In this document: positions 1 through 64,000 of the stretch, piece after piece
Numbering within the stretch: position 1 is the first letter of the stretch
Layout of the letters: every line of letters begins with the position of its first letter
NCBI RefSeq assembly: GCF_007991755.1
Contig: NZ_BJYY01000016.1
Coordinates: 1 to 64,000, forward strand
Reading direction: 5' to 3'
From: Cellulomonas aerilata
Lineage (GTDB): Bacteria; Actinomycetota; Actinomycetes; Actinomycetales; Cellulomonadaceae
DNA length: 64,000 nucleotides
Made by a program: the position numbers and the translations under genes
The notes under the pieces: generated by a model
The model's database searches: none
What the model was told of the DNA's origin: nothing
The model's input: the letters and a program-made list of their open reading frames with translations, nothing else

Positions 1-31
1 GTCCCGATGCGGAAAAAGTTCGGCGGACCAT

Positions 32-56
32 CTCAATTCGCGCAGAGCCTGCCGAC
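32..56 (+). promoter_or_regulatory. Candidate flagellar-sigma (FliA/WhiG-type) promoter for flgN operon
   Basis: CTCA at 32-35, a 15-base spacer and GCCGAC at 51-56 resemble the CTCA-N15-GCCGA form described for flagellar sigma promoters of actinobacteria. It lies upstream of flgN-flgK-flgL-fliW, the class of late flagellar genes normally read by this sigma factor. It would leave a leader of about 220 bases. The -10 part is not a full GCCGATAA match, so this is a candidate only. Nothing coding is credible in 1-284. Confidence 0.4.
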
Positions 57-101
57 GGCAGCCCCCTCACCAGCGCAGACGTCCCGTTGGTGGCTTTCGT
101 G

Positions 102-117
102 TGTGACCCAGGTCACA
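102..117. promoter_or_regulatory. CRP/GlxR-like palindrome upstream of flgN
   Basis: TGTGA-N6-TCACA is a perfect match to the CRP-family consensus used by GlxR-type cAMP regulators in actinobacteria; the wider dyad is GTGTGACC, CA, GGTCACAC (101-118). It lies between the candidate flagellar promoter and flgN, so a bound regulator would either block elongation there or act on a closer promoter that I do not recognise. Confidence 0.5.
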
Positions 118-284
118 CCGACCGACGACGACGCGGCGCACCGCTGCCGGCGGCGCTGCGCCGTCCGGGTGCGCCGTTCCCCACACCGGCGGACAGATCC
201 GCGCCCATGGACCTGTCACATGGCCCGCCGCCGCGTCGATGAGAGCGGGGAACGTCCCGTGTGAACGACCAAGGAGAACCTCGT

Positions 285-767
285 ATGGGTGTGGCAGAGC
301 TGTCCGCCGTCCTGTGGCGGGAGCGTCAGCTCCTCGAGCTGCTGCTCTTCAAGCTCGAGGAGGAGCAGCTCGTGCTCTCCAGCGGGCGGAGCCGCTGGCT
401 GGGCCACGCCACGCGAGAGGTCGAGCAGGTCCTGGACCAGATCCGCACCGCCGAGCTCGGCCGTTCCATCGAGGCCGACGCCACCGCCCGGGACTTCGGC
501 CTGGAGCCCGGCTCGGGCCTGCGCGCCCTCGCGGACGCCGCACCCGCACCGTGGGACGACCTGCTTTCCAGCCACCGTGAGGCGTTCGCCTCCCTCACCG
601 CGCAGATCCAGGACGTCGCCCACGGCAACCGCGAGCTGCTGACGAGCTCCCATCGCGCCGCGCAGGAGACCATCCTCGGCCTGCAGGAGACGGTGCAGAC
701 CTACGACACCCGCGGGACCGCCTCGAGCGGATCCGCCACCGCCCAGCTCATCGACGAATCGTTCTAG
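285..767 (+). CDS. flgN: Flagellar export chaperone FlgN family protein
   Basis: A 160-residue, mostly helical, acidic protein with heptad-like leucines (LLELLLFKLEEEQLVL near the N-terminus). Size, helical character and position directly before flgK and flgL match FlgN-type chaperones, which keep the hook-associated proteins FlgK and FlgL soluble and deliver them to the flagellar export gate. The start is ATG 285, eight bases after AAGGAG at 271-276; an upstream in-frame GTG at 261 would place this ribosome site inside the gene. Only 13 bases separate it from flgK, so it is the first visible gene of a four- or five-gene operon. Sequence similarity in this family is low, so the call rests partly on context. 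Confidence 0.8.
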   Translation: MGVAELSAVLWRERQLLELLLFKLEEEQLVLSSGRSRWLGHATREVEQVLDQIRTAELGRSIEADATARDFGLEPGSGLRALADAAPAPWDDLLSSHREAFASLTAQIQDVAHGNRELLTSSHRAAQETILGLQETVQTYDTRGTASSGSATAQLIDESF

Positions 768-780
768 GGGTCCCACACCA

Positions 781-2244
781 ATGAGCAGCTTCTCCGGACT
801 GTCCACCGCTCTGAGCTCGCTGAACGCCCAGCGTCAGGCGCTGGAGGTCTCCGGCCAGAACGTCGCCAACGCGAACACCGTGGGCTACACCCGCCAGCGC
901 GCCGACATGACCTCGACCGCCGCCCAGTCGGCTCCCTCCCTGTTCTCCGGAAGCGGCACGGCCGCCGGCAGCGGTCTGCGCATCAGCTCCGTCGCCCGGC
1001 TCGGTGACGTGTTCCTCGACGCTCGCGTGCGCTCCGAGACCGGGAGCGCGTCCTTCGCGGCGACCCGCGCGGAGGTGTACGCCCGCCTGGAGTCGACCGT
1101 GGCGGAGCCGAGCGACCTGGGCGTCTCCCACGCGCTGTCGACCTTCTGGGCGTCCTGGCAGGACGTCGGCAACAGCCCCGACTCGGCGCCGTCGCGCGCC
1201 GTCCTCCTGGAGAGCGCGACGGCGCTGGCCGAGCGCATCTCCAGCGGGTACGGCGCGATCGCGACCCAGTGGACGCAGGCCCGCACCGAGCTGACGACCG
1301 CCCTCGACGACGTCAACACGACGGCCGACGGCGTCGCGCTGCTCAACCAGCAGATCCGCGGCGTGCTGACCTCGGGCGGGTCGGCGAACGAGCTGGTCGA
1401 CCAGCGCAACGTCCTGGTCACGTCGCTGTCCCGCCTCGTCGGCGCGACCGCGACCGAGCGCCAGGACGGGACGATGGACGTCATGCTGGGCGGCAACGCG
1501 CTCGTCCGCGGCGACGTCTCGCACGCCATCTCGATCGTGGACGGCAGCGCACGCACGCTGGAGACCGCCGACGCCGGCGTCCGGCTGCAGTGGCAGGGCA
1601 CCGGCACCCCGCTCGGCACCGCGTCCGGGCAGGTCATGGGCCTCGTCTCGGCCCTCGCCGGGGCCGACGACGGCGGCATCCTGGCCAGGGCCGCGCGGTC
1701 CTACGACGACACCGCCCAGACGCTGATGGGCACGGTGAACGCCGTGCACAAGGACTCGTTCACCCGCGGTCTGGGCGGGGCACCCGGCGTCGCCGGTGGG
1801 GACGTCTTCACCACAGGTGGCAGCCCCGCGGCGAAGTACCTGAAGGTCGCGCTGGTCGACGGCGCGCAGTTCGCCGTGTCCGCCCGTCCGGACGCCCCGC
1901 TGGACGGGTCGCGCGCCGACGCCATGGCCAGGCTGCAGACCGCGGACGGCGGCCTGGACGAGAAGTCGCTCCCGACGGTGCGGGGCGCGGACACGACCTG
2001 GTCGTCCTTCGTCGTCCGGCTCGGGGTGGAGGCCCGCGGTGCCGACCAGCGTGCCGTCGTGAGCGAGTCCACCCGGGCCACCGCCGAGAAGCTTCAACTC
2101 TCCGGCGCCAGCGTCGATATCGACGAGGAGTCCGTGAACATGCTGGCCTACCAGCGGGCCTACGAGGGCGCAGCCCGCGTGCTCACCGCGATCGACGAGA
2201 TGCTCGACACCCTGATCAACCGCACCGGTGTCGTGGGGAGATGA
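781..2244 (+). CDS. flgK: Flagellar hook-associated protein 1 (FlgK)
   Basis: FlgK is the first hook-filament junction protein, exported through the flagellar type III apparatus. The 487-residue product has the rod/hook-family N-terminus (SSLNAQRQALEVSGQNVANA followed by NTVGYTRQ) and the matching C-terminal helix (EESVNMLAYQRAYEGAARVL then IDEMLDTL), the paired D0 coiled-coil segments of this family. There is no signal peptide, as expected for flagellar export. The start is ATG 781, 13 bases after flgN. The stop codon overlaps the flgL start in an ATGA arrangement, implying translational coupling so the two junction proteins are made together. Confidence 0.96.
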   Translation: MSSFSGLSTALSSLNAQRQALEVSGQNVANANTVGYTRQRADMTSTAAQSAPSLFSGSGTAAGSGLRISSVARLGDVFLDARVRSETGSASFAATRAEVYARLESTVAEPSDLGVSHALSTFWASWQDVGNSPDSAPSRAVLLESATALAERISSGYGAIATQWTQARTELTTALDDVNTTADGVALLNQQIRGVLTSGGSANELVDQRNVLVTSLSRLVGATATERQDGTMDVMLGGNALVRGDVSHAISIVDGSARTLETADAGVRLQWQGTGTPLGTASGQVMGLVSALAGADDGGILARAARSYDDTAQTLMGTVNAVHKDSFTRGLGGAPGVAGGDVFTTGGSPAAKYLKVALVDGAQFAVSARPDAPLDGSRADAMARLQTADGGLDEKSLPTVRGADTTWSSFVVRLGVEARGADQRAVVSESTRATAEKLQLSGASVDIDEESVNMLAYQRAYEGAARVLTAIDEMLDTLINRTGVVGR

Positions 2245-3161
2245 CCATGATCGGCCGAGTCACACAGCAGACGGTGCAGCGCTCGACGCTGACCAACCTG
2301 CAGACCAACCTCAGCGCGATGTCGGACCTGCAGAACCGCCTCTCCGGCAACAAGCGCATCACCAAGCCGTCCGACGACCCGGCCGGCACCGCGTCCGCCC
2401 TGGCGCTGCGCAGCAGCCTGCGTCAGATCGAGCAGCACGACCGCAACATCGCCGACGGCATCGGGTGGCTCACGACCATCGACACCGCCCTGACGACGTC
2501 GGTGTCGCTCGTCGGCAAGGCCCGCGACCTCACGGTCCAGGGCTCCAACACGGGGTCGCTGACCCCCGAGGCCCGCGTGGCGCTCGCCGTCGAGATCGAG
2601 GGCCTGCGCGACAACCTCCTCGCCCAGGCGAACTCCACCTACCTCGGCCGGTCGGTGTTCGCCGGCACCTCCGACGCCGAGTCGGTGTACGCGCGCGACT
2701 CCACGGCGGGTCCCGTGGCCTACACGGCGGGTCCGGCGAAGCCGAACCCGGTCGAGCGGCGGGTGAACGCCGACACGACGATCCGCGTGGACGTCGAGGC
2801 CCGCGAGGCCTTCGGCTCCGACGACGACGCGGGCTCGGTATTCGCCACGCTCGACCTCATCGCGGCGAGCCTGCGCAGCGGCACCGGCAACCCGTCGGAC
2901 CACCTCGCCGCGCTCGACGGGCACCGTGACGACATGCTCCGTGAGCTGTCCGGTGTCGGCGCCCGGCACAACCAGGTGCTGGCGGCGCAGTCCAACGCGC
3001 TCACCATCAAGACCGAGCTCACCGGGCAGCTCGGCGCCGTCGAGGACGCCGACCTGGCCGCCTCGATTGTGGAGCTCCAGATGCAGGAGGTCGCCTACAA
3101 GGCCGCCCTCGGCGCCACCTCTCGCGTTCTCCAGCCGACCCTGATGGACTTCCTCCGATGA
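2241..3161 (+). CDS. flgL: Flagellar hook-associated protein 3 (FlgL)
   Basis: FlgL is the second hook-filament junction protein and the adaptor on which flagellin assembles. The 306-residue product shows the flagellin-like N-terminal helix (SDLQNRLSGNKRITKPSDDP, then ALALRSSLRQIEQ) and a C-terminal partner ending in AYKAALGATSRVLQPTLMDFL. Start ATG 2241 overlaps the flgK stop by four bases; a second in-frame ATG at 2247 would remove only two residues. The stop overlaps the fliW start in the same way, so flgK, flgL and fliW form a tightly coupled block. The open frame runs far upstream inside flgK, but that is a GC-bias shadow. Confidence 0.95.
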   Translation: MTMIGRVTQQTVQRSTLTNLQTNLSAMSDLQNRLSGNKRITKPSDDPAGTASALALRSSLRQIEQHDRNIADGIGWLTTIDTALTTSVSLVGKARDLTVQGSNTGSLTPEARVALAVEIEGLRDNLLAQANSTYLGRSVFAGTSDAESVYARDSTAGPVAYTAGPAKPNPVERRVNADTTIRVDVEAREAFGSDDDAGSVFATLDLIAASLRSGTGNPSDHLAALDGHRDDMLRELSGVGARHNQVLAAQSNALTIKTELTGQLGAVEDADLAASIVELQMQEVAYKAALGATSRVLQPTLMDFLR

Positions 3162-3538
3162 GCCTCGCACCCGCCCACGTCCACCCCGTCGCCCCGCTCC
3201 CCGGCCTGCCCGAGCACCTCGAGTTCTCGCTCGACGGCCTCGACGACGACGGCATCCTCTTCGCCCTGCGCAGCCTGGCGGACCCCGCCGTCCGGCTGTT
3301 CGTCGTGCGGCCCGAGGCGTTCTTCGACGGGTACGCGCCGGGCGCCGACGCCGACACCCGCGAGGCCCTGGCCCTCGGCGAGGGCGACGACCCGCTGCTG
3401 TTCGTCGTCGTGAACCCCGGGGCGAAGGGCACGCCGACGACGGCGAACCTGCTGGCCCCCGTCATGGTGAACCCCTCCACGGGGGCCGCCGCCCAGGTCG
3501 TGCTCGACGGCTGGCCCCTGCGGGCCCCGCTGGGCTGA
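3158..3538 (+). CDS. fliW: Flagellar assembly factor FliW
   Basis: FliW binds flagellin and, in bacteria where it was studied, antagonises the RNA-binding translational repressor CsrA. The 126-residue product has the small beta-barrel FliW pattern: an N-terminal PGLPEHLEFSLDGL segment, then LFVVRPEAFFDGY, DDPLLFVVVNPG and a terminal TANLLAPVMVNPSTGAAAQVV. Its start overlaps the flgL stop (ATGA). In many flagellated bacteria csrA follows fliW directly; here the next gene, 19 bases on, is an EAL-HDOD protein and no CsrA-like ORF is visible nearby. It may lie elsewhere or be absent. Confidence 0.92.
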   Translation: MSLAPAHVHPVAPLPGLPEHLEFSLDGLDDDGILFALRSLADPAVRLFVVRPEAFFDGYAPGADADTREALALGEGDDPLLFVVVNPGAKGTPTTANLLAPVMVNPSTGAAAQVVLDGWPLRAPLG

Positions 3539-3557
3539 CCGCCCGCCGCCCACGACC

Positions 3558-4826
3558 ATGTCCACCAGCCCGACCGACGCCGACCCCGGGGCCGAGCCGT
3601 CCCGGTCCGGTACGGGCGGCGAGCCCGACGCCGGCTCGCCCTCCGCCCCGCAGGTGACCGTGCACCGCCAGCCGGTCGTCGACCCGGACTCGGTGGTCCG
3701 CGGCTACGCGTTCCACCTCGCGATCCGGACCGCGCGTGCGCAGAGCCTGCGGGGCCTGGACCCCGAGCTGCTCGTGCACGGCGAGTACGACCGGCTCGAC
3801 CTGGGCGCGCTGACCGGTGGGCTGCGCGCCTTCGTCCGCGCGACCTCGGGGATGCTCACGGGCCGCCGCCCGCTGCCGCAGCCGGCGGGCGGGCTCGTGC
3901 TGGAGGTCCCGGCCGCCTTCACCGCGCGTCCGGACGCGAGCGGCCACCTGGCCCGCCTGCGCGCCCAGGGCGTCGGCCTCGCGCTGTCCGACTACCGGCC
4001 CGGCGGCTACGGCGACGCCCTGCTCGACGTCGTCGACCTCGTCAAGGTCGACCTCGGCCGGGGCTCGCTCGTCGCGACCCAGGCCGTGCGCCGCGCCCAC
4101 GCCGCCGGACGCGCCGTCGTCGCCGAGCGGGTCGACAGCGAGGCGGCCGTGACCTTCTGCAGGCGCCAGTCCGTCGAGCTCATGCAGGGCCCCCTCTTCC
4201 CGCGGGACACCACGGCCACCGCCCGCGAGCTGTCCGCCGGGCAGCTGCAGTGCCTGGAGCTCATGCAGCTGCTCAGCGCCGAGCCGGTCGACTCCGACGC
4301 CGTCGTCGCCATGGTCGGGTCGGACCCCGAGCTGTCGATGCGGGTGCTGCGCCTGGTCAACCTGAGCACGTTCGCCGTGCGGCGCACGATCGACTCCGTG
4401 CCCCAGGCCGTCGTCCTGGCCGGGCCCCGCCACCTGGCCACGCTGGCGATGACGTCCCTGCTGGAGGCCCGCACGAGCGCGGTCGCGGACCTGTGGTTCG
4501 TGCTGGCCCGCGCCCTGGCCTGCCGGGCCCTCGCCGGGCACGACGGCGCGTACACGGTCGGGCTGCTCTCCGCCGTCGCGGGCCAGCTGCGGATCGACCC
4601 GGCCGAGCTGGTCGCGCGGACGGGGGTGTCGCCGGACGTGCGCGACTCGCTGAGCCACGGGGGCGGCCCGTGGGGCCCGGTCCTGACCGCCGTCCTGGCG
4701 CACGAGGCGGACGACGCGCCCGGCGTCGAGGCCACCGGGCTGTCACCGGTCGCCGTCTCCGACGCCTACCTGGACGCCGTCGGTGGCGCCTTCGAGACCG
4801 CGACGTCCCTGGCCGGCCGGTCCTGA
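3558..4826 (+). CDS. Degenerate EAL domain / HDOD domain signalling protein
   Basis: The 422-residue protein has an EAL-like domain (about residues 35-225) followed by an HDOD domain (about 225-400). In the EAL part the signature glutamate motif reads YAF, the DDFG loop reads LSDYRPGG and the late AEGVE-type loop reads AERVD, while LVLEVPAAF and MQGPLFP are kept. It is therefore unlikely to be an active c-di-GMP phosphodiesterase and may act as a binding or scaffold module. The HDOD part (DPELSMRVLRLVNLSTFAV, then DSVPQAVVLAGPRHLATLAM) is typical of the YuxH-like EAL-HDOD family. It sits 19 bases after fliW, which suggests a role in motility control; that role is inference. Confidence 0.85.
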   Translation: MSTSPTDADPGAEPSRSGTGGEPDAGSPSAPQVTVHRQPVVDPDSVVRGYAFHLAIRTARAQSLRGLDPELLVHGEYDRLDLGALTGGLRAFVRATSGMLTGRRPLPQPAGGLVLEVPAAFTARPDASGHLARLRAQGVGLALSDYRPGGYGDALLDVVDLVKVDLGRGSLVATQAVRRAHAAGRAVVAERVDSEAAVTFCRRQSVELMQGPLFPRDTTATARELSAGQLQCLELMQLLSAEPVDSDAVVAMVGSDPELSMRVLRLVNLSTFAVRRTIDSVPQAVVLAGPRHLATLAMTSLLEARTSAVADLWFVLARALACRALAGHDGAYTVGLLSAVAGQLRIDPAELVARTGVSPDVRDSLSHGGGPWGPVLTAVLAHEADDAPGVEATGLSPVAVSDAYLDAVGGAFETATSLAGRS

Positions 4827-4843
4827 CCGGCGACCGGCCGCCG

Positions 4844-4849
4844 TACCCT
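4844..4849 (+). promoter_or_regulatory. -10 element of leaderless DUF2530 transcript
   Basis: TACCCT ends six bases before the GTG at 4856. This spacing puts the expected transcription start on the start codon, the leaderless arrangement that recurs through the window. Confidence 0.55.
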
Positions 4850-4855
4850 GGCCCC

Positions 4856-5107
4856 GTGCGCAGCATGCCGGCCGTCCTCGAGGTGATCCTCCGCGCCGAC
4901 CGCCGGCGCCCCGACCCACCGGTCGTGCGGGTCGACATGCGCCGCGTGATCCTGGCCGGCATCGCGGCGTGGGTGGTCGCCCTGGTCGTGACGGCGGTGC
5001 TGTGGCGCCTGGAGATGGTGAGCAGCACCCCCGTGTGGAGCTGCGTGGCCGGCACCGCGCTCGGCGTCCTCGGGCTCGGCTGGGAGCGCGTGCGCGGGCG
5101 GGACTGA
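4856..5107 (+). CDS. DUF2530 small membrane protein
   Basis: An 83-residue protein with two hydrophobic segments (VILAGIAAWVVALVVTAVLW at about residues 29-48 and SCVAGTALGVLGLGW near the C-terminus) separated by a short loop. This is the layout of DUF2530, a small actinobacterial integral membrane family of unknown function. Start GTG 4856 fits the leaderless promoter; an internal ATG follows at codon 4. The gene converges on the sacsin-like gene with a single base between the two stop codons, leaving no room for a conventional terminator. Confidence 0.75.
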   Translation: MRSMPAVLEVILRADRRRPDPPVVRVDMRRVILAGIAAWVVALVVTAVLWRLEMVSSTPVWSCVAGTALGVLGLGWERVRGRD

Positions 5108-5108
5108 C

Positions 5109-8100
5109 CTACGCGCCGTCGAGCATCGCCTCGGTGGTCAGCTCCCCGACCCGTCCGGGGTCGGTGAGCACGATCTCCAGGGCGTGCCGTGCACCCCACG
5201 CGCCGCCCGCCTGAGCCAGTCCCCGCGCGAGCGCCGCCAGGTGCGTCGCGTGCACGACGGCGCCCGGGCCGTCCCCCTCGACCCACCAGTCGACCGGGAC
5301 GCCGTCCACGCGCAGGTCCTCGTGCTCGTCCCAGTGCGCCGGTGCGGTGGGCAGCAGGTCCAGGACACCGGTCGGGGTGGGGACGCGGTCGGCCGCGCCG
5401 CCGACCACGCCGGCCGCCAGGTCCTCCCCGACCGGCAGGTCGAGCAGCCCGGCCAGCGCCCGCGCGGCCCGTGAGGGGACGGGCACCACGGCGCCCAGGT
5501 CCGTGCGCTGCACCCACATCGGCGCGGTGGGCACGACGGCGTCGTCGGCGTGCACGAGGTGCACCTCGGCCGGCCCCACGAGCGCGGGCAGCCGCTGCGG
5601 CAGCGCCGCGAGGACGACGCCGGCCTCCGCCGCCCGAGCGAGCCCCTGCCACAGCGCGACGGCGACCGCCGGCTCCAGCCGGGTGCCGACCGGGCCCAGG
5701 GAGTCCAGCAGGTCCGTCCAGCCCGCCGCGTCCAGGTCGGTCAGCGCGACGACTCCGCCCAGCGCGCGCAGCACCGCGACGTCCGGCGGCCCGCCGTCCG
5801 GGCCCCGGACGTCCGCCAGCCAGCCCGGCGCGGGGCGCAGCAGCGAGGTCGGCGCCGTGCCGTCGCCCCCGGCCGCACCGCCGAGGGCGAAGGGCTCACC
5901 GAGACCGACCTCGCGCGGCGCCCGGGTGCGCAGCCACCAGGCGGTGTACGCCGGCGCCTGGCCGCCCGCACCCTCCGCCCGCACCGGGTCGAGCAGCGCG
6001 CGGCGCAGGTCCGGGTCGGCCGCGAGCTCGGCCACCACCCGGGGCCACGCGTCGTCGCGGACGGCGTCGAGGTCCGCCACCGCGAGCAGGTCGCCGACGA
6101 ACGAGCCGGCGCCGAGCCGGTCGGCGAGCTCGTCGAGGTACTCCTCCCAGCCGTCCAGGCCGCGTGCGGCGAGCTCGGTCGGGTCCCCCGGGTCGCTCGC
6201 GAGCAGCCCGGCGTCGCGCTCCAGCAGCACGTCGGGCACCACGACGACGGCGAGCCGTCCGCGCACCCCGACCGCGGCGAGCACGTCCTCGCCCCACCGC
6301 TGGACGAGGTCGGGGTCGACCGGGGCCAGCACGCGGTCGTCGAGCAGCTCCGCCGCGACTGACCCGGGCAGCACCAGACCGCTCGCCGGCGTCGCCTCGC
6401 CGTCGGCCGCACGCAGCGTCAGCTCCCCGAGCCAGGGCCGGGCCGACGCCGGCACCGGGCCGTCCCCTCCGGCGGCGGTGACCAGGGCGAGCACCGCGTG
6501 GGCCACGTCGTCGGCCAGCGCCAGGTCGTCGTCGTCGGCCACGTCGAGCACGGCCTCCCGCACCGCCGGCAGCCCGAGCAGGCCCGCACCGTCGGGGGCG
6601 ACGGCGCCGAGCCGCTCGAGCAGCGGGTGCGCCGCGTCCGGGTGCACGAGCCGCAGTCCCCACCGCGCGAGCACCCCGAGCGCGTCGCCGGCCACCTCAC
6701 CGAGCCGTTCCGCGCCCAGCACGAGCCCGCGGGCGCCGCGGACGGTCCGCCCGTCGGCGAGCGGCACCGGCACCGCCGCGAGCGCCTCGCGCACGAGCGG
6801 GTCCGCCGCGGCCGGCGCCAGCGCGGCGTACAGCGACCGCCAGCGGGCCGGCTCACCAGCGGCGGGCATCTCCTCGACGAGGTCACCGACGTCGCGGAGC
6901 TCGACGGACAGCGCCCGCGCGGCCGCCTCCTGCCCGGGGCCGAGGTGCACCAGGTTCGCGGCCCAGCCGGCGAGCGCCGTCACCGCGTCCCGGTCCCGGC
7001 CGACCGGTCCGGCGACGGCGACGGCGCGCCGCGGCTCGACCAGGGGGGCGGCCGGCGACGCGCGGCCGGGGGCGTCGGGGCCGTCGTCGGTCAGGTCGGG
7101 CCCCGCGACCCGCGCCGCACCCGGACGGTCGTCGGGTCGGCCCGGTCCCGCGGCCGGCAGCAACGGCGTGCCGGACAGCGCGGCCACGACCCGGTCCCGC
7201 AGGTCGGCGTCGAACCACCCGGCCGGCAGCCCGCGCGGCACGAGCGCCAGCGGGTCGCCGCCGTCCGCCGCGACCTGCGCGGCCAGGTCGGCGTAGGCGT
7301 GCGCGGCGGCGTCCGCGAGCACCTCGGTGAGCCGGCCGCGCCGCACGTGCCGGCGTGAGGGGTCCAGAGGCAGCGACGCGATCAGCAGGGCGGGCAGGGT
7401 CGTGACCTCGTCCGTCGGGGTGGGCGCGTGCACGACGCCGCCCCAGCCCGGCACGTCGGCGCCGTCGTGGTCGCGCGCCGCACGCGGCAGCGCCCAGGTG
7501 ACGTGCCAGGCGCGGGCGGTGCGCTCCTCCACCGGCCGGTCGGCGACCAGCGCCAGGTCGAGACGGCCCTCCCGCCGCACGACGGTCCACCGCCGCGCCA
7601 CGTCCGCCAGGCGCCGCCGGGAGCCGCCGCCGGCGTCGTCCACCTCGACGACGACCTCGGCCAGCGCCGGCAGCGCCAGGAGCAGGGTGTCGGTGACCGC
7701 GGCCAGCAGCCCGGCGACCTCGTCGGCGGCGGTCTCGTCGCGCAGCCGCAGGACCACCGCGGTGTCGTACCCGGACGGCGGCCGGGCCTCGTCCGGAGCG
7801 GGCAGGCGCAGGGCGGGCAGCGACCCGTCACGCCGGCGGACCTCGTCGGCGAGCTCGGGGTGCTCCGCGGAGAGCCGGGCTAGGGCGTCCCGGGTCGCGG
7901 CCAGCGAGAACCGGACGGCCCCGGTCGTGGAGCACACCACCACGTCGTCGCTGACGGCCCGCACGGCGGCGAAGCCCACCCCGAAGCGTCCGACCACCGT
8001 GGTGCCGTCACCGCCACGCTTGGCGGACGCGCGCAGCGACGCCAGCGACGCGACGCCGGCGGCGTCGAGCGGCGCCCCGGTGTTCGCGGCCAGCAGCTCG

Positions 8101-8330
8101 GCCTGGCCGTCGCCCCGGGTCAGCCGCAGCAGCAGCCGCCCGGGGACGCCCTGGCGGGCGGCGGCGTCCGCGGCGTTCTGCGCGAGCTCGACCACGACCC
8201 TGTCGCGGTAGTACCCGCGGGCGTGGTCCTCCTCCGCGTTCGCGTCCTCGCGCAGCCGCGCCGGGGACGCCGCCCACGCCTGCAGGACGGCGGCACGCAG
8301 CGCCGCCGTCCCGAAGGCGTCCGGGGTCAC
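5109..8330 (-). CDS. Sacsin-like GHKL ATPase domain protein
   Basis: A 1,073-residue protein with an N-terminal Hsp90/sacsin-type ATP-binding fold: N-box VVVELAQNAADAAARQG, then NTGAPLDAAGVASLASL and the glycine loop VVGRFGVGFAAV, all within about residues 35-130. The remainder is long, leucine- and alanine-rich and has no motif I recognise. Such 'sacsin N-terminal ATP-binding-like' proteins are widespread in actinobacteria, with unknown clients; an ATP-driven chaperone or nucleoprotein role is inference. Start GTG 8330 overlaps the DUF3027 stop (GTGA), so the two are co-translated, with csp just upstream. The open frame continues to 9233, but that extension is a shadow of DUF3027. Confidence 0.85.
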   Translation of the reverse strand: MTPDAFGTAALRAAVLQAWAASPARLREDANAEEDHARGYYRDRVVVELAQNAADAAARQGVPGRLLLRLTRGDGQAELLAANTGAPLDAAGVASLASLRASAKRGGDGTTVVGRFGVGFAAVRAVSDDVVVCSTTGAVRFSLAATRDALARLSAEHPELADEVRRRDGSLPALRLPAPDEARPPSGYDTAVVLRLRDETAADEVAGLLAAVTDTLLLALPALAEVVVEVDDAGGGSRRRLADVARRWTVVRREGRLDLALVADRPVEERTARAWHVTWALPRAARDHDGADVPGWGGVVHAPTPTDEVTTLPALLIASLPLDPSRRHVRRGRLTEVLADAAAHAYADLAAQVAADGGDPLALVPRGLPAGWFDADLRDRVVAALSGTPLLPAAGPGRPDDRPGAARVAGPDLTDDGPDAPGRASPAAPLVEPRRAVAVAGPVGRDRDAVTALAGWAANLVHLGPGQEAAARALSVELRDVGDLVEEMPAAGEPARWRSLYAALAPAAADPLVREALAAVPVPLADGRTVRGARGLVLGAERLGEVAGDALGVLARWGLRLVHPDAAHPLLERLGAVAPDGAGLLGLPAVREAVLDVADDDDLALADDVAHAVLALVTAAGGDGPVPASARPWLGELTLRAADGEATPASGLVLPGSVAAELLDDRVLAPVDPDLVQRWGEDVLAAVGVRGRLAVVVVPDVLLERDAGLLASDPGDPTELAARGLDGWEEYLDELADRLGAGSFVGDLLAVADLDAVRDDAWPRVVAELAADPDLRRALLDPVRAEGAGGQAPAYTAWWLRTRAPREVGLGEPFALGGAAGGDGTAPTSLLRPAPGWLADVRGPDGGPPDVAVLRALGGVVALTDLDAAGWTDLLDSLGPVGTRLEPAVAVALWQGLARAAEAGVVLAALPQRLPALVGPAEVHLVHADDAVVPTAPMWVQRTDLGAVVPVPSRAARALAGLLDLPVGEDLAAGVVGGAADRVPTPTGVLDLLPTAPAHWDEHEDLRVDGVPVDWWVEGDGPGAVVHATHLAALARGLAQAGGAWGARHALEIVLTDPGRVGELTTEAMLDGA

Positions 8331-9388
8331 CGGTCGGGCTGGTCGGCGGGGTCGATCGGCGCGGGATCGATCGGCGCGGCGTCGATCGGCGCGGCGTCGC
8401 TCGGCGCGGCGTCCGTGGCCGCCTCTGCGGCGGGCTCGGCGGCGTCCGCGGCGGGCACGGCCGTGCCGGCGGCGGGCTCGGGGGCACCGGCCGCCTCCGG
8501 GTCCACGGGCAGCAGGTCCTCGACGAGCTCGCGCACCGCGGCGACCGCGTCGGCCGGCGCCGCCGGTGCGGTCCCCGCGCCGGACGGCAGGGCGGGCTCC
8601 GCGCCGGTCACCGGACCGGTCGCGGCCGGGGCGGACCGGTCGACGATCTCCACGTCGCCCGCGTCGATGGACGGCGCCGGGGCGGGCCACTCGCTCGGCT
8701 GCGGCTCGACGTCGGTCTCGGAGTGGGCGCCGCAGCCGTGGTCGAGGCTGACGACCTTGCCGTCGTCCGGCGACCACTCGTTCGTGCATACCCCGAACAC
8801 GGTGCCCAGCGACCCGATGAGCCGGACCAGGAACCCGCAGCTGCCGCACGGTGCGGCGGCGGCCAGGGCGACCGGCGCCGTCGGGCCGCGCAGACCGGCG
8901 TACCAGCGGTCCGCGGCCTGCCGCTTGCCCTCGGGGGACAGCACCCGGGCTCGGGCCAGGGCCAGCTCCTCGATCGCGACGCGGTCCTCGTCCTCGTCGC
9001 CGGTCGGCACGTAGCCGGGCTCCAGCCGCGGGTCGTCCGGCGAGAACGGCATCACGTCGCCCGGGCCGATGTCGCCGGGGCGCAGGCGCTCCGCCCACGG
9101 CACCCACGGCCGGGCGAGCACGGCGCCGTCGCCGGGGAGCAGCTCCGCCTCGCACACGGTCGCGGCCCGTGCGCGGGGCACGCGCGCGAGCGTCACCGTC
9201 CAGTGCCAGCCGCGGTAGCCCGGGGCCGTGCACGCGAACCGGTGCGAGACCAGGCGCTCGCCCTCGACGACCACGCCGAGGTGCTCCCCGACGTGGTCCG
9301 CGTTCTCCGCGAGCTCCACGGCCACCTCGCGCGCGAGGTCGACGGCGGAGGACGAGCCGAGGACGGCGTCCTTCGTGGCGGCCGGCAC
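8327..9388 (-). CDS. DUF3027 domain protein
   Basis: A 353-residue protein. The N-terminal two thirds carry DUF3027 hallmarks: GYRGWHWTVTLARVPR, then a cysteine-rich segment CGSCGF ... FGVCTNEWSP ... VVSLDHGCGAHSETD that could bind a metal. The C-terminal third is low-complexity, Ala/Pro/Asp-rich, with AAPIDAAPIDPAPIDPA-like repeats, and is probably disordered. Start GTG 9388 lies one base after the csp stop codon. DUF3027 next to a cold-shock protein and a sacsin-like ATPase is a recurrent actinobacterial arrangement from my memory of the family; the function is not known. The stop overlaps the next gene's start, so translation is likely coupled. Confidence 0.85.
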   Translation of the reverse strand: MPAATKDAVLGSSSAVDLAREVAVELAENADHVGEHLGVVVEGERLVSHRFACTAPGYRGWHWTVTLARVPRARAATVCEAELLPGDGAVLARPWVPWAERLRPGDIGPGDVMPFSPDDPRLEPGYVPTGDEDEDRVAIEELALARARVLSPEGKRQAADRWYAGLRGPTAPVALAAAAPCGSCGFLVRLIGSLGTVFGVCTNEWSPDDGKVVSLDHGCGAHSETDVEPQPSEWPAPAPSIDAGDVEIVDRSAPAATGPVTGAEPALPSGAGTAPAAPADAVAAVRELVEDLLPVDPEAAGAPEPAAGTAVPAADAAEPAAEAATDAAPSDAAPIDAAPIDPAPIDPADQPDR

Positions 9389-9389
9389 G

Positions 9390-9773
9390 TCAGCCCTCGA
9401 GCGCGTCGGCGACGACGCGCAGGACCGAGGCGTACTTCTCGCCCACGGCCTTGTCGGGGTAGCGGCCGCGACGCAGGTCGTTGCCGACCCGGTCGAGCAC
9501 CTTGATGAGGTCCTCGACGATGACCGCCATGTCGTCGGCGGGCTTGCGCGCCGCCTTGGCGACCGATGGCAGCGGGTCCAGGACCTTGACGGACAGCGCC
9601 TGCGGGCCGCGCTTGCCGTCCGCGACGCCGAAGTCGACCTTGGTACCCGGCTTCGGCGCGGCCACGCCGGCGGGCAGCGCGGAGGCGTGCAGGAACACCT
9701 CGTCACCGTCGTCGCTGGCGATGAAGCCGAAGCCACGCTCGGTGTCGAACCACTTGACCTTGCCGGTGGGCAC
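9390..9773 (-). CDS. Cold-shock domain protein with C-terminal extension
   Basis: The N-terminal 67 residues form a cold-shock (OB-fold) nucleic-acid-binding domain: GKVKWFDTERGFGFI contains RNP1 and DEVFLHASAL contains RNP2. A helical extension of about 55 residues (VAKAARKPADDMAVIVEDLI to VLRVVADALEG) makes the protein 127 residues, about twice a minimal Csp. This CspA/CspB-plus-tail form is known in actinobacteria. Start GTG 9773 is chosen because the domain begins at once and a GAGG lies a few bases upstream. It heads the csp-DUF3027-sacsin-like operon and is divergent from the helicase-associated gene. Confidence 0.92.
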   Translation of the reverse strand: MPTGKVKWFDTERGFGFIASDDGDEVFLHASALPAGVAAPKPGTKVDFGVADGKRGPQALSVKVLDPLPSVAKAARKPADDMAVIVEDLIKVLDRVGNDLRRGRYPDKAVGEKYASVLRVVADALEG

Positions 9774-9814
9774 TGGAACCTCGAGAGACGTCGTCGGAAG
9801 AGCGTTGCCCTGTG

Positions 9815-9820
9815 AGTTTA
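9815..9820 (-). promoter_or_regulatory. Candidate -10 for csp operon
   Basis: On the minus strand TAAACT occupies 9820-9815, which would start transcription near 9808 and leave a leader of about 35 bases carrying the GAGG ribosome site. No good -35 is visible at 17 bases. Confidence 0.4.
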
Positions 9821-9968
9821 CCGGCCGGTCAGGTCGCCCGTCGCCGCGGTGCGCCCGGTCGGGCCGTGCGGCAGCCCCCCGGGCCCTCACCCGGCCGGCA
9901 GCGCGCCCGTCCTCGGGCCCGTCCCTGACCCCGTCCCCGTGCGCGCCCGCCGCGTACGGTGGACCGTG

Positions 9969-12377
9969 ATGGCCACCTTCAGCGAGCACCTGCGTGCCCG
10001 CAGCGACCCCGAGCTCGTCGACCTCCTCGCGCGACGCCCCGACCTGGCCAACCCCTCCCCGTCGACCCTCGCCTCCCTCGCCGCCCGCGCCACCAGCCGG
10101 GTCAGCCTCGAGCGGGCGCTGGTCGGGGTGGACGCGTCCGTGCTGCAGGTCCTGGAGTCCGTCGTCGCGCTGCACGACGTGCTGCCGGCGGTCACGGCCG
10201 CGGACGTCGCACGGGCGGTCGGCGCCCGGCCCGACGCGGACCCCACGCCCGCCCCCGACGACGACGTCGCGCTCACGGGCGTGGACGACGCCCTCGCGGA
10301 GGCGCTCGGGCTGGCGCTGCTGTGGGACACCGGCACGGACCTGCACCCGGCGCCCGGGCTGCCCGAGGTGCTCGGCCCCTACCCCGCGGGGCTGGGCCCG
10401 GTCGTGGACCGCCTCCCGGACGACCTCGGCGCGGCGCTGGCCGGGGCCCCGCCCGCAGCGCGCGGCGTGCTGGACGCGCTCGCGTGGGGCCCGCCCGTGG
10501 GACGCCGACCGGCCGCGAGCGCCCCGGAGGCGCAGTCCGCCGTCGACTGGCTGCTGGGCAACGGCCTGCTGGCCCGCGCGGACGCCGCCCACGTGGTGCT
10601 CCCGCGCCAGGTGGCGCTCGTGCTGCGCGACGGGCGGACCCACCGCGAGCCCGCGACGCACTGCCCGCACCCGCCCGGCACCGTGCACCCCGAGTCGACC
10701 GTGGAGGCCGAGTCCGCGGCCGCCGCCCAGGAGCTGGTCCGTCTGGTCACCGCGCTCGTGCGGCTGTGGGAGCGCACCCCCGCCTCGGTCCTGCGCTCCG
10801 GCGGCCTGGGCGTGCGCGAGCTGCGGCGGACCGCCGCGGCGCTGGAGGTCGACGAGACCCTCGCGGCGCTGGTCGTCGAGCTCGCCGGGGCCGCGGGCTT
10901 CGTGGTCGACGACGGCGAGGACTCCCCGGCCTTCTCCCCCACCGTCGACGTCGACGACTGGCTCGAGGCCGACCTCCCGGACCGGTGGGCCACCCTGGCC
11001 GCGACCTGGTTCGCCACCACGCGCACCCCGTGGGTGGTCGGCGGCCGCGACGAGCGCGGGGAGCTCCGGGCCGCGCTCGACCCGGAGCTGGCGCGGCCCT
11101 GGGCGCCGCGCCTGCGCGGTGCGGTGCTCGAGGTGCTCGCCGGCCGCGACCCCGGCACCGCCCTGTCGGCCGACGACGTGCTGGCGGTGCTGCACTGGCG
11201 CTCGCCCCGGTCCGTGCCGCCCCCGGCGGCGGTCGCGGCGATCCTGCGCGAGGCGGGCGTGCTCGGCGTCCTGGGCGCCGGCGCGCTGTCCCGTGCCGGA
11301 CGTGCGCTGCTCGGTCCGGCCGCTCCGGCCCAGCCGGCAGAGCGACCGACCTCCGGCCCCCGCACCGGTGGCGCCCCGGCGGCGGCCGAGGACCCGGCCG
11401 GTGCGCACGTGGCGGCGGCCCGTGCGCTGGCCGCGGCCCTGCCGACCCCGGTCGACGACGTCCTGCTGCAGGGGGACCTCACCGGCATCGTCCCCGGCCG
11501 GCCCACGCCCGAGCTCGCCGCCCTCCTGGACGAGGCCGCGCAGGTCGAGTCCCGCGGGGCGGCGATCACCGTGCGGTTCACCCCCGACACCGTGCACGCG
11601 GCGCTGGACACCGGCCAGACCGCGGACGAGCTGCTGGCCCGGCTCGCGGCGCACGCCCGCGGGCGGGTGCCGCAGCCCCTGGAGTACCTGGTGCGCGACG
11701 CCGCCCGCCGGCACGGACGGATGCGGGTCGGGACGGCCGGGGGCTACGTCCGCTCGGAGGACCCCACCCTGCTCGCTGGTCTGGTCGACGACCCGGCGCT
11801 GGCCGACCTGGGCCTGATCCAGCTGGCCCCCACCGTGCTGGCCGCGCAGGCGGGTGCGGCCGCGCTGCTCGACGCGCTGCGCGCCCGGGGCCTGGCGCCG
11901 GCCGCCGAGCGCCCCGACGGCCAGGTGGTGCTCGCCCGCCGCCTGGTGCGACGGGTCCCCGGCCGCAGCCGGCGACGACGCGGCGCGGGCGGGAGCGCCG
12001 GTCCGGCGACGGCGGCGGCGTCCGCTGGTGACGCCGACGCCGGCCGGGCGCGGCTGCGCGCGCTGGTGCCCGCGCTGCGGCGGGCCGAGGCGGTGTCCCG
12101 CAGCGGGGTGACGGCGGTGCCGGGGGGAGTCACCCCGGGAACAGAGGACCCGGTCGCGGCGTTGGCCACCCTGCGGGAGGCGGTCGCGGACGGACGTGAG
12201 GTCTGGCTCGAGGTCGTGGGCCCGCAGGGCACGCCGCAGCGGCGCCGGGTCCGCCCGGTCCGCGTCGACGGCGGCCGGGTCCGTGCCGTCGACAGCGCAC
12301 GCGACGCCGAGCTGACCGTCGCCGTGCACCGCATCGCCTCCGTCACACCGATCGACCCGGGAGACCCCACCACATGA
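9969..12377 (+). CDS. Helicase-associated (XPB N-terminal-like) domain protein
   Basis: An 802-residue protein with no helicase motifs. It is leucine-, alanine- and proline-rich, opening with FSEHLRARSDPELVDLLARR and ending in a beta-rich segment (REVWLEVVGPQGTPQRRRVR). This matches the actinobacterial 'helicase-associated domain' proteins (XPB/Ssl2 N-terminal-like) encoded directly before XPB. Start: ATG 9969, with GTG 9966 immediately before it; TACGGT at 9955-9960 suggests a leaderless transcript that could begin at either. The stop overlaps the XPB ATG by four bases, so the two proteins are probably made in equal amounts and may form a complex; the biochemical role is unknown. Confidence 0.8.
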   Translation: MATFSEHLRARSDPELVDLLARRPDLANPSPSTLASLAARATSRVSLERALVGVDASVLQVLESVVALHDVLPAVTAADVARAVGARPDADPTPAPDDDVALTGVDDALAEALGLALLWDTGTDLHPAPGLPEVLGPYPAGLGPVVDRLPDDLGAALAGAPPAARGVLDALAWGPPVGRRPAASAPEAQSAVDWLLGNGLLARADAAHVVLPRQVALVLRDGRTHREPATHCPHPPGTVHPESTVEAESAAAAQELVRLVTALVRLWERTPASVLRSGGLGVRELRRTAAALEVDETLAALVVELAGAAGFVVDDGEDSPAFSPTVDVDDWLEADLPDRWATLAATWFATTRTPWVVGGRDERGELRAALDPELARPWAPRLRGAVLEVLAGRDPGTALSADDVLAVLHWRSPRSVPPPAAVAAILREAGVLGVLGAGALSRAGRALLGPAAPAQPAERPTSGPRTGGAPAAAEDPAGAHVAAARALAAALPTPVDDVLLQGDLTGIVPGRPTPELAALLDEAAQVESRGAAITVRFTPDTVHAALDTGQTADELLARLAAHARGRVPQPLEYLVRDAARRHGRMRVGTAGGYVRSEDPTLLAGLVDDPALADLGLIQLAPTVLAAQAGAAALLDALRARGLAPAAERPDGQVVLARRLVRRVPGRSRRRRGAGGSAGPATAAASAGDADAGRARLRALVPALRRAEAVSRSGVTAVPGGVTPGTEDPVAALATLREAVADGREVWLEVVGPQGTPQRRRVRPVRVDGGRVRAVDSARDAELTVAVHRIASVTPIDPGDPTT

Positions 12378-14026
12378 CCGACGGACCGCTGATCGTCCAG
12401 AGCGACAAGACGCTGCTGCTCGAGGTCGACCACGACCAGGCAGAGGCGTGCCGCCGCGCGATCGCCCCGTTCGCCGAGCTCGAGCGCGCACCGGAGCACG
12501 TCCACACCTACCGGCTCACCCCCCTGGGGCTGTGGAACGCCCGGGCCGCGGGGCACGACGCCGAGCAGGTCGTCAGCGCCCTGCTGGAGTACTCGCGCTA
12601 CCCCGTCCCGCACGCCCTGCTGGTCGACGTGGCCGAGACGATGTCCCGCTTCGGGCGCCTGCAGCTGGTCAGCGACCCGGCGCACGGCCTGGTCCTGCAC
12701 GCCGTCGACCGCGCGGTGCTGGAGGAGGTCCTCCGGTCCCGGCGGACCGCCGGCCTGGTCGGCGAGCGGCTGGGCGACACCGACGTCGTCGTCCACCCGT
12801 CCGAGCGCGGCCACCTCAAGCAGGTGCTGCTCAAGCTCGGTTGGCCCGCGGAGGACCTGGCCGGGTACGTCGACGGCGAGGCGCACGCCATCGACCTCGA
12901 CACCACCGGCTGGTCCCTGCGGCCGTACCAGCAGCAGGCCGTGGACGGCTTCTGGCACGGCGGGTCCGGCGTCGTCGTCCTGCCCTGCGGCGCCGGCAAG
13001 ACGCTCGTGGGCGCCGGTGCCATGGCCCGCTCGGGCACCACGACGCTGATCCTGGTCACCAACACCGTCTCCGCGCGGCAGTGGCGCGACGAGCTGATCA
13101 AGCGGACCTCGCTGACCGAGGACGAGATCGGCGAGTACTCCGGTGCCCGCAAGGAGATCCGCCCGGTCACCATCGCGACGTACCAGGTGCTGACGACCAA
13201 GCGGAAGGGCGTCTACACGCACCTGGAGCTGCTCGACGCCCGGGACTGGGGCCTCGTGGTCTACGACGAGGTCCACCTGCTGCCCGCCCCGATCTTCCGG
13301 ATGACCGCCGACCTGCAGGCCCGACGGCGCCTGGGCCTGACCGCGACGCTCGTGCGCGAGGACGGCCGCGAGGACGAGGTGTTCTCGCTCATCGGGCCCA
13401 AGCGGTTCGACGCCCCGTGGAAGGACATCGAGGCGCAGGGGTACATCGCGCCGGCCGACTGCGTCGAGGTGCGCCTGACCCTGCCGGACCGCGAGCGCAT
13501 GCTGTACGCGACCGCCGAGCCCGAGGACCGGTACCGCCTCGCCGCGACCGCCACCGGCAAGAACCGCGTGGTCGAGCAGCTGGTCGCCAGGCACGAGGGC
13601 GACCCCACGCTGATCATCGGCCAGTACCTCGACCAGCTCGAGGAGCTCGGTGAGCACCTCGACGCACCCGTGCTCACGGGGGCGACGACGGTCAACGAGC
13701 GCCAGCGCCTGTACGACGCGTTCCGGGCCGGCGAGATCACCAAGCTCGTCGTCTCCAAGGTCGCGAACTTCTCCATCGACCTGCCCGAGGCGTCGGTCGC
13801 CATCCAGGTCTCCGGCTCGTTCGGGTCCCGCCAGGAGGAGGCCCAGCGCCTGGGCCGGCTGCTGCGCCCCAAGGGCGACGGGCGGACGGCGCACTTCTAC
13901 ACGGTGGTCGCACGCGACACCGTCGACCAGGAGTTCGCCGCGCACCGGCAGCGCTTCCTCGCCGAGCAGGGGTACGCGTACACGATCGTCGACGCGGAGG
14001 ACCTGGTCGCCGAGACCGGCGCCTGA
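12374..14026 (+). CDS. XPB-type DNA repair helicase
   Basis: A 550-residue superfamily 2 helicase. Visible motifs: Q/damage-recognition-type N-terminus up to about residue 170, Walker A LPCGAGKTLVG, motif Ia LVTNTVSARQW, DEAH-box variant YDEVHLLP, motif III LTATLVREDG followed by IGPKRFDAPWKDIE, and motif VI GSFGSRQEEAQRLGRLLRPK. These define the bacterial XPB/Ssl2 family, which unwinds DNA 3'-5' and is thought to act in repair. Start ATG 12374 overlaps the preceding helicase-associated gene, indicating translational coupling. The stop faces the amidotransferase stop 40 bases away with a weak hairpin between. Confidence 0.94.
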   Translation: MTDGPLIVQSDKTLLLEVDHDQAEACRRAIAPFAELERAPEHVHTYRLTPLGLWNARAAGHDAEQVVSALLEYSRYPVPHALLVDVAETMSRFGRLQLVSDPAHGLVLHAVDRAVLEEVLRSRRTAGLVGERLGDTDVVVHPSERGHLKQVLLKLGWPAEDLAGYVDGEAHAIDLDTTGWSLRPYQQQAVDGFWHGGSGVVVLPCGAGKTLVGAGAMARSGTTTLILVTNTVSARQWRDELIKRTSLTEDEIGEYSGARKEIRPVTIATYQVLTTKRKGVYTHLELLDARDWGLVVYDEVHLLPAPIFRMTADLQARRRLGLTATLVREDGREDEVFSLIGPKRFDAPWKDIEAQGYIAPADCVEVRLTLPDRERMLYATAEPEDRYRLAATATGKNRVVEQLVARHEGDPTLIIGQYLDQLEELGEHLDAPVLTGATTVNERQRLYDAFRAGEITKLVVSKVANFSIDLPEASVAIQVSGSFGSRQEEAQRLGRLLRPKGDGRTAHFYTVVARDTVDQEFAAHRQRFLAEQGYAYTIVDAEDLVAETGA

Positions 14027-14029
14027 GCA

Positions 14030-14061
14030 CCGGGGGCGCGCACGCGGAGGACGTCCCCCGG
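14030..14061. terminator. Weak bidirectional hairpin between convergent genes
   Basis: CCGGGGG at 14030-14036 pairs with CCCCCGG at 14055-14061 around an 18-base loop, filling the gap between the convergent XPB and amidotransferase stops. There is no T-tract. Confidence 0.35.
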
Positions 14062-14066
14062 CCGGG

Positions 14067-14870
14067 TCAGGCCGAGGCGACCGACCACGCAGGCGCGTCC
14101 CGGGCGGCCGCCCGGCGGTGGACCAGCGCGGCGAACGCGGTCGCGACGGCCCGGCCCGTGGCGGCCAGCTCGTCCGCCCGGGACGTGTAGCGGCCGACCA
14201 CGTCGCCTGAGTCGACGGCCGGCTCGTGCTCCGCCCAGCGCCGGAACGTCCCGAGCGACGTCTCCGGGTGGAACTGCAGGCCCCAGGCCGAGCCGAGCCG
14301 GAACGCCTGGACGTACCGGTCGGACGCGCCCAGCAGCACCGCACCGGGCGGCAGGTCGGCCACCGCGTCGGCGTGCATCGAGGGGAAGGCCGCGGCCGGG
14401 CCGGCGGCGGCCAGCCCGCCGAGCAGCTCGTCGTCGGCCGCCCGGGGCGACCAGGTGACGTCCACGACGCCCGACTCGCGGCCCGCGGCGGCGGCGACCT
14501 CCACGCGGCCCCCGCCGGCGACCGCCAGGAGCTGCGCGCCGAGGCAGATGCCCAGCGCCGGGACCTGCGTCCCGGCGGTCGCGGCCAGCAGCGCCCGGGT
14601 GGCCGGGAGCCACGGCGCGACGTCGTCGGCGTAGGCGTCCATGGTCCCGCCCAGCACCACGAGCCCGTCCCCGACGTCGGCCGGGTCGGTCGGCACCGCG
14701 TCCCCGTCGTGCGCACGGACGACCCGCAGCCGGGCCGGGGCGAGCCACTGCTCGAACAGGTCGAGCGGGACGCCGTCCTCGTGCTGGACCACCGTGACGA
14801 CCCGGGTCCTCGCCGGGCGGTCCGGCGCCGGGCGGTCGGTCGCCGCGGTGGTGCCGGGGTGCGCGCTCAC
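14067..14870 (-). CDS. Class I glutamine amidotransferase (GMP synthase-like)
   Basis: A 267-residue protein with the triad-type glutaminase fold: oxyanion strand VVLGGTMDAY, nucleophile elbow GICLGAQL (Cys) and the late His-Glu pair in QFHPETS. It resembles stand-alone GMP-synthase-like amidotransferases (GuaA N-terminal type, YagE/YfeJ-like), which release ammonia from glutamine or gamma-glutamyl compounds; no synthase domain follows, so the acceptor is unknown. Start GTG 14870 is supported by a leaderless -10 (TACGGT, 14882-14877) six bases upstream. The first 20 or so residues are Pro/Arg/Ala-rich, so a later start is possible. Confidence 0.85.
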   Translation of the reverse strand: MSAHPGTTAATDRPAPDRPARTRVVTVVQHEDGVPLDLFEQWLAPARLRVVRAHDGDAVPTDPADVGDGLVVLGGTMDAYADDVAPWLPATRALLAATAGTQVPALGICLGAQLLAVAGGGRVEVAAAAGRESGVVDVTWSPRAADDELLGGLAAAGPAAAFPSMHADAVADLPPGAVLLGASDRYVQAFRLGSAWGLQFHPETSLGTFRRWAEHEPAVDSGDVVGRYTSRADELAATGRAVATAFAALVHRRAAARDAPAWSVASA

Positions 14871-14982
14871 GCGCCGACCGTACCGCCGTGCCACCCCCGT
14901 GCCGGCCCGGGCCGCCCCGGGGCCGGACCCGTGGCGGGGGCCAGCCGTTGCAGCCCGCTGCGGCGCGGACAAGGATCCACAC

Positions 14983-17136
14983 GTGACCCCTGCACCCCGG
15001 CACCAGCGCTCGGCGCACGCAGCGGGCGACCCCCGCGCGCCGCGCCGCCCCCTGGCCCACCCCCGACGCCGCCCGCTGACGGCGCTGCTCGCGGCGCTCC
15101 TCGGCGCGCTGCTGGTCGCGCCGCCCGCCGCTGCGGTGCCGCCGATCGACGTCGCCGGCGTCGAGATCACCGACCGGGTCGGGGCCCTGTCCGGCTCCGA
15201 GGACGAGGTGCAGGCGGCGCAGAGCGCCCTGACCGCCGCCACCGGCGTGCAGCTGTACGCGGTGTTCGTCGACAGCTTCGACGGCGCCACCGGGGAGCAG
15301 TGGGCGGTGCAGTCCGCCCAGACCTCCGGGATCGGCAGCGACGACGTGCTGCTCGCGGTCGCCGTCGACGACCGCCAGTACGGCCTCGCCGTCGCCAACG
15401 ACCTCGGTCTGAGCGCCCAGGCGCAGAGCGAGATCCGGCGCACCGCCCTGGAGCCGCGGCTGGGCCAGGACGACTGGGCCGGCGCGGTCGTCGCGACCGC
15501 AGAGGCGCTGGAGTCGGCGGTGGCCGGCGGCGGGGCAGGCACCGGCACGGGCGGCACCGGTGGCACCGGCGCCGTCACCGGCCAGTCGTCCGGCGGCGGG
15601 TCGAGTTTCCTCACCTTCCTGCTGCTCGGTGCGGTCGCGCTGGGCGCCTTCCTGCTGTTCCGCACGTTCCGCAACCGCGGCCGCGCCGCCGCAGGCGCTG
15701 CCGGAGCGCCCGGACCGGACGGCGCCCCCGCACCGGAGCCGATCGACACCGCGACGCTGGACACGCGCGCGTCGGCGGCGCTGGTCCGGCTGGACGACGC
15801 CATCCGCGCGTCGGAGCAGGAGCTCGGGTTCGCGCAGGCCCAGTTCGGGCTCGAGGAGACCCGGCCGTTCGCCCAGGTCCTGGAGGCCGCGAAGAAGGAC
15901 GCCCTGCAGGCGTTCACGCTGCGCCAGCGGCTGGACGACGAGATCCCCGAGACCGAGGACGAGCGCCGGGCGATGCTGAGCCAGATCCTGCAGCTGTGCG
16001 GGCGGGCCGGCGCGGCGATCGACGAGCAGACCGAGGCCTTCGACGCCCTGCGCGACGTGCAGGCGCGCGCCCCGGAGCTGCTCGAGGACACCGACCGCCG
16101 CGCGTCGGAGATCGCGGCCCGCGTCCCGGCCGCCCAGAGCGCCCTGGAGTCGCTGCGCCGGACCTACCCGCCGGCCGCCCTGGCCTCGGTGTCCTCGAAC
16201 CCCGACCAGGCGGCCCAGCTGCTGCAGGCCGCGCACGAGTCGGTCGAGCAGGGACGCTCGGCCCTCGCGGGCAACGACCGCGCGGCCGCGGTGCTCGCCG
16301 TCCGGACCGCGGAGAACGCCGTCGCGCAGGCCGTCAGCCTGCTCGGGGCGGTGGACCGGGCCGGGCAGGAGCTCGCCGGGGCGTCGGCGGCGATCGCGTC
16401 CGGGATCGCGTCGCTCGGCTCCGACCTGGACGACGCCGCCCGCCTCGCCCCGCGCGACCCGGGTGTCCAGGCGGCGGCCATGCACGCCCGCGCGGTGCGT
16501 GACGCCGCGCGCTCGGCCGGGGCGGGCAGCGACCCGCTGGCCCTGCTGCGCGACCTGCGCGACGCCGAGACGGAGCTGGACCGGGCGCTGGAGCCCGCCC
16601 GCGGGCAGGCCGAGCAGGCCGACCGCGCCCGTCACCAGCTCGCGGACGCACTGGGCCCGGTCAGCTCGCGGGTGCGCGCCGTGACCGACTTCATCGACAC
16701 CCGCCGCGGCGCCGTCGGCCCCGAGGCGCGCACCCGGATCACCGAGGCGCAGCGCCTGCTGCACGAGGCCGAGTCGCTGCTGCGGTCCGACCCGGCGCGG
16801 GGACTGGCCATGGTCCAGCGGGCCGACCAGCTCGCCGGCGCGGCGCAGGCCATCGCCCAGCAGGACGTCGACGACTTCGAGCGCGACCGCTTCGGCGGGC
16901 CGGGCGGCTTCGGCGGCGGCGGCTACGGGCGCCGCGGCGGCGGCTTCGGTGGCGGCAACGCGGGCAGCCTCATCCTCGGCGGCATCCTCATCGACAGCGT
17001 GCTGCGCGGGGGCGGTGGTGGCTTCGGTGGCGGCGGCTTCGGCGGCGGCTGGGGCGGCGGTGGCGGCGGCTTCGGCGGCGGTGGCGGCGGCTTCGGTGAC
17101 GGCGGAGGCTTCGGGGGTGGTGGCGGCGACTTCTGA
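14983..17136 (+). CDS. TPM domain membrane protein with glycine-rich tail
   Basis: A 717-residue exported protein. A signal peptide with a long basic n-region ends near residue 52 (LTALLAALLGALLVAPPAAA). A TPM (TLP18.3/Psb32/MOLO-1) domain follows (VTDRVGAL-type start, then DDVLLAVAVDDRQYGLAVAN), then a Gly/Thr linker, a transmembrane helix near residues 208-224 (FLTFLLLGAVALGAFLLF), a long helical/coiled-coil region and a terminal tail of GGGFGG repeats. Start GTG 14983 has AAGGA seven bases upstream. The neighbour pspA encodes a membrane-stress protein, so an envelope role is likely; the molecular function is unknown. Confidence 0.85.
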   Translation: MTPAPRHQRSAHAAGDPRAPRRPLAHPRRRPLTALLAALLGALLVAPPAAAVPPIDVAGVEITDRVGALSGSEDEVQAAQSALTAATGVQLYAVFVDSFDGATGEQWAVQSAQTSGIGSDDVLLAVAVDDRQYGLAVANDLGLSAQAQSEIRRTALEPRLGQDDWAGAVVATAEALESAVAGGGAGTGTGGTGGTGAVTGQSSGGGSSFLTFLLLGAVALGAFLLFRTFRNRGRAAAGAAGAPGPDGAPAPEPIDTATLDTRASAALVRLDDAIRASEQELGFAQAQFGLEETRPFAQVLEAAKKDALQAFTLRQRLDDEIPETEDERRAMLSQILQLCGRAGAAIDEQTEAFDALRDVQARAPELLEDTDRRASEIAARVPAAQSALESLRRTYPPAALASVSSNPDQAAQLLQAAHESVEQGRSALAGNDRAAAVLAVRTAENAVAQAVSLLGAVDRAGQELAGASAAIASGIASLGSDLDDAARLAPRDPGVQAAAMHARAVRDAARSAGAGSDPLALLRDLRDAETELDRALEPARGQAEQADRARHQLADALGPVSSRVRAVTDFIDTRRGAVGPEARTRITEAQRLLHEAESLLRSDPARGLAMVQRADQLAGAAQAIAQQDVDDFERDRFGGPGGFGGGGYGRRGGGFGGGNAGSLILGGILIDSVLRGGGGGFGGGGFGGGWGGGGGGFGGGGGGFGDGGGFGGGGGDF

Positions 17137-17308
17137 CCACGACGCCGGGGCCGCTCCGGAACCACGCACCCGCACCGGCCGTTGGTCGGGCGCACCGCCT
17201 GGCGGTACCCGACCAGCACCCTGACGCAGCACCGACCCGACCCAGACCCGGGCCACGACGGCGGCGCCGACCGGCACCGCACGGCTCCACGGACGAGAGG
17301 CAACGCCC

Positions 17309-18037
17309 ATGACCGAGAAGCAGACCATCCTCGGACGCATCACCCAGCTCACGCGCGCGAACATCAACGCGATGATCGACCGGGCCGAGGACCCGCAGCT
17401 GATGCTGGACCAGCTCATCCGCGACTTCACGAACTCGATCGCCGAGGCCGAGGGCGCGATCGCGCAGACGATCGGCAACCTGCGCCTGGCCGAGCAGGAC
17501 CACGCGGCCGACATCGCCGCCGCCAAGGAGTGGGGCGGCAAGGCGGCCGCTGCGTCCCAGCGCGCCGACACGCTGCGCGCGCAGGGCAGCACGGCCGACG
17601 CCGACAAGTTCGACAACCTGGCCAAGGTCGCCCTCGGCAAGCAGATCTCCTTCGAGCAGGAGGCCAAGGACGCCGAGCCCATGATCGCCTCGCAGACCGA
17701 GGTGGTCGACAAGCTCAAGGCCGGCCTGGCGAGCATGAAGGACAAGCTCGACGACCTGCGGCGCCGCCGCGACACCCTGGTCGCGCGCGCGAAGTCCGCC
17801 GAGGCCCAGTCCCGCGTCCAGGGCGCGGTGGCCTCGATCAACGTCCTGGACCCGACCAGCGAGGTCTCCCGTTTCGAGGACAAGGTCCGCCGCGAGGAGG
17901 CCCGCGTCGCCGGGCAGGCCGAGCTGCAGGCGTCGTCGCTGGACGCGCAGTTCGAGGAGCTGGAGGACTCCGCGGCCGACGCCGAGGTGGCCGCCCGCCT
18001 GGCCGCCCTCAAGGGTGGCGGCTCGACCGGCGTCTGA
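17309..18037 (+). CDS. pspA: PspA/IM30 family membrane-stress protein
   Basis: The 242-residue product is almost entirely helical, with an amphipathic N-terminal helix (TILGRITQLTRANINAMIDR) and the family signature DPQLMLDQLIRDFTNSIAEA. Long coiled-coil stretches follow (DKLKAGLASMKDKLDDLRRR) and a short Gly/Ser tail. PspA/IM30 (ESCRT-III-like) proteins oligomerise on damaged membranes and protect the proton motive force. A GAGAGG ribosome site precedes ATG 17309. It follows the TPM gene on the same strand with a 172-base gap and precedes the phased CGTCCC array and a two-component system, consistent with an envelope-stress neighbourhood. Confidence 0.93.
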   Translation: MTEKQTILGRITQLTRANINAMIDRAEDPQLMLDQLIRDFTNSIAEAEGAIAQTIGNLRLAEQDHAADIAAAKEWGGKAAAASQRADTLRAQGSTADADKFDNLAKVALGKQISFEQEAKDAEPMIASQTEVVDKLKAGLASMKDKLDDLRRRRDTLVARAKSAEAQSRVQGAVASINVLDPTSEVSRFEDKVRREEARVAGQAELQASSLDAQFEELEDSAADAEVAARLAALKGGGSTGV

Positions 18038-18096
18038 CGCCCGCACGCTGCGCCCCCGGCGCCGCGGCCTCGGCCGTCGGCTCCGGGGGCGCCGTG

Positions 18097-18256
18097 CGTC
18101 CGGACATGCCCGGACGTCCCGGTGCGTCCCGCGGACGTCCCGTCCCGTCCCTCGGCGTCCCCCGGGCGTCCCGCGGGGGTCCCGTCGCGTCCCGCGCCGT
18201 CCCCCGGCGTCCCCTGGGCGTCCCGTCGCGTCCCCCGGACGTCCCCCCTGCGTCCA
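18097..18256 (+). repeat. Helically phased CGTCCC direct-repeat array
   Basis: CGTCC(C) begins at 18097, 18115, 18125, 18136, 18146, 18156, 18167, 18188, 18198, 18208, 18219, 18229, 18240 and 18251, with a G-variant at about 18178 completing the series. From 18115 on, the steps are 10 or 11 bases, averaging about 10.5, one turn of B-DNA. The step is not a multiple of three, so it is not a coding repeat. The array fills the gap after pspA and stops about 40 bases before the predicted transcription start of the response regulator. The other strand is a run of G-tracts. Confidence 0.85.
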
Positions 18257-18290
18257 GCGAACTCCCAGCCCGCGGGACGACACTGGAGGC

Positions 18291-19034
18291 ATGACTTCTG
18301 CCGCCCCGACGTCCGAGGCGCGGCTCCTCGTGGTCGACGACGAGCCGCACATCCGCGAGCTGCTGGCCACGTCCCTGCGGTTCGCCGGGTTCGAGGTGCA
18401 CGCCGCCGCCGACGGCAACGGCGCCATGCGGCTCGCCCGTGAGGTCCAGCCGGACCTCATGGTGCTGGACGTCATGCTGCCCGACATGGACGGCTTCACC
18501 GTCACCCGCCGGCTGCGCGACTCGGGCCAGCACGTCCCGGTCCTCTTCCTCACCGCGCGCGACAACACCAGCGACAAGGTGACGGGGCTGACCGTCGGCG
18601 GTGACGACTACGTCACCAAGCCGTTCAGCCTCGAGGAGGTCGTCGCCCGCATCCGTGCCGTGCTGCGCCGCACCCAGGCCGAGCGCTCGGCCGACGACGC
18701 CGCCGTGCTGCGGGTGGCCGACCTGGAGCTGGACGAGGACAGCCACGACGTGCGCCGCGGGCGCCGGACCATCGAGCTGTCCCCGACCGAGTTCAAGCTG
18801 CTGCGCTACCTGATGCTCAACGCCGGACGGGTCCTGTCCAAGGCGCAGATCCTGGACCACGTCTGGGAGTACGACTGGGGCGGCGACGCCAACATCGTCG
18901 AGTCGTACATCTCCTACCTGCGGCGCAAGGTGGACGCCCCCGCCGCCTCCGCCGACGGCGCCCCCACCGTGCCGTTGATCCACACCAAGCGCGGGGTCGG
19001 CTACGTGCTCCGCCTGCCGCCGGGGACGTCGTGA
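18291..19034 (+). CDS. OmpR-family response regulator
   Basis: A 247-residue two-domain regulator. The receiver has acidic residues D16-D17, phospho-acceptor D60 (MVLDVMLPDMDG), T88 and K110 (DDYVTKPF). The winged-helix output domain (LSPTEFKLLRYLMLNAGRVL, then YISYLRRKVD and HTKRGVGYVL) is of OmpR/PhoB type. Start ATG 18291 is supported by a leaderless -10 (GACACT, 18279-18284) six bases upstream; the GGAGG between them is too close to act as a ribosome site. The stop overlaps the kinase start (GTGA). The phased array just upstream is a plausible target for autoregulation, which is inference. Confidence 0.95.
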   Translation: MTSAAPTSEARLLVVDDEPHIRELLATSLRFAGFEVHAAADGNGAMRLAREVQPDLMVLDVMLPDMDGFTVTRRLRDSGQHVPVLFLTARDNTSDKVTGLTVGGDDYVTKPFSLEEVVARIRAVLRRTQAERSADDAAVLRVADLELDEDSHDVRRGRRTIELSPTEFKLLRYLMLNAGRVLSKAQILDHVWEYDWGGDANIVESYISYLRRKVDAPAASADGAPTVPLIHTKRGVGYVLRLPPGTS

Positions 19035-20872
19035 GCACCGCTCCTCCCGAGGGCGCCCCGGGCGACGACGCCGGTCGTGACGCAGGGGACGTCGACGTCC
19101 GGCCCGCCGGCGCGGGGCCCGACGTCCGGCCCGCCGGGGCTGGGCCCGACGCCGTCCGGCCCGCCGGCGCAGGGCCCGACGGCGTCGACCACGACGCCCC
19201 CGTCCGACCGACGGTCGGCGAGCGACTGCGGGCGGTGCCGCTCGGTGCGCGGATGGTGGCGATCCTGTGCGCCGTCCTGCTGGTCGGGCTCACCGTCACC
19301 GGCGCCACCGCCCTCACCCTGCTGCGCCGCAACCTGGTCCAGCAGGTCGACGAGCAGATCCTCACCTACGCCCGGCCCCTCGTCCGCAAGGCGACGGGAT
19401 TCGACTCGCGCGGCCCGGGCGGCGGCGGCGACGACCGCCTGCCGAGCGACTACTACGTCGAGATCGTGGACGCCGCGGGGTCGACCGTCGGCGAGCCGGT
19501 CCGGGCGGACACCAGCAGCGCCGGTGCGCCGCGGCTGCCCGACCTCGGCCGGGCCGAGGTCCTCGACCGCGGCCAGCACCCGTTCACCGTGACGTCCACG
19601 CAGGGCCCCACGGACTGGCGCGCGATCGTCCTGCCCGCCGAGGACGAGTTCGGCGAGTACGCCGGCGCCGTGGCCATCGCGCTGCCCCTGACCGGGGTCG
19701 AGAAGACCCTCGCCGACATGCGCAAGGCCATCGTGCTCACCGGGCTGGCGGTCATCGCGCTCGGGTCCGTCGCCGGCTGGGTGGCCGTGCGCCGCTCGCT
19801 GCGGCCGCTGCAGGAGATGGAGGCGACGGCGGGCGCCATCGCCGCCGGGGACCTGACCCGCCGTGTCCCGCCCCGCCCGACGACCACCGAGGTCGGCCGG
19901 CTCTCGGCGGCGCTCAACGCGATGCTCGGGCACATCGAGCGCGCGTTCTCCGCCCGCGCCGCCTCCGAGGACCGCATGCGCCGGTTCGTAGCGGACGCCT
20001 CGCACGAGCTGCGCACCCCGCTGGCGACGATCCGGGGGTACGGCGAGCTGTACCGGATGGGCGCGCTGACGACCCCGCAGCAGGTCGACGACACCGTCCG
20101 GCGGATCGAGGAGTCCGCCACCCGGATGGGCCGGCTCGTCGAGGACCTGCTCGCGCTGGCCCGGCTCGACGAGGGCCGTCCGCTGCGCACCGAGGCCGTG
20201 GACCTGACCGTGGTCGCCGCCGACGCGCTGAGCGACCTGCGCGCCCTGGACCGCACCCGGTCGGTGCGGATCACCCCGGTGCCCGAGGGGGCCGAGCTGG
20301 GCGCGTGCGTCGTCGTCGGCGACGAGGACCGCCTGCGCCAGGTGCTGGCCAACCTCACCGGCAACGTCGTCCAGCACACACCCCCCGGCACCGCCGTCGA
20401 GATCGCGGTCGGTCGGCACTCGCCGGGGTGGGCGCTGGTCGAGGTCCGCGACCACGGCCCGGGCATCGCGCCGGAGCACGCCGCCCGCGTGTTCGAGCGG
20501 TTCTACCGGGTGGACGCGTCCCGGACCCGGGAGTCCGGCGGCGGCGCCGGGCTCGGCATGGCCATCGTCGCGGCGATCGTCGAGGCCCACCACGGCCGCG
20601 TCGAGCTGGCGCCGACACCCGGCGGCGGCACCACCGTCCGCGTGTGGCTGCCCACGTCGGCCGTCCCGCTCGGCCACGGCGACACGGACACCGGCCCGGC
20701 ACGGGCGGACGCCGGCGCGGCCGTCGCGCCGTCCCGCGGCGACGGTGGTCACCCGGGCACGGGCACCCCGATCGGTGCCGCTGCGGGCGCCGCGGACGCC
20801 CGCTCGGGTCGTCCGGCGGGCGGTGCCGCGGACGTCGGGGTCGAGGCGCTGCCGGTGGAGCACCGAGCCTGA
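19031..20872 (+). CDS. HAMP sensor histidine kinase
   Basis: A 613-residue sensor: a Pro/Ala/Gly cytoplasmic tail (1-70) with three DVRPAGAGP repeats, TM1 (about 75-97), an extracytoplasmic domain of about 130 residues, TM2 (about 232-253), HAMP, a HisKA helix with H325 in DASHELRTP, and an HATPase with NLTGNVVQHTP (N-box), DHGPGI (G1) and GAGLGMAIV (G2). A Gly/Ala-rich tail ends the protein. It is co-translated with the response regulator (GTGA overlap) and is its partner. Start GTG 19031 is set by that overlap; the low-complexity head leaves later starts possible. The signal is unknown. Confidence 0.93.
   Translation: MSTAPPEGAPGDDAGRDAGDVDVRPAGAGPDVRPAGAGPDAVRPAGAGPDGVDHDAPVRPTVGERLRAVPLGARMVAILCAVLLVGLTVTGATALTLLRRNLVQQVDEQILTYARPLVRKATGFDSRGPGGGGDDRLPSDYYVEIVDAAGSTVGEPVRADTSSAGAPRLPDLGRAEVLDRGQHPFTVTSTQGPTDWRAIVLPAEDEFGEYAGAVAIALPLTGVEKTLADMRKAIVLTGLAVIALGSVAGWVAVRRSLRPLQEMEATAGAIAAGDLTRRVPPRPTTTEVGRLSAALNAMLGHIERAFSARAASEDRMRRFVADASHELRTPLATIRGYGELYRMGALTTPQQVDDTVRRIEESATRMGRLVEDLLALARLDEGRPLRTEAVDLTVVAADALSDLRALDRTRSVRITPVPEGAELGACVVVGDEDRLRQVLANLTGNVVQHTPPGTAVEIAVGRHSPGWALVEVRDHGPGIAPEHAARVFERFYRVDASRTRESGGGAGLGMAIVAAIVEAHHGRVELAPTPGGGTTVRVWLPTSAVPLGHGDTDTGPARADAGAAVAPSRGDGGHPGTGTPIGAAAGAADARSGRPAGGAADVGVEALPVEHRA
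19094..19177 (+). repeat. In-frame tandem repeat in kinase N-terminus
   Basis: Three copies of a 27-30-base unit encode DVRPAGAGP, DVRPAGAGP and DAVRPAGAGP (residues 22-49) in the cytoplasmic tail ahead of TM1. Copy number could vary by slippage without breaking the frame. Confidence 0.7.
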
Positions 20873-20891
20873 CGGCAGCGCTCCCACACCG

Positions 20892-20913
20892 GCCCGGAGA
20901 GACCCGTCCGGGC
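20892..20913 (+). terminator. Short hairpin after the two-component operon
   Basis: GCCCGGA (20892-20898) pairs with TCCGGGC (20907-20913) around an eight-base loop, 20 bases after the kinase stop. No T-tract follows. Confidence 0.4.
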
Positions 20914-20987
20914 GAAGCGGCGGAGCGCGCGTGCGGGGTTACGATGTCGGGTCCTATCAGCACTTCGATGAAGTCCGTGAGGCTCCG

Positions 20988-21920
20988 ATGGGCGTCTACG
21001 ACGCACCTCAGTGGTTGTTGTCCGCCTGGTCCGCCAGCTGTCGCGAGGCCGGTGCGACCGCGGCCCCGGAGCAGGTCCGTGCGGTCGGTCAGCGGCTGAT
21101 CGAGCGCTGGTCCGAGCCGGGGCGCCACTTCCACAACATCAAGCACCTCGTGCACGTGCTGTCCCGGGTGGACGAGCTCGCCCAGGAGACGCACGAGCCG
21201 GACCTCGTCCGGCTGGCCGCCTGGTACCACGGGGCGATCTTCGACGCGGCGCAGAAGGCCGCGTACGCCAACCGTGGCGGCGAGGACGAGGTGGCCAGCG
21301 CCGAGCTGGCTCGCACCGAGCTGGCGGCGCTGGGGATCCCGGAGCGCCGCGTCGAGCGGGTGGCCGAGCTGGTCGTCGCCCTGGTCCGGCACACCGCCAC
21401 GCCCGGTGACTTCGACTGCGCGGTGCTCTGCGACGCCGACCTCGCGATGCTGGCCGCGGAGCCGCAGCGCTACAAGTCGTACCTGAAGGACCTGCGGGCC
21501 GAGTACGCCCACGTGCCGTTCGAGGACTACCTGCGGGCGCGCGCCGCGATCCTCACCAAGTTCCAGAAGCGCTCGAGCCTGTTCGCGAGTCCGCTGGGGG
21601 CCGCCTGGGAGGAGCCGGCACGGCAGAACGTCGCGGCCGAGCTGCACCGCATCCGCAAGGAGCTCGCCTCGCTGGAGTCCGCGGCCGCCGTGGCCGGAGT
21701 CGTTGCGGAGGGGTCCGGCGTCCCCGGGTCCGACGGCGTGGTGAACGGCTCGCCCGGGCAGCCGGCGACGGACGACAGCAGCCGCAACGGCACCACCGTC
21801 CCGGCCTCGGCGACCGGCGCTGACGCGTCGACGCCCGCGGCCCCCGCGGCACCGGTCACCAGCGGTCCGGGCCGGGGGTCCGGCGCCGGTCCGCGCCGCA
21901 CCGGCCTCTGGTTCCGCTGA
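20988..21920 (+). CDS. HD-domain protein (predicted metal-dependent phosphohydrolase)
   Basis: A 310-residue protein. The first 210 residues match predicted HD-superfamily hydrolases: ERWSEPGRHFHNIKHLVHVL supplies a His pair, LAAWYHGAIFDA gives the next metal ligands (H, D), and CAVLCDADLAMLA an Asp. The usual HD doublet reads HG here, as in several members of this N-methyl-D-aspartate-receptor-NMDAR2C-like group, so activity is uncertain. The C-terminal 100 residues are disordered, Gly/Ser/Pro-rich. Start ATG 20988 has GAGG five bases upstream, and TACGAT at 20940-20945 is a candidate -10. It is monocistronic as far as I can see. Confidence 0.78.
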   Translation: MGVYDAPQWLLSAWSASCREAGATAAPEQVRAVGQRLIERWSEPGRHFHNIKHLVHVLSRVDELAQETHEPDLVRLAAWYHGAIFDAAQKAAYANRGGEDEVASAELARTELAALGIPERRVERVAELVVALVRHTATPGDFDCAVLCDADLAMLAAEPQRYKSYLKDLRAEYAHVPFEDYLRARAAILTKFQKRSSLFASPLGAAWEEPARQNVAAELHRIRKELASLESAAAVAGVVAEGSGVPGSDGVVNGSPGQPATDDSSRNGTTVPASATGADASTPAAPAAPVTSGPGRGSGAGPRRTGLWFR

Positions 21921-22113
21921 GCCCTCGCCGCCGAGCGCTCCGCCGGCGGCACCTCACCGACGACCCCGCCCCGACCCCCGGGCCCCGACGGGCACGCCCC
22001 GACCCCGGGTCCTCGGCGGGCACAGTCCGTCCACCGGGCAGCCCCGGCCGCTGACCGCTCGGGCCGGCCTCCTGCGTAGCGTCCTGAACCCCACCACGGT
22101 CAGGAGGTCAGGC

Positions 22114-22404
22114 GTGAGCAGGTACGAGGTCGACAGCGCACAGGTGGCGCAGGCGAGCGCAGCGGTCCGCGGCTCCACCGCGGCGATCCGGACGGAGGTC
22201 GCCGCGATGATGCGGCACCTCACCGACCTGCAGTCGAGCTGGCGGGGCGGGGCGGCGACGGCGTTCGGGGTGGTGATGGCCGACTGGGCCGTGACCCAGG
22301 CGCGGGTCGAGGACTCGCTGGACCAGATCACGGCGGCGCTCGGGGCCGCGGCCGCGACGTACGCCGACGCCGAGCAGCAGGCCGCGCGGCTGTTCGGCCG
22401 GTAG
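22114..22404 (+). CDS. WXG100 (ESAT-6-like) protein
   Basis: A 96-residue helical hairpin protein with the WXG turn (SSWRGGAATAF at about residues 41-51), a first helix DSAQVAQASAAVRGSTAAIR and a second helix rich in Ala. Such proteins are small substrates or partners of type VII (ESX) secretion. Start GTG 22114 has a strong AGGAGG six bases upstream; TAGCGT at 22076-22081 is a candidate -10. No second WXG100 gene, EccC ATPase or LXG toxin is next to it, so it is an orphan here; the secretion genes would have to be elsewhere. Confidence 0.9.
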   Translation: MSRYEVDSAQVAQASAAVRGSTAAIRTEVAAMMRHLTDLQSSWRGGAATAFGVVMADWAVTQARVEDSLDQITAALGAAAATYADAEQQAARLFGR

Positions 22405-22608
22405 CGGGCGGCCCGACGCCGGATGCCCCGGTCGGCAGCAGGGACCGCGTGCTCGGACCCGCGGCGCAGCCGTCGGGCCCGGTGGCGCCGCGGGGCACCG
22501 GTACCGGCAGCCCGGCTCGCGCGAGCGCTGCGCGTCGACGTCGCCGGGGCACGGGTGCGTCCAGACGCGCAGGACGCGAGGAGCCGGGGCGCTGGGTAGC
22601 CTGGCGCG

Positions 22609-22872
22609 GTGACCGTGCTCGTCGACCCCCCGCTGTGGCCACGGCACGGCCGGCTCTGGTCGCACCTGGTCAGCGACACGTCGCTGGACGAGCTGCACGC
22701 GTTCGCCGAGGCCGCCGGGATCCCCCGGCGCGGGTTCGACCTCGACCACTACGACGTGCCCGACGAGCAGCACGCGCGGCTCGTCGCCCTCGGCGCGGAG
22801 GCCGTGGGCACCCGTGAGCTGGTGCGCCGCCTGCGCGCGTCGGGCCTCCGGGTCCGCGCCCGCGACCGCTGA
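22609..22872 (+). CDS. DUF4031 domain protein
   Basis: An 87-residue protein with the compact DUF4031 pattern: TVLVDPPLWPRHGRLWSHLV, then FAEAAGIPRRGFDLDHYDVP. DUF4031 is a small bacterial family of unknown function; the conserved Trp, His and Asp residues suggest a binding or catalytic pocket. Start GTG 22609 sits exactly six bases after TAGCCT (22597-22602), a leaderless promoter, and there is no ribosome site. It is monocistronic and ends towards groL with a strong terminator between. Confidence 0.82.
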   Translation: MTVLVDPPLWPRHGRLWSHLVSDTSLDELHAFAEAAGIPRRGFDLDHYDVPDEQHARLVALGAEAVGTRELVRRLRASGLRVRARDR

Positions 22873-22943
22873 CGCACGTCCGGGCCGGCACCCGGGCCGC
22901 GCCCAGCTGCGAACGCGATCGCTGGCACGGGCGCCCACAGCTC

Positions 22944-22985
22944 GACGGCGGGCCGGTCACCTCTGGAGGTGACCGGCCCGCCGTC
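22944..22985. terminator. Perfect 20-bp bidirectional terminator hairpin
   Basis: Arms 22944-22963 and 22966-22985 are exact reverse complements around a two-base centre. It lies between the convergent DUF4031 and groL genes, 35 bases beyond the groL stop, and should serve both. Confidence 0.85.
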
Positions 22986-23019
22986 GTTCAGAGCCGGGTG
23001 GTGCTGGACGATCCGAGGA

Positions 23020-24720
<1,701 letters not shown>

Positions 24721-24765
24721 TCATGTCCCGGGTCGGGCGCGGACCTCACCGGTCTGCCTCGTGTT

Positions 24766-24792
24766 CTGTCACTCTCCTATCGAGAGTGCTAA
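24766..24792 (-). promoter_or_regulatory. CIRCE element 1 (groL)
   Basis: On the minus strand this reads TTAGCACTC-N9-GAGTGACAG, a CIRCE operator with a perfect upstream half and a degraded downstream half. It covers the predicted transcription start of groL. HrcA is the known repressor for CIRCE. Confidence 0.88.
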
Positions 24793-24800
24793 GTCCATTG

Positions 24801-24827
24801 TTGGCACTCTCACCCCGAGAGTGCAAG
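24801..24827 (-). promoter_or_regulatory. CIRCE element 2 and promoter (groL)
   Basis: CTTGCACTC-N9-GAGTGCCAA on the minus strand is a second CIRCE, centred 35 bases from the first. TTGCAC within it (24826-24821) can serve as -35 with AACAAT (24802-24797) as -10 after 18 bases, so the operator covers the promoter. Confidence 0.88.
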
Positions 24828-24945
24828 GTCGCCGCCCTCGGCGGGTCGCACCGGGCGCCTCGACGGGCCCATCACGAGGCACACGGCCGGGCCGGCGACG
24901 AGGGACGAGTGCCCGCCGGCCGCCCTGGCCGGCCCCGGCCGGCGA

Positions 24946-25584
24946 TCAGCCGGCGAAGTCACGCTCCAGGACGACCTCGATGCCGGCCGTCGCGTCGCTC
25001 TCCGCGAGCTCGACGGCAGCGATGCCGAGCACGTCCGCGACCGCGCGGGCGGACACCTCGAGCTCGGCCGTGCCGTAGAACACCGTCGACGACGGCAGCG
25101 TCCCGCCCGGGTAGTTGCCGGAGTCCACCTCGCTCCAGCCCGCGTCGGACAGCTGGTCCGCGGCCTCCGCGGCCAGACCGGAGATCGACGTGGAGTTGAA
25201 GACGGTCACCGGGGTCCCGAGGTCCGGCTCGGGCAGGGGGGCGGGCGTCTGCACCGGGGCCGGCTCCTCGGTGGCCGGCGGCTCGGCCGCGGGCGCCTCG
25301 GTCGCGGGCGCCTCCGTGGCGGGGGGCTCCGCCGGGGCGGGCTCGGTCGGCGCGGGCTCGGTGGCCCCGGGCGCCGCGACCCCGGTGCCCGTGCCGGGCG
25401 CGCGGTCGTCCCACACGAGGGCCACGACGGCGAGGCCCAGCCCGGCCGAGACGAGCAGCGCCACGAGGAAGGGCCACACGGTGCTCCAGCGCGACCGCGG
25501 CCGGCGGTGTACCCCTCGCGGTCCCGCCGACGGGTCGACGGCGTCGAACTCGTCGGGAGGGTACGGGTACTCGCCCTGGGTCAC
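24946..25584 (-). CDS. LytR C-terminal domain (LytR_C) membrane protein
   Basis: A 212-residue protein: a short acidic cytoplasmic head ([14 protein letters not shown]), one transmembrane helix (about residues 38-58, [20 protein letters not shown]), an extracytoplasmic Pro/Ala/Glu/Thr linker with [17 protein letters not shown] repeats, and a LytR_C domain ([20 protein letters not shown] ... [20 protein letters not shown]). LytR_C occurs alone or after LCP enzymes that attach glycopolymers to peptidoglycan; this one lacks the catalytic LCP part, so it is probably a wall-binding accessory. Start GTG 25584 is supported by TAGCCT (25597-25592) seven bases upstream. The linker probably spans the wall. 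Confidence 0.82.
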
Positions 25585-25615
25585 GGCGGACAGGCTAGCC
25601 GCTCGCCGAGAGGGG

Positions 25616-25915
25616 TCAGGCGTCGACACCCAGGCGCCGCGCGGTGCGCGCACGCTGCCGCGACGCCCGCATCCGGCGGAGCCGCTTGACCAGCATCGGG
25701 TCGTGCGCGAGGGCCGCCGGGGAGTCGATCAGGGCGTTGAGGACCTGGTAGTACCGGGTCGCCGACATGTCGAAGAGCTCGCGGATCGCCTGCTCCTTCG
25801 CGCCCGCGTACTTCCACCACTGCCGCTCGAAGGCGAGCACCTGCTGGTCTCGCTCGGACAGGCCCCCGTCCCCGCTCGCGGTCTGCTCGCGCGCCGCCGT
25901 CGCCGTGGCTTCCAT
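25616..25915 (-). CDS. DUF3263 helix-turn-helix-like protein
   Basis: A 99-residue protein with the DUF3263 core [20 protein letters not shown], then [19 protein letters not shown] and a basic tail [19 protein letters not shown]. The core looks like a sigma-region-4-type helix-turn-helix with an aromatic WW pair, so DNA or RNA-polymerase binding is plausible; the family is actinobacterial and uncharacterised. Start ATG 25915 has GGGAG four bases upstream. The promoter (ATGACA 25980-25975, 18-base spacer, TACCCT 25956-25951) is overlapped by an 18-bp palindrome, suggesting repression. Confidence 0.82.
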
Positions 25916-25963
25916 CGGTCTCCCTCGTCCTGCGTCCCTCACCGCTCGCCAGGGTACGACCGT

Positions 25964-25981
25964 AATGACACGGGTGTCATT
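25964..25981. promoter_or_regulatory. 18-bp perfect palindromic operator candidate
   Basis: AATGACAC, GG, GTGTCATT is a perfect dyad. It overlaps the -35 of the DUF3263 promoter and lies 83 bases upstream of ung on the other strand. Form and length resemble TetR-family operators; no TetR gene is adjacent. Confidence 0.6.
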
Positions 25982-26063
25982 CGTCCGGCGCGTCGCGACC
26001 GGCGTGCCTCGCGGCCGGGTCGCCGCCCAGGCGCGCGGTGGCGTGCGCACTACCCTCGTGCCG

Positions 26064-26750
26064 GTGAGCCCCACCCCTGGCCGTCCGCTGGACCAGATCG
26101 TCGCGCCGGACTGGGCCCTGGCCCTGGCTCCGGTCGAGCAGCAGATCCACGCGATGGGCGACTTCCTGCGCGCCGAGATCGCAGCCGGCCGGGACTACCT
26201 CCCTGCCGGCGACGCCGTCCTGCGGGCGTTCACCCGTCCCCTCGCCGACGTCCGCGTGCTCGTCGTCGGGCAGGACCCGTACCCCACGCCCGGTCACGCG
26301 ATGGGCCTGTCGTTCTCCGTGCAGCCGCACGTCACCCCGGTCCCGCGGTCGCTGGCCAACATCTTCACCGAGCTGGTCGCCGACGTCGGCTGTCCGCCGC
26401 CGAGCACGGGCGACCTGTCCCCCTGGGCCGACCGGGGCGTGATGATGCTCAACCGCGTGCTGACGGTCCGCCCCGGCACCCCGGCGTCGCACCGCGGCAA
26501 GGGCTGGGAGGCGGTGACGGACCGCGCCATCGAGGCCCTCGTCGCGCGCGACGACCCCCTCGTCGCGGTGCTGTGGGGACGCGACGCGCAGAGCCTGACG
26601 CCCGCCCTCGGCGCGACCCCGGTGGTGGCCAGCGCCCACCCGAGCCCGCTGTCGGCGCGCACCGGCTTCTTCGGGTCGCGTCCGTTCTCCCGCGTCAACG
26701 AGCTGCTCGCCGAGCAGGGCGCCGACCCGGTGGACTGGACGTTGCCGTGA
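26064..26750 (+). CDS. ung: Uracil-DNA glycosylase, family 1
   Basis: The 228-residue enzyme removes uracil from DNA at the start of base excision repair. The water-activating loop [17 protein letters not shown] carries the catalytic Asp, [12 protein letters not shown] and [15 protein letters not shown] follow, and the leucine loop [14 protein letters not shown] carries the catalytic His. Length is typical for Ung. Start GTG 26064 lies seven bases after TACCCT (26051-26056), a leaderless promoter; an in-frame GTG at 26058 is only one base from that hexamer and is rejected. The SGNH gene follows after 25 bases with its own -10. Confidence 0.95.
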
Positions 26751-26775
26751 CGGACCCGCGGGCGATGATGGACCG

Positions 26776-27636
26776 GTGAAGGACGCCCGCACCCCCTCCG
26801 CCGTCCCCGGCACCACGCCCACCACCGGCTCGGACGACGCCGCCGCAGCGGCCCCGAGGTGGTCGCGCTACGTCGCCCTGGGCGACTCCTTCACCGAGGG
26901 GCTGTGGGACCCGGACCCGGCGGACCCGCACGCGGTGCGCGGCTGGGCCGACATGCTCGCCGCGCACCTGTCGTCCCGGCGGGTCGCCGCGGGCGCCTCC
27001 TCGCTGGAGTACGCCAACCTCGCGATCCGCGGTCGGCTGCTGCGGCCCATCCTGGCCGAGCAGGTCCCGGCGTCCCTCGAGCTGGGCCCGGACCTGGTCT
27101 CGCTGATCGGTGGCGGCAACGACATGCTGCGGCCCGCCGCCGACCCCGACCGCATGGCCGCCGACCTCGAGGACGCCGTGGTGCGGCTGCGGCGCACCGG
27201 CGCCGACGTGCTGCTCGGCACCGGCATCGACGCCCGGGACAGCCCGATCGTCCGCCGCACCCGGAGCCGGGTCGCGATCCTCAACAGCCACGTCTGGTCG
27301 ATCGCCCGACGCCACGACGCGCACGTGCTGGACCTGTGGGGCATGCGCTCGGTGCACGACTGGCGCCTGTGGGCCGAGGACCGGATCCACCTGACCACCG
27401 ACGGGCACGCCCGGGTGGCCCAGGCGGCGCTCGTCGCGCTGGGCCTGGTGCCCGACGACGCCCGGTGGGACGACCCGCTGGCCCCGCTGCCGCCCACGCC
27501 GCGGCTCGAGCAGGTGCGCGCCGACGCCGCGTGGCTGCGGGTGCACGCGTACCCGTGGGCGACCCGGCGGCTGCGCGGGCGCTCGTCGGGGGACCTGCGC
27601 GTCCCCAAGCGCCCGCAGCCCGAGCCCGTCCGCTGA
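26776..27636 (+). CDS. SGNH/GDSL-type hydrolase
   Basis: A 286-residue cytoplasmic esterase-like protein with all SGNH blocks: YVALGDSFTEGL (Ser nucleophile), a conserved Gly in the NLAIRGRLLRPI region, GGGNDMLRP (Asn) and DRIHLTTDGH (Asp and His). There is no signal peptide. The substrate is unknown; family members include esterases, lipases and acetylhydrolases. The C-terminal 50 residues are basic and Pro-rich. Start GTG 26776 is supported by GATGAT (26764-26769) six bases upstream. It lies 25 bases after ung, with no functional link that I know. Confidence 0.88.
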   Translation: MKDARTPSAVPGTTPTTGSDDAAAAAPRWSRYVALGDSFTEGLWDPDPADPHAVRGWADMLAAHLSSRRVAAGASSLEYANLAIRGRLLRPILAEQVPASLELGPDLVSLIGGGNDMLRPAADPDRMAADLEDAVVRLRRTGADVLLGTGIDARDSPIVRRTRSRVAILNSHVWSIARRHDAHVLDLWGMRSVHDWRLWAEDRIHLTTDGHARVAQAALVALGLVPDDARWDDPLAPLPPTPRLEQVRADAAWLRVHAYPWATRRLRGRSSGDLRVPKRPQPEPVR

Positions 27637-27644
27637 CCCCGGCG

Positions 27645-27767
27645 GTGAAGCCCCTGCTCGCGCGCGTGCGCGCCGTCCTGGCCGACCACCGCAGGACGAT
27701 GGTCCTGGTCGTGTGCTGGATCGCGGCGGCCGCGGTCCTCGCGACGGCCATGTCCCTCCTGCGCTGA
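27645..27767 (+). CDS. Possible 40-residue single-pass membrane protein
   Basis: GTG 27645 opens a 40-codon frame: a basic head (KPLLARVRAVLADHRRTM) followed by one clear transmembrane helix (VLVVCWIAAAAVLATAMSLL). It begins eight bases after the SGNH hydrolase stop and ends before the tRNA. The charge pattern and hydrophobic run are protein-like, but the frame is short and I see no ribosome site, so it may be fortuitous. Confidence 0.4.
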   Translation: MKPLLARVRAVLADHRRTMVLVVCWIAAAAVLATAMSLLR

Positions 27768-27774
27768 CCCGACG

Positions 27775-27848
27775 AGCCCCCTGTCGGATTCGAACCGACG
27801 ACCCCCTGTTTACAAGACAGGTGCTCTGGCCGACTGAGCTAAGGAGGC
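27775..27848 (-). tRNA. tRNA-Thr (TGT anticodon)
   Basis: A 74-base cloverleaf on the minus strand. Acceptor GCCTCCT (27848-27842) pairs with AGGGGGC; the D arm is GCTC/GAGC, the anticodon stem CCTGT/ACAGG holds loop CTTGTAA with anticodon TGT, and the T arm is GTCGG-TTCGAAT-CCGAC. CCA is not encoded. It would read ACA, a rare codon at this GC content, and ACG/ACC only by wobble at most. Confidence 0.96.
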
Positions 27849-27886
27849 GCTGACCGCCGGTCGGCCGCGGCCGTGGCGGTGCGGGG

Positions 27887-29848
27887 TCAGCGTAGCGAAG
27901 GCGGCCCGGGCAGCGGCCACCAGACGATGGGCTGGCCGGTCGCCGCCAGCACGGCCAGCACCGCCGCTCCCGCGAGCGCGAGCGCCGACAGCACCGCCGC
28001 ACCGGACCACCCCGGGGCCAGGGCACCCAGCGTCCAGCGCGCGCCGGCGCGGGTGCCGCGGGAGAGCGGGCCCCACCACGCCGCGACCAGCCCGGCCAGG
28101 ACCGCCGCCGCGAGCACGGCGGACGCGGTCCACGTGCCCGCGGGGGACTCCCGGACCGTTCCGTCGGCGTCGGGCCCGATGCCCCACGCCGGGATCGTCA
28201 GCCGCCCGGTCTGCAGCGCCCACCACAGCAGCCCCCCGACGATCGTGACCACGCTCGCCGCCACGAGCAGGGACGGCAGCAGGCCGGCGAACGCGCGCAG
28301 CAGGTGCCAGGGGCTGGCGACGAGGGCACGCGCGACGTCGCCCCGCCCGACGCCGCCGCGCCGCTCGCGCCGACGCTGGACCGCCTCGGCCGCGGTGCCG
28401 ACGGTCCGCAGCAGCAGCAGCGCGGCGGCGACCACCACGACGGTCACGCCCGGGTACAGGGTCGCGCCGGCCACCGCGAGCAGCCCCAGGGCGAGCACCG
28501 TCCCGGTCCGGCGACGGGGGCGCGGCGGCACGTACGCGGTCGCACCGGCCGCCTCGGGGATCGCGCCGGCGTCGGCGGCGTCGGGCCCCTGCCCGGGACC
28601 ACCGTCCCAGCCGGCGGACGACGGCGGGCCGTACCCGCTCGGGCCGTACCCGCCCGCCCCGTAGCCGCCGTCCGGGTCGCCGCCGTCCCCGTACCCACGG
28701 GGTCCCCCGGGGGTCGCCTCCGACGGGACACCGCCGCCGTACCCCGCCTCCGGCCCCCACGACCCGCCCGGGCCCGGGTCGGCCGGCACCGCGGGCATCG
28801 CCTGCGTGTTGCCGTCGTGCGTCGGCGCGGCCGCGCCCTGCGGCAGCGCCCGTGTCGCGGCGTCGTCGGGCAGCGCGCGGGTCGGGGCGTCCTGCGGGAG
28901 GGCCCGCGTGCCGGCGTCGTCGGGCAGGGCGCGCGTCGCGGCGTCCGGGCCCCACGCCACGGCCGTCGGCTCGGTCCGGGTGCTGCGCCGGGGCGGGATC
29001 GCCACGGTGAGGACCTCCGTGGGCGCGGCGGGCCGCTCGTCCGCGTCGAGCGCGTGGTCGAGCGCGGCGACGACCTCGTCCGGCGGGGTGCGCCGGGCCG
29101 GCTCGGGGTCCAGCGCTCCCTCGAGCGCGCCGGCGGTGACGGGGCCGAGCCCGATGAGGTCCGCGTCACCGGCACGGGTGCGCGCGATCACCGCGTCCAG
29201 GGGCCGGGTGCCGAACGGCGGCCGGCCGGTCGCCGCGAACGCGAGCACCGCCGCCCACCCCCACCAGTCGGTCTCGGCGCTCGGGTCGCCGTCGGCCAGC
29301 AGCTCCGGTGCGAGGTAGCCCGGGGTGCCGACGACGAAGCCGGTGGACGTCACCCGGACGTCCTCGGCCGCCTGCGCGATGCCGAAGTCGATGAGAACGG
29401 GCCCGTCGTCGGTCAGCATGACGTTGCCGGGCTTGAGGTCGCGGTGCACGACGCCGGCCGCGTGCACCGCCTCCAGCGCGTCCCGCAGGCCGTCGGCCAG
29501 GTCGACGAGCTCGGCGGGGGCCAGCGCGCCGTGCTCGCGCACGTGCTGCTCGAGCGACCTGCCCACGACCAGCTCGGTGACGAGGAACGCCTCGGTGGAG
29601 TCCGCCTCGGCGTCGAGCACCGCCGCCACGCCCGGGTGCCGCAGCCGCTGCAGGGCCGCCACCTCCCGCCGCAGGCGCTCGCGCGACGCGGGGTCCGCAC
29701 CGACGTGCGGGTGCAGCAGCTTGAGGGCGACGGGGCTGCCGCCACCGTCCTCGGCGCGGTAGACCGTCCCCATGCCGCCCGAGCCGAGCGGCGCGACGAT
29801 GCGGTAGCCGCCCACCTCCGACCCTGGTTCGAGGCCGACGGAGTCCAT
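27887..29848 (-). CDS. Serine/threonine protein kinase, transmembrane
   Basis: A 653-residue Hanks-type kinase. P-loop GSGGMGTVYRA (22-32), K43 in VALKLL, E62 in the alpha-C helix, catalytic loop HRDLKPGN (135-142) and DFG at 154 are all intact, so it should be active. After the kinase domain comes a linker with four xTRALP(D/Q)xA repeats (304-339), a Gly/Tyr/Pro-rich stretch, and a C-terminal region with four or five membrane helices (for example ALGLLAVAGATLYPGVTVVV). PASTA sensor repeats are absent. Start ATG 29848 is supported by TAGGTT (29860-29855) six bases upstream. It is divergent from otsA. Confidence 0.93.
   Translation of the reverse strand: MDSVGLEPGSEVGGYRIVAPLGSGGMGTVYRAEDGGGSPVALKLLHPHVGADPASRERLRREVAALQRLRHPGVAAVLDAEADSTEAFLVTELVVGRSLEQHVREHGALAPAELVDLADGLRDALEAVHAAGVVHRDLKPGNVMLTDDGPVLIDFGIAQAAEDVRVTSTGFVVGTPGYLAPELLADGDPSAETDWWGWAAVLAFAATGRPPFGTRPLDAVIARTRAGDADLIGLGPVTAGALEGALDPEPARRTPPDEVVAALDHALDADERPAAPTEVLTVAIPPRRSTRTEPTAVAWGPDAATRALPDDAGTRALPQDAPTRALPDDAATRALPQGAAAPTHDGNTQAMPAVPADPGPGGSWGPEAGYGGGVPSEATPGGPRGYGDGGDPDGGYGAGGYGPSGYGPPSSAGWDGGPGQGPDAADAGAIPEAAGATAYVPPRPRRRTGTVLALGLLAVAGATLYPGVTVVVVAAALLLLRTVGTAAEAVQRRRERRGGVGRGDVARALVASPWHLLRAFAGLLPSLLVAASVVTIVGGLLWWALQTGRLTIPAWGIGPDADGTVRESPAGTWTASAVLAAAVLAGLVAAWWGPLSRGTRAGARWTLGALAPGWSGAAVLSALALAGAAVLAVLAATGQPIVWWPLPGPPSLR
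28832..28939 (-). repeat. Four tandem 9-residue TRALP repeats in the kinase linker
   Basis: The 108 bases encode residues 304-339, four copies of xTRALP(D/Q)(D/G)A with threonines at 305, 314, 323 and 332; a decayed copy (TQAMP) sits at 348. Each unit presents one Thr in the same context, as expected of a phosphorylation array. Confidence 0.75.
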
Positions 29849-29944
29849 GCGTGCAACCTAGCCGGGGCCCTGCGACCTGCGGACTCGCCGCGCAGACGCG
29901 CCCGGGACCGGGTTAGCCTCGGAGCCGATGCCAAGGGGAGATCT

Positions 29945-31411
29945 GTGAGCGCAGGCGAGTACGACCTGGTGGCCGTGGCCAACAGGCTTCCGGTCGACTT
30001 CACCGTGGCCGCGGACGGGAGCGTGGACTGGAGCCGGTCCCCGGGCGGCCTGGTGACCGCGCTCGAGCCGATGATGAAGGCGGCCGACGGCGCCTGGATC
30101 GGCTGGTCAGGGGCGCCGGACCTGGCCCACGACCCCTTCGACGCCGACGGGATCCGGTGCGTGCCGGTCACCCTGTCGGCGGAGGAGATCGCGCTCTACT
30201 ACGAGGGCTTCGCCAACGACACCCTGTGGCCGCTGTACCACGACGTCATCACCGCGCCGGCGTACCACCGGCAGTGGTGGGAGGCCTACCGGGCCGTGAA
30301 CCAGCGCTTCGCCGAGGCCGCCGCGGCGCAGGTCGCACCTGGCGGCACCGTCTGGGTGCACGACTACCAGCTGCAGCTGGTGCCCGCGATGGTGCGCGAG
30401 CTGCGCCCGGACGTGCGGATCGGCTTCTTCAACCACATCCCGTTCCCGGGCATCGAGATCTTCGCCCAGCTGCCGTGGCGGCGGCAGATCGTCGACGGCA
30501 TCCTCGGCGCCGACGTCGTGGGCTTCCAGCGCACGTCGGACGCGTCCAACTTCGTCCGGGCCGTGCGGCGCCTGACCGACCTGACCACCCGCGGCCAGAT
30601 CGTCATGATCCCCGGCCACGCCGCACGCCCGCCGCGCCAGGTGCGCGCCGCGGCGTTCCCCATCTCCATCGACTCCAAGCACTTCGACGAGCTCGCGCGC
30701 CGGCCGGACGTGCAGCAGCGCGCCCGGGAGATCCGGCAGGAGCTCGGCAACCCCCAGACCCTGCTGCTCGGCGTCGACCGGCTGGACTACACCAAGGGCA
30801 TCCGGCACCGGGTCAAGGCCTTCGGCGAGCTGCTCGAGGACGGCCGCCTGACGGTCCCGGAGGCCACGCTGGTGCAGGTCGCCAGCCCGAGCCGGGAGAA
30901 CGTCGAGGCGTACCAGCAGCTGCGCGAGGAGGTGGAGCTGCTGGTCGGGCGGATCAACGGGGACTACGGGCACCTGGGGCACCCCGCCGTGCACTACATG
31001 CACCACTCCTACCCGCCGGACGAGATGGCGGCCCTGTACCTGGCGGCCGACGTCATGCTCGTGACCGCCCTGCGCGACGGGATGAACCTCGTCGCGAAGG
31101 AGTACGTGGCGGCGCGGTCGGACGACCGCGGGGTGCTGGTGCTCTCGGAGTTCACCGGCGCGGCCGACGAGCTCGCCGGCGCCGTCATGGTGAACCCGCA
31201 CGACATCGACGGCATGAAGGACCGGATCGTCGCGGCGGTCGAGATGGACACCCGCGAGCAGCGCAAGCGCATGCGCCGGCTGCGCCGCCGGGTCCTGGAG
31301 GACGACGTGGCCAAGTGGTCCCAGTCGTTCCTGTCCGTCCTGACGTCGGTGCCCGCACCGGCCGGCGGCACGGACGGGCCGGCCCCGGTCCCGGCCGAGG
31401 TGCTCTCGTGA
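29945..31411 (+). CDS. otsA: Trehalose-6-phosphate synthase
   Basis: OtsA joins glucose from a nucleotide sugar to glucose-6-phosphate to give trehalose-6-phosphate. The 488-residue GT20 enzyme shows [11 protein letters not shown] at the N-terminus, the substrate loop [65 protein letters not shown] and [16 protein letters not shown], a complete set. Start GTG 29945 follows AGGGGAG by four bases. TAGCCT at 29914-29919 gives a transcript with a leader of about 19 bases. The stop overlaps otsB (GTGA), so synthase and phosphatase are coupled for trehalose production as a stress solute. Confidence 0.97.
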
Positions 31412-32211
31412 CGGCCGGGGGCACGCGGCTGGACGACGACGCCGCGGCGCCCGCCGTGCTGACCCGCCTGGCCCGGGACGCCGCCCGGCGCCCGCTGCTG
31501 GTGGCGCTGGACTTCGACGGCACCCTCGCGCCGCTCGTCGACGACCCGGACGCCTCGCGGGCGCTGCCGGCTGCCGTCGACGCGCTGCGGGCCCTCGCAC
31601 AGGTCCCCGGCGTCACGCTGGCGCTGGTGTCCGGACGGTCCCTTACCGACCTGCACCGGCGCGCGGAGGTGCCGGTCGGCACCGTCCTGATCGGCAGCCA
31701 CGGCGGCGAGCGGGGCCGGGTGGGCGAGCACGGGCTCATCCACGAGCCCATCCAGCTCGACCCCGAGCAGGACGCGCTGCTCGTCCGGGTCGGCGCCGGG
31801 CTGCAGCGCGCCGCCCGCGGCCGCAACGGCGTGTGGGTGCAGCACAAGCCGGCCGCCGCCGTCCTGCACACGCGCCTGGCCGAGCCGGACGACGCGGAGG
31901 CCGCGACCCGCGAGGGCCTGGCGGTCGCCGAGGAGCTCGGCGTGCACGCGATCCACGGCAAGGACGTCGTGGAGGTGTCGGTGCTCACGGTGACTAAGGG
32001 CACCGCGCTGCAGCAGCTCCGGGCGGACCTCGGCGCGGCCGCCGTCGTCTACGCCGGCGACGACACCACCGACGAGCACGCGTTCGCCGACCTGGAGGCG
32101 ACCGACGTGACGGTCAAGGTCGGCCCGGGGGGGACGGTCGCGCGGTACCGCGTGCCCGACCCGGAGGCGCTCGCCGAGGCACTGGCCGGCTTCGCCGCAG
32201 CCCTCGCATGA
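31408..32211 (+). CDS. otsB: Trehalose-6-phosphate phosphatase
   Basis: OtsB removes the phosphate from trehalose-6-phosphate. The 267-residue HAD-family enzyme has the nucleophile motif [15 protein letters not shown], motif II VSGRSL, the cap segment GSHGGERG and motif [14 protein letters not shown], with a Lys in the [13 protein letters not shown] region. The first 30 residues are Ala/Asp-rich and variable. Start GTG 31408 overlaps the otsA stop. The operon ends here; msiK starts 209 bases further on with its own leader. Confidence 0.96.
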
Positions 32212-32302
32212 CCGGGGCCGCCGCAACCTGGCCGCCCGAGCGGACCGGCGCGGCTGAGACGTGCGTCACAGCCCTGCCGGACGGCGTGTGGCAGGATGAC
32301 CG

Positions 32303-32347
32303 ACGGACCTGCGGAGGGTGAAGTCGCCCGCCGCGACGTCGGTCCGT
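32303..32347 (+). promoter_or_regulatory. Structured 5' leader hairpin upstream of msiK
   Basis: ACGGACC (303-309) pairs with GGTCCGT (341-347), enclosing GCGG/CCGC and GGG/CCC pairs with an A-G mismatch and an eight-base loop. CAGGAT at 32292-32297 could be a -10 placing the transcript start almost at the foot of this hairpin. The leader would be about 117 bases. Coordinates of pairs are offsets from 32000. Confidence 0.45.
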
Positions 32348-32420
32348 GTCAGCGAAGACACTCTGGCACCCCTCACTACGGATCGTCCGGCACGTACCTG
32401 CCGGTGAGAGGAACGACATC

Positions 32421-33551
<1,131 letters not shown>

Positions 33552-33567
33552 CCCACGCACGACCCGC

Positions 33568-33603
33568 GAGGGGCGGACCGGCCACGCGGCCGGCCCGCCC
33601 CTC
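33568..33603 (+). terminator. Terminator hairpin after msiK
   Basis: A 16-bp stem (33568-33583 with 33588-33603, one G-U pair) and ACGC loop lies between msiK and the DUF4032 gene. No T-tract follows; read-through into DUF4032 is possible. Confidence 0.65.
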
Positions 33604-33624
33604 GTCCGTTCCACCGGAGGACCC

Positions 33625-34869
33625 ATGCGACAGAACCTGCAGATCACCGCCGCCGCACCTGACCCGGCCCTGCTGGACCTGCCCTGGGACGTCCCGCTGG
33701 AGATGTGGCCGGACGAGGTCCTGGCGGCCCTGCCCCGTGGGATCTCGCGCCACATCGTGCGGTTCGTCAAGATGTCCGGCCGCGTGATCGCCGTCAAGGA
33801 GATCGGCGAGACGGTCGCCTACCGCGAGTACGAGCTGCTGCGGCAGCTGAGCCGGATCGACGTGCCGAGCGTGGAGCCGGTCGGCGTCATCACCGGTCGA
33901 CGGGCACCCGACGGTGAGCCGCTCGAGGCCGTGCTGGTCACGCAGCACCTGCAGTTCTCGCTGCCCTACCGCGCGCTGTTCAGCCAGTCGCTGCAGCCCG
34001 AGACCGCCACCCGGCTCATCGACGCCCTCGCCGTCCTCCTGGTGCGCCTGCACCTGGTCGGCTTCTACTGGGGCGACGTGTCGCTGTCCAACACCCTCTT
34101 CCGCCGCGACGCCGGGTCCTTCGCGGCCTACCTGGTCGACGCCGAGACCGGTGACCTGCACGACCGGCTCAGCGACGGGCAGCGCTCCTACGACCTCGAG
34201 GTCGCCCGGGTCAACATCATCGGCGAGCTGATGGACCTGCAGGCCGGCGGGCTGCTCGAGGAGGACGTGGACACCGTCGACATCGGCGCGCGCCTGGTGG
34301 ACCGCTACCAGCGGCTGTGGACGACGCTGACGGTCGAGGAGACCTTCAACGCCGGCGAGCGCTGGCGCGTCGCCGAGCGCATCGACCGGCTCAACGAGGC
34401 CGGGTTCGACGTCGGCGAGCTGGACATCACCACGGACATCGACGGCACCACCCTGCACATCCAGCCGAAGGTCGTCGACGCCGGGCACCACTCCCGTCGC
34501 CTCATGCGCCTGACCGGGCTCGACGTGCAGGAGAACCAGGCCCGGCGCCTGCTGAACGACCTGGACACCTACGCCGCCGCCATGGACCGGCAGAACGACG
34601 AGGAGGAGTTCGTCGCGCACGACTGGCTGACCCACGTGTTCGAGCCGGCGGTCCGGTCCGTCCCGCGCGAGCTGCGTCGCAAGCTCGAGCCGGCGCAGAT
34701 CTTCCACGAGCTGCTCGACCACCGCTGGTACATCTCCCGCGAGCAGGGCCGCGACGTGCCGGTCCCCGAGGCGGCCCGCAGCTACGTCGACAACGTGCTG
34801 CGCCACCGTCCCGACGAGCTCGCGGTGCTCGGCGCCAGCGGGCTGGCCGACGAGGACGAGGACGCCTGA
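33625..34869 (+). CDS. DUF4032 protein with kinase-like N-terminal domain
   Basis: A 414-residue protein annotated in actinobacteria only as DUF4032. The N-terminal half has the order of catalytic residues of a protein-kinase-like fold: K58 in VIAVKE, E68/E70 in YREYELLRQL, D151 and N156 in WGDVSLSNTLF, and D172 in YLVDAETGDL. The C-terminal half (about 230-400) is the DUF4032 part, with DITTDIDGTTLHIQPKV and HDWLTHVFEPAVRSVP. There is no signal peptide. A small-molecule or protein kinase activity is inference. Start ATG 33625 has GGAGG four bases upstream. It follows msiK after a hairpin. Confidence 0.8.
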   Translation: MRQNLQITAAAPDPALLDLPWDVPLEMWPDEVLAALPRGISRHIVRFVKMSGRVIAVKEIGETVAYREYELLRQLSRIDVPSVEPVGVITGRRAPDGEPLEAVLVTQHLQFSLPYRALFSQSLQPETATRLIDALAVLLVRLHLVGFYWGDVSLSNTLFRRDAGSFAAYLVDAETGDLHDRLSDGQRSYDLEVARVNIIGELMDLQAGGLLEEDVDTVDIGARLVDRYQRLWTTLTVEETFNAGERWRVAERIDRLNEAGFDVGELDITTDIDGTTLHIQPKVVDAGHHSRRLMRLTGLDVQENQARRLLNDLDTYAAAMDRQNDEEEFVAHDWLTHVFEPAVRSVPRELRRKLEPAQIFHELLDHRWYISREQGRDVPVPEAARSYVDNVLRHRPDELAVLGASGLADEDEDA

Positions 34870-34873
34870 GGCG

Positions 34874-35890
34874 TCAGTCGGTCCGGCGCTGGCGGGACAC
34901 CTCGTAGAGCGCGATGCCGGCGGCGACACCGGCGTTGAGCGACTCCACCGCGCTGGTGATCGGGATGGACGCGATCGCGTCGCAGTGCTCGCGCACGAGC
35001 CGGGACAGTCCCTTGCCCTCCGAGCCGACCACGAGCACCAGCCCGTCGCCGGCGAACGGCAGGGCGCTGATGTCGGTGTCGCCGCCGCCGTCGAGCCCCA
35101 CGACGAAGCACCCGGCCTGCCGGTAGGCCTCCAGCGTCCGGGTGAGGTTGGTCGCCCGGGCGACCGGCACGCGCGCGGCCGCACCGGCCGACACCTTCCA
35201 CGCCGACGCCGTGACGCCCGCGGCCCGGCGCTCGGGCACGACGACGCCGTGCGCCCCGAAGGCGCCCGCCGACCGCAGCACGGCGCCGAGGTTGCGCGGG
35301 TCGGTGACGCCGTCCAGCGCCACGAGCAGCGGCGCCGTCCCGGCCTCCGCGGCGGCGTCGAGCAGGTCGTCCGGCTCGGCGTACGCGTACGGCGGGACCT
35401 GGATCGCGACGCCCTGGTGCACCGAGCCGTCGGTGAGCCGGTCCAGCTCGGTCTTGGTGACCTCGAGCAGCGGCAGGCCGCGGTTGGTCACCGCGGCGAG
35501 GATCTCCCGGGTGCGGTCGTCGACCTCGATGCGGGTCGCGTAGTACACGGTGCTGACCGGGATGTCCGCGCGCAGCGCCTCGACGACGGAGTTGCGCCCC
35601 GAGACGATCTCGTGCGTCGCGCTGACGCCCTTGGTGCCGCGCGACCCGCCCGCCGACCGGGACGTGCGCGCCGCGGGAGGGCCGGACGGACGGCGGGCGC
35701 CCGCGACCGGTGTGCGCCGCTCGGCGGCCGCCGATCGCTTGGCGGCCGGGTGGTAGGGCCGCTCGGTGGCCTTGGGCGTGGGCCCACGCCCCTCGAGCGC
35801 CTGCCGGCGCTGCCCGCCGGAGCCCATCTGGGCGCCCTTCTTCGAGCCGGCCTTGCGCGTGGCGCCGCGGCGCGACGAGTTCCCTGCCAT
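34874..35890 (-). CDS. rlmB: 23S rRNA (guanosine-2'-O)-methyltransferase, RlmB type
   Basis: A 338-residue SPOUT (TrmH-family) methyltransferase, expected to methylate G2251 of 23S rRNA. The first 90 residues are a basic, disordered extension (SSRRGATRKAGSKKGAQMGS). Then come the substrate-binding domain (SGRNSVVEALRADIPVSTVY) and the knot motifs: ALDGVTDPRNLGAVLRSA, VLVVGSEGKGLSRLV and the terminal ESLNAGVAAGIALYE. Start ATG 35890 shares one base with the cysS stop (TGATG), so the two are translationally coupled; cysS-rlmB is a common actinobacterial pair. Confidence 0.95.
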   Translation of the reverse strand: MAGNSSRRGATRKAGSKKGAQMGSGGQRRQALEGRGPTPKATERPYHPAAKRSAAAERRTPVAGARRPSGPPAARTSRSAGGSRGTKGVSATHEIVSGRNSVVEALRADIPVSTVYYATRIEVDDRTREILAAVTNRGLPLLEVTKTELDRLTDGSVHQGVAIQVPPYAYAEPDDLLDAAAEAGTAPLLVALDGVTDPRNLGAVLRSAGAFGAHGVVVPERRAAGVTASAWKVSAGAAARVPVARATNLTRTLEAYRQAGCFVVGLDGGGDTDISALPFAGDGLVLVVGSEGKGLSRLVREHCDAIASIPITSAVESLNAGVAAGIALYEVSRQRRTD

Positions 35891-37332
35891 CAGTGGTGAT
35901 CCTCCCGGGTGGCGGCCAGCGACCATCGCGCCCCGGCCGGTGCGTCCTCGACCACGATCCCGGCCGCCGTCAGGCGGTCCCGGATCGCGTCGGCGGTGGT
36001 GAAGTCGCGTACGGCGCGAGCCTGCGCGCGCGCGTCGAGCTGGGCCCGCACGACGGCGTCCAGCGCCAGGGCGTACCGGGTGTCCCCGCCCGTGGTGGCC
36101 CACTGCGGGCTGCCCGGGTCCAGGCCGAGCACGTCGAGCATCGCCCGCAGGGCGACGAGCGCCCCGCGCGCGTCGGGCAGGTCCCGGGCCGCGAGCGCGG
36201 AGTTGCCCGCCCGCAGGCGCTCGTGCACGACGGCGAGCGCCGCAGGGACGTTGAGGTCGTCGTCCATCGCGGCGACGAAGTCCAGCGGCAGGGCGGCGTC
36301 GGCGACCTCGCGGTCGTCGACCGCGCCGACCTGCTCGACGGCACGCTGGACGAACCCGGCGAGCCGGTCCCAGGCGGCCTCGGCCTCGCCGAGCGTCTCG
36401 TCGGTCCACTCGAGCATGGACCGGTACTGGACCGCGGTCATCGCGTACCGCAGCACCGCGGACGGCGTGCGCCGCAGCACCTCGGTGACGAGCAGCCCGT
36501 TGCCGAGGGACTTGCTCATCTTGGCCCCCGACTGGGTGACCCAGCCGTTGTGCAGCCAGAACCGGGCGAACCCGTGCCCCGCCGCGCGGGACTGCGCCTG
36601 CTCGTTCTCGTGGTGCGGGAAGCGCAGGTCCAGGCCGCCGCCGTGGATGTCGAACTCGGCGCCCAGGTACCGCTGCGCCATCGCCGAGCACTCCAGGTGC
36701 CAGCCCGGACGGCCACGGCCGAACGGCGTCGGCCACGACGCCGTCTGCGGCTCGGTGGGCTTGACGGCCTTCCAGAGGGCGAAGTCCCGGGGGTCCCGCT
36801 TGCGGTCGTCCGAGCCCGGGTCGCCGTCCGGCGAGGGGACCATGTCCTCCAGGCGCTGGTTCGTCAGGGCGCCGTACTCCGGGAAGGAGCGGACGTCGAA
36901 GTACACGTCCCCCTCCCCCGCGACGTACGCGTGGCCGCGCTCGACGAGGGTCTCCATGAGCGCGACCATCTGCGGGACGTGCCCGGTCGCGCGCGGCTCG
37001 TAGCTGGGCGGCAGCACGCCGACCGCGTCGTAGGCGGCGGCGAAGGCGCGCTCGTTGGCCATCGCCCACGCCCACCACGGCTCACCGGCCTCGGCCGCGC
37101 GGGCGAGGATCTTGTCGTCGATGTCGGTGACGTTGCGGACCAGGGTCACCCGGTACCCGGTGCGCCGCAGCCAGCGCACCAGGACGTCGAACGCGACGGC
37201 CGACCGCAGGTGCCCGATGTGCGGGGGCGCCTGGACCGTCGCACCGCACAGGTAGATGCCGACCTCACCGGGGACCAGGGGGGTGAAGTCGCGCACCTCG
37301 TGGGTGGCGGAGTCGAACAGGCGCAGGCTCAC
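35890..37332 (-). CDS. cysS: Cysteinyl-tRNA synthetase
   Basis: A 480-residue class I aminoacyl-tRNA synthetase. [18 protein letters not shown] contains the zinc-ligand Cys and the HIGH motif, [11 protein letters not shown] follows, [15 protein letters not shown] and HHENEQAQS supply further zinc ligands, and KMSKSLGN is the KMSKS loop. The C-terminal helical region binds tRNA. The length suits CysS rather than the mycothiol ligase MshC, and rlmB lies downstream. Start GTG 37332 is supported by TAACCT (37344-37339) six bases upstream, a leaderless promoter; no ribosome site is present. Confidence 0.97.
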
Positions 37333-37456
37333 CGGGCAAGGTTACCGGCGGGGAGTCCGCCGACGATCACCGGGCGCTCCGGCGCCGGCCTGCGGCTGCG
37401 TCCGCCGACGGCGCCGTTCGCCTCCGCCGTCCGGCGGGTGCGGCCATGATCGGACG

Positions 37457-38389
37457 ATGACGCGCGCGGTGGTGGCCCCCTCGTACGGCGGGCCGGAGGT
37501 CCTGACGATCGTGGACGTGGACCCCGGGCGGCCCGGTCCCGGCCAGGTGCTGCTCGAGGTCCGCGCGGCCGGGGTGAACCCGGCGGACTGGAAGACGTAC
37601 TCCGGCGTCTGGGGCACCGACCCGGCCCGGCTCCCGCTGCGGCTGGGCTTCGAGGCCACGGGGGTGGTGGTGGACGCGGGCCCCGGTGACCACGGCGTCC
37701 GGGTCGGCGACGAGGTGCTCACGCCCGCGGACGGTGCCTACGCCGACCGGGTGCTGGTCCGGGCGGCCGACGTGGTGGCCAAGCCGCCGTCGCTGGACTG
37801 GGCCGCCGCCGGTGGCCTGCTGCTGACCGGCGCGACCGCGGCCCACACGGTGGAGGCGACCGGCGTGGCCGCCGGGGACACGGTGCTGGTGCACGGGGCG
37901 TCCGGCGGGGTGGGGGCGATGGTGGTCCAGCTGGTGCTGGAGCGCGGCGCCCGGGTGATCGGCACCGCGCGCCGGTCGCGCCTGGACGCCGTGGCCGAGC
38001 TCGGTGCCGTCCCGGTCGAGTACGGCCCCGGGCTCGCCGACCGCGTCCGGGCGCTCGCCCCCGACGGCGTGCAGGCGGCGGTCGACACGGCGGGGACGGA
38101 CGAGGCGCTGGACGTGTCCGTCGAGCTGGTCGCCGACCGCGCGCGGGTCGCGACGATCGCCGCCTTCGCGCGGGGCGGGGAGCTCGGGATCCAGGTGCTC
38201 GGCAACGGTCCGGGGGCGGACCCAGGCACGGCGGTGCGGGCCGCCGCGCGTCCCCGGCTCGCCGAGCTCGCCGGCACCGGGCGCCTCCGGGTCCGGGTGG
38301 CGGCGACCTTCCCGCTCGCCGATGTCGCCGAGGCGCACCGGCTCGGCATGGCCGGCGGCGCCACCGGCAAGATCGTCCTGCTGCCCTGA
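37457..38389 (+). CDS. NADP-dependent MDR-family oxidoreductase
   Basis: A 310-residue medium-chain dehydrogenase/reductase of the quinone oxidoreductase type. The GroES-like N-terminal domain has VRAAGVNPADWKTYSG and GFEATGVVVDAGPG; the Rossmann domain has VLVHGASGGVGAMVVQL, with ARRSRLDAVAELG expected to contact NADP. The catalytic-zinc cysteines and histidines of alcohol dehydrogenases are absent, so it is zinc-free. Its substrate is unknown. Start ATG 37457 lies six bases after CATGAT (37445-37450), fitting the leaderless pattern. It is divergent from cysS and convergent with ispF. Confidence 0.9.
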   Translation: MTRAVVAPSYGGPEVLTIVDVDPGRPGPGQVLLEVRAAGVNPADWKTYSGVWGTDPARLPLRLGFEATGVVVDAGPGDHGVRVGDEVLTPADGAYADRVLVRAADVVAKPPSLDWAAAGGLLLTGATAAHTVEATGVAAGDTVLVHGASGGVGAMVVQLVLERGARVIGTARRSRLDAVAELGAVPVEYGPGLADRVRALAPDGVQAAVDTAGTDEALDVSVELVADRARVATIAAFARGGELGIQVLGNGPGADPGTAVRAAARPRLAELAGTGRLRVRVAATFPLADVAEAHRLGMAGGATGKIVLLP

Positions 38390-38439
38390 CCACCGCCCGC
38401 CCCCGGACCCGTGGTCGGGTGGTCACGGGCGCCGGCGCC

Positions 38440-38928
38440 TCAGCCGGTCGCGACGACCAGCGCCGTCGCGATCGCCGCGACCCCCTCGCCGCGCCCGGTG
38501 AGCCCGAGCCCGTCGGTCGTCGTGGCCGACAGGGAGACCGGTGCGCCGCAGGCGGCCGTCAGGGCGGCCTGCGCCTCGGCCCGACGGGAGCCCAGCCGTG
38601 GCCGGTTGCCGATCACCTGGACCGCGACGTTGCCGACCGTGAAGCCGGCCTCGCGCACCCGGCGCGCCGCCTCGCCGAGCAGCGCGACCCCGGACGCCCC
38701 CGCCCACGCCGGGTCCGACGTGCCGAACTGCGACCCGAGGTCGCCCAGCCCGGCGGCGGAGAACAGGGCGTCGGCCGCCGCGTGCGCGGCGACGTCGGCG
38801 TCCGAGTGCCCCTCCAGGCCCGGCTCCCCCGGCCACTCGAGTCCCCCGAGCCACATCACCCGGCCCGAGGACGGGTCGGCGAAGGCGTGCACGTCCGTGC
38901 CGATCCCGACCAGCGGCAGCCCGGTCAC
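38440..38928 (-). CDS. ispF: 2-C-methyl-D-erythritol 2,4-cyclodiphosphate synthase
   Basis: IspF makes the cyclic diphosphate in the MEP isoprenoid pathway. The 162-residue protein has GIGTDVHAF (metal-binding Asp and His), [19 protein letters not shown] with further ligands, [12 protein letters not shown] and the terminal [19 protein letters not shown]. Start GTG 38928 overlaps the ispD stop (GTGA), so the two consecutive pathway steps are co-translated, an arrangement seen widely in bacteria. Confidence 0.96.
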
Positions 38929-39680
38929 CGGGTGCCCCCGGGGACCGCGACAGTTCGCAGCAGCAGCGACGCGACGGCCAGGTCGCGCTGGGTGGTGACC
39001 TTCATCGCCGCGTCGTCCCCGGGGACGGCGACGACCGGCTCGCCGAGCAGGGCCACCAGGGAGGAGTCGTCGGTCGCGGAGAGCGCCTCGTCGGCGGCCC
39101 GGCCGGACGCGGCGGCGTGCGCGCGGTCGAGCAGGGCACGGTCGAAGCCCTGCGGGGTCTGCACGGCCCGCAGCCGCGAGCGGTCCGGGGTGGCGACCAC
39201 CCTCGCGGGGCGCCCGGTGCCCGCACCGGGCTCCACCTCGGCGATCGTGTCGGTCACCGGCAGAGCCGGGACGACGGCACCGCTGCCGGACCGGACCGCG
39301 GCGACGACCGCGGCCACGAGCTCCGGCGGGGCGAGCGCGCGGGCGGCGTCGTGCACGAGCACGACGTCGACGTCGGGCTCGAGGTGCGCGAGGGCGGCAG
39401 CCACCGACGCCTGCCGGCTGGGGCCGCCGACCGTGCACAGGACGGGGACGGCGTGCGCCCCGGGCACGTCGCGGAGCGCGTCGTCGACCGCGTCCCGCAC
39501 CGCGGCGAGGTGACCGTCCGGGACGGTCACGACGAGGAGGTCCACGACGCCGGACGCGACGAGACGCCGGGCGGCGTGACCCACGAGCGGGGTGCCGTCC
39601 AGGAGCGCGAGCGCCTTGGGGACGGTCAGCCCGAGCCGGGACCCGCTCCCGGCGGCGGTGAGGACGGCGGCGGTACGCAC
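38925..39680 (-). CDS. ispD: 2-C-methyl-D-erythritol 4-phosphate cytidylyltransferase
   Basis: IspD adds CMP to MEP in isoprenoid synthesis. The 251-residue protein opens with [20 protein letters not shown], the nucleotide-binding loop, and has [15 protein letters not shown] and AVQTPQGF, all standard. Start GTG 39680 is chosen because the domain begins there and a strong hairpin (39712-39733) separates it from carD; an in-frame GTG at 39737, five bases after the carD stop, would add 19 residues and include that hairpin. ispD overlaps ispF downstream. Placement after carD is usual in actinobacteria. Confidence 0.94.
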
Positions 39681-39711
39681 GACGCTGCGCGTGACCGCGA
39701 GCCCGACCGGG

Positions 39712-39733
39712 CCGGCCCCCGCACGGGGGCCGG
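39712..39733 (-). terminator. Hairpin between carD and ispD
   Basis: CCGGCCCCC (39712-39720) pairs with GGGGGCCGG (39725-39733) around GCAC. It lies just after the carD stop and should limit read-through into ispD-ispF. Confidence 0.6.
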
Positions 39734-39741
39734 TCACCCGG

Positions 39742-40224
39742 TCAGGACGCGAGGACCTCGTCGAGGATGGCCTCGGCCTTGGACTCCTCGGTGTGCTCGG
39801 CCAGGGCGAGCTCCGAGACGAGGATCTGACGGGCCTTGGCGAGCATCCGCTTCTCGCCGGCAGAGAGCCCACGGTCGGCGTCACGCCGTGAGAGGTCGCG
39901 CACGACCTCGGCCACCTTGATGACGTCGCCCGAGGCGAGCTTCTCCAGGTTGGCCTTGTACCGACGCGACCAGTTGGTCGGCTCCTCGGTGTACGGGGCA
40001 CGCAGGACGTCGAAGACCTTCTCGAGCCCCTCCTGGCCGACCACGTCGCGGACGCCGACGAGGTCGACGTTCTCCGCGGGGACCTCGATGGTCAGGTCAC
40101 CCTGGGCGACCTTGAGCTTCAGGTAGATCTTCTCTTCGCCGCGGATCGTGCGGCTCTTGACCTCGGTGATCAGCGCTGCGCCGTGATGGGGATAGACAAC
40201 AGTCTCCCCGACAGTGAAAGTCAT
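39742..40224 (-). CDS. carD: RNA polymerase-binding transcription factor CarD
   Basis: CarD binds the RNA polymerase beta subunit and stabilises open complexes, notably at rRNA promoters. The 160-residue protein has the N-terminal Tudor-like RID domain ([18 protein letters not shown], then [20 protein letters not shown]) and the helical DNA-binding domain ([20 protein letters not shown], including the conserved Trp, and [20 protein letters not shown]). Start ATG 40224 has GGGGA nine bases upstream; the frame is open further but with no better start. TAAGAT at 40258-40253 is the likely -10. Confidence 0.97.
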
Positions 40225-40252
40225 CTGTAGATGTCCCCTTTCAAGGGGCTCC

Positions 40253-40258
40253 ATCTTA
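40253..40258 (-). promoter_or_regulatory. -10 element of carD promoter
   Basis: TGG precedes TAAGAT on the minus strand, an extended -10-like element. Transcription would start near 40246, giving a leader of about 22 bases with the AAAGGGGA ribosome site. Confidence 0.5.
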
Positions 40259-40434
40259 CCACGCAGTATTTCCGCCCTTTTCGGGCACCCGGAAGGCGTC
40301 GGCGCAGGTCACGGCGCTGCCCGCTCGCCGGTCGCCGGTGACCCACTACGCTGGCCACCGGGAGCGAGCCGCCCGTGCGCCACGGGGGGCAGTCGCTCCC
40401 ACCCGTCGAACGACCCGCCCCAAGAGGAGTCACC

Positions 40435-40929
40435 GTGGCCAGCGCCCGCCCGTCCCGTCGCCCCTGGTCGCGGACCGCCGTCGTCCTGTCCGCCGGCGCC
40501 GTCCTCGTGCTGGCCGGCTGCTCGGCCACGAACCCGATCACGACGTCGGAGGCCTACAACGTCGTCGACGGCGTGCCGGTGGACCTCGGTGGCGACGTCG
40601 CCGGCCGGAACCTGCTCGTGTTCACCAGCGGCGAGGGCGAGGTCGGCACCATGAGCGGTGCGCTGACCAACCAGAGCCGCGAGGACGTCCAGGTCGAGCT
40701 CTCCGCAGAGGGGACCGACCCGGTGACCGTCGACGTCGGCGCCGGCCAGACCGTGCTGCTGGGCGGCGACGAGGGCGAGGAGGTCGAGCTCGAGAGCGTC
40801 GGGGCGCCTCCCGGTGCGAACCTCACCATGACGCTCTCCACGCCGGCCGGCGGCAGCGTCGACGTCCCGGTGCCCGTGTTCGACGGCACGCTGCCGGAGT
40901 ACGCCGAGATGGTCCCCGACGCGGGCTGA
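40435..40929 (+). CDS. Putative secreted lipoprotein of unknown function
   Basis: A 164-residue lipoprotein precursor: a twin-basic head (RPSRRPWSRTA), hydrophobic core VVLSAGAVLVLAGC with lipobox LAGC (Cys near residue 28), then a mature domain of alternating beta-like segments (RNLLVFTSGEGEVGTMSGAL, LTMTLSTPAGG) resembling small Ig-like or DUF461-like folds. I do not recognise a family. Start GTG 40435 has AAGAGGAG five bases upstream; TACGCT at 40347-40352 is a candidate -10. It is divergent from carD and convergent with pstB, separated by a perfect terminator. Confidence 0.75.
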   Translation: MASARPSRRPWSRTAVVLSAGAVLVLAGCSATNPITTSEAYNVVDGVPVDLGGDVAGRNLLVFTSGEGEVGTMSGALTNQSREDVQVELSAEGTDPVTVDVGAGQTVLLGGDEGEEVELESVGAPPGANLTMTLSTPAGGSVDVPVPVFDGTLPEYAEMVPDAG

Positions 40930-40960
40930 CGCCCCGCACGGCCCTCACGCAGCCCGCACC

Positions 40961-41001
40961 GACGACGGGGCGGACGGTCACCGACCGTCCGCCCCGTCGT
41001 C
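40961..41001. terminator. Perfect 19-bp bidirectional terminator
   Basis: Arms 40961-40979 and 40983-41001 are exact reverse complements around a three-base centre. It serves the convergent lipoprotein and pstB genes. Confidence 0.85.
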
Positions 41002-41038
41002 GCGTCCGGGTCACACCGGACGCCGCGTCACCCGTCCG

Positions 41039-41818
41039 TCACCCGAAGCGGCCGGAGATGTAGTCCTCGGTGGCGCGCTGGGTGGGGGCCGAGAACATCG
41101 TCCCCGTGGGGCCGACCTCGATCAGCCGGCCCGGCATCCCGGTGCCCGCGATGTTGAAGAAGGCGGTCCGGTCGCTGACCCGGGCGGCCTGCTGCATGTT
41201 GTGGGTCACGATGACGATCGTGTAGTCGTTCTTCAGCTCGGCGATGAGGTCCTCGATCGCGAGGGTCGAGATCGGGTCGAGCGCGGAGCACGGCTCGTCC
41301 ATCAGCAGGACCTGCGGCTTGACCGCGATCGCCCGGGCGATGCAGAGCCGCTGCTGCTGACCGCCGGACAGCGACGAGCCGGGGCGCGCCAGGCGGTCCT
41401 TGACCTCCTTCCACAGGTTCGCGCCCTGCAGCGCGGACTCGACGAGGTCGTTGGCGTCGCCCTTGCTGATCTTGCGGTTGTTGAGCCGCACGCCGGCCAG
41501 CACGTTCTCCGCGATGGACATCGTGGGGAACGGGTTGGGCCGCTGGAACACCATGCCGACGTTGCGGCGCACGGCGACGGGGTCCACGCCGTCGCCGTAG
41601 AGGTCGACGCCGTCCATGGCGACGGTCCCCTCGACGCGGGCGCCGGGGATGACCTCGTGCATGCGGTTGAGCGTGCGCAGGAAGGTCGACTTGCCGCAGC
41701 CGGAGGGGCCGATGAAGGCGGTGACGGACCGCGGTTCGACCGCCATGCCGACCTCGGCGACGGCGAGGAAGTCGCCGTAGTAGATGTTCAGGTCCTTGAC
41801 GTCGATGCGCTTGGCCAC
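41039..41818 (-). CDS. pstB: Phosphate ABC transporter ATP-binding protein PstB
   Basis: PstB energises high-affinity phosphate import. The 259-residue ATPase has [15 protein letters not shown], Walker [19 protein letters not shown]-loop [14 protein letters not shown], signature [16 protein letters not shown], Walker [16 protein letters not shown] and switch [13 protein letters not shown], all diagnostic of PstB. Start GTG 41818 lies 32 bases after pstA. It is the last gene of pstS-pstC-pstA-pstB, and the transcript ends at a perfect hairpin. Confidence 0.98.
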
Positions 41819-41849
41819 GGGGAGTCCTTGTCGAGGGAGCAGGTGCGCG

Positions 41850-42818
41850 TCAGCGCAGCGTCTTGGGGGCGAAGAAGCGGGTGATGAGACGACCGACGAG
41901 GTTCAGCAGCATGACGATGATGATCAGCGTCAGGGCCGCGGCCCAGGCACGGTCGTAGTTGATGGTCGCGATGCAGTCGGCCGCGCCGGGCGCGCACGGC
42001 ACCAGGCCCTGGGAGTACTGGCGGTAGACGTACACCGGCAGGCTCATCATGCGTCCCTCGAACACGTTGAAGTTGATCGAGTCGATCACACCGACGGTGA
42101 TGAGCAGCGGAGCCGTCTCGCCGATGACCCGGGCCACCGCGAGCATGATCCCGGTGCCCAGCCCGGCGACGGCGGTGCGCAGCACCACCTTGATGACGAC
42201 CAGCCACTTGGGCACGCCCAGCGCGTAGGCCGCCTCGCGCAGCTCGTTGGGCACCAGGCGCAGCATCTCCTCGCAGGAGCGCACCACGACCGGGATCATC
42301 AGCACGGACAGCGCGACGGAGCCGACCACGCCGAACCGGACACCGGGCCCGAAGAGGACCGCGAAGAAGGCGTAGGCGAACAGACCGGCGACGATCGACG
42401 GGATCCCGGTCATCACGTCGACGAAGAACGTGACCCACCGGGCCAGGCGGCCGCGGCCGTACTCCACCAGGTAGATCGCGGCCAGCAGCCCGATCGGCAC
42501 CGAGATGAGCGCGGCCACCGTGGTGATGAGCAGCGTGCCGACGATGGCGTGGTAGATGCCGCCGGCGTCCATGCCGCCGAACACCCCACGCATGGAGACG
42601 GACAGGAAGTACGGCGACAGCCGCTCGAAGCCGTTGGAGACGACGGTCCACGAGACGGAGACCAGCGGGACCAGCGCGATGAGGAACGCGGTCACCACGA
42701 GCCCCGTGGCGACGCGGTCCGTCACCCGCCGACGGCGGTCGGAGCCCGCCAGCATCGCGCGGGTCTGGTCGGAGGGGTCGGGGGCCACCGGGGCGGCGCC
42801 GGGCGTCAGGGTGGTCAT
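41850..42818 (-). CDS. pstA: Phosphate ABC transporter permease PstA
   Basis: A 322-residue inner-membrane permease with six predicted helices (for example [20 protein letters not shown] and [18 protein letters not shown]) and the coupling EAA-like loop [35 protein letters not shown] and [15 protein letters not shown] match PstA. It pairs with PstC to form the phosphate channel. Start ATG 42818 lies one base after the pstC stop, so translation is coupled. Confidence 0.97.
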
Positions 42819-42819
42819 G

Positions 42820-43830
42820 TCAGTTGGCCCCCGAGAATTCCTTGCGGCGCGCGACGATCGCGCGGGCGGCCATGTTGACCGCGAGGGTGATGACGAACAG
42901 GGCCAGGCCGGTCGCGATGAGCACGCTCACCCCGGTGGGGTCGGCCTCGGGGAACTGCAGGGCGATGTTCGCCGCGATGGTCTGGTGCTGCCCCGCCTGC
43001 AGGAGGTTGAACGAGTAGAGCGCACCGGGGCTGAGGATCATCAGCACCGCCATCGTCTCGCCCAGGGCGCGGCCCAGGCCGAGCATGGCGGCCGAGACGA
43101 TCCCGGAGCGCCCGAACGGCAGCACCGCCATCCGGATCATCTCCCAGCGGGTGGCACCCAGCGCGAGCGCGGCCTCCTCGTGCAGGCGCGGGGCCTGGAG
43201 GAACACCTCGCGGCAGACGGCCGTGATGATCGGCAGGATCATCGCGGCCAGCACGACGCCGACGGTGAGGATGACCCGCGGCGGGTCGGCGGCCGGACCG
43301 GCGAACAGCGGGATGAAGCCCAGCGTCTCCGACAGCCACTGCCACACCGGGGACAGCCGCGGGGCGAGCCAGATGGCGCCCCACAGGCCGTACACGACGC
43401 TCGGGATGGCGGCGAGCAGGTCGATGACGTACCCGAGCCCGTTGGCCAGGCGCCGGGGAGCGTAGTGCGAGATGAACAGCGCGATGCCGATGGAGATCGG
43501 GGTGGCGATCAGCAGGGCCAGGACCGCGGCGAGCAGCGTGCCGAAGACCAGCGGCCCGACGAAGCGCAGGAGCGAGCTGTCGTCGGGGAACCAGCTGATG
43601 TCTTCGCCGAGCGTGGCACCGTCGGCGGTCAGCGCGGGCCACGCGCGCACGATCAGGAAGAGCGCGACCGCCGCGAGCACGACGAGGATGAGGGCGCCGG
43701 CCCCCGTCGCGAGCCAGCGGAAGGCGCGGGTCGCCCTGCCCTCGGGCCAGCGGCGTCGCGCCGAGCGCGGCGGCTGCGGCGCACCTCCCGGGGAGCCGAC
43801 CGGGGCGGTCGGGCTCGTCGTCGTCGTCAC
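42820..43830 (-). CDS. pstC: Phosphate ABC transporter permease PstC
   Basis: A 336-residue permease with six or more helices (GALILVVLAAVALFLIV, VFGTLLAAVLALLIATPISI, LIATGLALFVITLAVNMAA) and the coupling loop LHEEAALALGATRWEMIRMA. AAIPSVVYGLWGAIWLAP and GRALGETMAVLMILS are typical of PstC. Start GTG 43830 follows pstS by 121 bases that hold a strong hairpin, so pstC-pstA-pstB may be expressed below pstS. Confidence 0.97.
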   Translation of the reverse strand: MTTTTSPTAPVGSPGGAPQPPRSARRRWPEGRATRAFRWLATGAGALILVVLAAVALFLIVRAWPALTADGATLGEDISWFPDDSSLLRFVGPLVFGTLLAAVLALLIATPISIGIALFISHYAPRRLANGLGYVIDLLAAIPSVVYGLWGAIWLAPRLSPVWQWLSETLGFIPLFAGPAADPPRVILTVGVVLAAMILPIITAVCREVFLQAPRLHEEAALALGATRWEMIRMAVLPFGRSGIVSAAMLGLGRALGETMAVLMILSPGALYSFNLLQAGQHQTIAANIALQFPEADPTGVSVLIATGLALFVITLAVNMAARAIVARRKEFSGAN

Positions 43831-43905
43831 GTGTGCTCCGTGGTCTTCAGGGGGCGAGGTGTGGTGCCCGCCCGGGCCGGTCGTGGACCGCCCCGGACGG
43901 GCGTG

Positions 43906-43940
43906 GTGGCCGGCCCCGCTCCACGAGCGGGACCGGCCAC
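43906..43940 (-). terminator. Intra-operon hairpin between pstS and pstC
   Basis: Arms 43906-43921 and 43925-43940 form a 16-bp stem with a three-base loop. The single imperfect pair is a G-U wobble in RNA from the minus strand, but an A-C mismatch in the other direction, so it is tuned to the pst transcript. A partial terminator or stabilising end for pstS mRNA is likely. Confidence 0.65.
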
Positions 43941-43951
43941 GGTGGGGCGTG

Positions 43952-45070
43952 TCAGGCGCCGGCGCCGATGGCCTCGATCGAGGCCTCGATGTCGGTGCGC
44001 AGCGTGTCCGAGATCGGCGCCGAGCCGGCCGAGGTGGCGGCCGCCTCCTGGCCCTCGGAGCTGGCGACGTAGCCGAGGAACGCCTTGACCAGATCGGCCT
44101 TGGCCGGGTCCTCGTACGCCGTGCAGGCGATCGAGTAGGAGATCAGGACGAGCGGGTAGGCACCGGACGCGGTCGTGGCGCGGTCGAGCTCCACGACGAC
44201 GGCGTGCTCGGACTGGCCCTCGGCGCGCGGGGAGGCGTCGACCACGGCGGCCGCGGCCTCCGGGGAGTACGCGACCCACTCCTCGCCGACCTTGATCCGG
44301 GCCGTGCCGAGGGACCCGGCCTTGGACGCGTCGGCGTAGCCGATGGTGCCCTCGCCGCCCTGGACCGTCTGGACGACGCCGGACGTGCCCTGGGCCGACT
44401 GGCCGCCGGAGACGGGCCAGTCACCGCTGGCCTCGTGCGGCCAGGCCTCGCCGGCCGTGGCCACGAGGTACTCGGTGAAGTTCTCCGTGGTGCCGGACTC
44501 GTCGGAGCGGTTGACCGGCGTGATCGGCAGGTCGGGGAGGGTCGCGTCGGGGTTGTCCGCGGCGATCTCAGGGGCGTTCCAGGTCGTGATCGTGCGGTTG
44601 AAGATCCCCGCGATGACGGCCGGGGAGAGGTTCAGCTCGTCGACCCCCGGCAGGTTGTAGATCACGGCGATCGGGCTGATGTACAGCGGGACCTCGATGG
44701 CCTCGCCGTCGGTGCACCGCTCGGCGGCCTGCGTGAGCTCGTCCTCCTTGAGGGCGGCGTCCGAGCCGGCGAAGTCCGTGCCACCCTCGAGGAACTGGGT
44801 GCGACCGCCGCCGGAGCCGACGGGGTCGTAGCTGACGTTCACGTCCGGGTTCGCGGACTGGAAGCCGGCACGCCAGGCCTCCATCGCGGACTCCTGGGAC
44901 GACGCACCGGCACCGACCAGCTCACCGCTGAGCTCCGAGCCCGCCTCGGTGGCGTCACCGGCGGGGGCGCCTGCTGCGACGGGGTCGTCGGACCCGCACG
45001 CCGCGAGCGAGAGGGCGAGGGCGCCGGTCAGGGCGATGGCCCCGACACGGCGGTGGAGAGAAACGTTCAC
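43952..45070 (-). CDS. pstS: Phosphate-binding lipoprotein PstS
   Basis: A 372-residue high-affinity phosphate-binding protein anchored by a lipid: signal GAIALTGALALSLAACGS with lipobox at Cys 25. The mature part has the phosphate-site segments GAGASSQESAMEAW, YDPVGSGGGRTQFL, DFAGSDAALKEDEL and NRSDESGTTENF, diagnostic of PstS. Start GTG 45070 has AGGAG six bases upstream. A PHO box (45165-45182) and -10 TAGCGT (45133-45128) precede it, so it should be induced by phosphate limitation through RegX3. It leads the pst operon. Confidence 0.98.
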   Translation of the reverse strand: MNVSLHRRVGAIALTGALALSLAACGSDDPVAAGAPAGDATEAGSELSGELVGAGASSQESAMEAWRAGFQSANPDVNVSYDPVGSGGGRTQFLEGGTDFAGSDAALKEDELTQAAERCTDGEAIEVPLYISPIAVIYNLPGVDELNLSPAVIAGIFNRTITTWNAPEIAADNPDATLPDLPITPVNRSDESGTTENFTEYLVATAGEAWPHEASGDWPVSGGQSAQGTSGVVQTVQGGEGTIGYADASKAGSLGTARIKVGEEWVAYSPEAAAAVVDASPRAEGQSEHAVVVELDRATTASGAYPLVLISYSIACTAYEDPAKADLVKAFLGYVASSEGQEAAATSAGSAPISDTLRTDIEASIEAIGAGA

Positions 45071-45127
45071 TGTGCTCCTGCCTGACTGTCGTCTAGGTGC
45101 CGCAGTCGTGCGCCGCGGCCTCGCCAG

Positions 45128-45182
45128 ACGCTAGGGAGGAGACATGACCGTTCGGCCCGCCGAAGGTGAACCCCAGGTGAAC
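45128..45182 (-). promoter_or_regulatory. pstS promoter with PHO box
   Basis: On the minus strand GTTCACC occurs at 45182-45176 and again at 45171-45165, an 11-base direct repeat matching the actinobacterial PHO box for PhoP/RegX3-type regulators. TAGCGT at 45133-45128 is the likely -10, giving a leader of about 50 bases to pstS. Confidence 0.85.
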
Positions 45183-45290
45183 TGATCGCGACGACTTGGC
45201 TGGATCCGCCCCGTCGGGTAGCGCGGGAGGGTCGACCTGTGACAAGGGACACAGCCGCCGTGACGGGCCGCCGGGCGCCGCCGGCCGCGG

Positions 45291-45992
45291 TCAGCCAGCC
45301 GGTTCGTCGGTCAGCTTGTAGCCCAGGCCCCGCACGGTCAGCAGCAGCCGGGGGTTCGCCGGGTCCGGCTCGATCTTGGCCCGGACCCTCTTCACGTGGA
45401 CGTCCAGGGTCTTGGTGTCCCCCACGTAGTCCGAGCCCCAGATGCGGTCGATGAGCTGGCCGCGGGTCAGCACGCGCCCGGCGTTGCGCAGCAGCATCTC
45501 CAGCAGCTCGAACTCCTTGAGCGGGAAGGAGACCGCCTGCCCGTGCACCTCGACGACGTGGCGCTCGACGTCCATCCGGACCGGGCCGACGGCGAGTGCG
45601 CCCTCCTCGGCCTCCGCCGGCTCGACCGCGTCGGTGCGGCGCCGCAGCACCGCCCGCACGCGGGCGAGCAGCTCCCGGTAGGAGTACGGCTTGGTGACGT
45701 AGTCGTCGGCGCCGAGCTCGAGGCCCACGACCTTGTCGATCTCGGTGTCCTTCGCGGTCAGCATGATCACCGGCACGGAGGACCGGCTGCGCAGCGCGCG
45801 GCACACCTCCGTCCCGGACAGGCCCGGGAGCATGAGGTCGAGCAGCACCAGGTCGGCGCCGCTGCGGTCGAACTCGGTCAGCGCGTCCGGGCCGGTGGCC
45901 GCGGTGACGACGTCGTAGCCGTCCTTGGTGAGCTGGTAGGACAGCGGGTCGCGGTAGGACTCCTCGTCCTCCACGAGCAGGATGCGCGTCAC
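45291..45992 (-). CDS. regX3: Phosphate response regulator RegX3 (PhoB/PhoP type)
   Basis: A 233-residue OmpR-family regulator: RILLVEDEESYRDPL (acidic pocket), LVLLDLMLPGLSG (phospho-Asp), VIMLTAKD and DDYVTKPYSYREL (Thr/Lys), then the winged helix FPLKEFELLEMLLRNAGRVL, DRIWGSDYVGDTKTLDVHVK and LTVRGLGYKL. Sequence and placement next to senX3, phoU and pst identify RegX3, which activates pst and other PHO-box genes under phosphate starvation. Start GTG 45992 overlaps the senX3 stop (GTGA). Confidence 0.96.
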   Translation of the reverse strand: MTRILLVEDEESYRDPLSYQLTKDGYDVVTAATGPDALTEFDRSGADLVLLDLMLPGLSGTEVCRALRSRSSVPVIMLTAKDTEIDKVVGLELGADDYVTKPYSYRELLARVRAVLRRRTDAVEPAEAEEGALAVGPVRMDVERHVVEVHGQAVSFPLKEFELLEMLLRNAGRVLTRGQLIDRIWGSDYVGDTKTLDVHVKRVRAKIEPDPANPRLLLTVRGLGYKLTDEPAG

Positions 45993-47149
45993 GCATCCAC
46001 CTCCTCGGGATGGGGGCGCTCCGGCTGGGGCGGCAGGTGCGCCGCCGGGATGCGCAGGGTGAAGGTCGAGCCCTTGCCGGGCTGCGACCAGATGCTCACG
46101 TCCCCGCCGTGGTCGGCGGCGACGTGCTTGACGATGCTCAGGCCGAGCCCGGTCCCGCCGGTCTCGCGCGAGCGCGCCGGGTCGACCCGGTAGAACCGCT
46201 CGAAGACGCGCTCCTGCTCGTCGGGGCGGATGCCGATGCCCTGGTCGACGACGGCGATCTGCACCATGTCCCCGACCGCCCGCGCGCCGACGCCGACGTG
46301 CGTGCCCTCCGGGGAGTACCGGACGGCGTTGTCCAGCAGGTTGCGCACCGCGGTGACCAGCAGCGCGTGGTCGCCGTACACCTGCAGCCCCGGCTGCCCG
46401 CCGGCGTCCAGGGTGATCGACTTCGCGGTCGCAGCCGTGCGGGCGCGGTCGACGGCCTCGGCCAGCACGGCGGCGACGTCCACCAGCGCGGTCTGGCTGA
46501 GCGCGGCGACCTGGAGCCGGGACAGCTCGATGATCTCGTGCACGAGAGCCGACAGTCGCGCCGACTCCTGCTGCATGCGGCCGGCGAAGCGCCGCACGGC
46601 GTCGGGGTCGTCCGCGGCCGCCCCGACCGTCTCGGCGAGCAGGGACAGGGCCCCGACCGGGGTCTTCAGCTCGTGCGACACGTTGACGACGAAGTCCCGG
46701 CGGATCGCCTCCAGGCGACGGGCCTCCGTGCGGTCCTCGGCGAGCACGAGCACGTGCCGCGGCCCCACGTGCGCCACCCGCACCTGCAGCATGACGCGCG
46801 CCGGCCCGACCGGGCCGCGGGGCAGCTCGAGCTCCTCGTCGCGGATGACGCCGTCGCGCCGCACGTCCACCACCATGTCGCGGATCGCGGCGTGGGTGAT
46901 CCGGCCGTCCCGGACGACGCCCAGCGCGTAGGCGGGCGGGCTCGCGCGCACGACGACGTCGTCCTCGTCCAGCACCACCGCCGCGGAGCGGAGCGCGGCC
47001 AGCGTCCGCACGAGCCCGTCGGCGAGCTCGGGCTCGGGTTGCGCGAGGACGCCGCGCTGCGCACGCTCGCTGTAGCGGAACCCCACCCCGGCGGCGACGC
47101 CGACCAGCAGGCCGAGCAGGCCGGCGAGCACGAGCAGGGATCCGTCCAC
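45989..47149 (-). CDS. senX3: Phosphate sensor histidine kinase SenX3
   Basis: A 386-residue kinase with one N-terminal membrane segment (LLVLAGLLGLLVGVAAGVGF), a PAS-like region (about 55-145), HisKA with FVVNVSHELKTPVGAL and an HATPase with NLLDNAVRYSP, DQGIGI and GTGLGLSIVK. SenX3 responds to phosphate transport through PhoU and phosphorylates RegX3. GTG 47149 is chosen because TAACCT (47162-47157) ends seven bases upstream, a leaderless promoter; an ATG at 47167 lies upstream of that hexamer and would add six residues. It overlaps regX3 and is divergent from phoU. Confidence 0.94.
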   Translation of the reverse strand: MDGSLLVLAGLLGLLVGVAAGVGFRYSERAQRGVLAQPEPELADGLVRTLAALRSAAVVLDEDDVVVRASPPAYALGVVRDGRITHAAIRDMVVDVRRDGVIRDEELELPRGPVGPARVMLQVRVAHVGPRHVLVLAEDRTEARRLEAIRRDFVVNVSHELKTPVGALSLLAETVGAAADDPDAVRRFAGRMQQESARLSALVHEIIELSRLQVAALSQTALVDVAAVLAEAVDRARTAATAKSITLDAGGQPGLQVYGDHALLVTAVRNLLDNAVRYSPEGTHVGVGARAVGDMVQIAVVDQGIGIRPDEQERVFERFYRVDPARSRETGGTGLGLSIVKHVAADHGGDVSIWSQPGKGSTFTLRIPAAHLPPQPERPHPEEVDA

Positions 47150-47220
47150 GGGCGCCAGGTTACGCATGGACGGACGAGGATCCGGACGGCCGTTCGCGCG
47201 TCGGGCGTCGTGCGCGCAGT

Positions 47221-47249
47221 GTTCACCGTAGGGCGGCCGGACGTTCACC
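47221..47249. promoter_or_regulatory. PHO box between senX3 and phoU
   Basis: GTTCACC at 47221-47227 and 47243-47249 are 22 bases apart, two PHO-box units with a degenerate unit (GGCGGCC) between them at the 11-base register. It lies in the divergent senX3/phoU region and would let RegX3 control phoU, its own operon, or both. Confidence 0.65.
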
Positions 47250-47292
47250 TCGTCCTGCGAGGGTGGACGGCGATCCATGGAAGAGGGAGCAC

Positions 47293-47955
47293 ATGCGGGA
47301 GATCTTCGAGGCCGAGCTCAAGCAGCTCGGCGTGGACCTGGTGACGATGAGCCGCCAGGTCGAGGTGGCCGTCACCAACGCCGGCCGGGCGCTGCTGACC
47401 GGCGACGTGGCACTGGCCGAGTCGGTGATCGTGGCCGACGAGGCGATCGACGCGCTCGAGCGGGACCTCGACGAGCGGTGCGTGCTGATGATCGCGCAGC
47501 AGGCGCCGGTCGCGACCGACCTGCGGATCGTCATCTCGGCGCTGCGCATGAGCGCGACGCTGGAGCGGATGGGCGACCTCGCCCGTCACGTCGCGGAGGT
47601 CGCGCGCGCGCGGTTCCCGCGCAACGCGGTCCCCCACGCCCTGTCGGGCACCTTCGCCGAGATGAACGACGCCGCCGTGCGGGTCGCCGCCCGGACCACC
47701 GAGGTGCTGCTGACGCGGGACCTGGAGGAGGCCCGGGGCATCGAGCGGGACGACGACCTGCTCGACCGCCTGCACGAGGACACGTTCACGGCGCTGCTGG
47801 GCGGCAACTGGAACGGCAGCCCGCAGGAGACGGTCGACGTCACCCTGCTGGGCCGGTACTACGAGCGGTTCGGGGACCACGCGGTCTCCATCGCTCGACG
47901 GGTCACCTACCTGGTGACCGGGGACTTCAAGGACGAGGTCGTCCACCTGCGCTGA
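47293..47955 (+). CDS. phoU: Phosphate signalling protein PhoU
   Basis: PhoU links the Pst transporter to the SenX3 kinase and represses the Pho response when phosphate is plentiful. The 220-residue, all-helical protein has two PhoU repeats: first half FEAELKQLGVDLVTMSRQVE to QQAPVATDLRIVISALRMSA with ERMGDLARHVAEVA, second half ending in LLGRYYERFGDHAVSIARRV. Start ATG 47293 is preceded by a purine-rich AGAGGGAG; an in-frame ATG at 47263 precedes that site and is less likely. It is divergent from senX3 with a PHO box between. Confidence 0.97.
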   Translation: MREIFEAELKQLGVDLVTMSRQVEVAVTNAGRALLTGDVALAESVIVADEAIDALERDLDERCVLMIAQQAPVATDLRIVISALRMSATLERMGDLARHVAEVARARFPRNAVPHALSGTFAEMNDAAVRVAARTTEVLLTRDLEEARGIERDDDLLDRLHEDTFTALLGGNWNGSPQETVDVTLLGRYYERFGDHAVSIARRVTYLVTGDFKDEVVHLR

Positions 47956-47987
47956 ACCGCAGGGGTCGCGGGTCCGTTGGCCGCGAC

Positions 47988-48536
47988 ATGAGCGACACGA
48001 GCGACACGAGCGACACGAGTGACCTGGCCGACCACCCGTCCGCCGTCCGGCCCTCCGCGGTCCGCCAGCTCCGCCTGGTGGTGACCGCCGAGGACTGGGC
48101 GGCGGCCGTGGCGTTCTACCGGGACGCTCTCGGGCTGCCCGAGCTGGGCGCGTTCAGCGACCCCGACGGCCGGGTCGTCATCCTCGACGCGGGGCGGGCG
48201 ACCCTGGAGCTGACCGACCCGGCGCACGCGGCCTACGTCGACCGGGTCGAAGGCGTGCACCGTCCGGGTGCCGGGCCCGCGGGGCCCGCGGGACCGGTGG
48301 TGGCCGGGGCCGGGTCGGAGGTGGCCCCGGGGGCCCGGGTCCGGGTCGCGTTCGAGGTCACCGACGCGGTCGGTGCCACGCGGCGGCTGGAGGCGGCCGG
48401 CGCGCGGGTGGTCGCCGAGCCCGTCCGGACGCCCTGGGGCTCGCTCAACGCCCGGCTGGACGCACCGGCAGCGCTGGAGGTCACCCTCTTCGAGGAGCTG
48501 GGCGGGCCGGACGTCCCGGAGCCGCCCGGGTCCTGA
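47988..48536 (+). CDS. VOC (glyoxalase/bleomycin-resistance fold) family protein
   Basis: A 182-residue protein with paired beta-alpha-beta-beta-beta units: RLVVTAEDWAAAVAFYRDAL, then RVVILDAGRATLELTD, and the second unit VRVAFEVTDAVGATRRLEAA with NARLDAPAALEVTLFEEL. This is the vicinal-oxygen-chelate fold of glyoxalases, dioxygenases and binding proteins; the ligand is unknown. The start ATG 47988 opens with a nine-base repeat encoding SDT three times. A Gly/Pro linker joins the halves. It follows phoU by 32 bases but has no obvious ribosome site, and a functional link to phosphate control is not evident. Confidence 0.82.
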   Translation: MSDTSDTSDTSDLADHPSAVRPSAVRQLRLVVTAEDWAAAVAFYRDALGLPELGAFSDPDGRVVILDAGRATLELTDPAHAAYVDRVEGVHRPGAGPAGPAGPVVAGAGSEVAPGARVRVAFEVTDAVGATRRLEAAGARVVAEPVRTPWGSLNARLDAPAALEVTLFEELGGPDVPEPPGS

Positions 48537-48592
48537 GCCTGCGGAGGGGTCCGACGCCGACGCGGCCTGCCCCGAGCGACCGCCGGGACGAC

Positions 48593-48628
48593 GACGGGGT
48601 GCCGACGCATCCGCGTCGACACCCCGTC
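48593..48628. terminator. Bidirectional terminator between VOC gene and gpmA
   Basis: Arms 48593-48608 and 48613-48628 form a 16-bp stem with one imperfect pair and an ATCC loop, between convergent genes. Confidence 0.75.
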
Positions 48629-48659
48629 ACGGCGTCGTGGTGCCCCGGGTCGGCCTCGG

Positions 48660-49397
48660 TCAGCGGCCCTGGTTCGCGACCGCGGCGATCGCTGCGGCGG
48701 CGGCGTCGGCGTCCAGGTACCGGCCGCCGGGGAGGGTCGGGCGCAGGTCGTCGTCCAGCTCGTAGACGAGCGGGATGCCGGTCGGGACGTTGAGCCCGGC
48801 GATGGCCTCGTCGCTGACCGCGTCGAGGTGCTTGATGATCGCCCGCAGCGAGTTGCCGTGGGCCGCCACCAGCACGGTCTTCCCCGCCCGCAGGTCCGGG
48901 ACGACGGCGTCCTGCCAGTACGGCAGCGCGCGCTCCAGGACGTCCTTGAGGCACTCGGTCGCGGGCGTCGGCTCCCCGGCGTACCGCGGGTCGGCGTCCT
49001 GGGAGAACTCCGAGCCGGGCTCGATCGCGGGCGGCGGGATGTCGAAGGACCGGCGCCACAGCATGAACTGCTCCTCGCCGAACTCCGCCAGCGTCTGCTT
49101 CTTGTCCTTGCCCTGGAGGGCGCCGTAGTGCCGCTCGTTGAGCCGCCAGTGGCGCGCGACCGGGATCCAGTGCCGGTCGGCGGCGTCCAGCGCGAGGTTC
49201 GCGGTGGTGATCGCGCGGCGCAGCAGCGACGTGTGGACGACGTCGGGCAGCACGCCGGCCTCGGTCAGCAGGGTGCCGCCCCGCTTCGCCTCCTCGACGC
49301 CCTTCTCGCTCAGCGCGACGTCGACCCAGCCGGTGAACAGGTTCTTGGCGTTCCACTCGCTCTCGCCGTGGCGGAGCAGCACGAGGGTGTTGGTCAT
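48660..49397 (-). CDS. gpmA: 2,3-bisphosphoglycerate-dependent phosphoglycerate mutase
   Basis: GpmA interconverts 3- and 2-phosphoglycerate in glycolysis. The 245-residue histidine-phosphatase-fold enzyme has the phospho-His motif [51 protein letters not shown] and the second catalytic His in [15 protein letters not shown]. Start ATG 49397 is normal for the family; CAGGAT on the minus strand ends seven bases upstream and may mark a leaderless transcript, with a second ATG at 49406 less likely. senX3/regX3/phoU near gpm is a familiar actinobacterial neighbourhood. Confidence 0.97.
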
Positions 49398-49441
49398 GGC
49401 GCCCATCCTGCCGCAGACCGCGGGCCCCGCACCGCGTGAGG

Positions 49442-50602
49442 TCATCGCGCGGCGAGCGGGTCGGCGGCAGAGGCCGGCCCGGGCGCGCCGGCGGTCCGAC
49501 GCCGGTGGTAGGCGAGCGCCGCGATGCCGAGGGCCGGTCCCCAGACCGGGGCCGGGATGAGCAGCACCAGCCAGGGGCTGCCCTGGAGCGACATCATCAC
49601 CAGGCTGACCGACGCCGCGCACAGCACGGCCGACACGATCCCGGCCGGCACGACGGCCGCGGCGACCGGCACGGGTCGGCCCCGCAGGCCGGGGATCCAG
49701 CGGGGGAACACCTCGCCCCACCGGGAGATCAGCCCGACCGTCAGGACCGAGCCACCGAGCGCGGCCAGGCCGAGGAGCAGCCCGAAGACGCGGATGCCGC
49801 CGTCCAGGGCCTCCACGCCGCCCGGCGCGCCGAGCGGCCACGGGGTGAGCCAGGTCATCCGCACCAGGACGTAGGGCAGCGGGCACGCCGCCGCGACCCA
49901 GGTGGCGACCCGGCCCCGGCGCTGCCACGGGTCGGGCGCGATCGGTCCCACGGCGGCGCCCCGACGGGCGGCGGCCAGGATCAGCGCGCCGAACAGCACA
50001 CCGCCGAGCAGCATGACCGCGAGCACGAGCGGTCGCGGGCCGACCCGCTCGAGCCCGCCGCGGATCCCGCGCAGCATCTCGACCGTGGGACTGCCGATCT
50101 CCCCGGCGAGCACCCCGATCGTGATCGCCGCGCCGACGGCGGCCAGGGCGAGGAGGTTCCGCGGGCTGCGCCGCGCGCCGACGGCCAGCAGCACGACCAG
50201 GACCGGTGGCCCCGCGAGCGCCATCGCATACCCGAGGAAGCTGAGCAGCTGGACGTCCGGGACCAGCACGCCGAGCACGATCGTGACGACACCGCCGGCG
50301 GCGAGCAGCGGGCCGCGGGCACGGTCCCCGGCGCGGAGCCGTCCGAGCGCGATCGCGAGCGGCACGCCGAGCAGCCCCAGCACGAGGAGGGCGGCAGCCG
50401 CGGGTCGCGGCTCCACCAGCGCGAGCGGGGAGGAGGGCGTCGGCGAGATGCCGTCGTCCAGCACGTAGTCGCCGGGCCGGACCAGCCACCACAGCGCGAG
50501 CGCCGCACAGCCCGCCGACCAGGCGGCTGCGGCGGCGACGGTGCGTGGGTGGTGGTGCGGGCGGTGGGTCGGGAGCGGTCGAGGCCGCGTGTCGATGTCC
50601 AT
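49442..50602 (-). CDS. Polytopic membrane protein of unknown function
   Basis: A 386-residue protein with about nine to ten predicted membrane helices, for example [59 protein letters not shown] and [15 protein letters not shown]. The N-terminal head is His/Pro/Arg-rich ([13 protein letters not shown]). I do not recognise a family; similar proteins lie beside NarL-type two-component systems in actinobacteria. Start ATG 50602 is taken; GTG 50611 is an alternative. It is divergent from the kinase at 50734, with a 36-base dyad between them, so it may be the target of that system. Confidence 0.75.
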
Positions 50603-50661
50603 GCCGTCCACGGTCCCGGCGGCGCCCGCCCGCCGGCATCGGGCCCCGGGATCGCCGTGCC

Positions 50662-50697
50662 GCGACCACGGGACCACTCGTCCGAGACCGTGGTCGC
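50662..50697. promoter_or_regulatory. 36-base dyad between membrane protein and NarL-type system
   Basis: GCGACCACGG (50662-50671) is the exact reverse complement of CCGTGGTCGC (50688-50697), with 16 bases between. It lies just upstream of the kinase promoter (-10 TAGGGT at 50722-50727) in the divergent region, a natural position for a NarL-type operator. Confidence 0.55.
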
Positions 50698-50733
50698 ATT
50701 CCCGCGCTCCGGGCGCGCTCGTAGGGTCGAGCC

Positions 50734-52056
50734 GTGGGCGAGGCGCGGCGGTGGACGGCGGCGGTCGGGGCGGTCCTGCGCCGACCGTGGATCGGCGACC
50801 TCGTGCTGGCGGTCGCCCTGGCGGCGGTGGTGAGCCCGACCTCGCTCGCCCTCGTCCGGGACGCGGGCACGGGGACGCTGGTCGGCACCGATCGGACGAC
50901 CGTGCTGGGGGGCGTGCTGGTGGGCGCGGTCGTCGTGCTGCACGCCGCGGTGGCGCTGCGGTGGTGGTCGCCCGTCGCGGTGCTCGCCGTGCTCGCGGCC
51001 GCGGAGCTGGCTCTGGCCCTGGCGCCCGCCCTCGTGCAGCCGGGTGCGGGACCGGCGTCCGCGGCGTACCCGGCCGTCCTGCTCCCCTCGAGCCTGGCGT
51101 ACCTGATCGGTGCGTACACGGTGAGCGCCCGGGCGGAGCGGCCCTGGCCGCTGGTGTCGCTCGTCGTCGGCCTGGTGGGCGCGGCGGTGACGGCGGGACG
51201 CTTCGCGCTCGGGCAGCGCGCGGCCGGCGCACCCCCGGACCCGGGCGAGCTCCTGCTGGTGAGCGGCACGCTCGTCGGTGCGGTCGTCGCCGCCTGGGCG
51301 CTGGGCCGGTTCCGTCGGGTCCGCGCCGACCAGCTCTCGACCCTGGCCGAGCGCGCCCGGGCGGCCGAGGCCGACCGGGACCGTCGTGACCGGCAGGCGG
51401 CCGCCGAGGAGCGGGCGCGGATCGCGCGGGAGATCCACGACGTCGTCGCGCACTCCCTCTCGGTCGTGGTGCGCCTGGCGGAGGGCGGCCGGTACGTCGC
51501 GACCCAGGACCCGGCGGTCGCCGCCCGCGCGCTGGGCACGATCGCCGACACCGGACGGGAGGCCCTGAGGGACATGCACGCCATGCTCGACGTGCTCGGA
51601 CCGGACGGTGGGGACGGCCCGGGCGCGGGGGCGGCCGGTGCGCCGCAGCCCACGCTGGACGACCTGCCGGACCTCGTGGAGCGGCTGCGCGGCTCGGGGC
51701 AGACCGTGGACCTGCGGGTGGACGGCGACCCGCGCCCGCTCGACCGGGCCGGTCACCTGGCCGCCTACCGCCTCGTCCAGGAGGCGCTGACGAACGTCGT
51801 CAAGCACGCCGGCCCGGACGCGCGGGCCGACGTCGTGCTGTCGTGGGCGCCGCACGCGCTGCACCTGCGCGTCTGGGACAGCGGCGGCCGGGTCGCGGCG
51901 TCACCGGGGCCGGCGGGCCGCGGGCTGCCGGGGATGGCGGAGCGGGTCCGGCGCGTCGGCGGCCGGCTGCACGCGGGCCCGGCCGGCACCGGCGGCTTCG
52001 TCGTCGACGCCGAGATCCCGGTGCCGCCCGCCGGCCGGACGGCGGGCACCCGGTGA
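50734..52056 (+). CDS. Sensor histidine kinase (NarL-partner, HisKA_3 type)
   Basis: A 440-residue kinase with an N-terminal membrane domain of five or six helices ([56 protein letters not shown]), a coiled linker, a HisKA_3 dimerisation helix with phospho-His in [19 protein letters not shown], and an HATPase ([14 protein letters not shown], then [11 protein letters not shown]). There is no extracytoplasmic sensing domain, so sensing is probably intramembrane. Start GTG 50734 lies six bases after TAGGGT, a leaderless promoter. Its stop overlaps the regulator start (GTGA). Confidence 0.93.
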
Positions 52057-52724
52057 GCGACGTCATCCGCGTCGTGCTGGTCGACGACCAGGCGCTGATC
52101 CGGATCGGGCTCGCGATGATCGTCGACGCGCAGGACGACATGCGCGTGGTCGGCGAGGCCGCCGACGGGCAGCGCGCCCTGGACCTGCTGGCCACGACCG
52201 GCTGCGACGTCGTGCTGATGGACGTGCGCATGCCGCGGCTGGACGGGGTCGCGGCGACCGAGCGGCTGCTCGCCCGCGGCCCGCAGGCACCTCGGGTGCT
52301 CGTGCTGACCACCTTCGACCTCGACGAGCACGCCTTCGCGGCGCTGCGCGCGGGCGCGAGCGGGTTCCTGCTCAAGGACGCCCCCGCCCAGGAGGTGCTC
52401 GACGCGATCCGCACCGTGCACGCCGGGGACGCGGTCATCGCCCCCTCCACCACGCGCCGGCTGCTGCAGCACGTGGCCGCGGACCTGCCCACCGCGGCCG
52501 CGGACGACGCCCTGGCCGTGCTCACCGAGCGGGAGCGTGCCGTCATGATGGAGGTCGCGCGGGGGGCGACGAACGCCGAGATCGCGGCGCACCTGCACCT
52601 CGCCGAGCCCACCGTGAAGACCTACGTCGGGCGGATCCTCACCAAGCTCGACCTGCGCGACCGCGTGCAGATCGTCATCCGCGCGTACGAGACGGGGCTG
52701 ATCCGGCGCGGTGCGCCGTCGTGA
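52053..52724 (+). CDS. NarL/FixJ-family response regulator
   Basis: A 223-residue regulator with receiver motifs VVLVDDQALIRIGL, VVLMDVRMPRLDGV (phospho-Asp), LVLTTFDLDEHAF and GFLLKDAPAQE (Lys), and a LuxR-type helix-turn-helix LTERERAVMMEVARGATNAE with HLAEPTVKTYVGRILTKL. Start GTG 52053 overlaps the kinase stop, so the pair is co-translated. The dyad at 50662-50697 is a candidate binding site. The regulon is unknown, but the divergent membrane protein is the obvious first candidate. Confidence 0.94.
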   Translation: MSDVIRVVLVDDQALIRIGLAMIVDAQDDMRVVGEAADGQRALDLLATTGCDVVLMDVRMPRLDGVAATERLLARGPQAPRVLVLTTFDLDEHAFAALRAGASGFLLKDAPAQEVLDAIRTVHAGDAVIAPSTTRRLLQHVAADLPTAAADDALAVLTERERAVMMEVARGATNAEIAAHLHLAEPTVKTYVGRILTKLDLRDRVQIVIRAYETGLIRRGAPS

Positions 52725-52754
52725 CAGACCGGGCGCGGCCGTCCCCCCGCGGCG

Positions 52755-53870
52755 TCAGCCCACCACCGGCACCACGCACGCGGCGGCCGGGACGTCGGCC
52801 GTGCCGAGCACCCGTCCGCCGTCGCCGACGGCGTGGGACGGCGCCAGCGGCACGACGGCGACGCGTCCGCCGACCTGGTCCGCGACGAGCGCGAGGTCGC
52901 CGTGCACCGCGAGGTGCCGCGGCCACGCGCCGCCGCTGGTGACCTCCCGGGCGTCGCCCGGCAGCCCGGTGGCCGGGTCGCACGCCAGGACGACGAGGAC
53001 GTCGGGGCCGCGGACCGCGACGACCAGCCGGTCCCCGTCGAGCACCACGTGCGAGGGCAGCGGCGTGCCGTCCGCGTACGGGGCGGACTCGGCGGTGAGC
53101 GGCGTCCGGGTCAGCGCGACGGTCCGCACCGGCTCGGCGGTCGCGGTGGTGGGGTCCCAGCGCAGCACGTGCACGGCGCCGTCGAGCTCGCCGACCACGT
53201 GGAGCAGGTGCCCGCCGGCACCGTCCCCGCCGACGGCCAGGTGCCGCGGCCCGGTGCCCGGCGGCAGGTGGGCCGCCACGCCGTCGTCGGTCAGCAGCCC
53301 GTCGCCACCGCGGCGCAGGCGGCGCACGTCGTCGGTCCCGAGGTCGCAGACCAGCAGGTGGGCGCCGCCCGGGGCGGTCGCGGCGAAGTGGGCGTGCGGG
53401 CCCTCCTGCCGGTCGGCGCGCGGGCCGGAGCCGGAGTGCCCGAGGGACTGCACCGCCCCGCCCGCGGCCAGGACGGGGCCGGCGAACCGGCCGTCGGGGT
53501 CCAGCGGCAGCACGCCGACGGTGCCCGAGCCGTAGCAGGACGTGTACAGCGTCCGCGCGTCCGGGGCGAGCAGCACGTGGCACGGCCACTCGCCGCCGGC
53601 CCCCACGGTGGCGATCGGGTCGAGGCCGTCGGGGGTCACGGCGAACGCGGTGACGGTGCCCGGGTCCGCCTCGGCGACCGCGTACAGCACGCGGCCGGAG
53701 GGGTGGGTGGCCAGGAACGTCGGCGCCGGGGTGCGCGCCACGAGCCGGGCGGCGCAGAGCCCGCCCGTCACGGGGTCGAGGTCGACCCGCCAGATCCCCT
53801 CGCCCTGCCCCGTCGCCGTCCCCGCCCCGGCCGCCGGGTAGGTCCCGACCCACCACGCCGTGGTCGTCAT
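52755..53870 (-). CDS. Lactonase-family beta-propeller protein
   Basis: A 371-residue, cytoplasmic, seven-bladed propeller of the 6-phosphogluconolactonase (YbhE/Pgl) family. Blade-like repeats are visible: PTFLATHPSGRVLYAVAEAD, ECHV-type strand PCHVLLAPDARTLYTSCYGS, PHAHFAATAPGGAHLLVCDL, GPRHLAVGGDG and PRHLAVHGDLALVADQ. Some members hydrolyse 6-phosphogluconolactone; others act on muconolactone-like compounds, so the substrate is uncertain. Start ATG 53870 is the first residue of the propeller. It lies downstream of the mms sugar-transport operon on the same strand, beyond a strong terminator. Confidence 0.85.
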   Translation of the reverse strand: MTTTAWWVGTYPAAGAGTATGQGEGIWRVDLDPVTGGLCAARLVARTPAPTFLATHPSGRVLYAVAEADPGTVTAFAVTPDGLDPIATVGAGGEWPCHVLLAPDARTLYTSCYGSGTVGVLPLDPDGRFAGPVLAAGGAVQSLGHSGSGPRADRQEGPHAHFAATAPGGAHLLVCDLGTDDVRRLRRGGDGLLTDDGVAAHLPPGTGPRHLAVGGDGAGGHLLHVVGELDGAVHVLRWDPTTATAEPVRTVALTRTPLTAESAPYADGTPLPSHVVLDGDRLVVAVRGPDVLVVLACDPATGLPGDAREVTSGGAWPRHLAVHGDLALVADQVGGRVAVVPLAPSHAVGDGGRVLGTADVPAAACVVPVVG

Positions 53871-53917
53871 CGCGGGCTCCGCTCCCCCGGCCGTGCCGGA
53901 CGTCGTCGTCGGACGTG

Positions 53918-53960
53918 CCACGGCCCCCGGCACCGCGCAGGGCGGTGCCGGGGGCCGTGG
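53918..53960 (-). terminator. Strong terminator after the mms operon
   Basis: Arms 53918-53936 and 53942-53960 are perfect 19-base reverse complements around a five-base loop, immediately after the permease stop. It separates the transporter from the lactonase gene. Confidence 0.85.
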
Positions 53961-53976
53961 GCCGTGCGTGCTGCGG

Positions 53977-55173
53977 TCAGCGGCCGCGGCGCTTGCTGAG
54001 CAGGTCGAACGCGACCGCCAGCAGGAGCACCAGGCCCTTGATCGCCTGCTGCCAGGCGGGGTCCACGGACATGATCGACAGGCCGATGTTGAGGACGCCC
54101 ATGATGAGCGCGCCGACGATCGCGCCGGACACCCGGCCGACGCCACCGGTCACGGCGGTGCCGCCGATGAAGCAGGCGGCGATCGCGTCGAGCTCGAAGT
54201 TCTGACCGGCCGCGGCCACGGCCGCACCCGCCCGGGACGTCGTCACGATGGCCGCGACGCCGGCGAGGGCGCCCATGTTGACGAAGATCCAGAAGTTGAC
54301 CCGGCGCGTGTCCACGCCGGACAGGATCGCCGCGTGCAGGTTGCCGCCGATGGCGTAGATGTGGCGGCCGAACACCGTGCGGCCCATGAGGAAGCTGTAG
54401 GCCACGATCAGCACGCCGACGATGACCAGCACGATCGGGGTGCCACCGGCGCTGCCGGCGAGGATCCACGCCAGGGCGCCGATCAGCACGGAGATCACGA
54501 CGATCTTGGCGACGAACGCGCCGAACGGCTCGACGTGCAGCTCGTGCCGCAGCAGCGTCCGGCGGGCGCGCAGCTGGCTCAGGACGATGGCGGCGATCGC
54601 GATGCCGCCGATCGCCAGCGTGACGACGTCCCGGTTGGCGACGAACCCCAGGAAGTTCGGCAGCGAGCCGTTGGAGATCTCGACGAACGCGCCCGGGAAG
54701 CTGGACACCGTCACGCCGACGAGCAGGATGGCGAACCCGCGGAAGATGAGCATCCCGGCGAGGGTGACGATGAACGCGGGGATGCCGACGTAGGCGACCC
54801 AGAACCCCTGCCACGCGCCGACGACCGCGCCGAGCACGATGCCCAGCAGGACGGCGAGGAGCCACGGCAGGCCGGCGTCCTTCATCGCGAGGGCGCTCAC
54901 GCCGCCGATGAACGCCACCAGCGAGCCGACCGACAGGTCGATGTGGCCGGCGACGATGACCATGACCATGCCGATGGCCAGGATCATCACGTAGGCGTTC
55001 TGCTGCACCAGGCTCGCGACGTTGTTCGGCAGCAGGAGCTTGCCGTCGGTGAGGACCTGGAAGAGCAGGACGATCACCAGCAGCGCACCGATGATCCCGT
55101 ACTGGCGGACGTTCCCGCCCAGGCTCCGGCGCAGGCCGCCGGCCTTCGCGACGCTCGGCTTGGTCGTGGTCAT
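53977..55173 (-). CDS. mmsB: Multiple-monosaccharide ABC transporter permease (MmsB/GguB type)
   Basis: A 398-residue permease with about ten helices and the RbsC/XylH-type core: [20 protein letters not shown] (the conserved GHIDLSVG turn), [40 protein letters not shown] and [20 protein letters not shown]. It probably works as a homodimer with the ATPase MmsA and binding protein ChvE. Start ATG 55173 overlaps the mmsA stop (ATGA). Neighbouring xylAB and the shared operator point to xylose, and possibly other sugars, as cargo. Confidence 0.93.
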
Positions 55174-56717
55174 CGGGACACTTCCCTCTCCATGGTCATG
55201 TAGTGCATGAGCCCCTCCTGCGTGAAGTCCTCACGGGAGACCTCGCCGGTGATCCGGCCCTGGCTCAGCGCGTAGATGCGGTCGCAGATCCCCAGCAGCT
55301 CGGGCAGCTCGGACGAGATGACGATGACCGCCTTCCCGGACTCCGCGAGGGCGTTGATGATCGTGTAGATCTCGTACTTGGCGCCGACGTCGATGCCGCG
55401 GGTGGGCTCGTCGAGGATCAGCACGTCCGGGTCGGTGAAGATCCACTTCGACAGGACGACCTTCTGCTGGTTGCCGCCCGACAGCGTCCCGGTGACGACG
55501 TCGACCGTGGGCGCCTTGATGTTCATGTCGGTGCGGAACTTGCCGGCGACGCGGGTCTCGCCGCTGGCGTCCATCACGCCCCACCGGGCGACCTTGCCCA
55601 GCGCCGACGCGGTGATGTTGCGCTTGATGTCGTCGATGAGGTTCAGGCCGTACTTCTTGCGGTCCTCGCTCACGTAGGCGATCCCGTGCCGAATCGCCTC
55701 CCGGACGTTGCCGGGCGCGATGGGCTGCCCGTTCTTGACCAGGCGGCCGGAGATCTTCGTGCCGTAGCTGCGACCGAAGACGCTCATCGCGAGCTCGGTG
55801 CGCCCGGCACCCATGAGACCCGCGATGCCGACCACCTCGCCGCGGCGCACGTGCAGGTTGGCGTGGTCCACGACGACGCGCTCGGTGTCGATCGGGTGGT
55901 GCACGGTCCAGTCCTCGATCCGCAGCACCTCCTCGCCGATGTGCGGCGTGCGCTCGGGGAACCGGTTGTCCAGCGAGCGGCCGACCATCCCGCGGATGAT
56001 GCGCTCCTCGCTGACCCGCTCGGCGCCACGCATGTCCAGCGTCTCGATCGTCTGCCCGTCGCGGATGATCGTGGTGGAGTCGGCGATCGCGGCGATCTCG
56101 TTGAGCTTGTGCGAGATGATGATCGAGGTGATGCCCTGCCCCTGCAGGCTCCGCAGCAGGTCCAGCAGGTGCTCGCTGTCGTCGTCGTTGAGCGCTGCGG
56201 TGGGCTCGTCGAGGATGAGCAGCTTGACCCGCTTGGACAGCGCCTTGGCGATCTCGACGAGCTGCTGCTTGCCGACGCCCAGGTCGAGGATCTTGGTGTC
56301 CGGGCTCTCCTCGAGGCCGACCCGGGCGAGCAGCTTGGCCGCCTCGGCGTTCGTCTTCGTCCAGTCGATGACCCCGCGGGTCGCCTGCTCGTTGCCGAGG
56401 AAGATGTTCTCCGCGATCGACAGGTACGGGCTGAGCGCCAGCTCCTGGTGGATGATGACGATCCCGCGCTCCTCGCTGTCGCGGATCGTGCGGAACTCGC
56501 ACGGCTCGCCCTCGAACAGGATGGTGCCGTCGTAGGAGCCGTGCGGGTACACCCCCGACAGGACCTTCATCAGGGTGGACTTGCCCGCGCCGTTCTCCCC
56601 GCAGATCGCGCGGACCTCGCCCTTGGTGACCTGGAGGGTCACGTCCTGCAGCGCCTTGACTCCCGGGAACGTCTTGGTGATGCCGCGCATCTCCAGGACG
56701 ACGTTGTTGCTCGACAT
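55170..56717 (-). CDS. mmsA: Multiple-monosaccharide ABC transporter ATP-binding protein (MmsA/GguA type)
   Basis: A 515-residue double ATPase. The first domain has Walker [32 protein letters not shown] and Walker [16 protein letters not shown]. The second has a degenerate Walker [14 protein letters not shown] but an intact signature [14 protein letters not shown] and [16 protein letters not shown], the usual asymmetry of ribose/xylose-type importers. Start ATG 56717 is chosen at [10 protein letters not shown]; the upstream open frame is Pro-rich shadow. It follows chvE by 104 bases holding two hairpins and overlaps mmsB. Confidence 0.94.
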
Positions 56718-56756
56718 GCGTCGCTCGCTGTCTGTGGGTGGGACTGGGTCGTGGCA

Positions 56757-56818
56757 CCGGGCCGGCGGGGGATCCCGCCGGCCCGGGTCCGGTGCGGCCG
56801 CGCGCGCGGCCGCACCGG
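56757..56818 (-). terminator. Two tandem hairpins between chvE and mmsA
   Basis: First stem: 56757-56769 with 56774-56786 (13 bp, GGAT loop). Second: a 30-base palindrome, 56789-56802 with 56805-56818 (14 bp). They lie directly after the binding-protein stop, a place where partial termination or 3'-end protection would raise the binding protein over the ATPase and permease. Confidence 0.65.
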
Positions 56819-56821
56819 GTG

Positions 56822-57958
56822 TCACAGGCCGATGTCGCCGGCCTCGTAGAAGCCGGACTCCACGAGCTCGGACTCCACCGTGTCCGGCGTCACCACGACG
56901 GGCGGCAGCAGGTAGGTCGGGACGACCTTCACCCCGTTGTCGTAGGTCTCCTCGTCGTTGACCTCGACCGTCTCACCGCCGACCATCTGGTCGACCATCT
57001 TCGCGACCTGGTCGCCCAGCGTGCGGGTGTCCTTCCAGACCGTCATGGACTGCTTGCCGGCGAGCATGTTCTCCACGTTGGCCTGGTCGGCGTCCTGGCC
57101 GGTCAGCAGCGGCCAGTCGGCCTCGGTGTAGCCGGCGCCGTCGAGCGCCTGGGCGATGCCCAGCGCGAGCGAGTCGTTCGGGGACAGCACCACGTCGACC
57201 TTCTGGTCCGCGTAGAACGAGTTCAGGCGGTTCTGCATCTCCGACTGGGCGGTGTCCGAGGACCAGCCCTGGATGCCGATGCTCGCCCACTCGTCGTTGC
57301 TCGCGGGGTTGCGACCGGAGGGGACGACGAGCTTGCCCTCGTCGATGTACGGCTTGAGCACGTCCCACGCACCGCTGAAGAAGAACTTCGCGTTGTTGTC
57401 GTCCGGGGACCCGGCGAACGGCTCCAGGTTGAACGGGCCGGCCTGGTTCTCCAGGTCGAGCTGCTCGACGATGTACTCGCCCTGCAGCTGCCCGACGCGG
57501 TAGTTGTCGAACGTCGCGTAGTAGTCGACGTTCTCGGTGCCGTTGATCAGCCGGTCGTAGGCGACGACCTGGATGTCCCGGCTGGCGGCGTCGGAGAGCA
57601 CCGGGCCGAGCGCGGTGCCGTCGATCGCGGCGACGACCAGGACCTCGGGGTCCTGGTTGATGAGGTTCTGGATCTGGGTGATCTGCTGGTCGACCTTGTT
57701 GTCGGCGTACTGCAGCGTCGTCTCGTAGCCGGCCTCCTGCAGAAGCTCCTCCAGGTGGGCGCCGTCCTTGTTCCAGCGCTCCAGGCTCTTGGTCGGCATC
57801 GCGATGCCGATGAGGCCGCCGCCGCCGCCCTCGGCGGCGTCGCCCGAGCCGGAGCCCGAGCCGGAGTCGGTGCGCTCGGCGCTGCACGCGGTGAGCGAGA
57901 GGGCGAGCACCGCCGTCCCGACCATGGCGGTGATGCGCGTGGTGTTCCTGACAGACAT
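56822..57958 (-). CDS. chvE: Sugar-binding lipoprotein (ChvE/XylF type)
   Basis: A 378-residue solute-binding protein of the periplasmic-binding 1 fold. The signal ends in a lipobox (LALSLTACS, Cys near residue 25), then a Ser/Gly linker, then [20 protein letters not shown], a conserved sugar-binding segment, with [20 protein letters not shown] and [20 protein letters not shown] as further ligand regions and [18 protein letters not shown] near the hinge. ChvE-like proteins bind xylose, arabinose, glucose and galactose. Start ATG 57958 has GGAAGG about eight bases upstream. The operator at 58094-58116 lies in its leader or promoter. Confidence 0.93.
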
Positions 57959-58093
57959 CTGTACGACCTTCCGGTTCTGGACGCGCCGGTCCGTTCCGGC
58001 GCGGTGCTGCCTCGCGGGTGCGGAGCGTCCTCCGGGGCGGCAACGGGCGAGCGTACTCGCCTGCGGGCCCGTCCGGACGCCGTTCTCGCCCGA

Positions 58094-58116
58094 TTAAGTT
58101 AACCGCGTGAACATAC
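58094..58116 (-). promoter_or_regulatory. ROK-type operator upstream of chvE-mmsAB
   Basis: Read on the plus strand, TTAAGTT-N9-AACA; the same motif with the same spacing lies over the xylA promoter. It is in the 208-base gap between the ROK gene and chvE, about 136 bases before the chvE start. Confidence 0.65.
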
Positions 58117-58166
58117 GGTGCGCGGCGCGGGCCGCGCAGGCGCGTCGCCGAGCCTGCGAGGGCACG

Positions 58167-59501
58167 CTATACCCGGGCCCCGGCAGCGGCTACGACCACG
58201 TCACCCGCGCCCCACGCGGCGGGGTCGTCGACCAGCGCCCGCAGGACGGTCAGCGCGCCGCCGGTCATCGCCGGGTACTGGCCCGCGCGCGCCCCGCTGA
58301 CCGTGATCTCGCTCCACGGCGCGGAGAGCACGCGGCGGCGCAGCTCCTGGGCGACCGGCCGCTCCAGGTGGGCCGCGAGCTCGGCGTACGTCCCGCCCAG
58401 GACCACCTGGCCGACGTCGACGATGTTGACGACGTTCGCCAGCGCGATGCCCAGCGCCGCACCCCCGGCCGTCAGGGCGCGCACGGCCGTGGGGTCGCCG
58501 GCGTCGGCCGCCCGGGCCAGCACGGAGATCGGCAGCGCCCGGTCCAGGCCGGCCGCGGCCATCAGGGCGTCCTGGCCCGCGAAGGTCTCCAGCGTCGCGA
58601 CGGTCCCCGGCGCGCCGGGCAGCTCCACGACCGTGTGCCCGATCTCCCCGCTCCAGCCGTGCTGGCCGAGGAAGATCTCGCCGTCCAGCACGATCGCGCC
58701 GCCGATGCCGATCTCGCCGGACACGTAGACGAAGCTCGACGGGCCGTCGTGCCGGCGCGCGTGGGCCTCGGCCCGGGCCGCGAGCTTGGCCTCGTTCGCC
58801 AGCCGCGGCGGCATCCCGGCCAGCACGGGGTGCTCCGTGAGCAGGCGCACGACGTCGACGTCCCGCCACCCGAGGTTGGGCGCCAGGCGCAGCGGTCCCG
58901 TCACGCTGTCCACGAGGCCGGGCAGGGCCAGCGCCGCGCCGGCCAGCATGACGCCGTCCGCGCTCAGCATCGCCACCACCGCACCGGCGAGCTCGGCCAG
59001 CCGCTCGAGGACCACGGCAGGGTCGCTGCCCCGGTGGTCGCCGATCTCCACCCGCTCGCTCACCACGCGCCCGGCGAGGTCGACCGCGCGCACGCCGAGG
59101 TAGTCGACGTTCACCTCGAGGCCGACGGCGGCGATGGTGCCGCGGGCGGGGACCAGCGGGACGGCCGGGCGGCCGACCCGCGTCGCGGCGACCGGCTCGA
59201 GCTCGGTCACCATGCCGGCCGCCACCAGCCGGTCCACCAGCGCCGAGACCGTGGCCCGGGTCAGACCGGTCGCGGTGGCGATCGCGGCCCGGGACACCGG
59301 CTCCGGCGCGTCGCAGACGTGCCGCAGTGCCAGACTCAGGTTGTGCTCGCGCAGCGTGCGCTGGCGCGCCGCCGTCCCCGAGCGTCCGGTCCCCCGCAGA
59401 CCGGCCCGCACGGGCCGGGGGCGTGCCCGCTCCCCGTTGTGCGCAGCATCTCGGACCGATGGACGCACGTCGTCCGCGGGCGGCTCGAGATCACGGCTCA
59501 T
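58167..59501 (-). CDS. ROK-family transcriptional repressor (XylR-like)
   Basis: A 444-residue repressor. After a disordered head of 45 residues, a winged helix (SLALRHVCDAPEPVSRAAIA, then GLTRATVSALVDRLVAAGMV) precedes the ROK sugar-kinase-like domain (IAAVGLEVNVDYLGVRAVDL, PGLVDSVTGPL, YVSGEIGIGGAIVLDGEIFL). The usual ROK zinc motif CxCGxxGC is missing; the spot reads GHTVVELPGAPGTVATLETF. Start ATG 59501 lies six bases after TAGGGT (59513-59508), a leaderless promoter that overlaps the divergent xylA promoter. Location and operators indicate control of xylAB, chvE-mmsAB and itself by xylose. Confidence 0.92.
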   Translation of the reverse strand: MSRDLEPPADDVRPSVRDAAHNGERARPRPVRAGLRGTGRSGTAARQRTLREHNLSLALRHVCDAPEPVSRAAIATATGLTRATVSALVDRLVAAGMVTELEPVAATRVGRPAVPLVPARGTIAAVGLEVNVDYLGVRAVDLAGRVVSERVEIGDHRGSDPAVVLERLAELAGAVVAMLSADGVMLAGAALALPGLVDSVTGPLRLAPNLGWRDVDVVRLLTEHPVLAGMPPRLANEAKLAARAEAHARRHDGPSSFVYVSGEIGIGGAIVLDGEIFLGQHGWSGEIGHTVVELPGAPGTVATLETFAGQDALMAAAGLDRALPISVLARAADAGDPTAVRALTAGGAALGIALANVVNIVDVGQVVLGGTYAELAAHLERPVAQELRRRVLSAPWSEITVSGARAGQYPAMTGGALTVLRALVDDPAAWGAGDVVVAAAGARV

Positions 59502-59504
59502 GGG

Positions 59505-59549
59505 TTGACCCTAGCGCCGTCAGGGTTTAAGTTCAGTCACACAACAAAT
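59505..59549 (+). promoter_or_regulatory. xylA promoter and ROK operator
   Basis: TTGACC (59505-59510), a 17-base spacer and TAAGTT (59528-59533) form a good promoter. TTAAGTT-N9-AACA (59527-59549) covers the -10 and the expected start near 59540, so a bound repressor would block xylA. The ROK -10 (TAGGGT, 59513-59508) overlaps on the other strand. Confidence 0.75.
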
Positions 59550-59571
59550 CTCGACGAGGAGAAGACTTCGC

Positions 59572-60759
59572 ATGGTGCGCAAGCCCACCCCTGAGGACAA
59601 GTTCGCCTTCGGCCTGTGGACCGTCGGCTGGGCGGCACGGGACCAGTTCGGCTCCGCGAGCCGTCCCGAGCTCGACGTGGTCGAGTCCGTCCACCGGCTC
59701 GCCGAGCTCGGCGCGTCCTTCGTGACGTTCCACGACAACGACGTGATCCCGTTCGGCGCGGACGCCGCGACCCGCGACGAGATCCTCACCCGGTTCCGCA
59801 AGGCGCTGGACGAGACGGGCGTCAAGGTCTCCATGGTCACGACCGACACGTTCGCGCACCCGATCTTCAAGGACGGCGCGTTCACCTCCAACGACCGCGA
59901 GGTCCGCCGCTACGGCCTGCGCAAGGTCCTGCAGAACGTCGACCTGGCCGCCGAGATGGGCGCCGAGACGTTCGTCATGTGGGGCGGCCGCGAGGGCGCC
60001 GAGTACGACGCCTCGAAGGACCTCTTCGCCGCGCACGAGCGCTACGCCGAGGGCATCGACACCGTCGCCGGCTACATCAAGTCCAAGGGCTACGGCATGC
60101 GCATCGCGCTGGAGCCCAAGCCGAACGAGCCCCGTGGCGACATCCTCCTGCCGACCGTCGGGCACGCCCTGGCGTTCATCGAGAAGCTCGAGAACGGCGA
60201 CATCGTCGGCCTGAACCCGGAGACCGGGCACGAGCAGATGGCCGGCCTGAACTACACGGTCGGCCTCGCCCAGGCGCTGTGGGCCGAGAAGCTGTTCCAC
60301 ATCGACCTGAACGGCCAGCGGTCCATCAAGTACGACCAGGACCTGGTGTTCGGCCACGGCGACCTGCTCTCCGCCTTCTTCACCGTCGACCTGGTCGAGA
60401 ACGGCTTCCCCAGCGGCGGCCCGAAGTACGACGGTCCCGTGCACTTCGACTACAAGCCGTCGCGCACCGAGGACATGCAGGGCGTGTGGGCGTCCGCCGC
60501 GGCGAACATGTCCATGTACATCCTGCTCAAGGAGCGGGCGCAGGCGTTCCGCGCCGACCCCGAGGTCCAGGCCGCCATGGAGGCGAGCAAGGTCTTCGAG
60601 CTGGCGCAGCCGACCATCGCCGAGGGCGAGACCCTCGAGGACCTGCTGGCCGACCGCTCCGCGTACGAGGACCTGGACGTCGACGCCGTCGCGGCGCGCG
60701 GCTTCCACTTCGTGCACCTGAACCAGCTGGCCGTCGAGCACGCCCTCGGCGGCCGCTGA
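59572..60759 (+). CDS. xylA: Xylose isomerase
   Basis: XylA converts D-xylose to D-xylulose in the cytoplasm. The 395-residue class I enzyme has catalytic H54 and D57 ([13 protein letters not shown]), the metal-site segment [16 protein letters not shown] with E181 and K183, [13 protein letters not shown] and [16 protein letters not shown], and a conserved [14 protein letters not shown]. Length matches actinobacterial (Actinoplanes/Streptomyces) isomerases. Start ATG 59572 has GAGGAGAAG upstream. It is divergent from the ROK repressor and followed by xylB after 171 bases with a hairpin. Confidence 0.98.
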
Positions 60760-60778
60760 CCCTGCCGGACCAGCACCG

Positions 60779-60821
60779 ACCCGGGCCGCCGGGGAGCCTC
60801 GCGCTCCTCGGTGGCCCGGGT
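60779..60821 (+). terminator. Hairpin between xylA and xylB
   Basis: An 18-bp stem (60779-60796 with 60804-60821, including G-U pairs) and seven-base loop lies 19 bases after the xylA stop, followed by TCGTTG. Partial termination would favour isomerase over kinase. Confidence 0.6.
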
Positions 60822-60930
60822 TCGTTGCGGACGCCGGCGGCGGGGACGCCCCGCCGCGGCACCGCAGCAACTGCAGCACCGCAGCACCGCCCGCACGACC
60901 CTCTCCCCTGACACTCGAAGGAGCTCAGCG

Positions 60931-62385
60931 ATGCCGCTGGTCGCCGGGGTGGACTCCTCCACCCAGTCCTGCAAGGTCGTCGTCCGCGACGCCGAGACCG
61001 GTGCCCTCGTGCGCACCGGGCGCGCGTCTCACCCGGACGGCACCGAGATCCACCCCGACCGCTGGTGGGAGGCGCTCCAGACGGCGATCGCCGACGCCGG
61101 CGGCCTGGACGACGTGGCCGCCGTCGCCGTGGGCGGCCAGCAGCACGGGATGGTCGTCCTCGACGCCTCCGGCGCGGTCATCCGCGAGGCCCTGCTGTGG
61201 AACGACACCCGCTCCGCGCCGGCGGCCGCCGACCTCGTCCGCGAGCTCGGCGACGGCGACCCGGAGGCCGGCGCGGCCGCGTGGGCGCAGGCCATCGGGT
61301 CCGTCCCGGTCGCCTCGCTGACGGTCACCAAGCTGCGCTGGCTGGCCGACGCGGAGCCGGAGAACGCCGCCCGCGTCGCCGCGGTCGCGCTCCCCCACGA
61401 CTGGCTGACCTGGAAGCTGTCCGGCTCCACCGACATCGCGGACCTGGCGACGGACCGCTCGGACGCCTCGGGCACCGGCTACTGGTCCCCGTTCACCGAC
61501 GACTACCGTCGCGACCTGCTCGCGCTCGCCCTGCGCCGCGACGCGGACGCCGTCGTGCTGCCGCGCGTCGTCGCGCCGGGTGCTGTGGCCGCCACGTCGG
61601 CGACCGGCGTGGTGCTGGGCGCGGGGGCCGGCGACAACGCCGGCGCAGCACTGGGCCTGGGCATGGTGGAGGGCGACGTCGCGGTCTCGATCGGCACGTC
61701 CGGGGTGGTGTCGGCGATCTCCGCCGAGCCCACCGCCGACGCGACGGGGATGGTCACCGGCTTCGCCGACGCCACGGGCGCGTTCCTGCCGCTGGCCTGC
61801 ACGCTCAACGCCTCCCGCGTCCTGGACGCTGCCGGCCGTATGCTCGGCGTCGACCACGCCGGGCTGAGCGAGCTCGCGCTGTCCGCGCCGGTCGGGGCGG
61901 ACGGCCTCGTCCTGGTGCCCTACCTGGAGGGCGAGCGCACCCCCAACAAGCCCGACGCGACGGGCGCGCTGCACGGCTTGCGGCTGGGCAACACCACGCC
62001 CGCGCACCTGGCCCGGGCCGCGGTCGAGGGCATGCTGTGCGCGCTGGCCGACGGGCTCGACGCGCTGCGCGACCAGGGTGTGCCGGTGCGGACCGTGTCG
62101 CTCATCGGGGGCGGCGCGCAGTCCGAGGCCGTGCGCCGGATCGCTCCCTCGGTCCTCGGCCTGGACGTCGCGGTCCCGCCGCCGGGCGAGTACGTGGCCG
62201 ACGGCGCCGCACGTCAGGCCGCCTGGGCCCTCGCCGGGTCCGCGACCGCGCCGACGTGGTCGGCCGCCGGGGACCCGGAGGTCTACCGCGCGCCGGCTGC
62301 GCCCGTCGTCCGCGAGCAGTACGCGGCCGTGCGCGACCTGACGGCCACCCGCAGGGCCGGCCAGGAGGTCGGCCCGCAGGACTGA
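60931..62385 (+). CDS. xylB: Xylulokinase
   Basis: XylB phosphorylates D-xylulose with ATP to enter the pentose phosphate pathway. The 484-residue FGGY-family kinase begins [17 protein letters not shown] (phosphate loop), with [25 protein letters not shown] and [11 protein letters not shown] in the first half and [15 protein letters not shown] (catalytic Asp), [24 protein letters not shown] and [15 protein letters not shown] in the second. Start ATG 60931 has GAAGGAG about nine bases upstream. It is the second gene after xylA and converges on lsr2. Confidence 0.97.
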
Positions 62386-62395
62386 GCCGGGCTGC

Positions 62396-62433
62396 GTCGG
62401 TCGGCGGATCGCGTCCGCGGTCCGCCGACCGAC
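62396..62433. terminator. Bidirectional terminator between xylB and lsr2
   Basis: A perfect 13-bp stem (62396-62408 with 62421-62433) with a 12-base loop sits between the convergent genes. Confidence 0.7.
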
Positions 62434-62449
62434 ACGCAGGCACTCCGGG

Positions 62450-62812
62450 TCAGTGCGCGGCCTCGTAGGCCTTGCGCACCTCGGCCGAGATGCGGCCGCG
62501 CTCGGAGACCTCGTGGCCGTTCTCGCGGGCCCACTCGCGGATCGCCGTGGCGTCGCCGCCCGAGGCGGAGCGCCGGCTGCCGCCGCCGCCGCCGGTGCCG
62601 CCACTGCGCTGCTGGCGCCCGCCGCCCCGCGAGCCGGACCCCGTCTTGCGGGCGTGGCCCACCCAGCGCGAGAACGACTCGCGCAGCTCGGCCGCGTGCT
62701 CCGCGGTGAGGTCGATCTCGTACGAGACACCGTCCAGAGCGAAGGTCACCGTCTCTTCGGCGGTCCCTCCGTCGATGTCGTCGACCAGCAGTACCTGGAC
62801 CTTCTGCGCCAT
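62450..62812 (-). CDS. lsr2: Lsr2 nucleoid-associated protein
   Basis: Lsr2 is the actinobacterial H-NS analogue that bridges DNA and silences AT-rich, often foreign, genes. The 120-residue protein has the N-terminal dimerisation domain (AQKVQVLLVDDIDGGTAEET, VSYEIDLTAEHAAELRESF), a Gly/Arg/Ser linker and the C-terminal DNA-binding domain ATAIREWARENGHEVSERGR, with the AT-hook-like RGR. Start ATG 62812 is preferred over ATG 62818 because the GGGAG site is seven bases from the former and only one or two from the latter. It has its own promoter (62856-62884). Confidence 0.95.
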   Translation of the reverse strand: MAQKVQVLLVDDIDGGTAEETVTFALDGVSYEIDLTAEHAAELRESFSRWVGHARKTGSGSRGGGRQQRSGGTGGGGGSRRSASGGDATAIREWARENGHEVSERGRISAEVRKAYEAAH

Positions 62813-62855
62813 GTGCATTCTCCCTCATTCGGTGCGGGTAATCAGTCGCAGGCCG

Positions 62856-62884
62856 AGCATCCCACCGCGAACAAAGCGCGTCAA
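62856..62884 (-). promoter_or_regulatory. lsr2 promoter
   Basis: On the minus strand TTGACG (62884-62879), a 17-base spacer and GATGCT (62861-62856) form a good housekeeping promoter starting near 62849. A direct repeat GCGCTTTG-AC-GCGCTTTG spans the -35, a possible autoregulatory site. Confidence 0.65.
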
Positions 62885-62900
62885 AGCGCCCTGTGAATGG

Positions 62901-63010
62901 GCGCGTCGGATTCTGCCGCCGATCGCGAGCCGGCGCCCCGTGCCTGCACCGTGATTGTGCGCCGCGCGGCCGACGGGCCGGGACGACGTACCGGCGGAAT
63001 CCGACGGGCG
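62901..63010. repeat. Inverted repeat in the lsr2 upstream region
   Basis: The left arm (62901-62920) and right arm (62994-63010) share an inverted core, CGTCGGATTC and GAATCCGACG, about 80 bases apart with further matches around it. It lies in the 330-base stretch 62813-63142 that has no credible gene. I cannot tell whether it is a regulator site, an RNA or chance. Confidence 0.45.
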
Positions 63011-63142
63011 CGAATACCACGGCACCGGCACGGCCGCCGACGGCGTGCACAGGCGGCACTCGGCAGGTGACCACCCACGGCCGCCGTGGGCGGCGTTCGG
63101 TCCGGCAGGGGCGTGCGAGGGGATTGGCGGACGGTCGGGGCG

Positions 63143-63319
63143 CTATGCCGCGCCGGCGTCCCGGGTCCGCGCCGCCGCGTCCTCCTCCGCCTGCAGGCGC
63201 GCCATGGCGGTCCGCTCGTTGCGGTCGGCGTTCACGAGGGCGCGGATGGCGACGTAGAACAACGCGCCCACCCCGATCGGCGGGGCGAGCGCGGCGAGCG
63301 CGGCCAGGAACGTGTCCAC
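63143..63319 (-). CDS. Small single-pass membrane protein (58 residues)
   Basis: One hydrophobic segment at the N-terminus (TFLAALAALAPPIGVGALFY) is followed by a charged, helical cytoplasmic tail (VNADRNERTAMARLQAEEDA). I recognise this form as a short conserved hypothetical near lsr2 and lysS in cellulomonads, with no known function. Start GTG 63319 lies seven bases after TAGACT (63332-63327), a leaderless promoter, which supports a real gene. The upstream in-frame extension to 63370 is discarded. The gap 63333-63516 to lysS shows only a weak CGGGCAA/TTGCCCG hairpin (63452-63479). Confidence 0.7.
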   Translation of the reverse strand: MDTFLAALAALAPPIGVGALFYVAIRALVNADRNERTAMARLQAEEDAAARTRDAGAA

Positions 63320-63516
63320 GGACCCGAGTCTACGCCCGGCGCCCCGGCCTCCCGGCGGTACCGCCCGCACCGGCGGGACGGGCGAGAAATGTCACACCGC
63401 GGACGACCGCGCGTCACACCCGCCATGGAAGGACGGACGACCACGTCGGCCCGGGCAAATCGGGTGGGCGCATTGCCCGCACCGCTGCGCCAGCTGCTGC
63501 AGCGCCCTTTGCGCGG

Positions 63517-64000
63517 CTACCCGAGCGGCTTCACGAGCGGGAACAGGATCGTCTCGCGGATGCCCAGGCCGGTGAGTGCCATGAGCAGGCGGTCGATGCC
63601 CATCCCCATCCCGCCCGACGGCGGCATCGCGTACTCCATCGCGACCAGGAAGTCCTCGTCCAGGAGCATCGCCTCGTCGTCCCCCGCCGCGGCCAGCAGG
63701 GCCTGCGCCTCGAAGCGCTCGCGCTGCACGACCGGGTCCACGAGCTCGGAGTAGGCGGTCGCGAGCTCCATCCCGCGCACGTACAGGTCCCACTTCTCCA
63801 CCTGACCGGGACGTGAGCGGTGCGCGCGGGTCAGCGGCGAGGTCTCGACCGGGAAGTCGCGCACGAACGTCGGGGCGTACAGGTCGTCGCCGACCAGGTG
63901 CTCCCAGATCTCCTCCACCAGCTTGCCGTGGCTCGCCCGCGCGGGGTCCACCGACAGGTCCAGCCGGTCGGCGTGCGCGAGCAGGGCCGCCACGGACGTC
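63517..64000 (-). CDS. lysS: Lysyl-tRNA synthetase, class II (3' part)
   Basis: The visible 161 codons are the C-terminal part of a class II aminoacyl-tRNA synthetase; the gene runs off the right edge of the window. Diagnostic segments are [40 protein letters not shown] (with the conserved Glu) and motif 3 [20 protein letters not shown], followed by [14 protein letters not shown]. This is LysS rather than LysK. N-terminal anticodon-binding and motif 1 and 2 regions lie beyond 64000. No terminator with a T-tract is visible downstream. Confidence 0.95.

Follow-up and report, generated by a model that had tools for sequence, protein, structure and literature searches.

The window, a 64,000-nucleotide stretch of the 4.06-Mb genome of Cellulomonas aerilata, contains a pspA gene followed by a two-component operon encoding a response regulator and a sensor histidine kinase (Table 1). 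The regulator gene is separated from pspA by an intergenic gap of 253 bases, and the two genes are adjacent in all five genomes of the genus examined. The GC-rich hairpin behind pspA has 15-nt arms (18050-18064 and 18078-18092) with 93% complementarity, and the RNA of 18038-18104 folds with a predicted energy of -55.8 kcal/mol (z -5.8). We infer that this hairpin terminates pspA transcription.

Several other repeats are observed in the window. Upstream of pspA, the gene of a TPM-domain protein has a tandem repeat at 17011-17133 that encodes a glycine-rich C-terminus. The coding sequence of the histidine kinase has tandem repeats near its 5' end, at 19081-19186, whose lengths of 27-30 bp are multiples of 3 and which translate to GPDVRPAGA-like repeats. 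Further away, positions 47983-48023 hold 4.6 copies of GCGACACGA with 93% matches.

Table 1. Positions of genes and sequence elements around the phased array (window coordinates)
Feature	Position	Strand	Remarks
pspA, PspA/IM30 family	17309..18037	+	Pfam PF04012, E=1.3e-33; gene upstream of the array
GC-rich hairpin, probable terminator without T tract	18050..18092	+	directly 3' of the pspA stop
Outlying CGTCC	18097..18101	+	next copy 18 bases on; out of phase
Phased array, 14 units with GTCC(C) core, 10- or 11-base steps	18115..18255	+	-176 to -36 of the ATG
CGTCCC off phase within the array	18141..18146	+	steps 5 and 5
Candidate PhoP-type operator	18251..18268	+	distal CGTCCAGC 18251-18258; proximal CTCCCAG 18262-18268
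-10 element GACACT, predicted leaderless promoter	18279..18284	+	orthologue consensus CACACT, fixed distance to the ATG
Response regulator, M. tuberculosis PhoP-type, OmpR/PhoB family	18291..19034	+	Pfam Response_reg and Trans_reg_C
Sensor histidine kinase	19031..20872	+	HAMP, HisKA, HATPase_c; overlaps the regulator stop

Phasing and rarity of the array

Fifteen copies of CGTCC are found in the 253-base gap, at 18097, 18115, 18125, 18136, 18141, 18146, 18156, 18167, 18188, 18198, 18208, 18219, 18229, 18240 and 18251. The first-pass annotation, made from the sequence alone, had described fourteen phased CGTCCC motifs. The hexamer in fact occurs 13 times, with twelve copies in phase and the one at 18141 half a turn off, and it is the shorter GTCC that establishes an unbroken phased chain of 14 units, from 18116 to 18255. 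The steps of this chain are 10, 11, 10, 10, 11, 11, 10, 10, 10, 11, 10, 11 and 11 bases (seven tens and six elevens); the search admitted steps of 10 or 11 only, and no unit is missing. Two units deviate from the hexamer, GGTCCC at 18178 and the final CGTCCA at 18251. The fitted period is 10.43 bases and the best period in a scan from 8 to 14 is 10.4, in agreement with the mean step of about 10.5 and the extent of about 140 bases given in that annotation. It had also placed the end of the array near -40; the final base of the last CGTCC lies at -36 relative to the ATG at 18291.

None of 2,000 dinucleotide-preserving shuffles of the gap, and likewise of the array alone, matches the observed phasing, so that the periodicity withstands the shuffling comparison originally proposed for it. 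The longest GTCC chain among the shuffles has three units for the gap and four for the array alone. Within the 64-kb window, chains of any 4-mer with at least seven units are confined to the array. We also scanned 812,168 bases of other loci, which overlap in part and include 60 chosen for short CGTCC or CGTCCC arrays, leaving out L001 and L061, which are the window itself; the longest comparable chain there has eight units, and the length of the array is indeed unusual. In the whole genome, three CGTCCC at steps of 10-11 bases give eight overlapping matches, all within the array, and the looser GTCCC triple gives 12, of which 11 lie in the array. A loose CGTCC pattern with steps of 9-12 bases has 54 matches in the genome, compared with 15 for a reversed control. 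The 10- and 11-base steps are not ordered in a way that favors phase, since 22% of shuffled orders keep it equally well.

The units occupy all three reading frames, and G+C varies little among codon positions across the array (0.80-0.87), without the pattern of pspA (0.71/0.45/0.98 at the three positions). We therefore reject a coding repeat, as had already been argued from the step size. The array is thus a real, rare and phased repeat, specific to its lineage. No such array is described in the titles and opening lines of abstracts of open-licence PMC papers, among the matches listed.

The regulator and its predicted operator

The regulator is composed of a receiver and a winged-helix domain. 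Its best matches in the PDB are chains of M. tuberculosis PhoP (E about 5e-85), and with PhoP as the closest solved relative it belongs to the M. tuberculosis PhoP type. To align the promoters, we searched 115 loci by tblastn, of which 46 contained the regulator, and removed seven duplicates to obtain 39; pspA is present in 18 of these 39 loci. The half-site profile was built from 38 promoters, leaving out the window's own. Aligned without gaps, these 38 promoters define TCCCAGG-N4-CTCCCAG, followed by CACACT and then by the ATG. The A and T of the -10 element and the ATG are co-positioned in all 38, which supports the leaderless start predicted for the regulator in the first-pass annotation.

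CAG is found in 38/38 first and 37/38 second half-sites of these promoters, and the first step from CAG to CAG is 11 bp in 39 of 39, the window included. Further half-sites follow at 11 bp except for four steps of 10 or 12, in a count that prefers 11 on ties, and the number of half-sites ranges from two to four across species. Four CAG half-sites at 10-12 bp are present in L007, L010, L011, L015, L030 and L076.

In the window, the corresponding element reads CGTCCAG CGAA CTCCCAG, with 11 bp from CAG to CAG, and the final array unit doubles as its distal half-site. The two half-sites score 5.9 and 9.8 in the 38-promoter profile and the pair scores 15.7. This element is likely to be the operator of the regulator, located over the -35 region of the predicted leaderless promoter. 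With two mismatches allowed, the operator pattern occurs nine times in the window against 6.9 expected, no excess over chance, so the assignment rests on conservation at this position. The earlier remark that direct repeats at one helical turn suit OmpR-type regulators holds for this likely operator, which is built of such repeats.

Between the operator and the -10 element, at 18269-18279, we observe an exact inverted copy of the 11-base array unit at 18167-18177 (CCCGCGGGACG and CGTCCCGCGGG, respectively), and one GGGACG therefore faces the promoter. A search for a PhoP regulon with TCYCAGNNNNNTCYCAG, a pattern from which the operator in the window deviates, found nothing in the window's genome; of the four other genomes of the genus, three have one or two matches.

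The operator of M. tuberculosis PhoP is described as a direct repeat, TCACAGC-N4-TCACAGC, with a strict 4-bp spacer, and shortening the spacer to 3 bp costs about 20-fold in binding (PMC4832192). The element at 18251-18268 is similar to it, with two direct half-sites at 11 bp and a CAG centre, and in the nearest relative, L002, the proximal half-site is exactly TCACAG, as in the M. tuberculosis site. The 13 units upstream, in contrast, lack CAG and follow mixed steps of 10 and 11 bp, and the 14 phased units in the window compare with the two to four half-sites of the orthologues. The recognition helix NIVESYISYLRRK is shared by 33 of the 39 regulators, including that of the window. The other six differ at a single residue, one by I to M and five by N to S. 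The Asn at the start of this helix is reported to contact bases in M. tuberculosis PhoP (PMC4832192). Ser replaces it in L015, L069, L070, L072 and L081, where the CAG half-sites are kept.

The first-pass annotation had proposed that the downstream regulator coats the array. Such a PhoP-type regulator would spread upstream from its operator over degenerate half-sites, and several observations are compatible with this. The final array unit is the distal half-site itself, the array phase continues into the operator (from GTCC at 18252 to CTCC at 18262), and orthologous promoters reach four half-sites 10-12 bp apart. M. tuberculosis PhoP is reported to bind rows of three or four motifs more tightly than pairs, and to bind the lpqA site still, although one of its halves is TCACcGC, with the A to C change also found in the array (PMC4832192); the Kd tabulated for lpqA is 347 (nM by context), whereas a perfect repeat is bound at about 19 nM (PMC4832192). 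The units themselves argue against it. CAG is absent from the plus strand of 18097-18250, and thus from the 13 units before 18251, while it is almost invariant in the half-sites of the other promoters. The 15 GTCC copies other than the operator's, the outlying and off-phase ones included, score from -10.2 to 0.3 at the best of five offsets. These scores exceed the window mean of -13.7 and are within the range of 2-28% of window positions, but even the best unit is far below the half-sites of the operator. Without the operator, the best pair within the array scores -6.2 with an 11-bp step and 0.4 with a 10-bp step. Moreover, a 10-bp step, the spacing that costs M. tuberculosis PhoP about 20-fold (PMC4832192), occurs 7 times among the 13, and the recognition helix is identical in 32 other orthologues that have no array. 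The missing CAG, the low scores and the mixed steps make coating by the regulator a weak proposal, which we regard as improbable; judged from these half-site scores, the regulator probably does not read the array well. On the minus strand, a good PhoP-type half-site, CGCCCAGG, with a score of 7.4, is found within the array at 18213-18220.

Distribution in related genomes

None of the 38 other orthologous promoters contains the array. They include four of the same genus, in which pspA and the regulator gene are neighbors separated by about 84 to 186 bases. No phased 4-mer chain of at least eight units is found in the orthologous promoter loci outside the window. The array belongs to one lineage among the genomes examined, a comparison of presence and absence between species with one genome for each. 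Orthologous gaps were the comparison on which the original proposal had been staked, and their lack of the motif argues against a conserved function.

Other tandem repeats are present upstream of the orthologous operator, GCGGG in 9.8 copies in L022 and a 29-bp unit in 2.3 copies in L072. These repeats are unrelated to the array, and the region thus tolerates repeats. L022 also contains a 40-bp repeat upstream of the operator.

At least one CGTCCC triple is found in 37 of 221 genomes of the family, with a maximum of five elsewhere and eight in the window's genome. Reversed-word control triples number three in the window's genome and up to 14 elsewhere. Four genomes with control matches were inspected: three contain long (CCCTG)n runs, one match is a perfect 10-base repeat, and one control triple overlaps with a CGTCCC array. 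Such runs among the control matches indicate that long GC-rich satellites occur in the family. Among the 30 CGTCCC-triple loci kept, a subset of the matches, none has the orthologous regulator or pspA. One locus, L174 (G029:C323), has a CGTCCC triple at about 7431 near a different response regulator, 40% identical to that of the window.

Origin and possible roles of the array

We favor the interpretation of the array as an imperfect, probably young, lineage-specific promoter minisatellite, located between the pspA terminator and the PhoP-type operator, and give it a probability of about one half. This preference follows from an array that is unique in its genome for the pattern searched, is absent in the orthologues and has units unlike the half-sites. 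The highest-scoring solution of Tandem Repeats Finder has a 42-bp period, with 3.5 copies and 80% matches. In accordance with this period, spacers four units apart share 3.0 matches compared with 2.04 after shuffling (p=0.0014, or 0.0076 for the best of six lags). As the spacers recur every four units (42 bp), duplication of four-unit blocks is suggested, and the array consists of head-to-tail copies with a duplication history, as expected of a tandem repeat. The longest exact repeat, of 15 nt, is unexceptional given the cores and was reached in 189 of 500 simulations. We also considered a (CGTCC)n pentanucleotide ancestor and rejected it; the spacers show 17/52 GTCC matches, compared with 16.8 expected from shuffling.

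As a minisatellite, the array would have grown by slippage or unequal exchange, through 10-11-bp units and later through 42-bp blocks, and would now occupy the DNA that separates the pspA terminator hairpin from the operator and promoter of the two-component operon. Transcription of the operon would be controlled by the two conserved half-sites at its downstream end, where a PhoP-type tandem dimer may bind over the -35 region and regulate its own synthesis. The array would then be at most variable upstream DNA that alters the strength or the spacing of the promoter.

This situation is reminiscent of the promoter tandem repeats of M. tuberculosis, which are described upstream of leaderless promoters, vary in copy number and have been proposed to alter promoter strength or spacing through these changes (PMC12817950). 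Like them, the array is a lineage-variable tandem repeat near a leaderless promoter in a GC-rich actinobacterium. The M. tuberculosis units are reported to be 54-58 bp long (PMC12817950), whereas the units of the array are 10-11 bp, one helical turn, and share a conserved core of 5 bp. What distinguishes the array from the M. tuberculosis promoter repeats is a unit one turn long whose core is intact.

The core is also where the minisatellite interpretation meets its main difficulty. A neutral repeat should decay evenly along the unit, and the array does not, so the contrast between core and spacer counts against this interpretation. Among 13 units, the GTCCC columns contain no mismatch and the first column one, while the four spacer columns contain 19 (left-justified) or 23 (right-justified). 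Random scattering of the changes does not reproduce this contrast in any of 20,000 trials, a test that overstates constraint because duplications copy changes. When duplication is taken into account, the probability of the contrast by chance is 0.0003-0.001 for 15 independent spacer changes (the duplication-aware lower bound), 0.009-0.02 for 10 and 0.06-0.11 for 7. The evidence that the GTCCC core is constrained is thus moderate.

An interesting alternative is therefore a selected docking array, in which a DNA-binding protein would read GTCCC/GGGAC once per turn on one face of the helix over about 140 bp beside the PhoP-type operator, and would activate or silence the operon. The core is invariant in 13 of 13 units despite diverged spacers, and every step of the chain is 10 or 11 with no unit missing, in a search confined to these two steps. 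Known proteins offer partial precedents, as BldC is described to form filaments on direct repeats (PMC5859096) and PhoP to form tandem trimers and tetramers (PMC4832192). However, the array is found in none of the 38 other orthologous promoters, a single other GTCCC triple in the genome means that no regulon is visible, the succession of the steps is no better phased than random orders are, and the copy at 18141 is out of register by half a turn. We consider such an array possible but unlikely, although a stronger candidate than coating by the regulator. In its fuller form, a 14-site one-face array with a selected GTCCC core would have arisen in a single lineage, and a filament-forming protein would join the PhoP-type operator in a graded, enhancer-like switch; this we put forward as a doubtful proposal.

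Two known operator types with similar architecture were compared with the array and rejected. MraZ boxes are GGG-containing direct repeats at 10 bp, and the array resembles them in its phased G-rich direct repeats. The genome's own mraZ promoter, however, contains three GTGGA at 10-bp steps, and the minus strand of the array reads GGGAC. BldC operators are likewise head-to-tail direct repeats in variable number, with AT-rich 9-bp repeats of the form AATTxxxxC as described (PMC5859096). The array differs in its 10-11-bp steps, and no AATT is present in 18097-18250.

An effect of DNA structure, with minus-strand G-quadruplexes or phased curvature modulating the promoter, was also considered. The first-pass annotation had named both, and the G-rich strand does stand out. 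The minus strand contains 14 runs of three or more G, about one per turn, and G4Hunter-type scoring gives -1.72 in 25 nt and -0.88 across 140 nt, values within roughly the top 0.2% of the window. It is this density of G-runs that keeps a quadruplex in consideration. The gaps between the runs, mostly 5-8 nt, are nevertheless long for a stable quadruplex, and a G-run or curvature element is not conserved in the orthologues. Curvature fared less well. In a rough wedge model, 8% of window positions have a net bend at least as large as that of the array, and strong curvature is not supported. Together, these structural explanations are very improbable.

The array could alternatively act in RNA, where its C-rich sequence with YC spacing would load Rho and so keep transcription of pspA from running on into the operator. 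The C/G ratio of the sense strand is 1.62 and the region lies directly 3' of the pspA hairpin. Rho sites avoid structured RNA, and the array RNA is structured (z -2.3). With a strong hairpin already behind pspA, both features make Rho loading unlikely, and the other orthologues have no array that could serve as a Rho site; of the explanations considered here, this is the least probable. A search of 17800-18500 for known RNA families gave only a sub-threshold match to mir-4599 inside pspA, with 25 bits compared with a gathering threshold of 100.

The significance of the minisatellite interpretation, as well as that of its main alternative, depends on the GTCCC core. A neutral array would clearly illustrate how repeats phased at one helical turn arise beside a conserved operator, and would caution that phased motifs have to be tested for conservation. 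With selection on the core, the array would stand out by the unusual length over which its units line up on one face of the DNA next to a two-component promoter, and would offer a natural system for studying how an autoregulatory switch is tuned by the number of its operators. In either case, the comparison yields a predicted PhoP-type operator and leaderless promoter common to 39 promoters of this group and its relatives.
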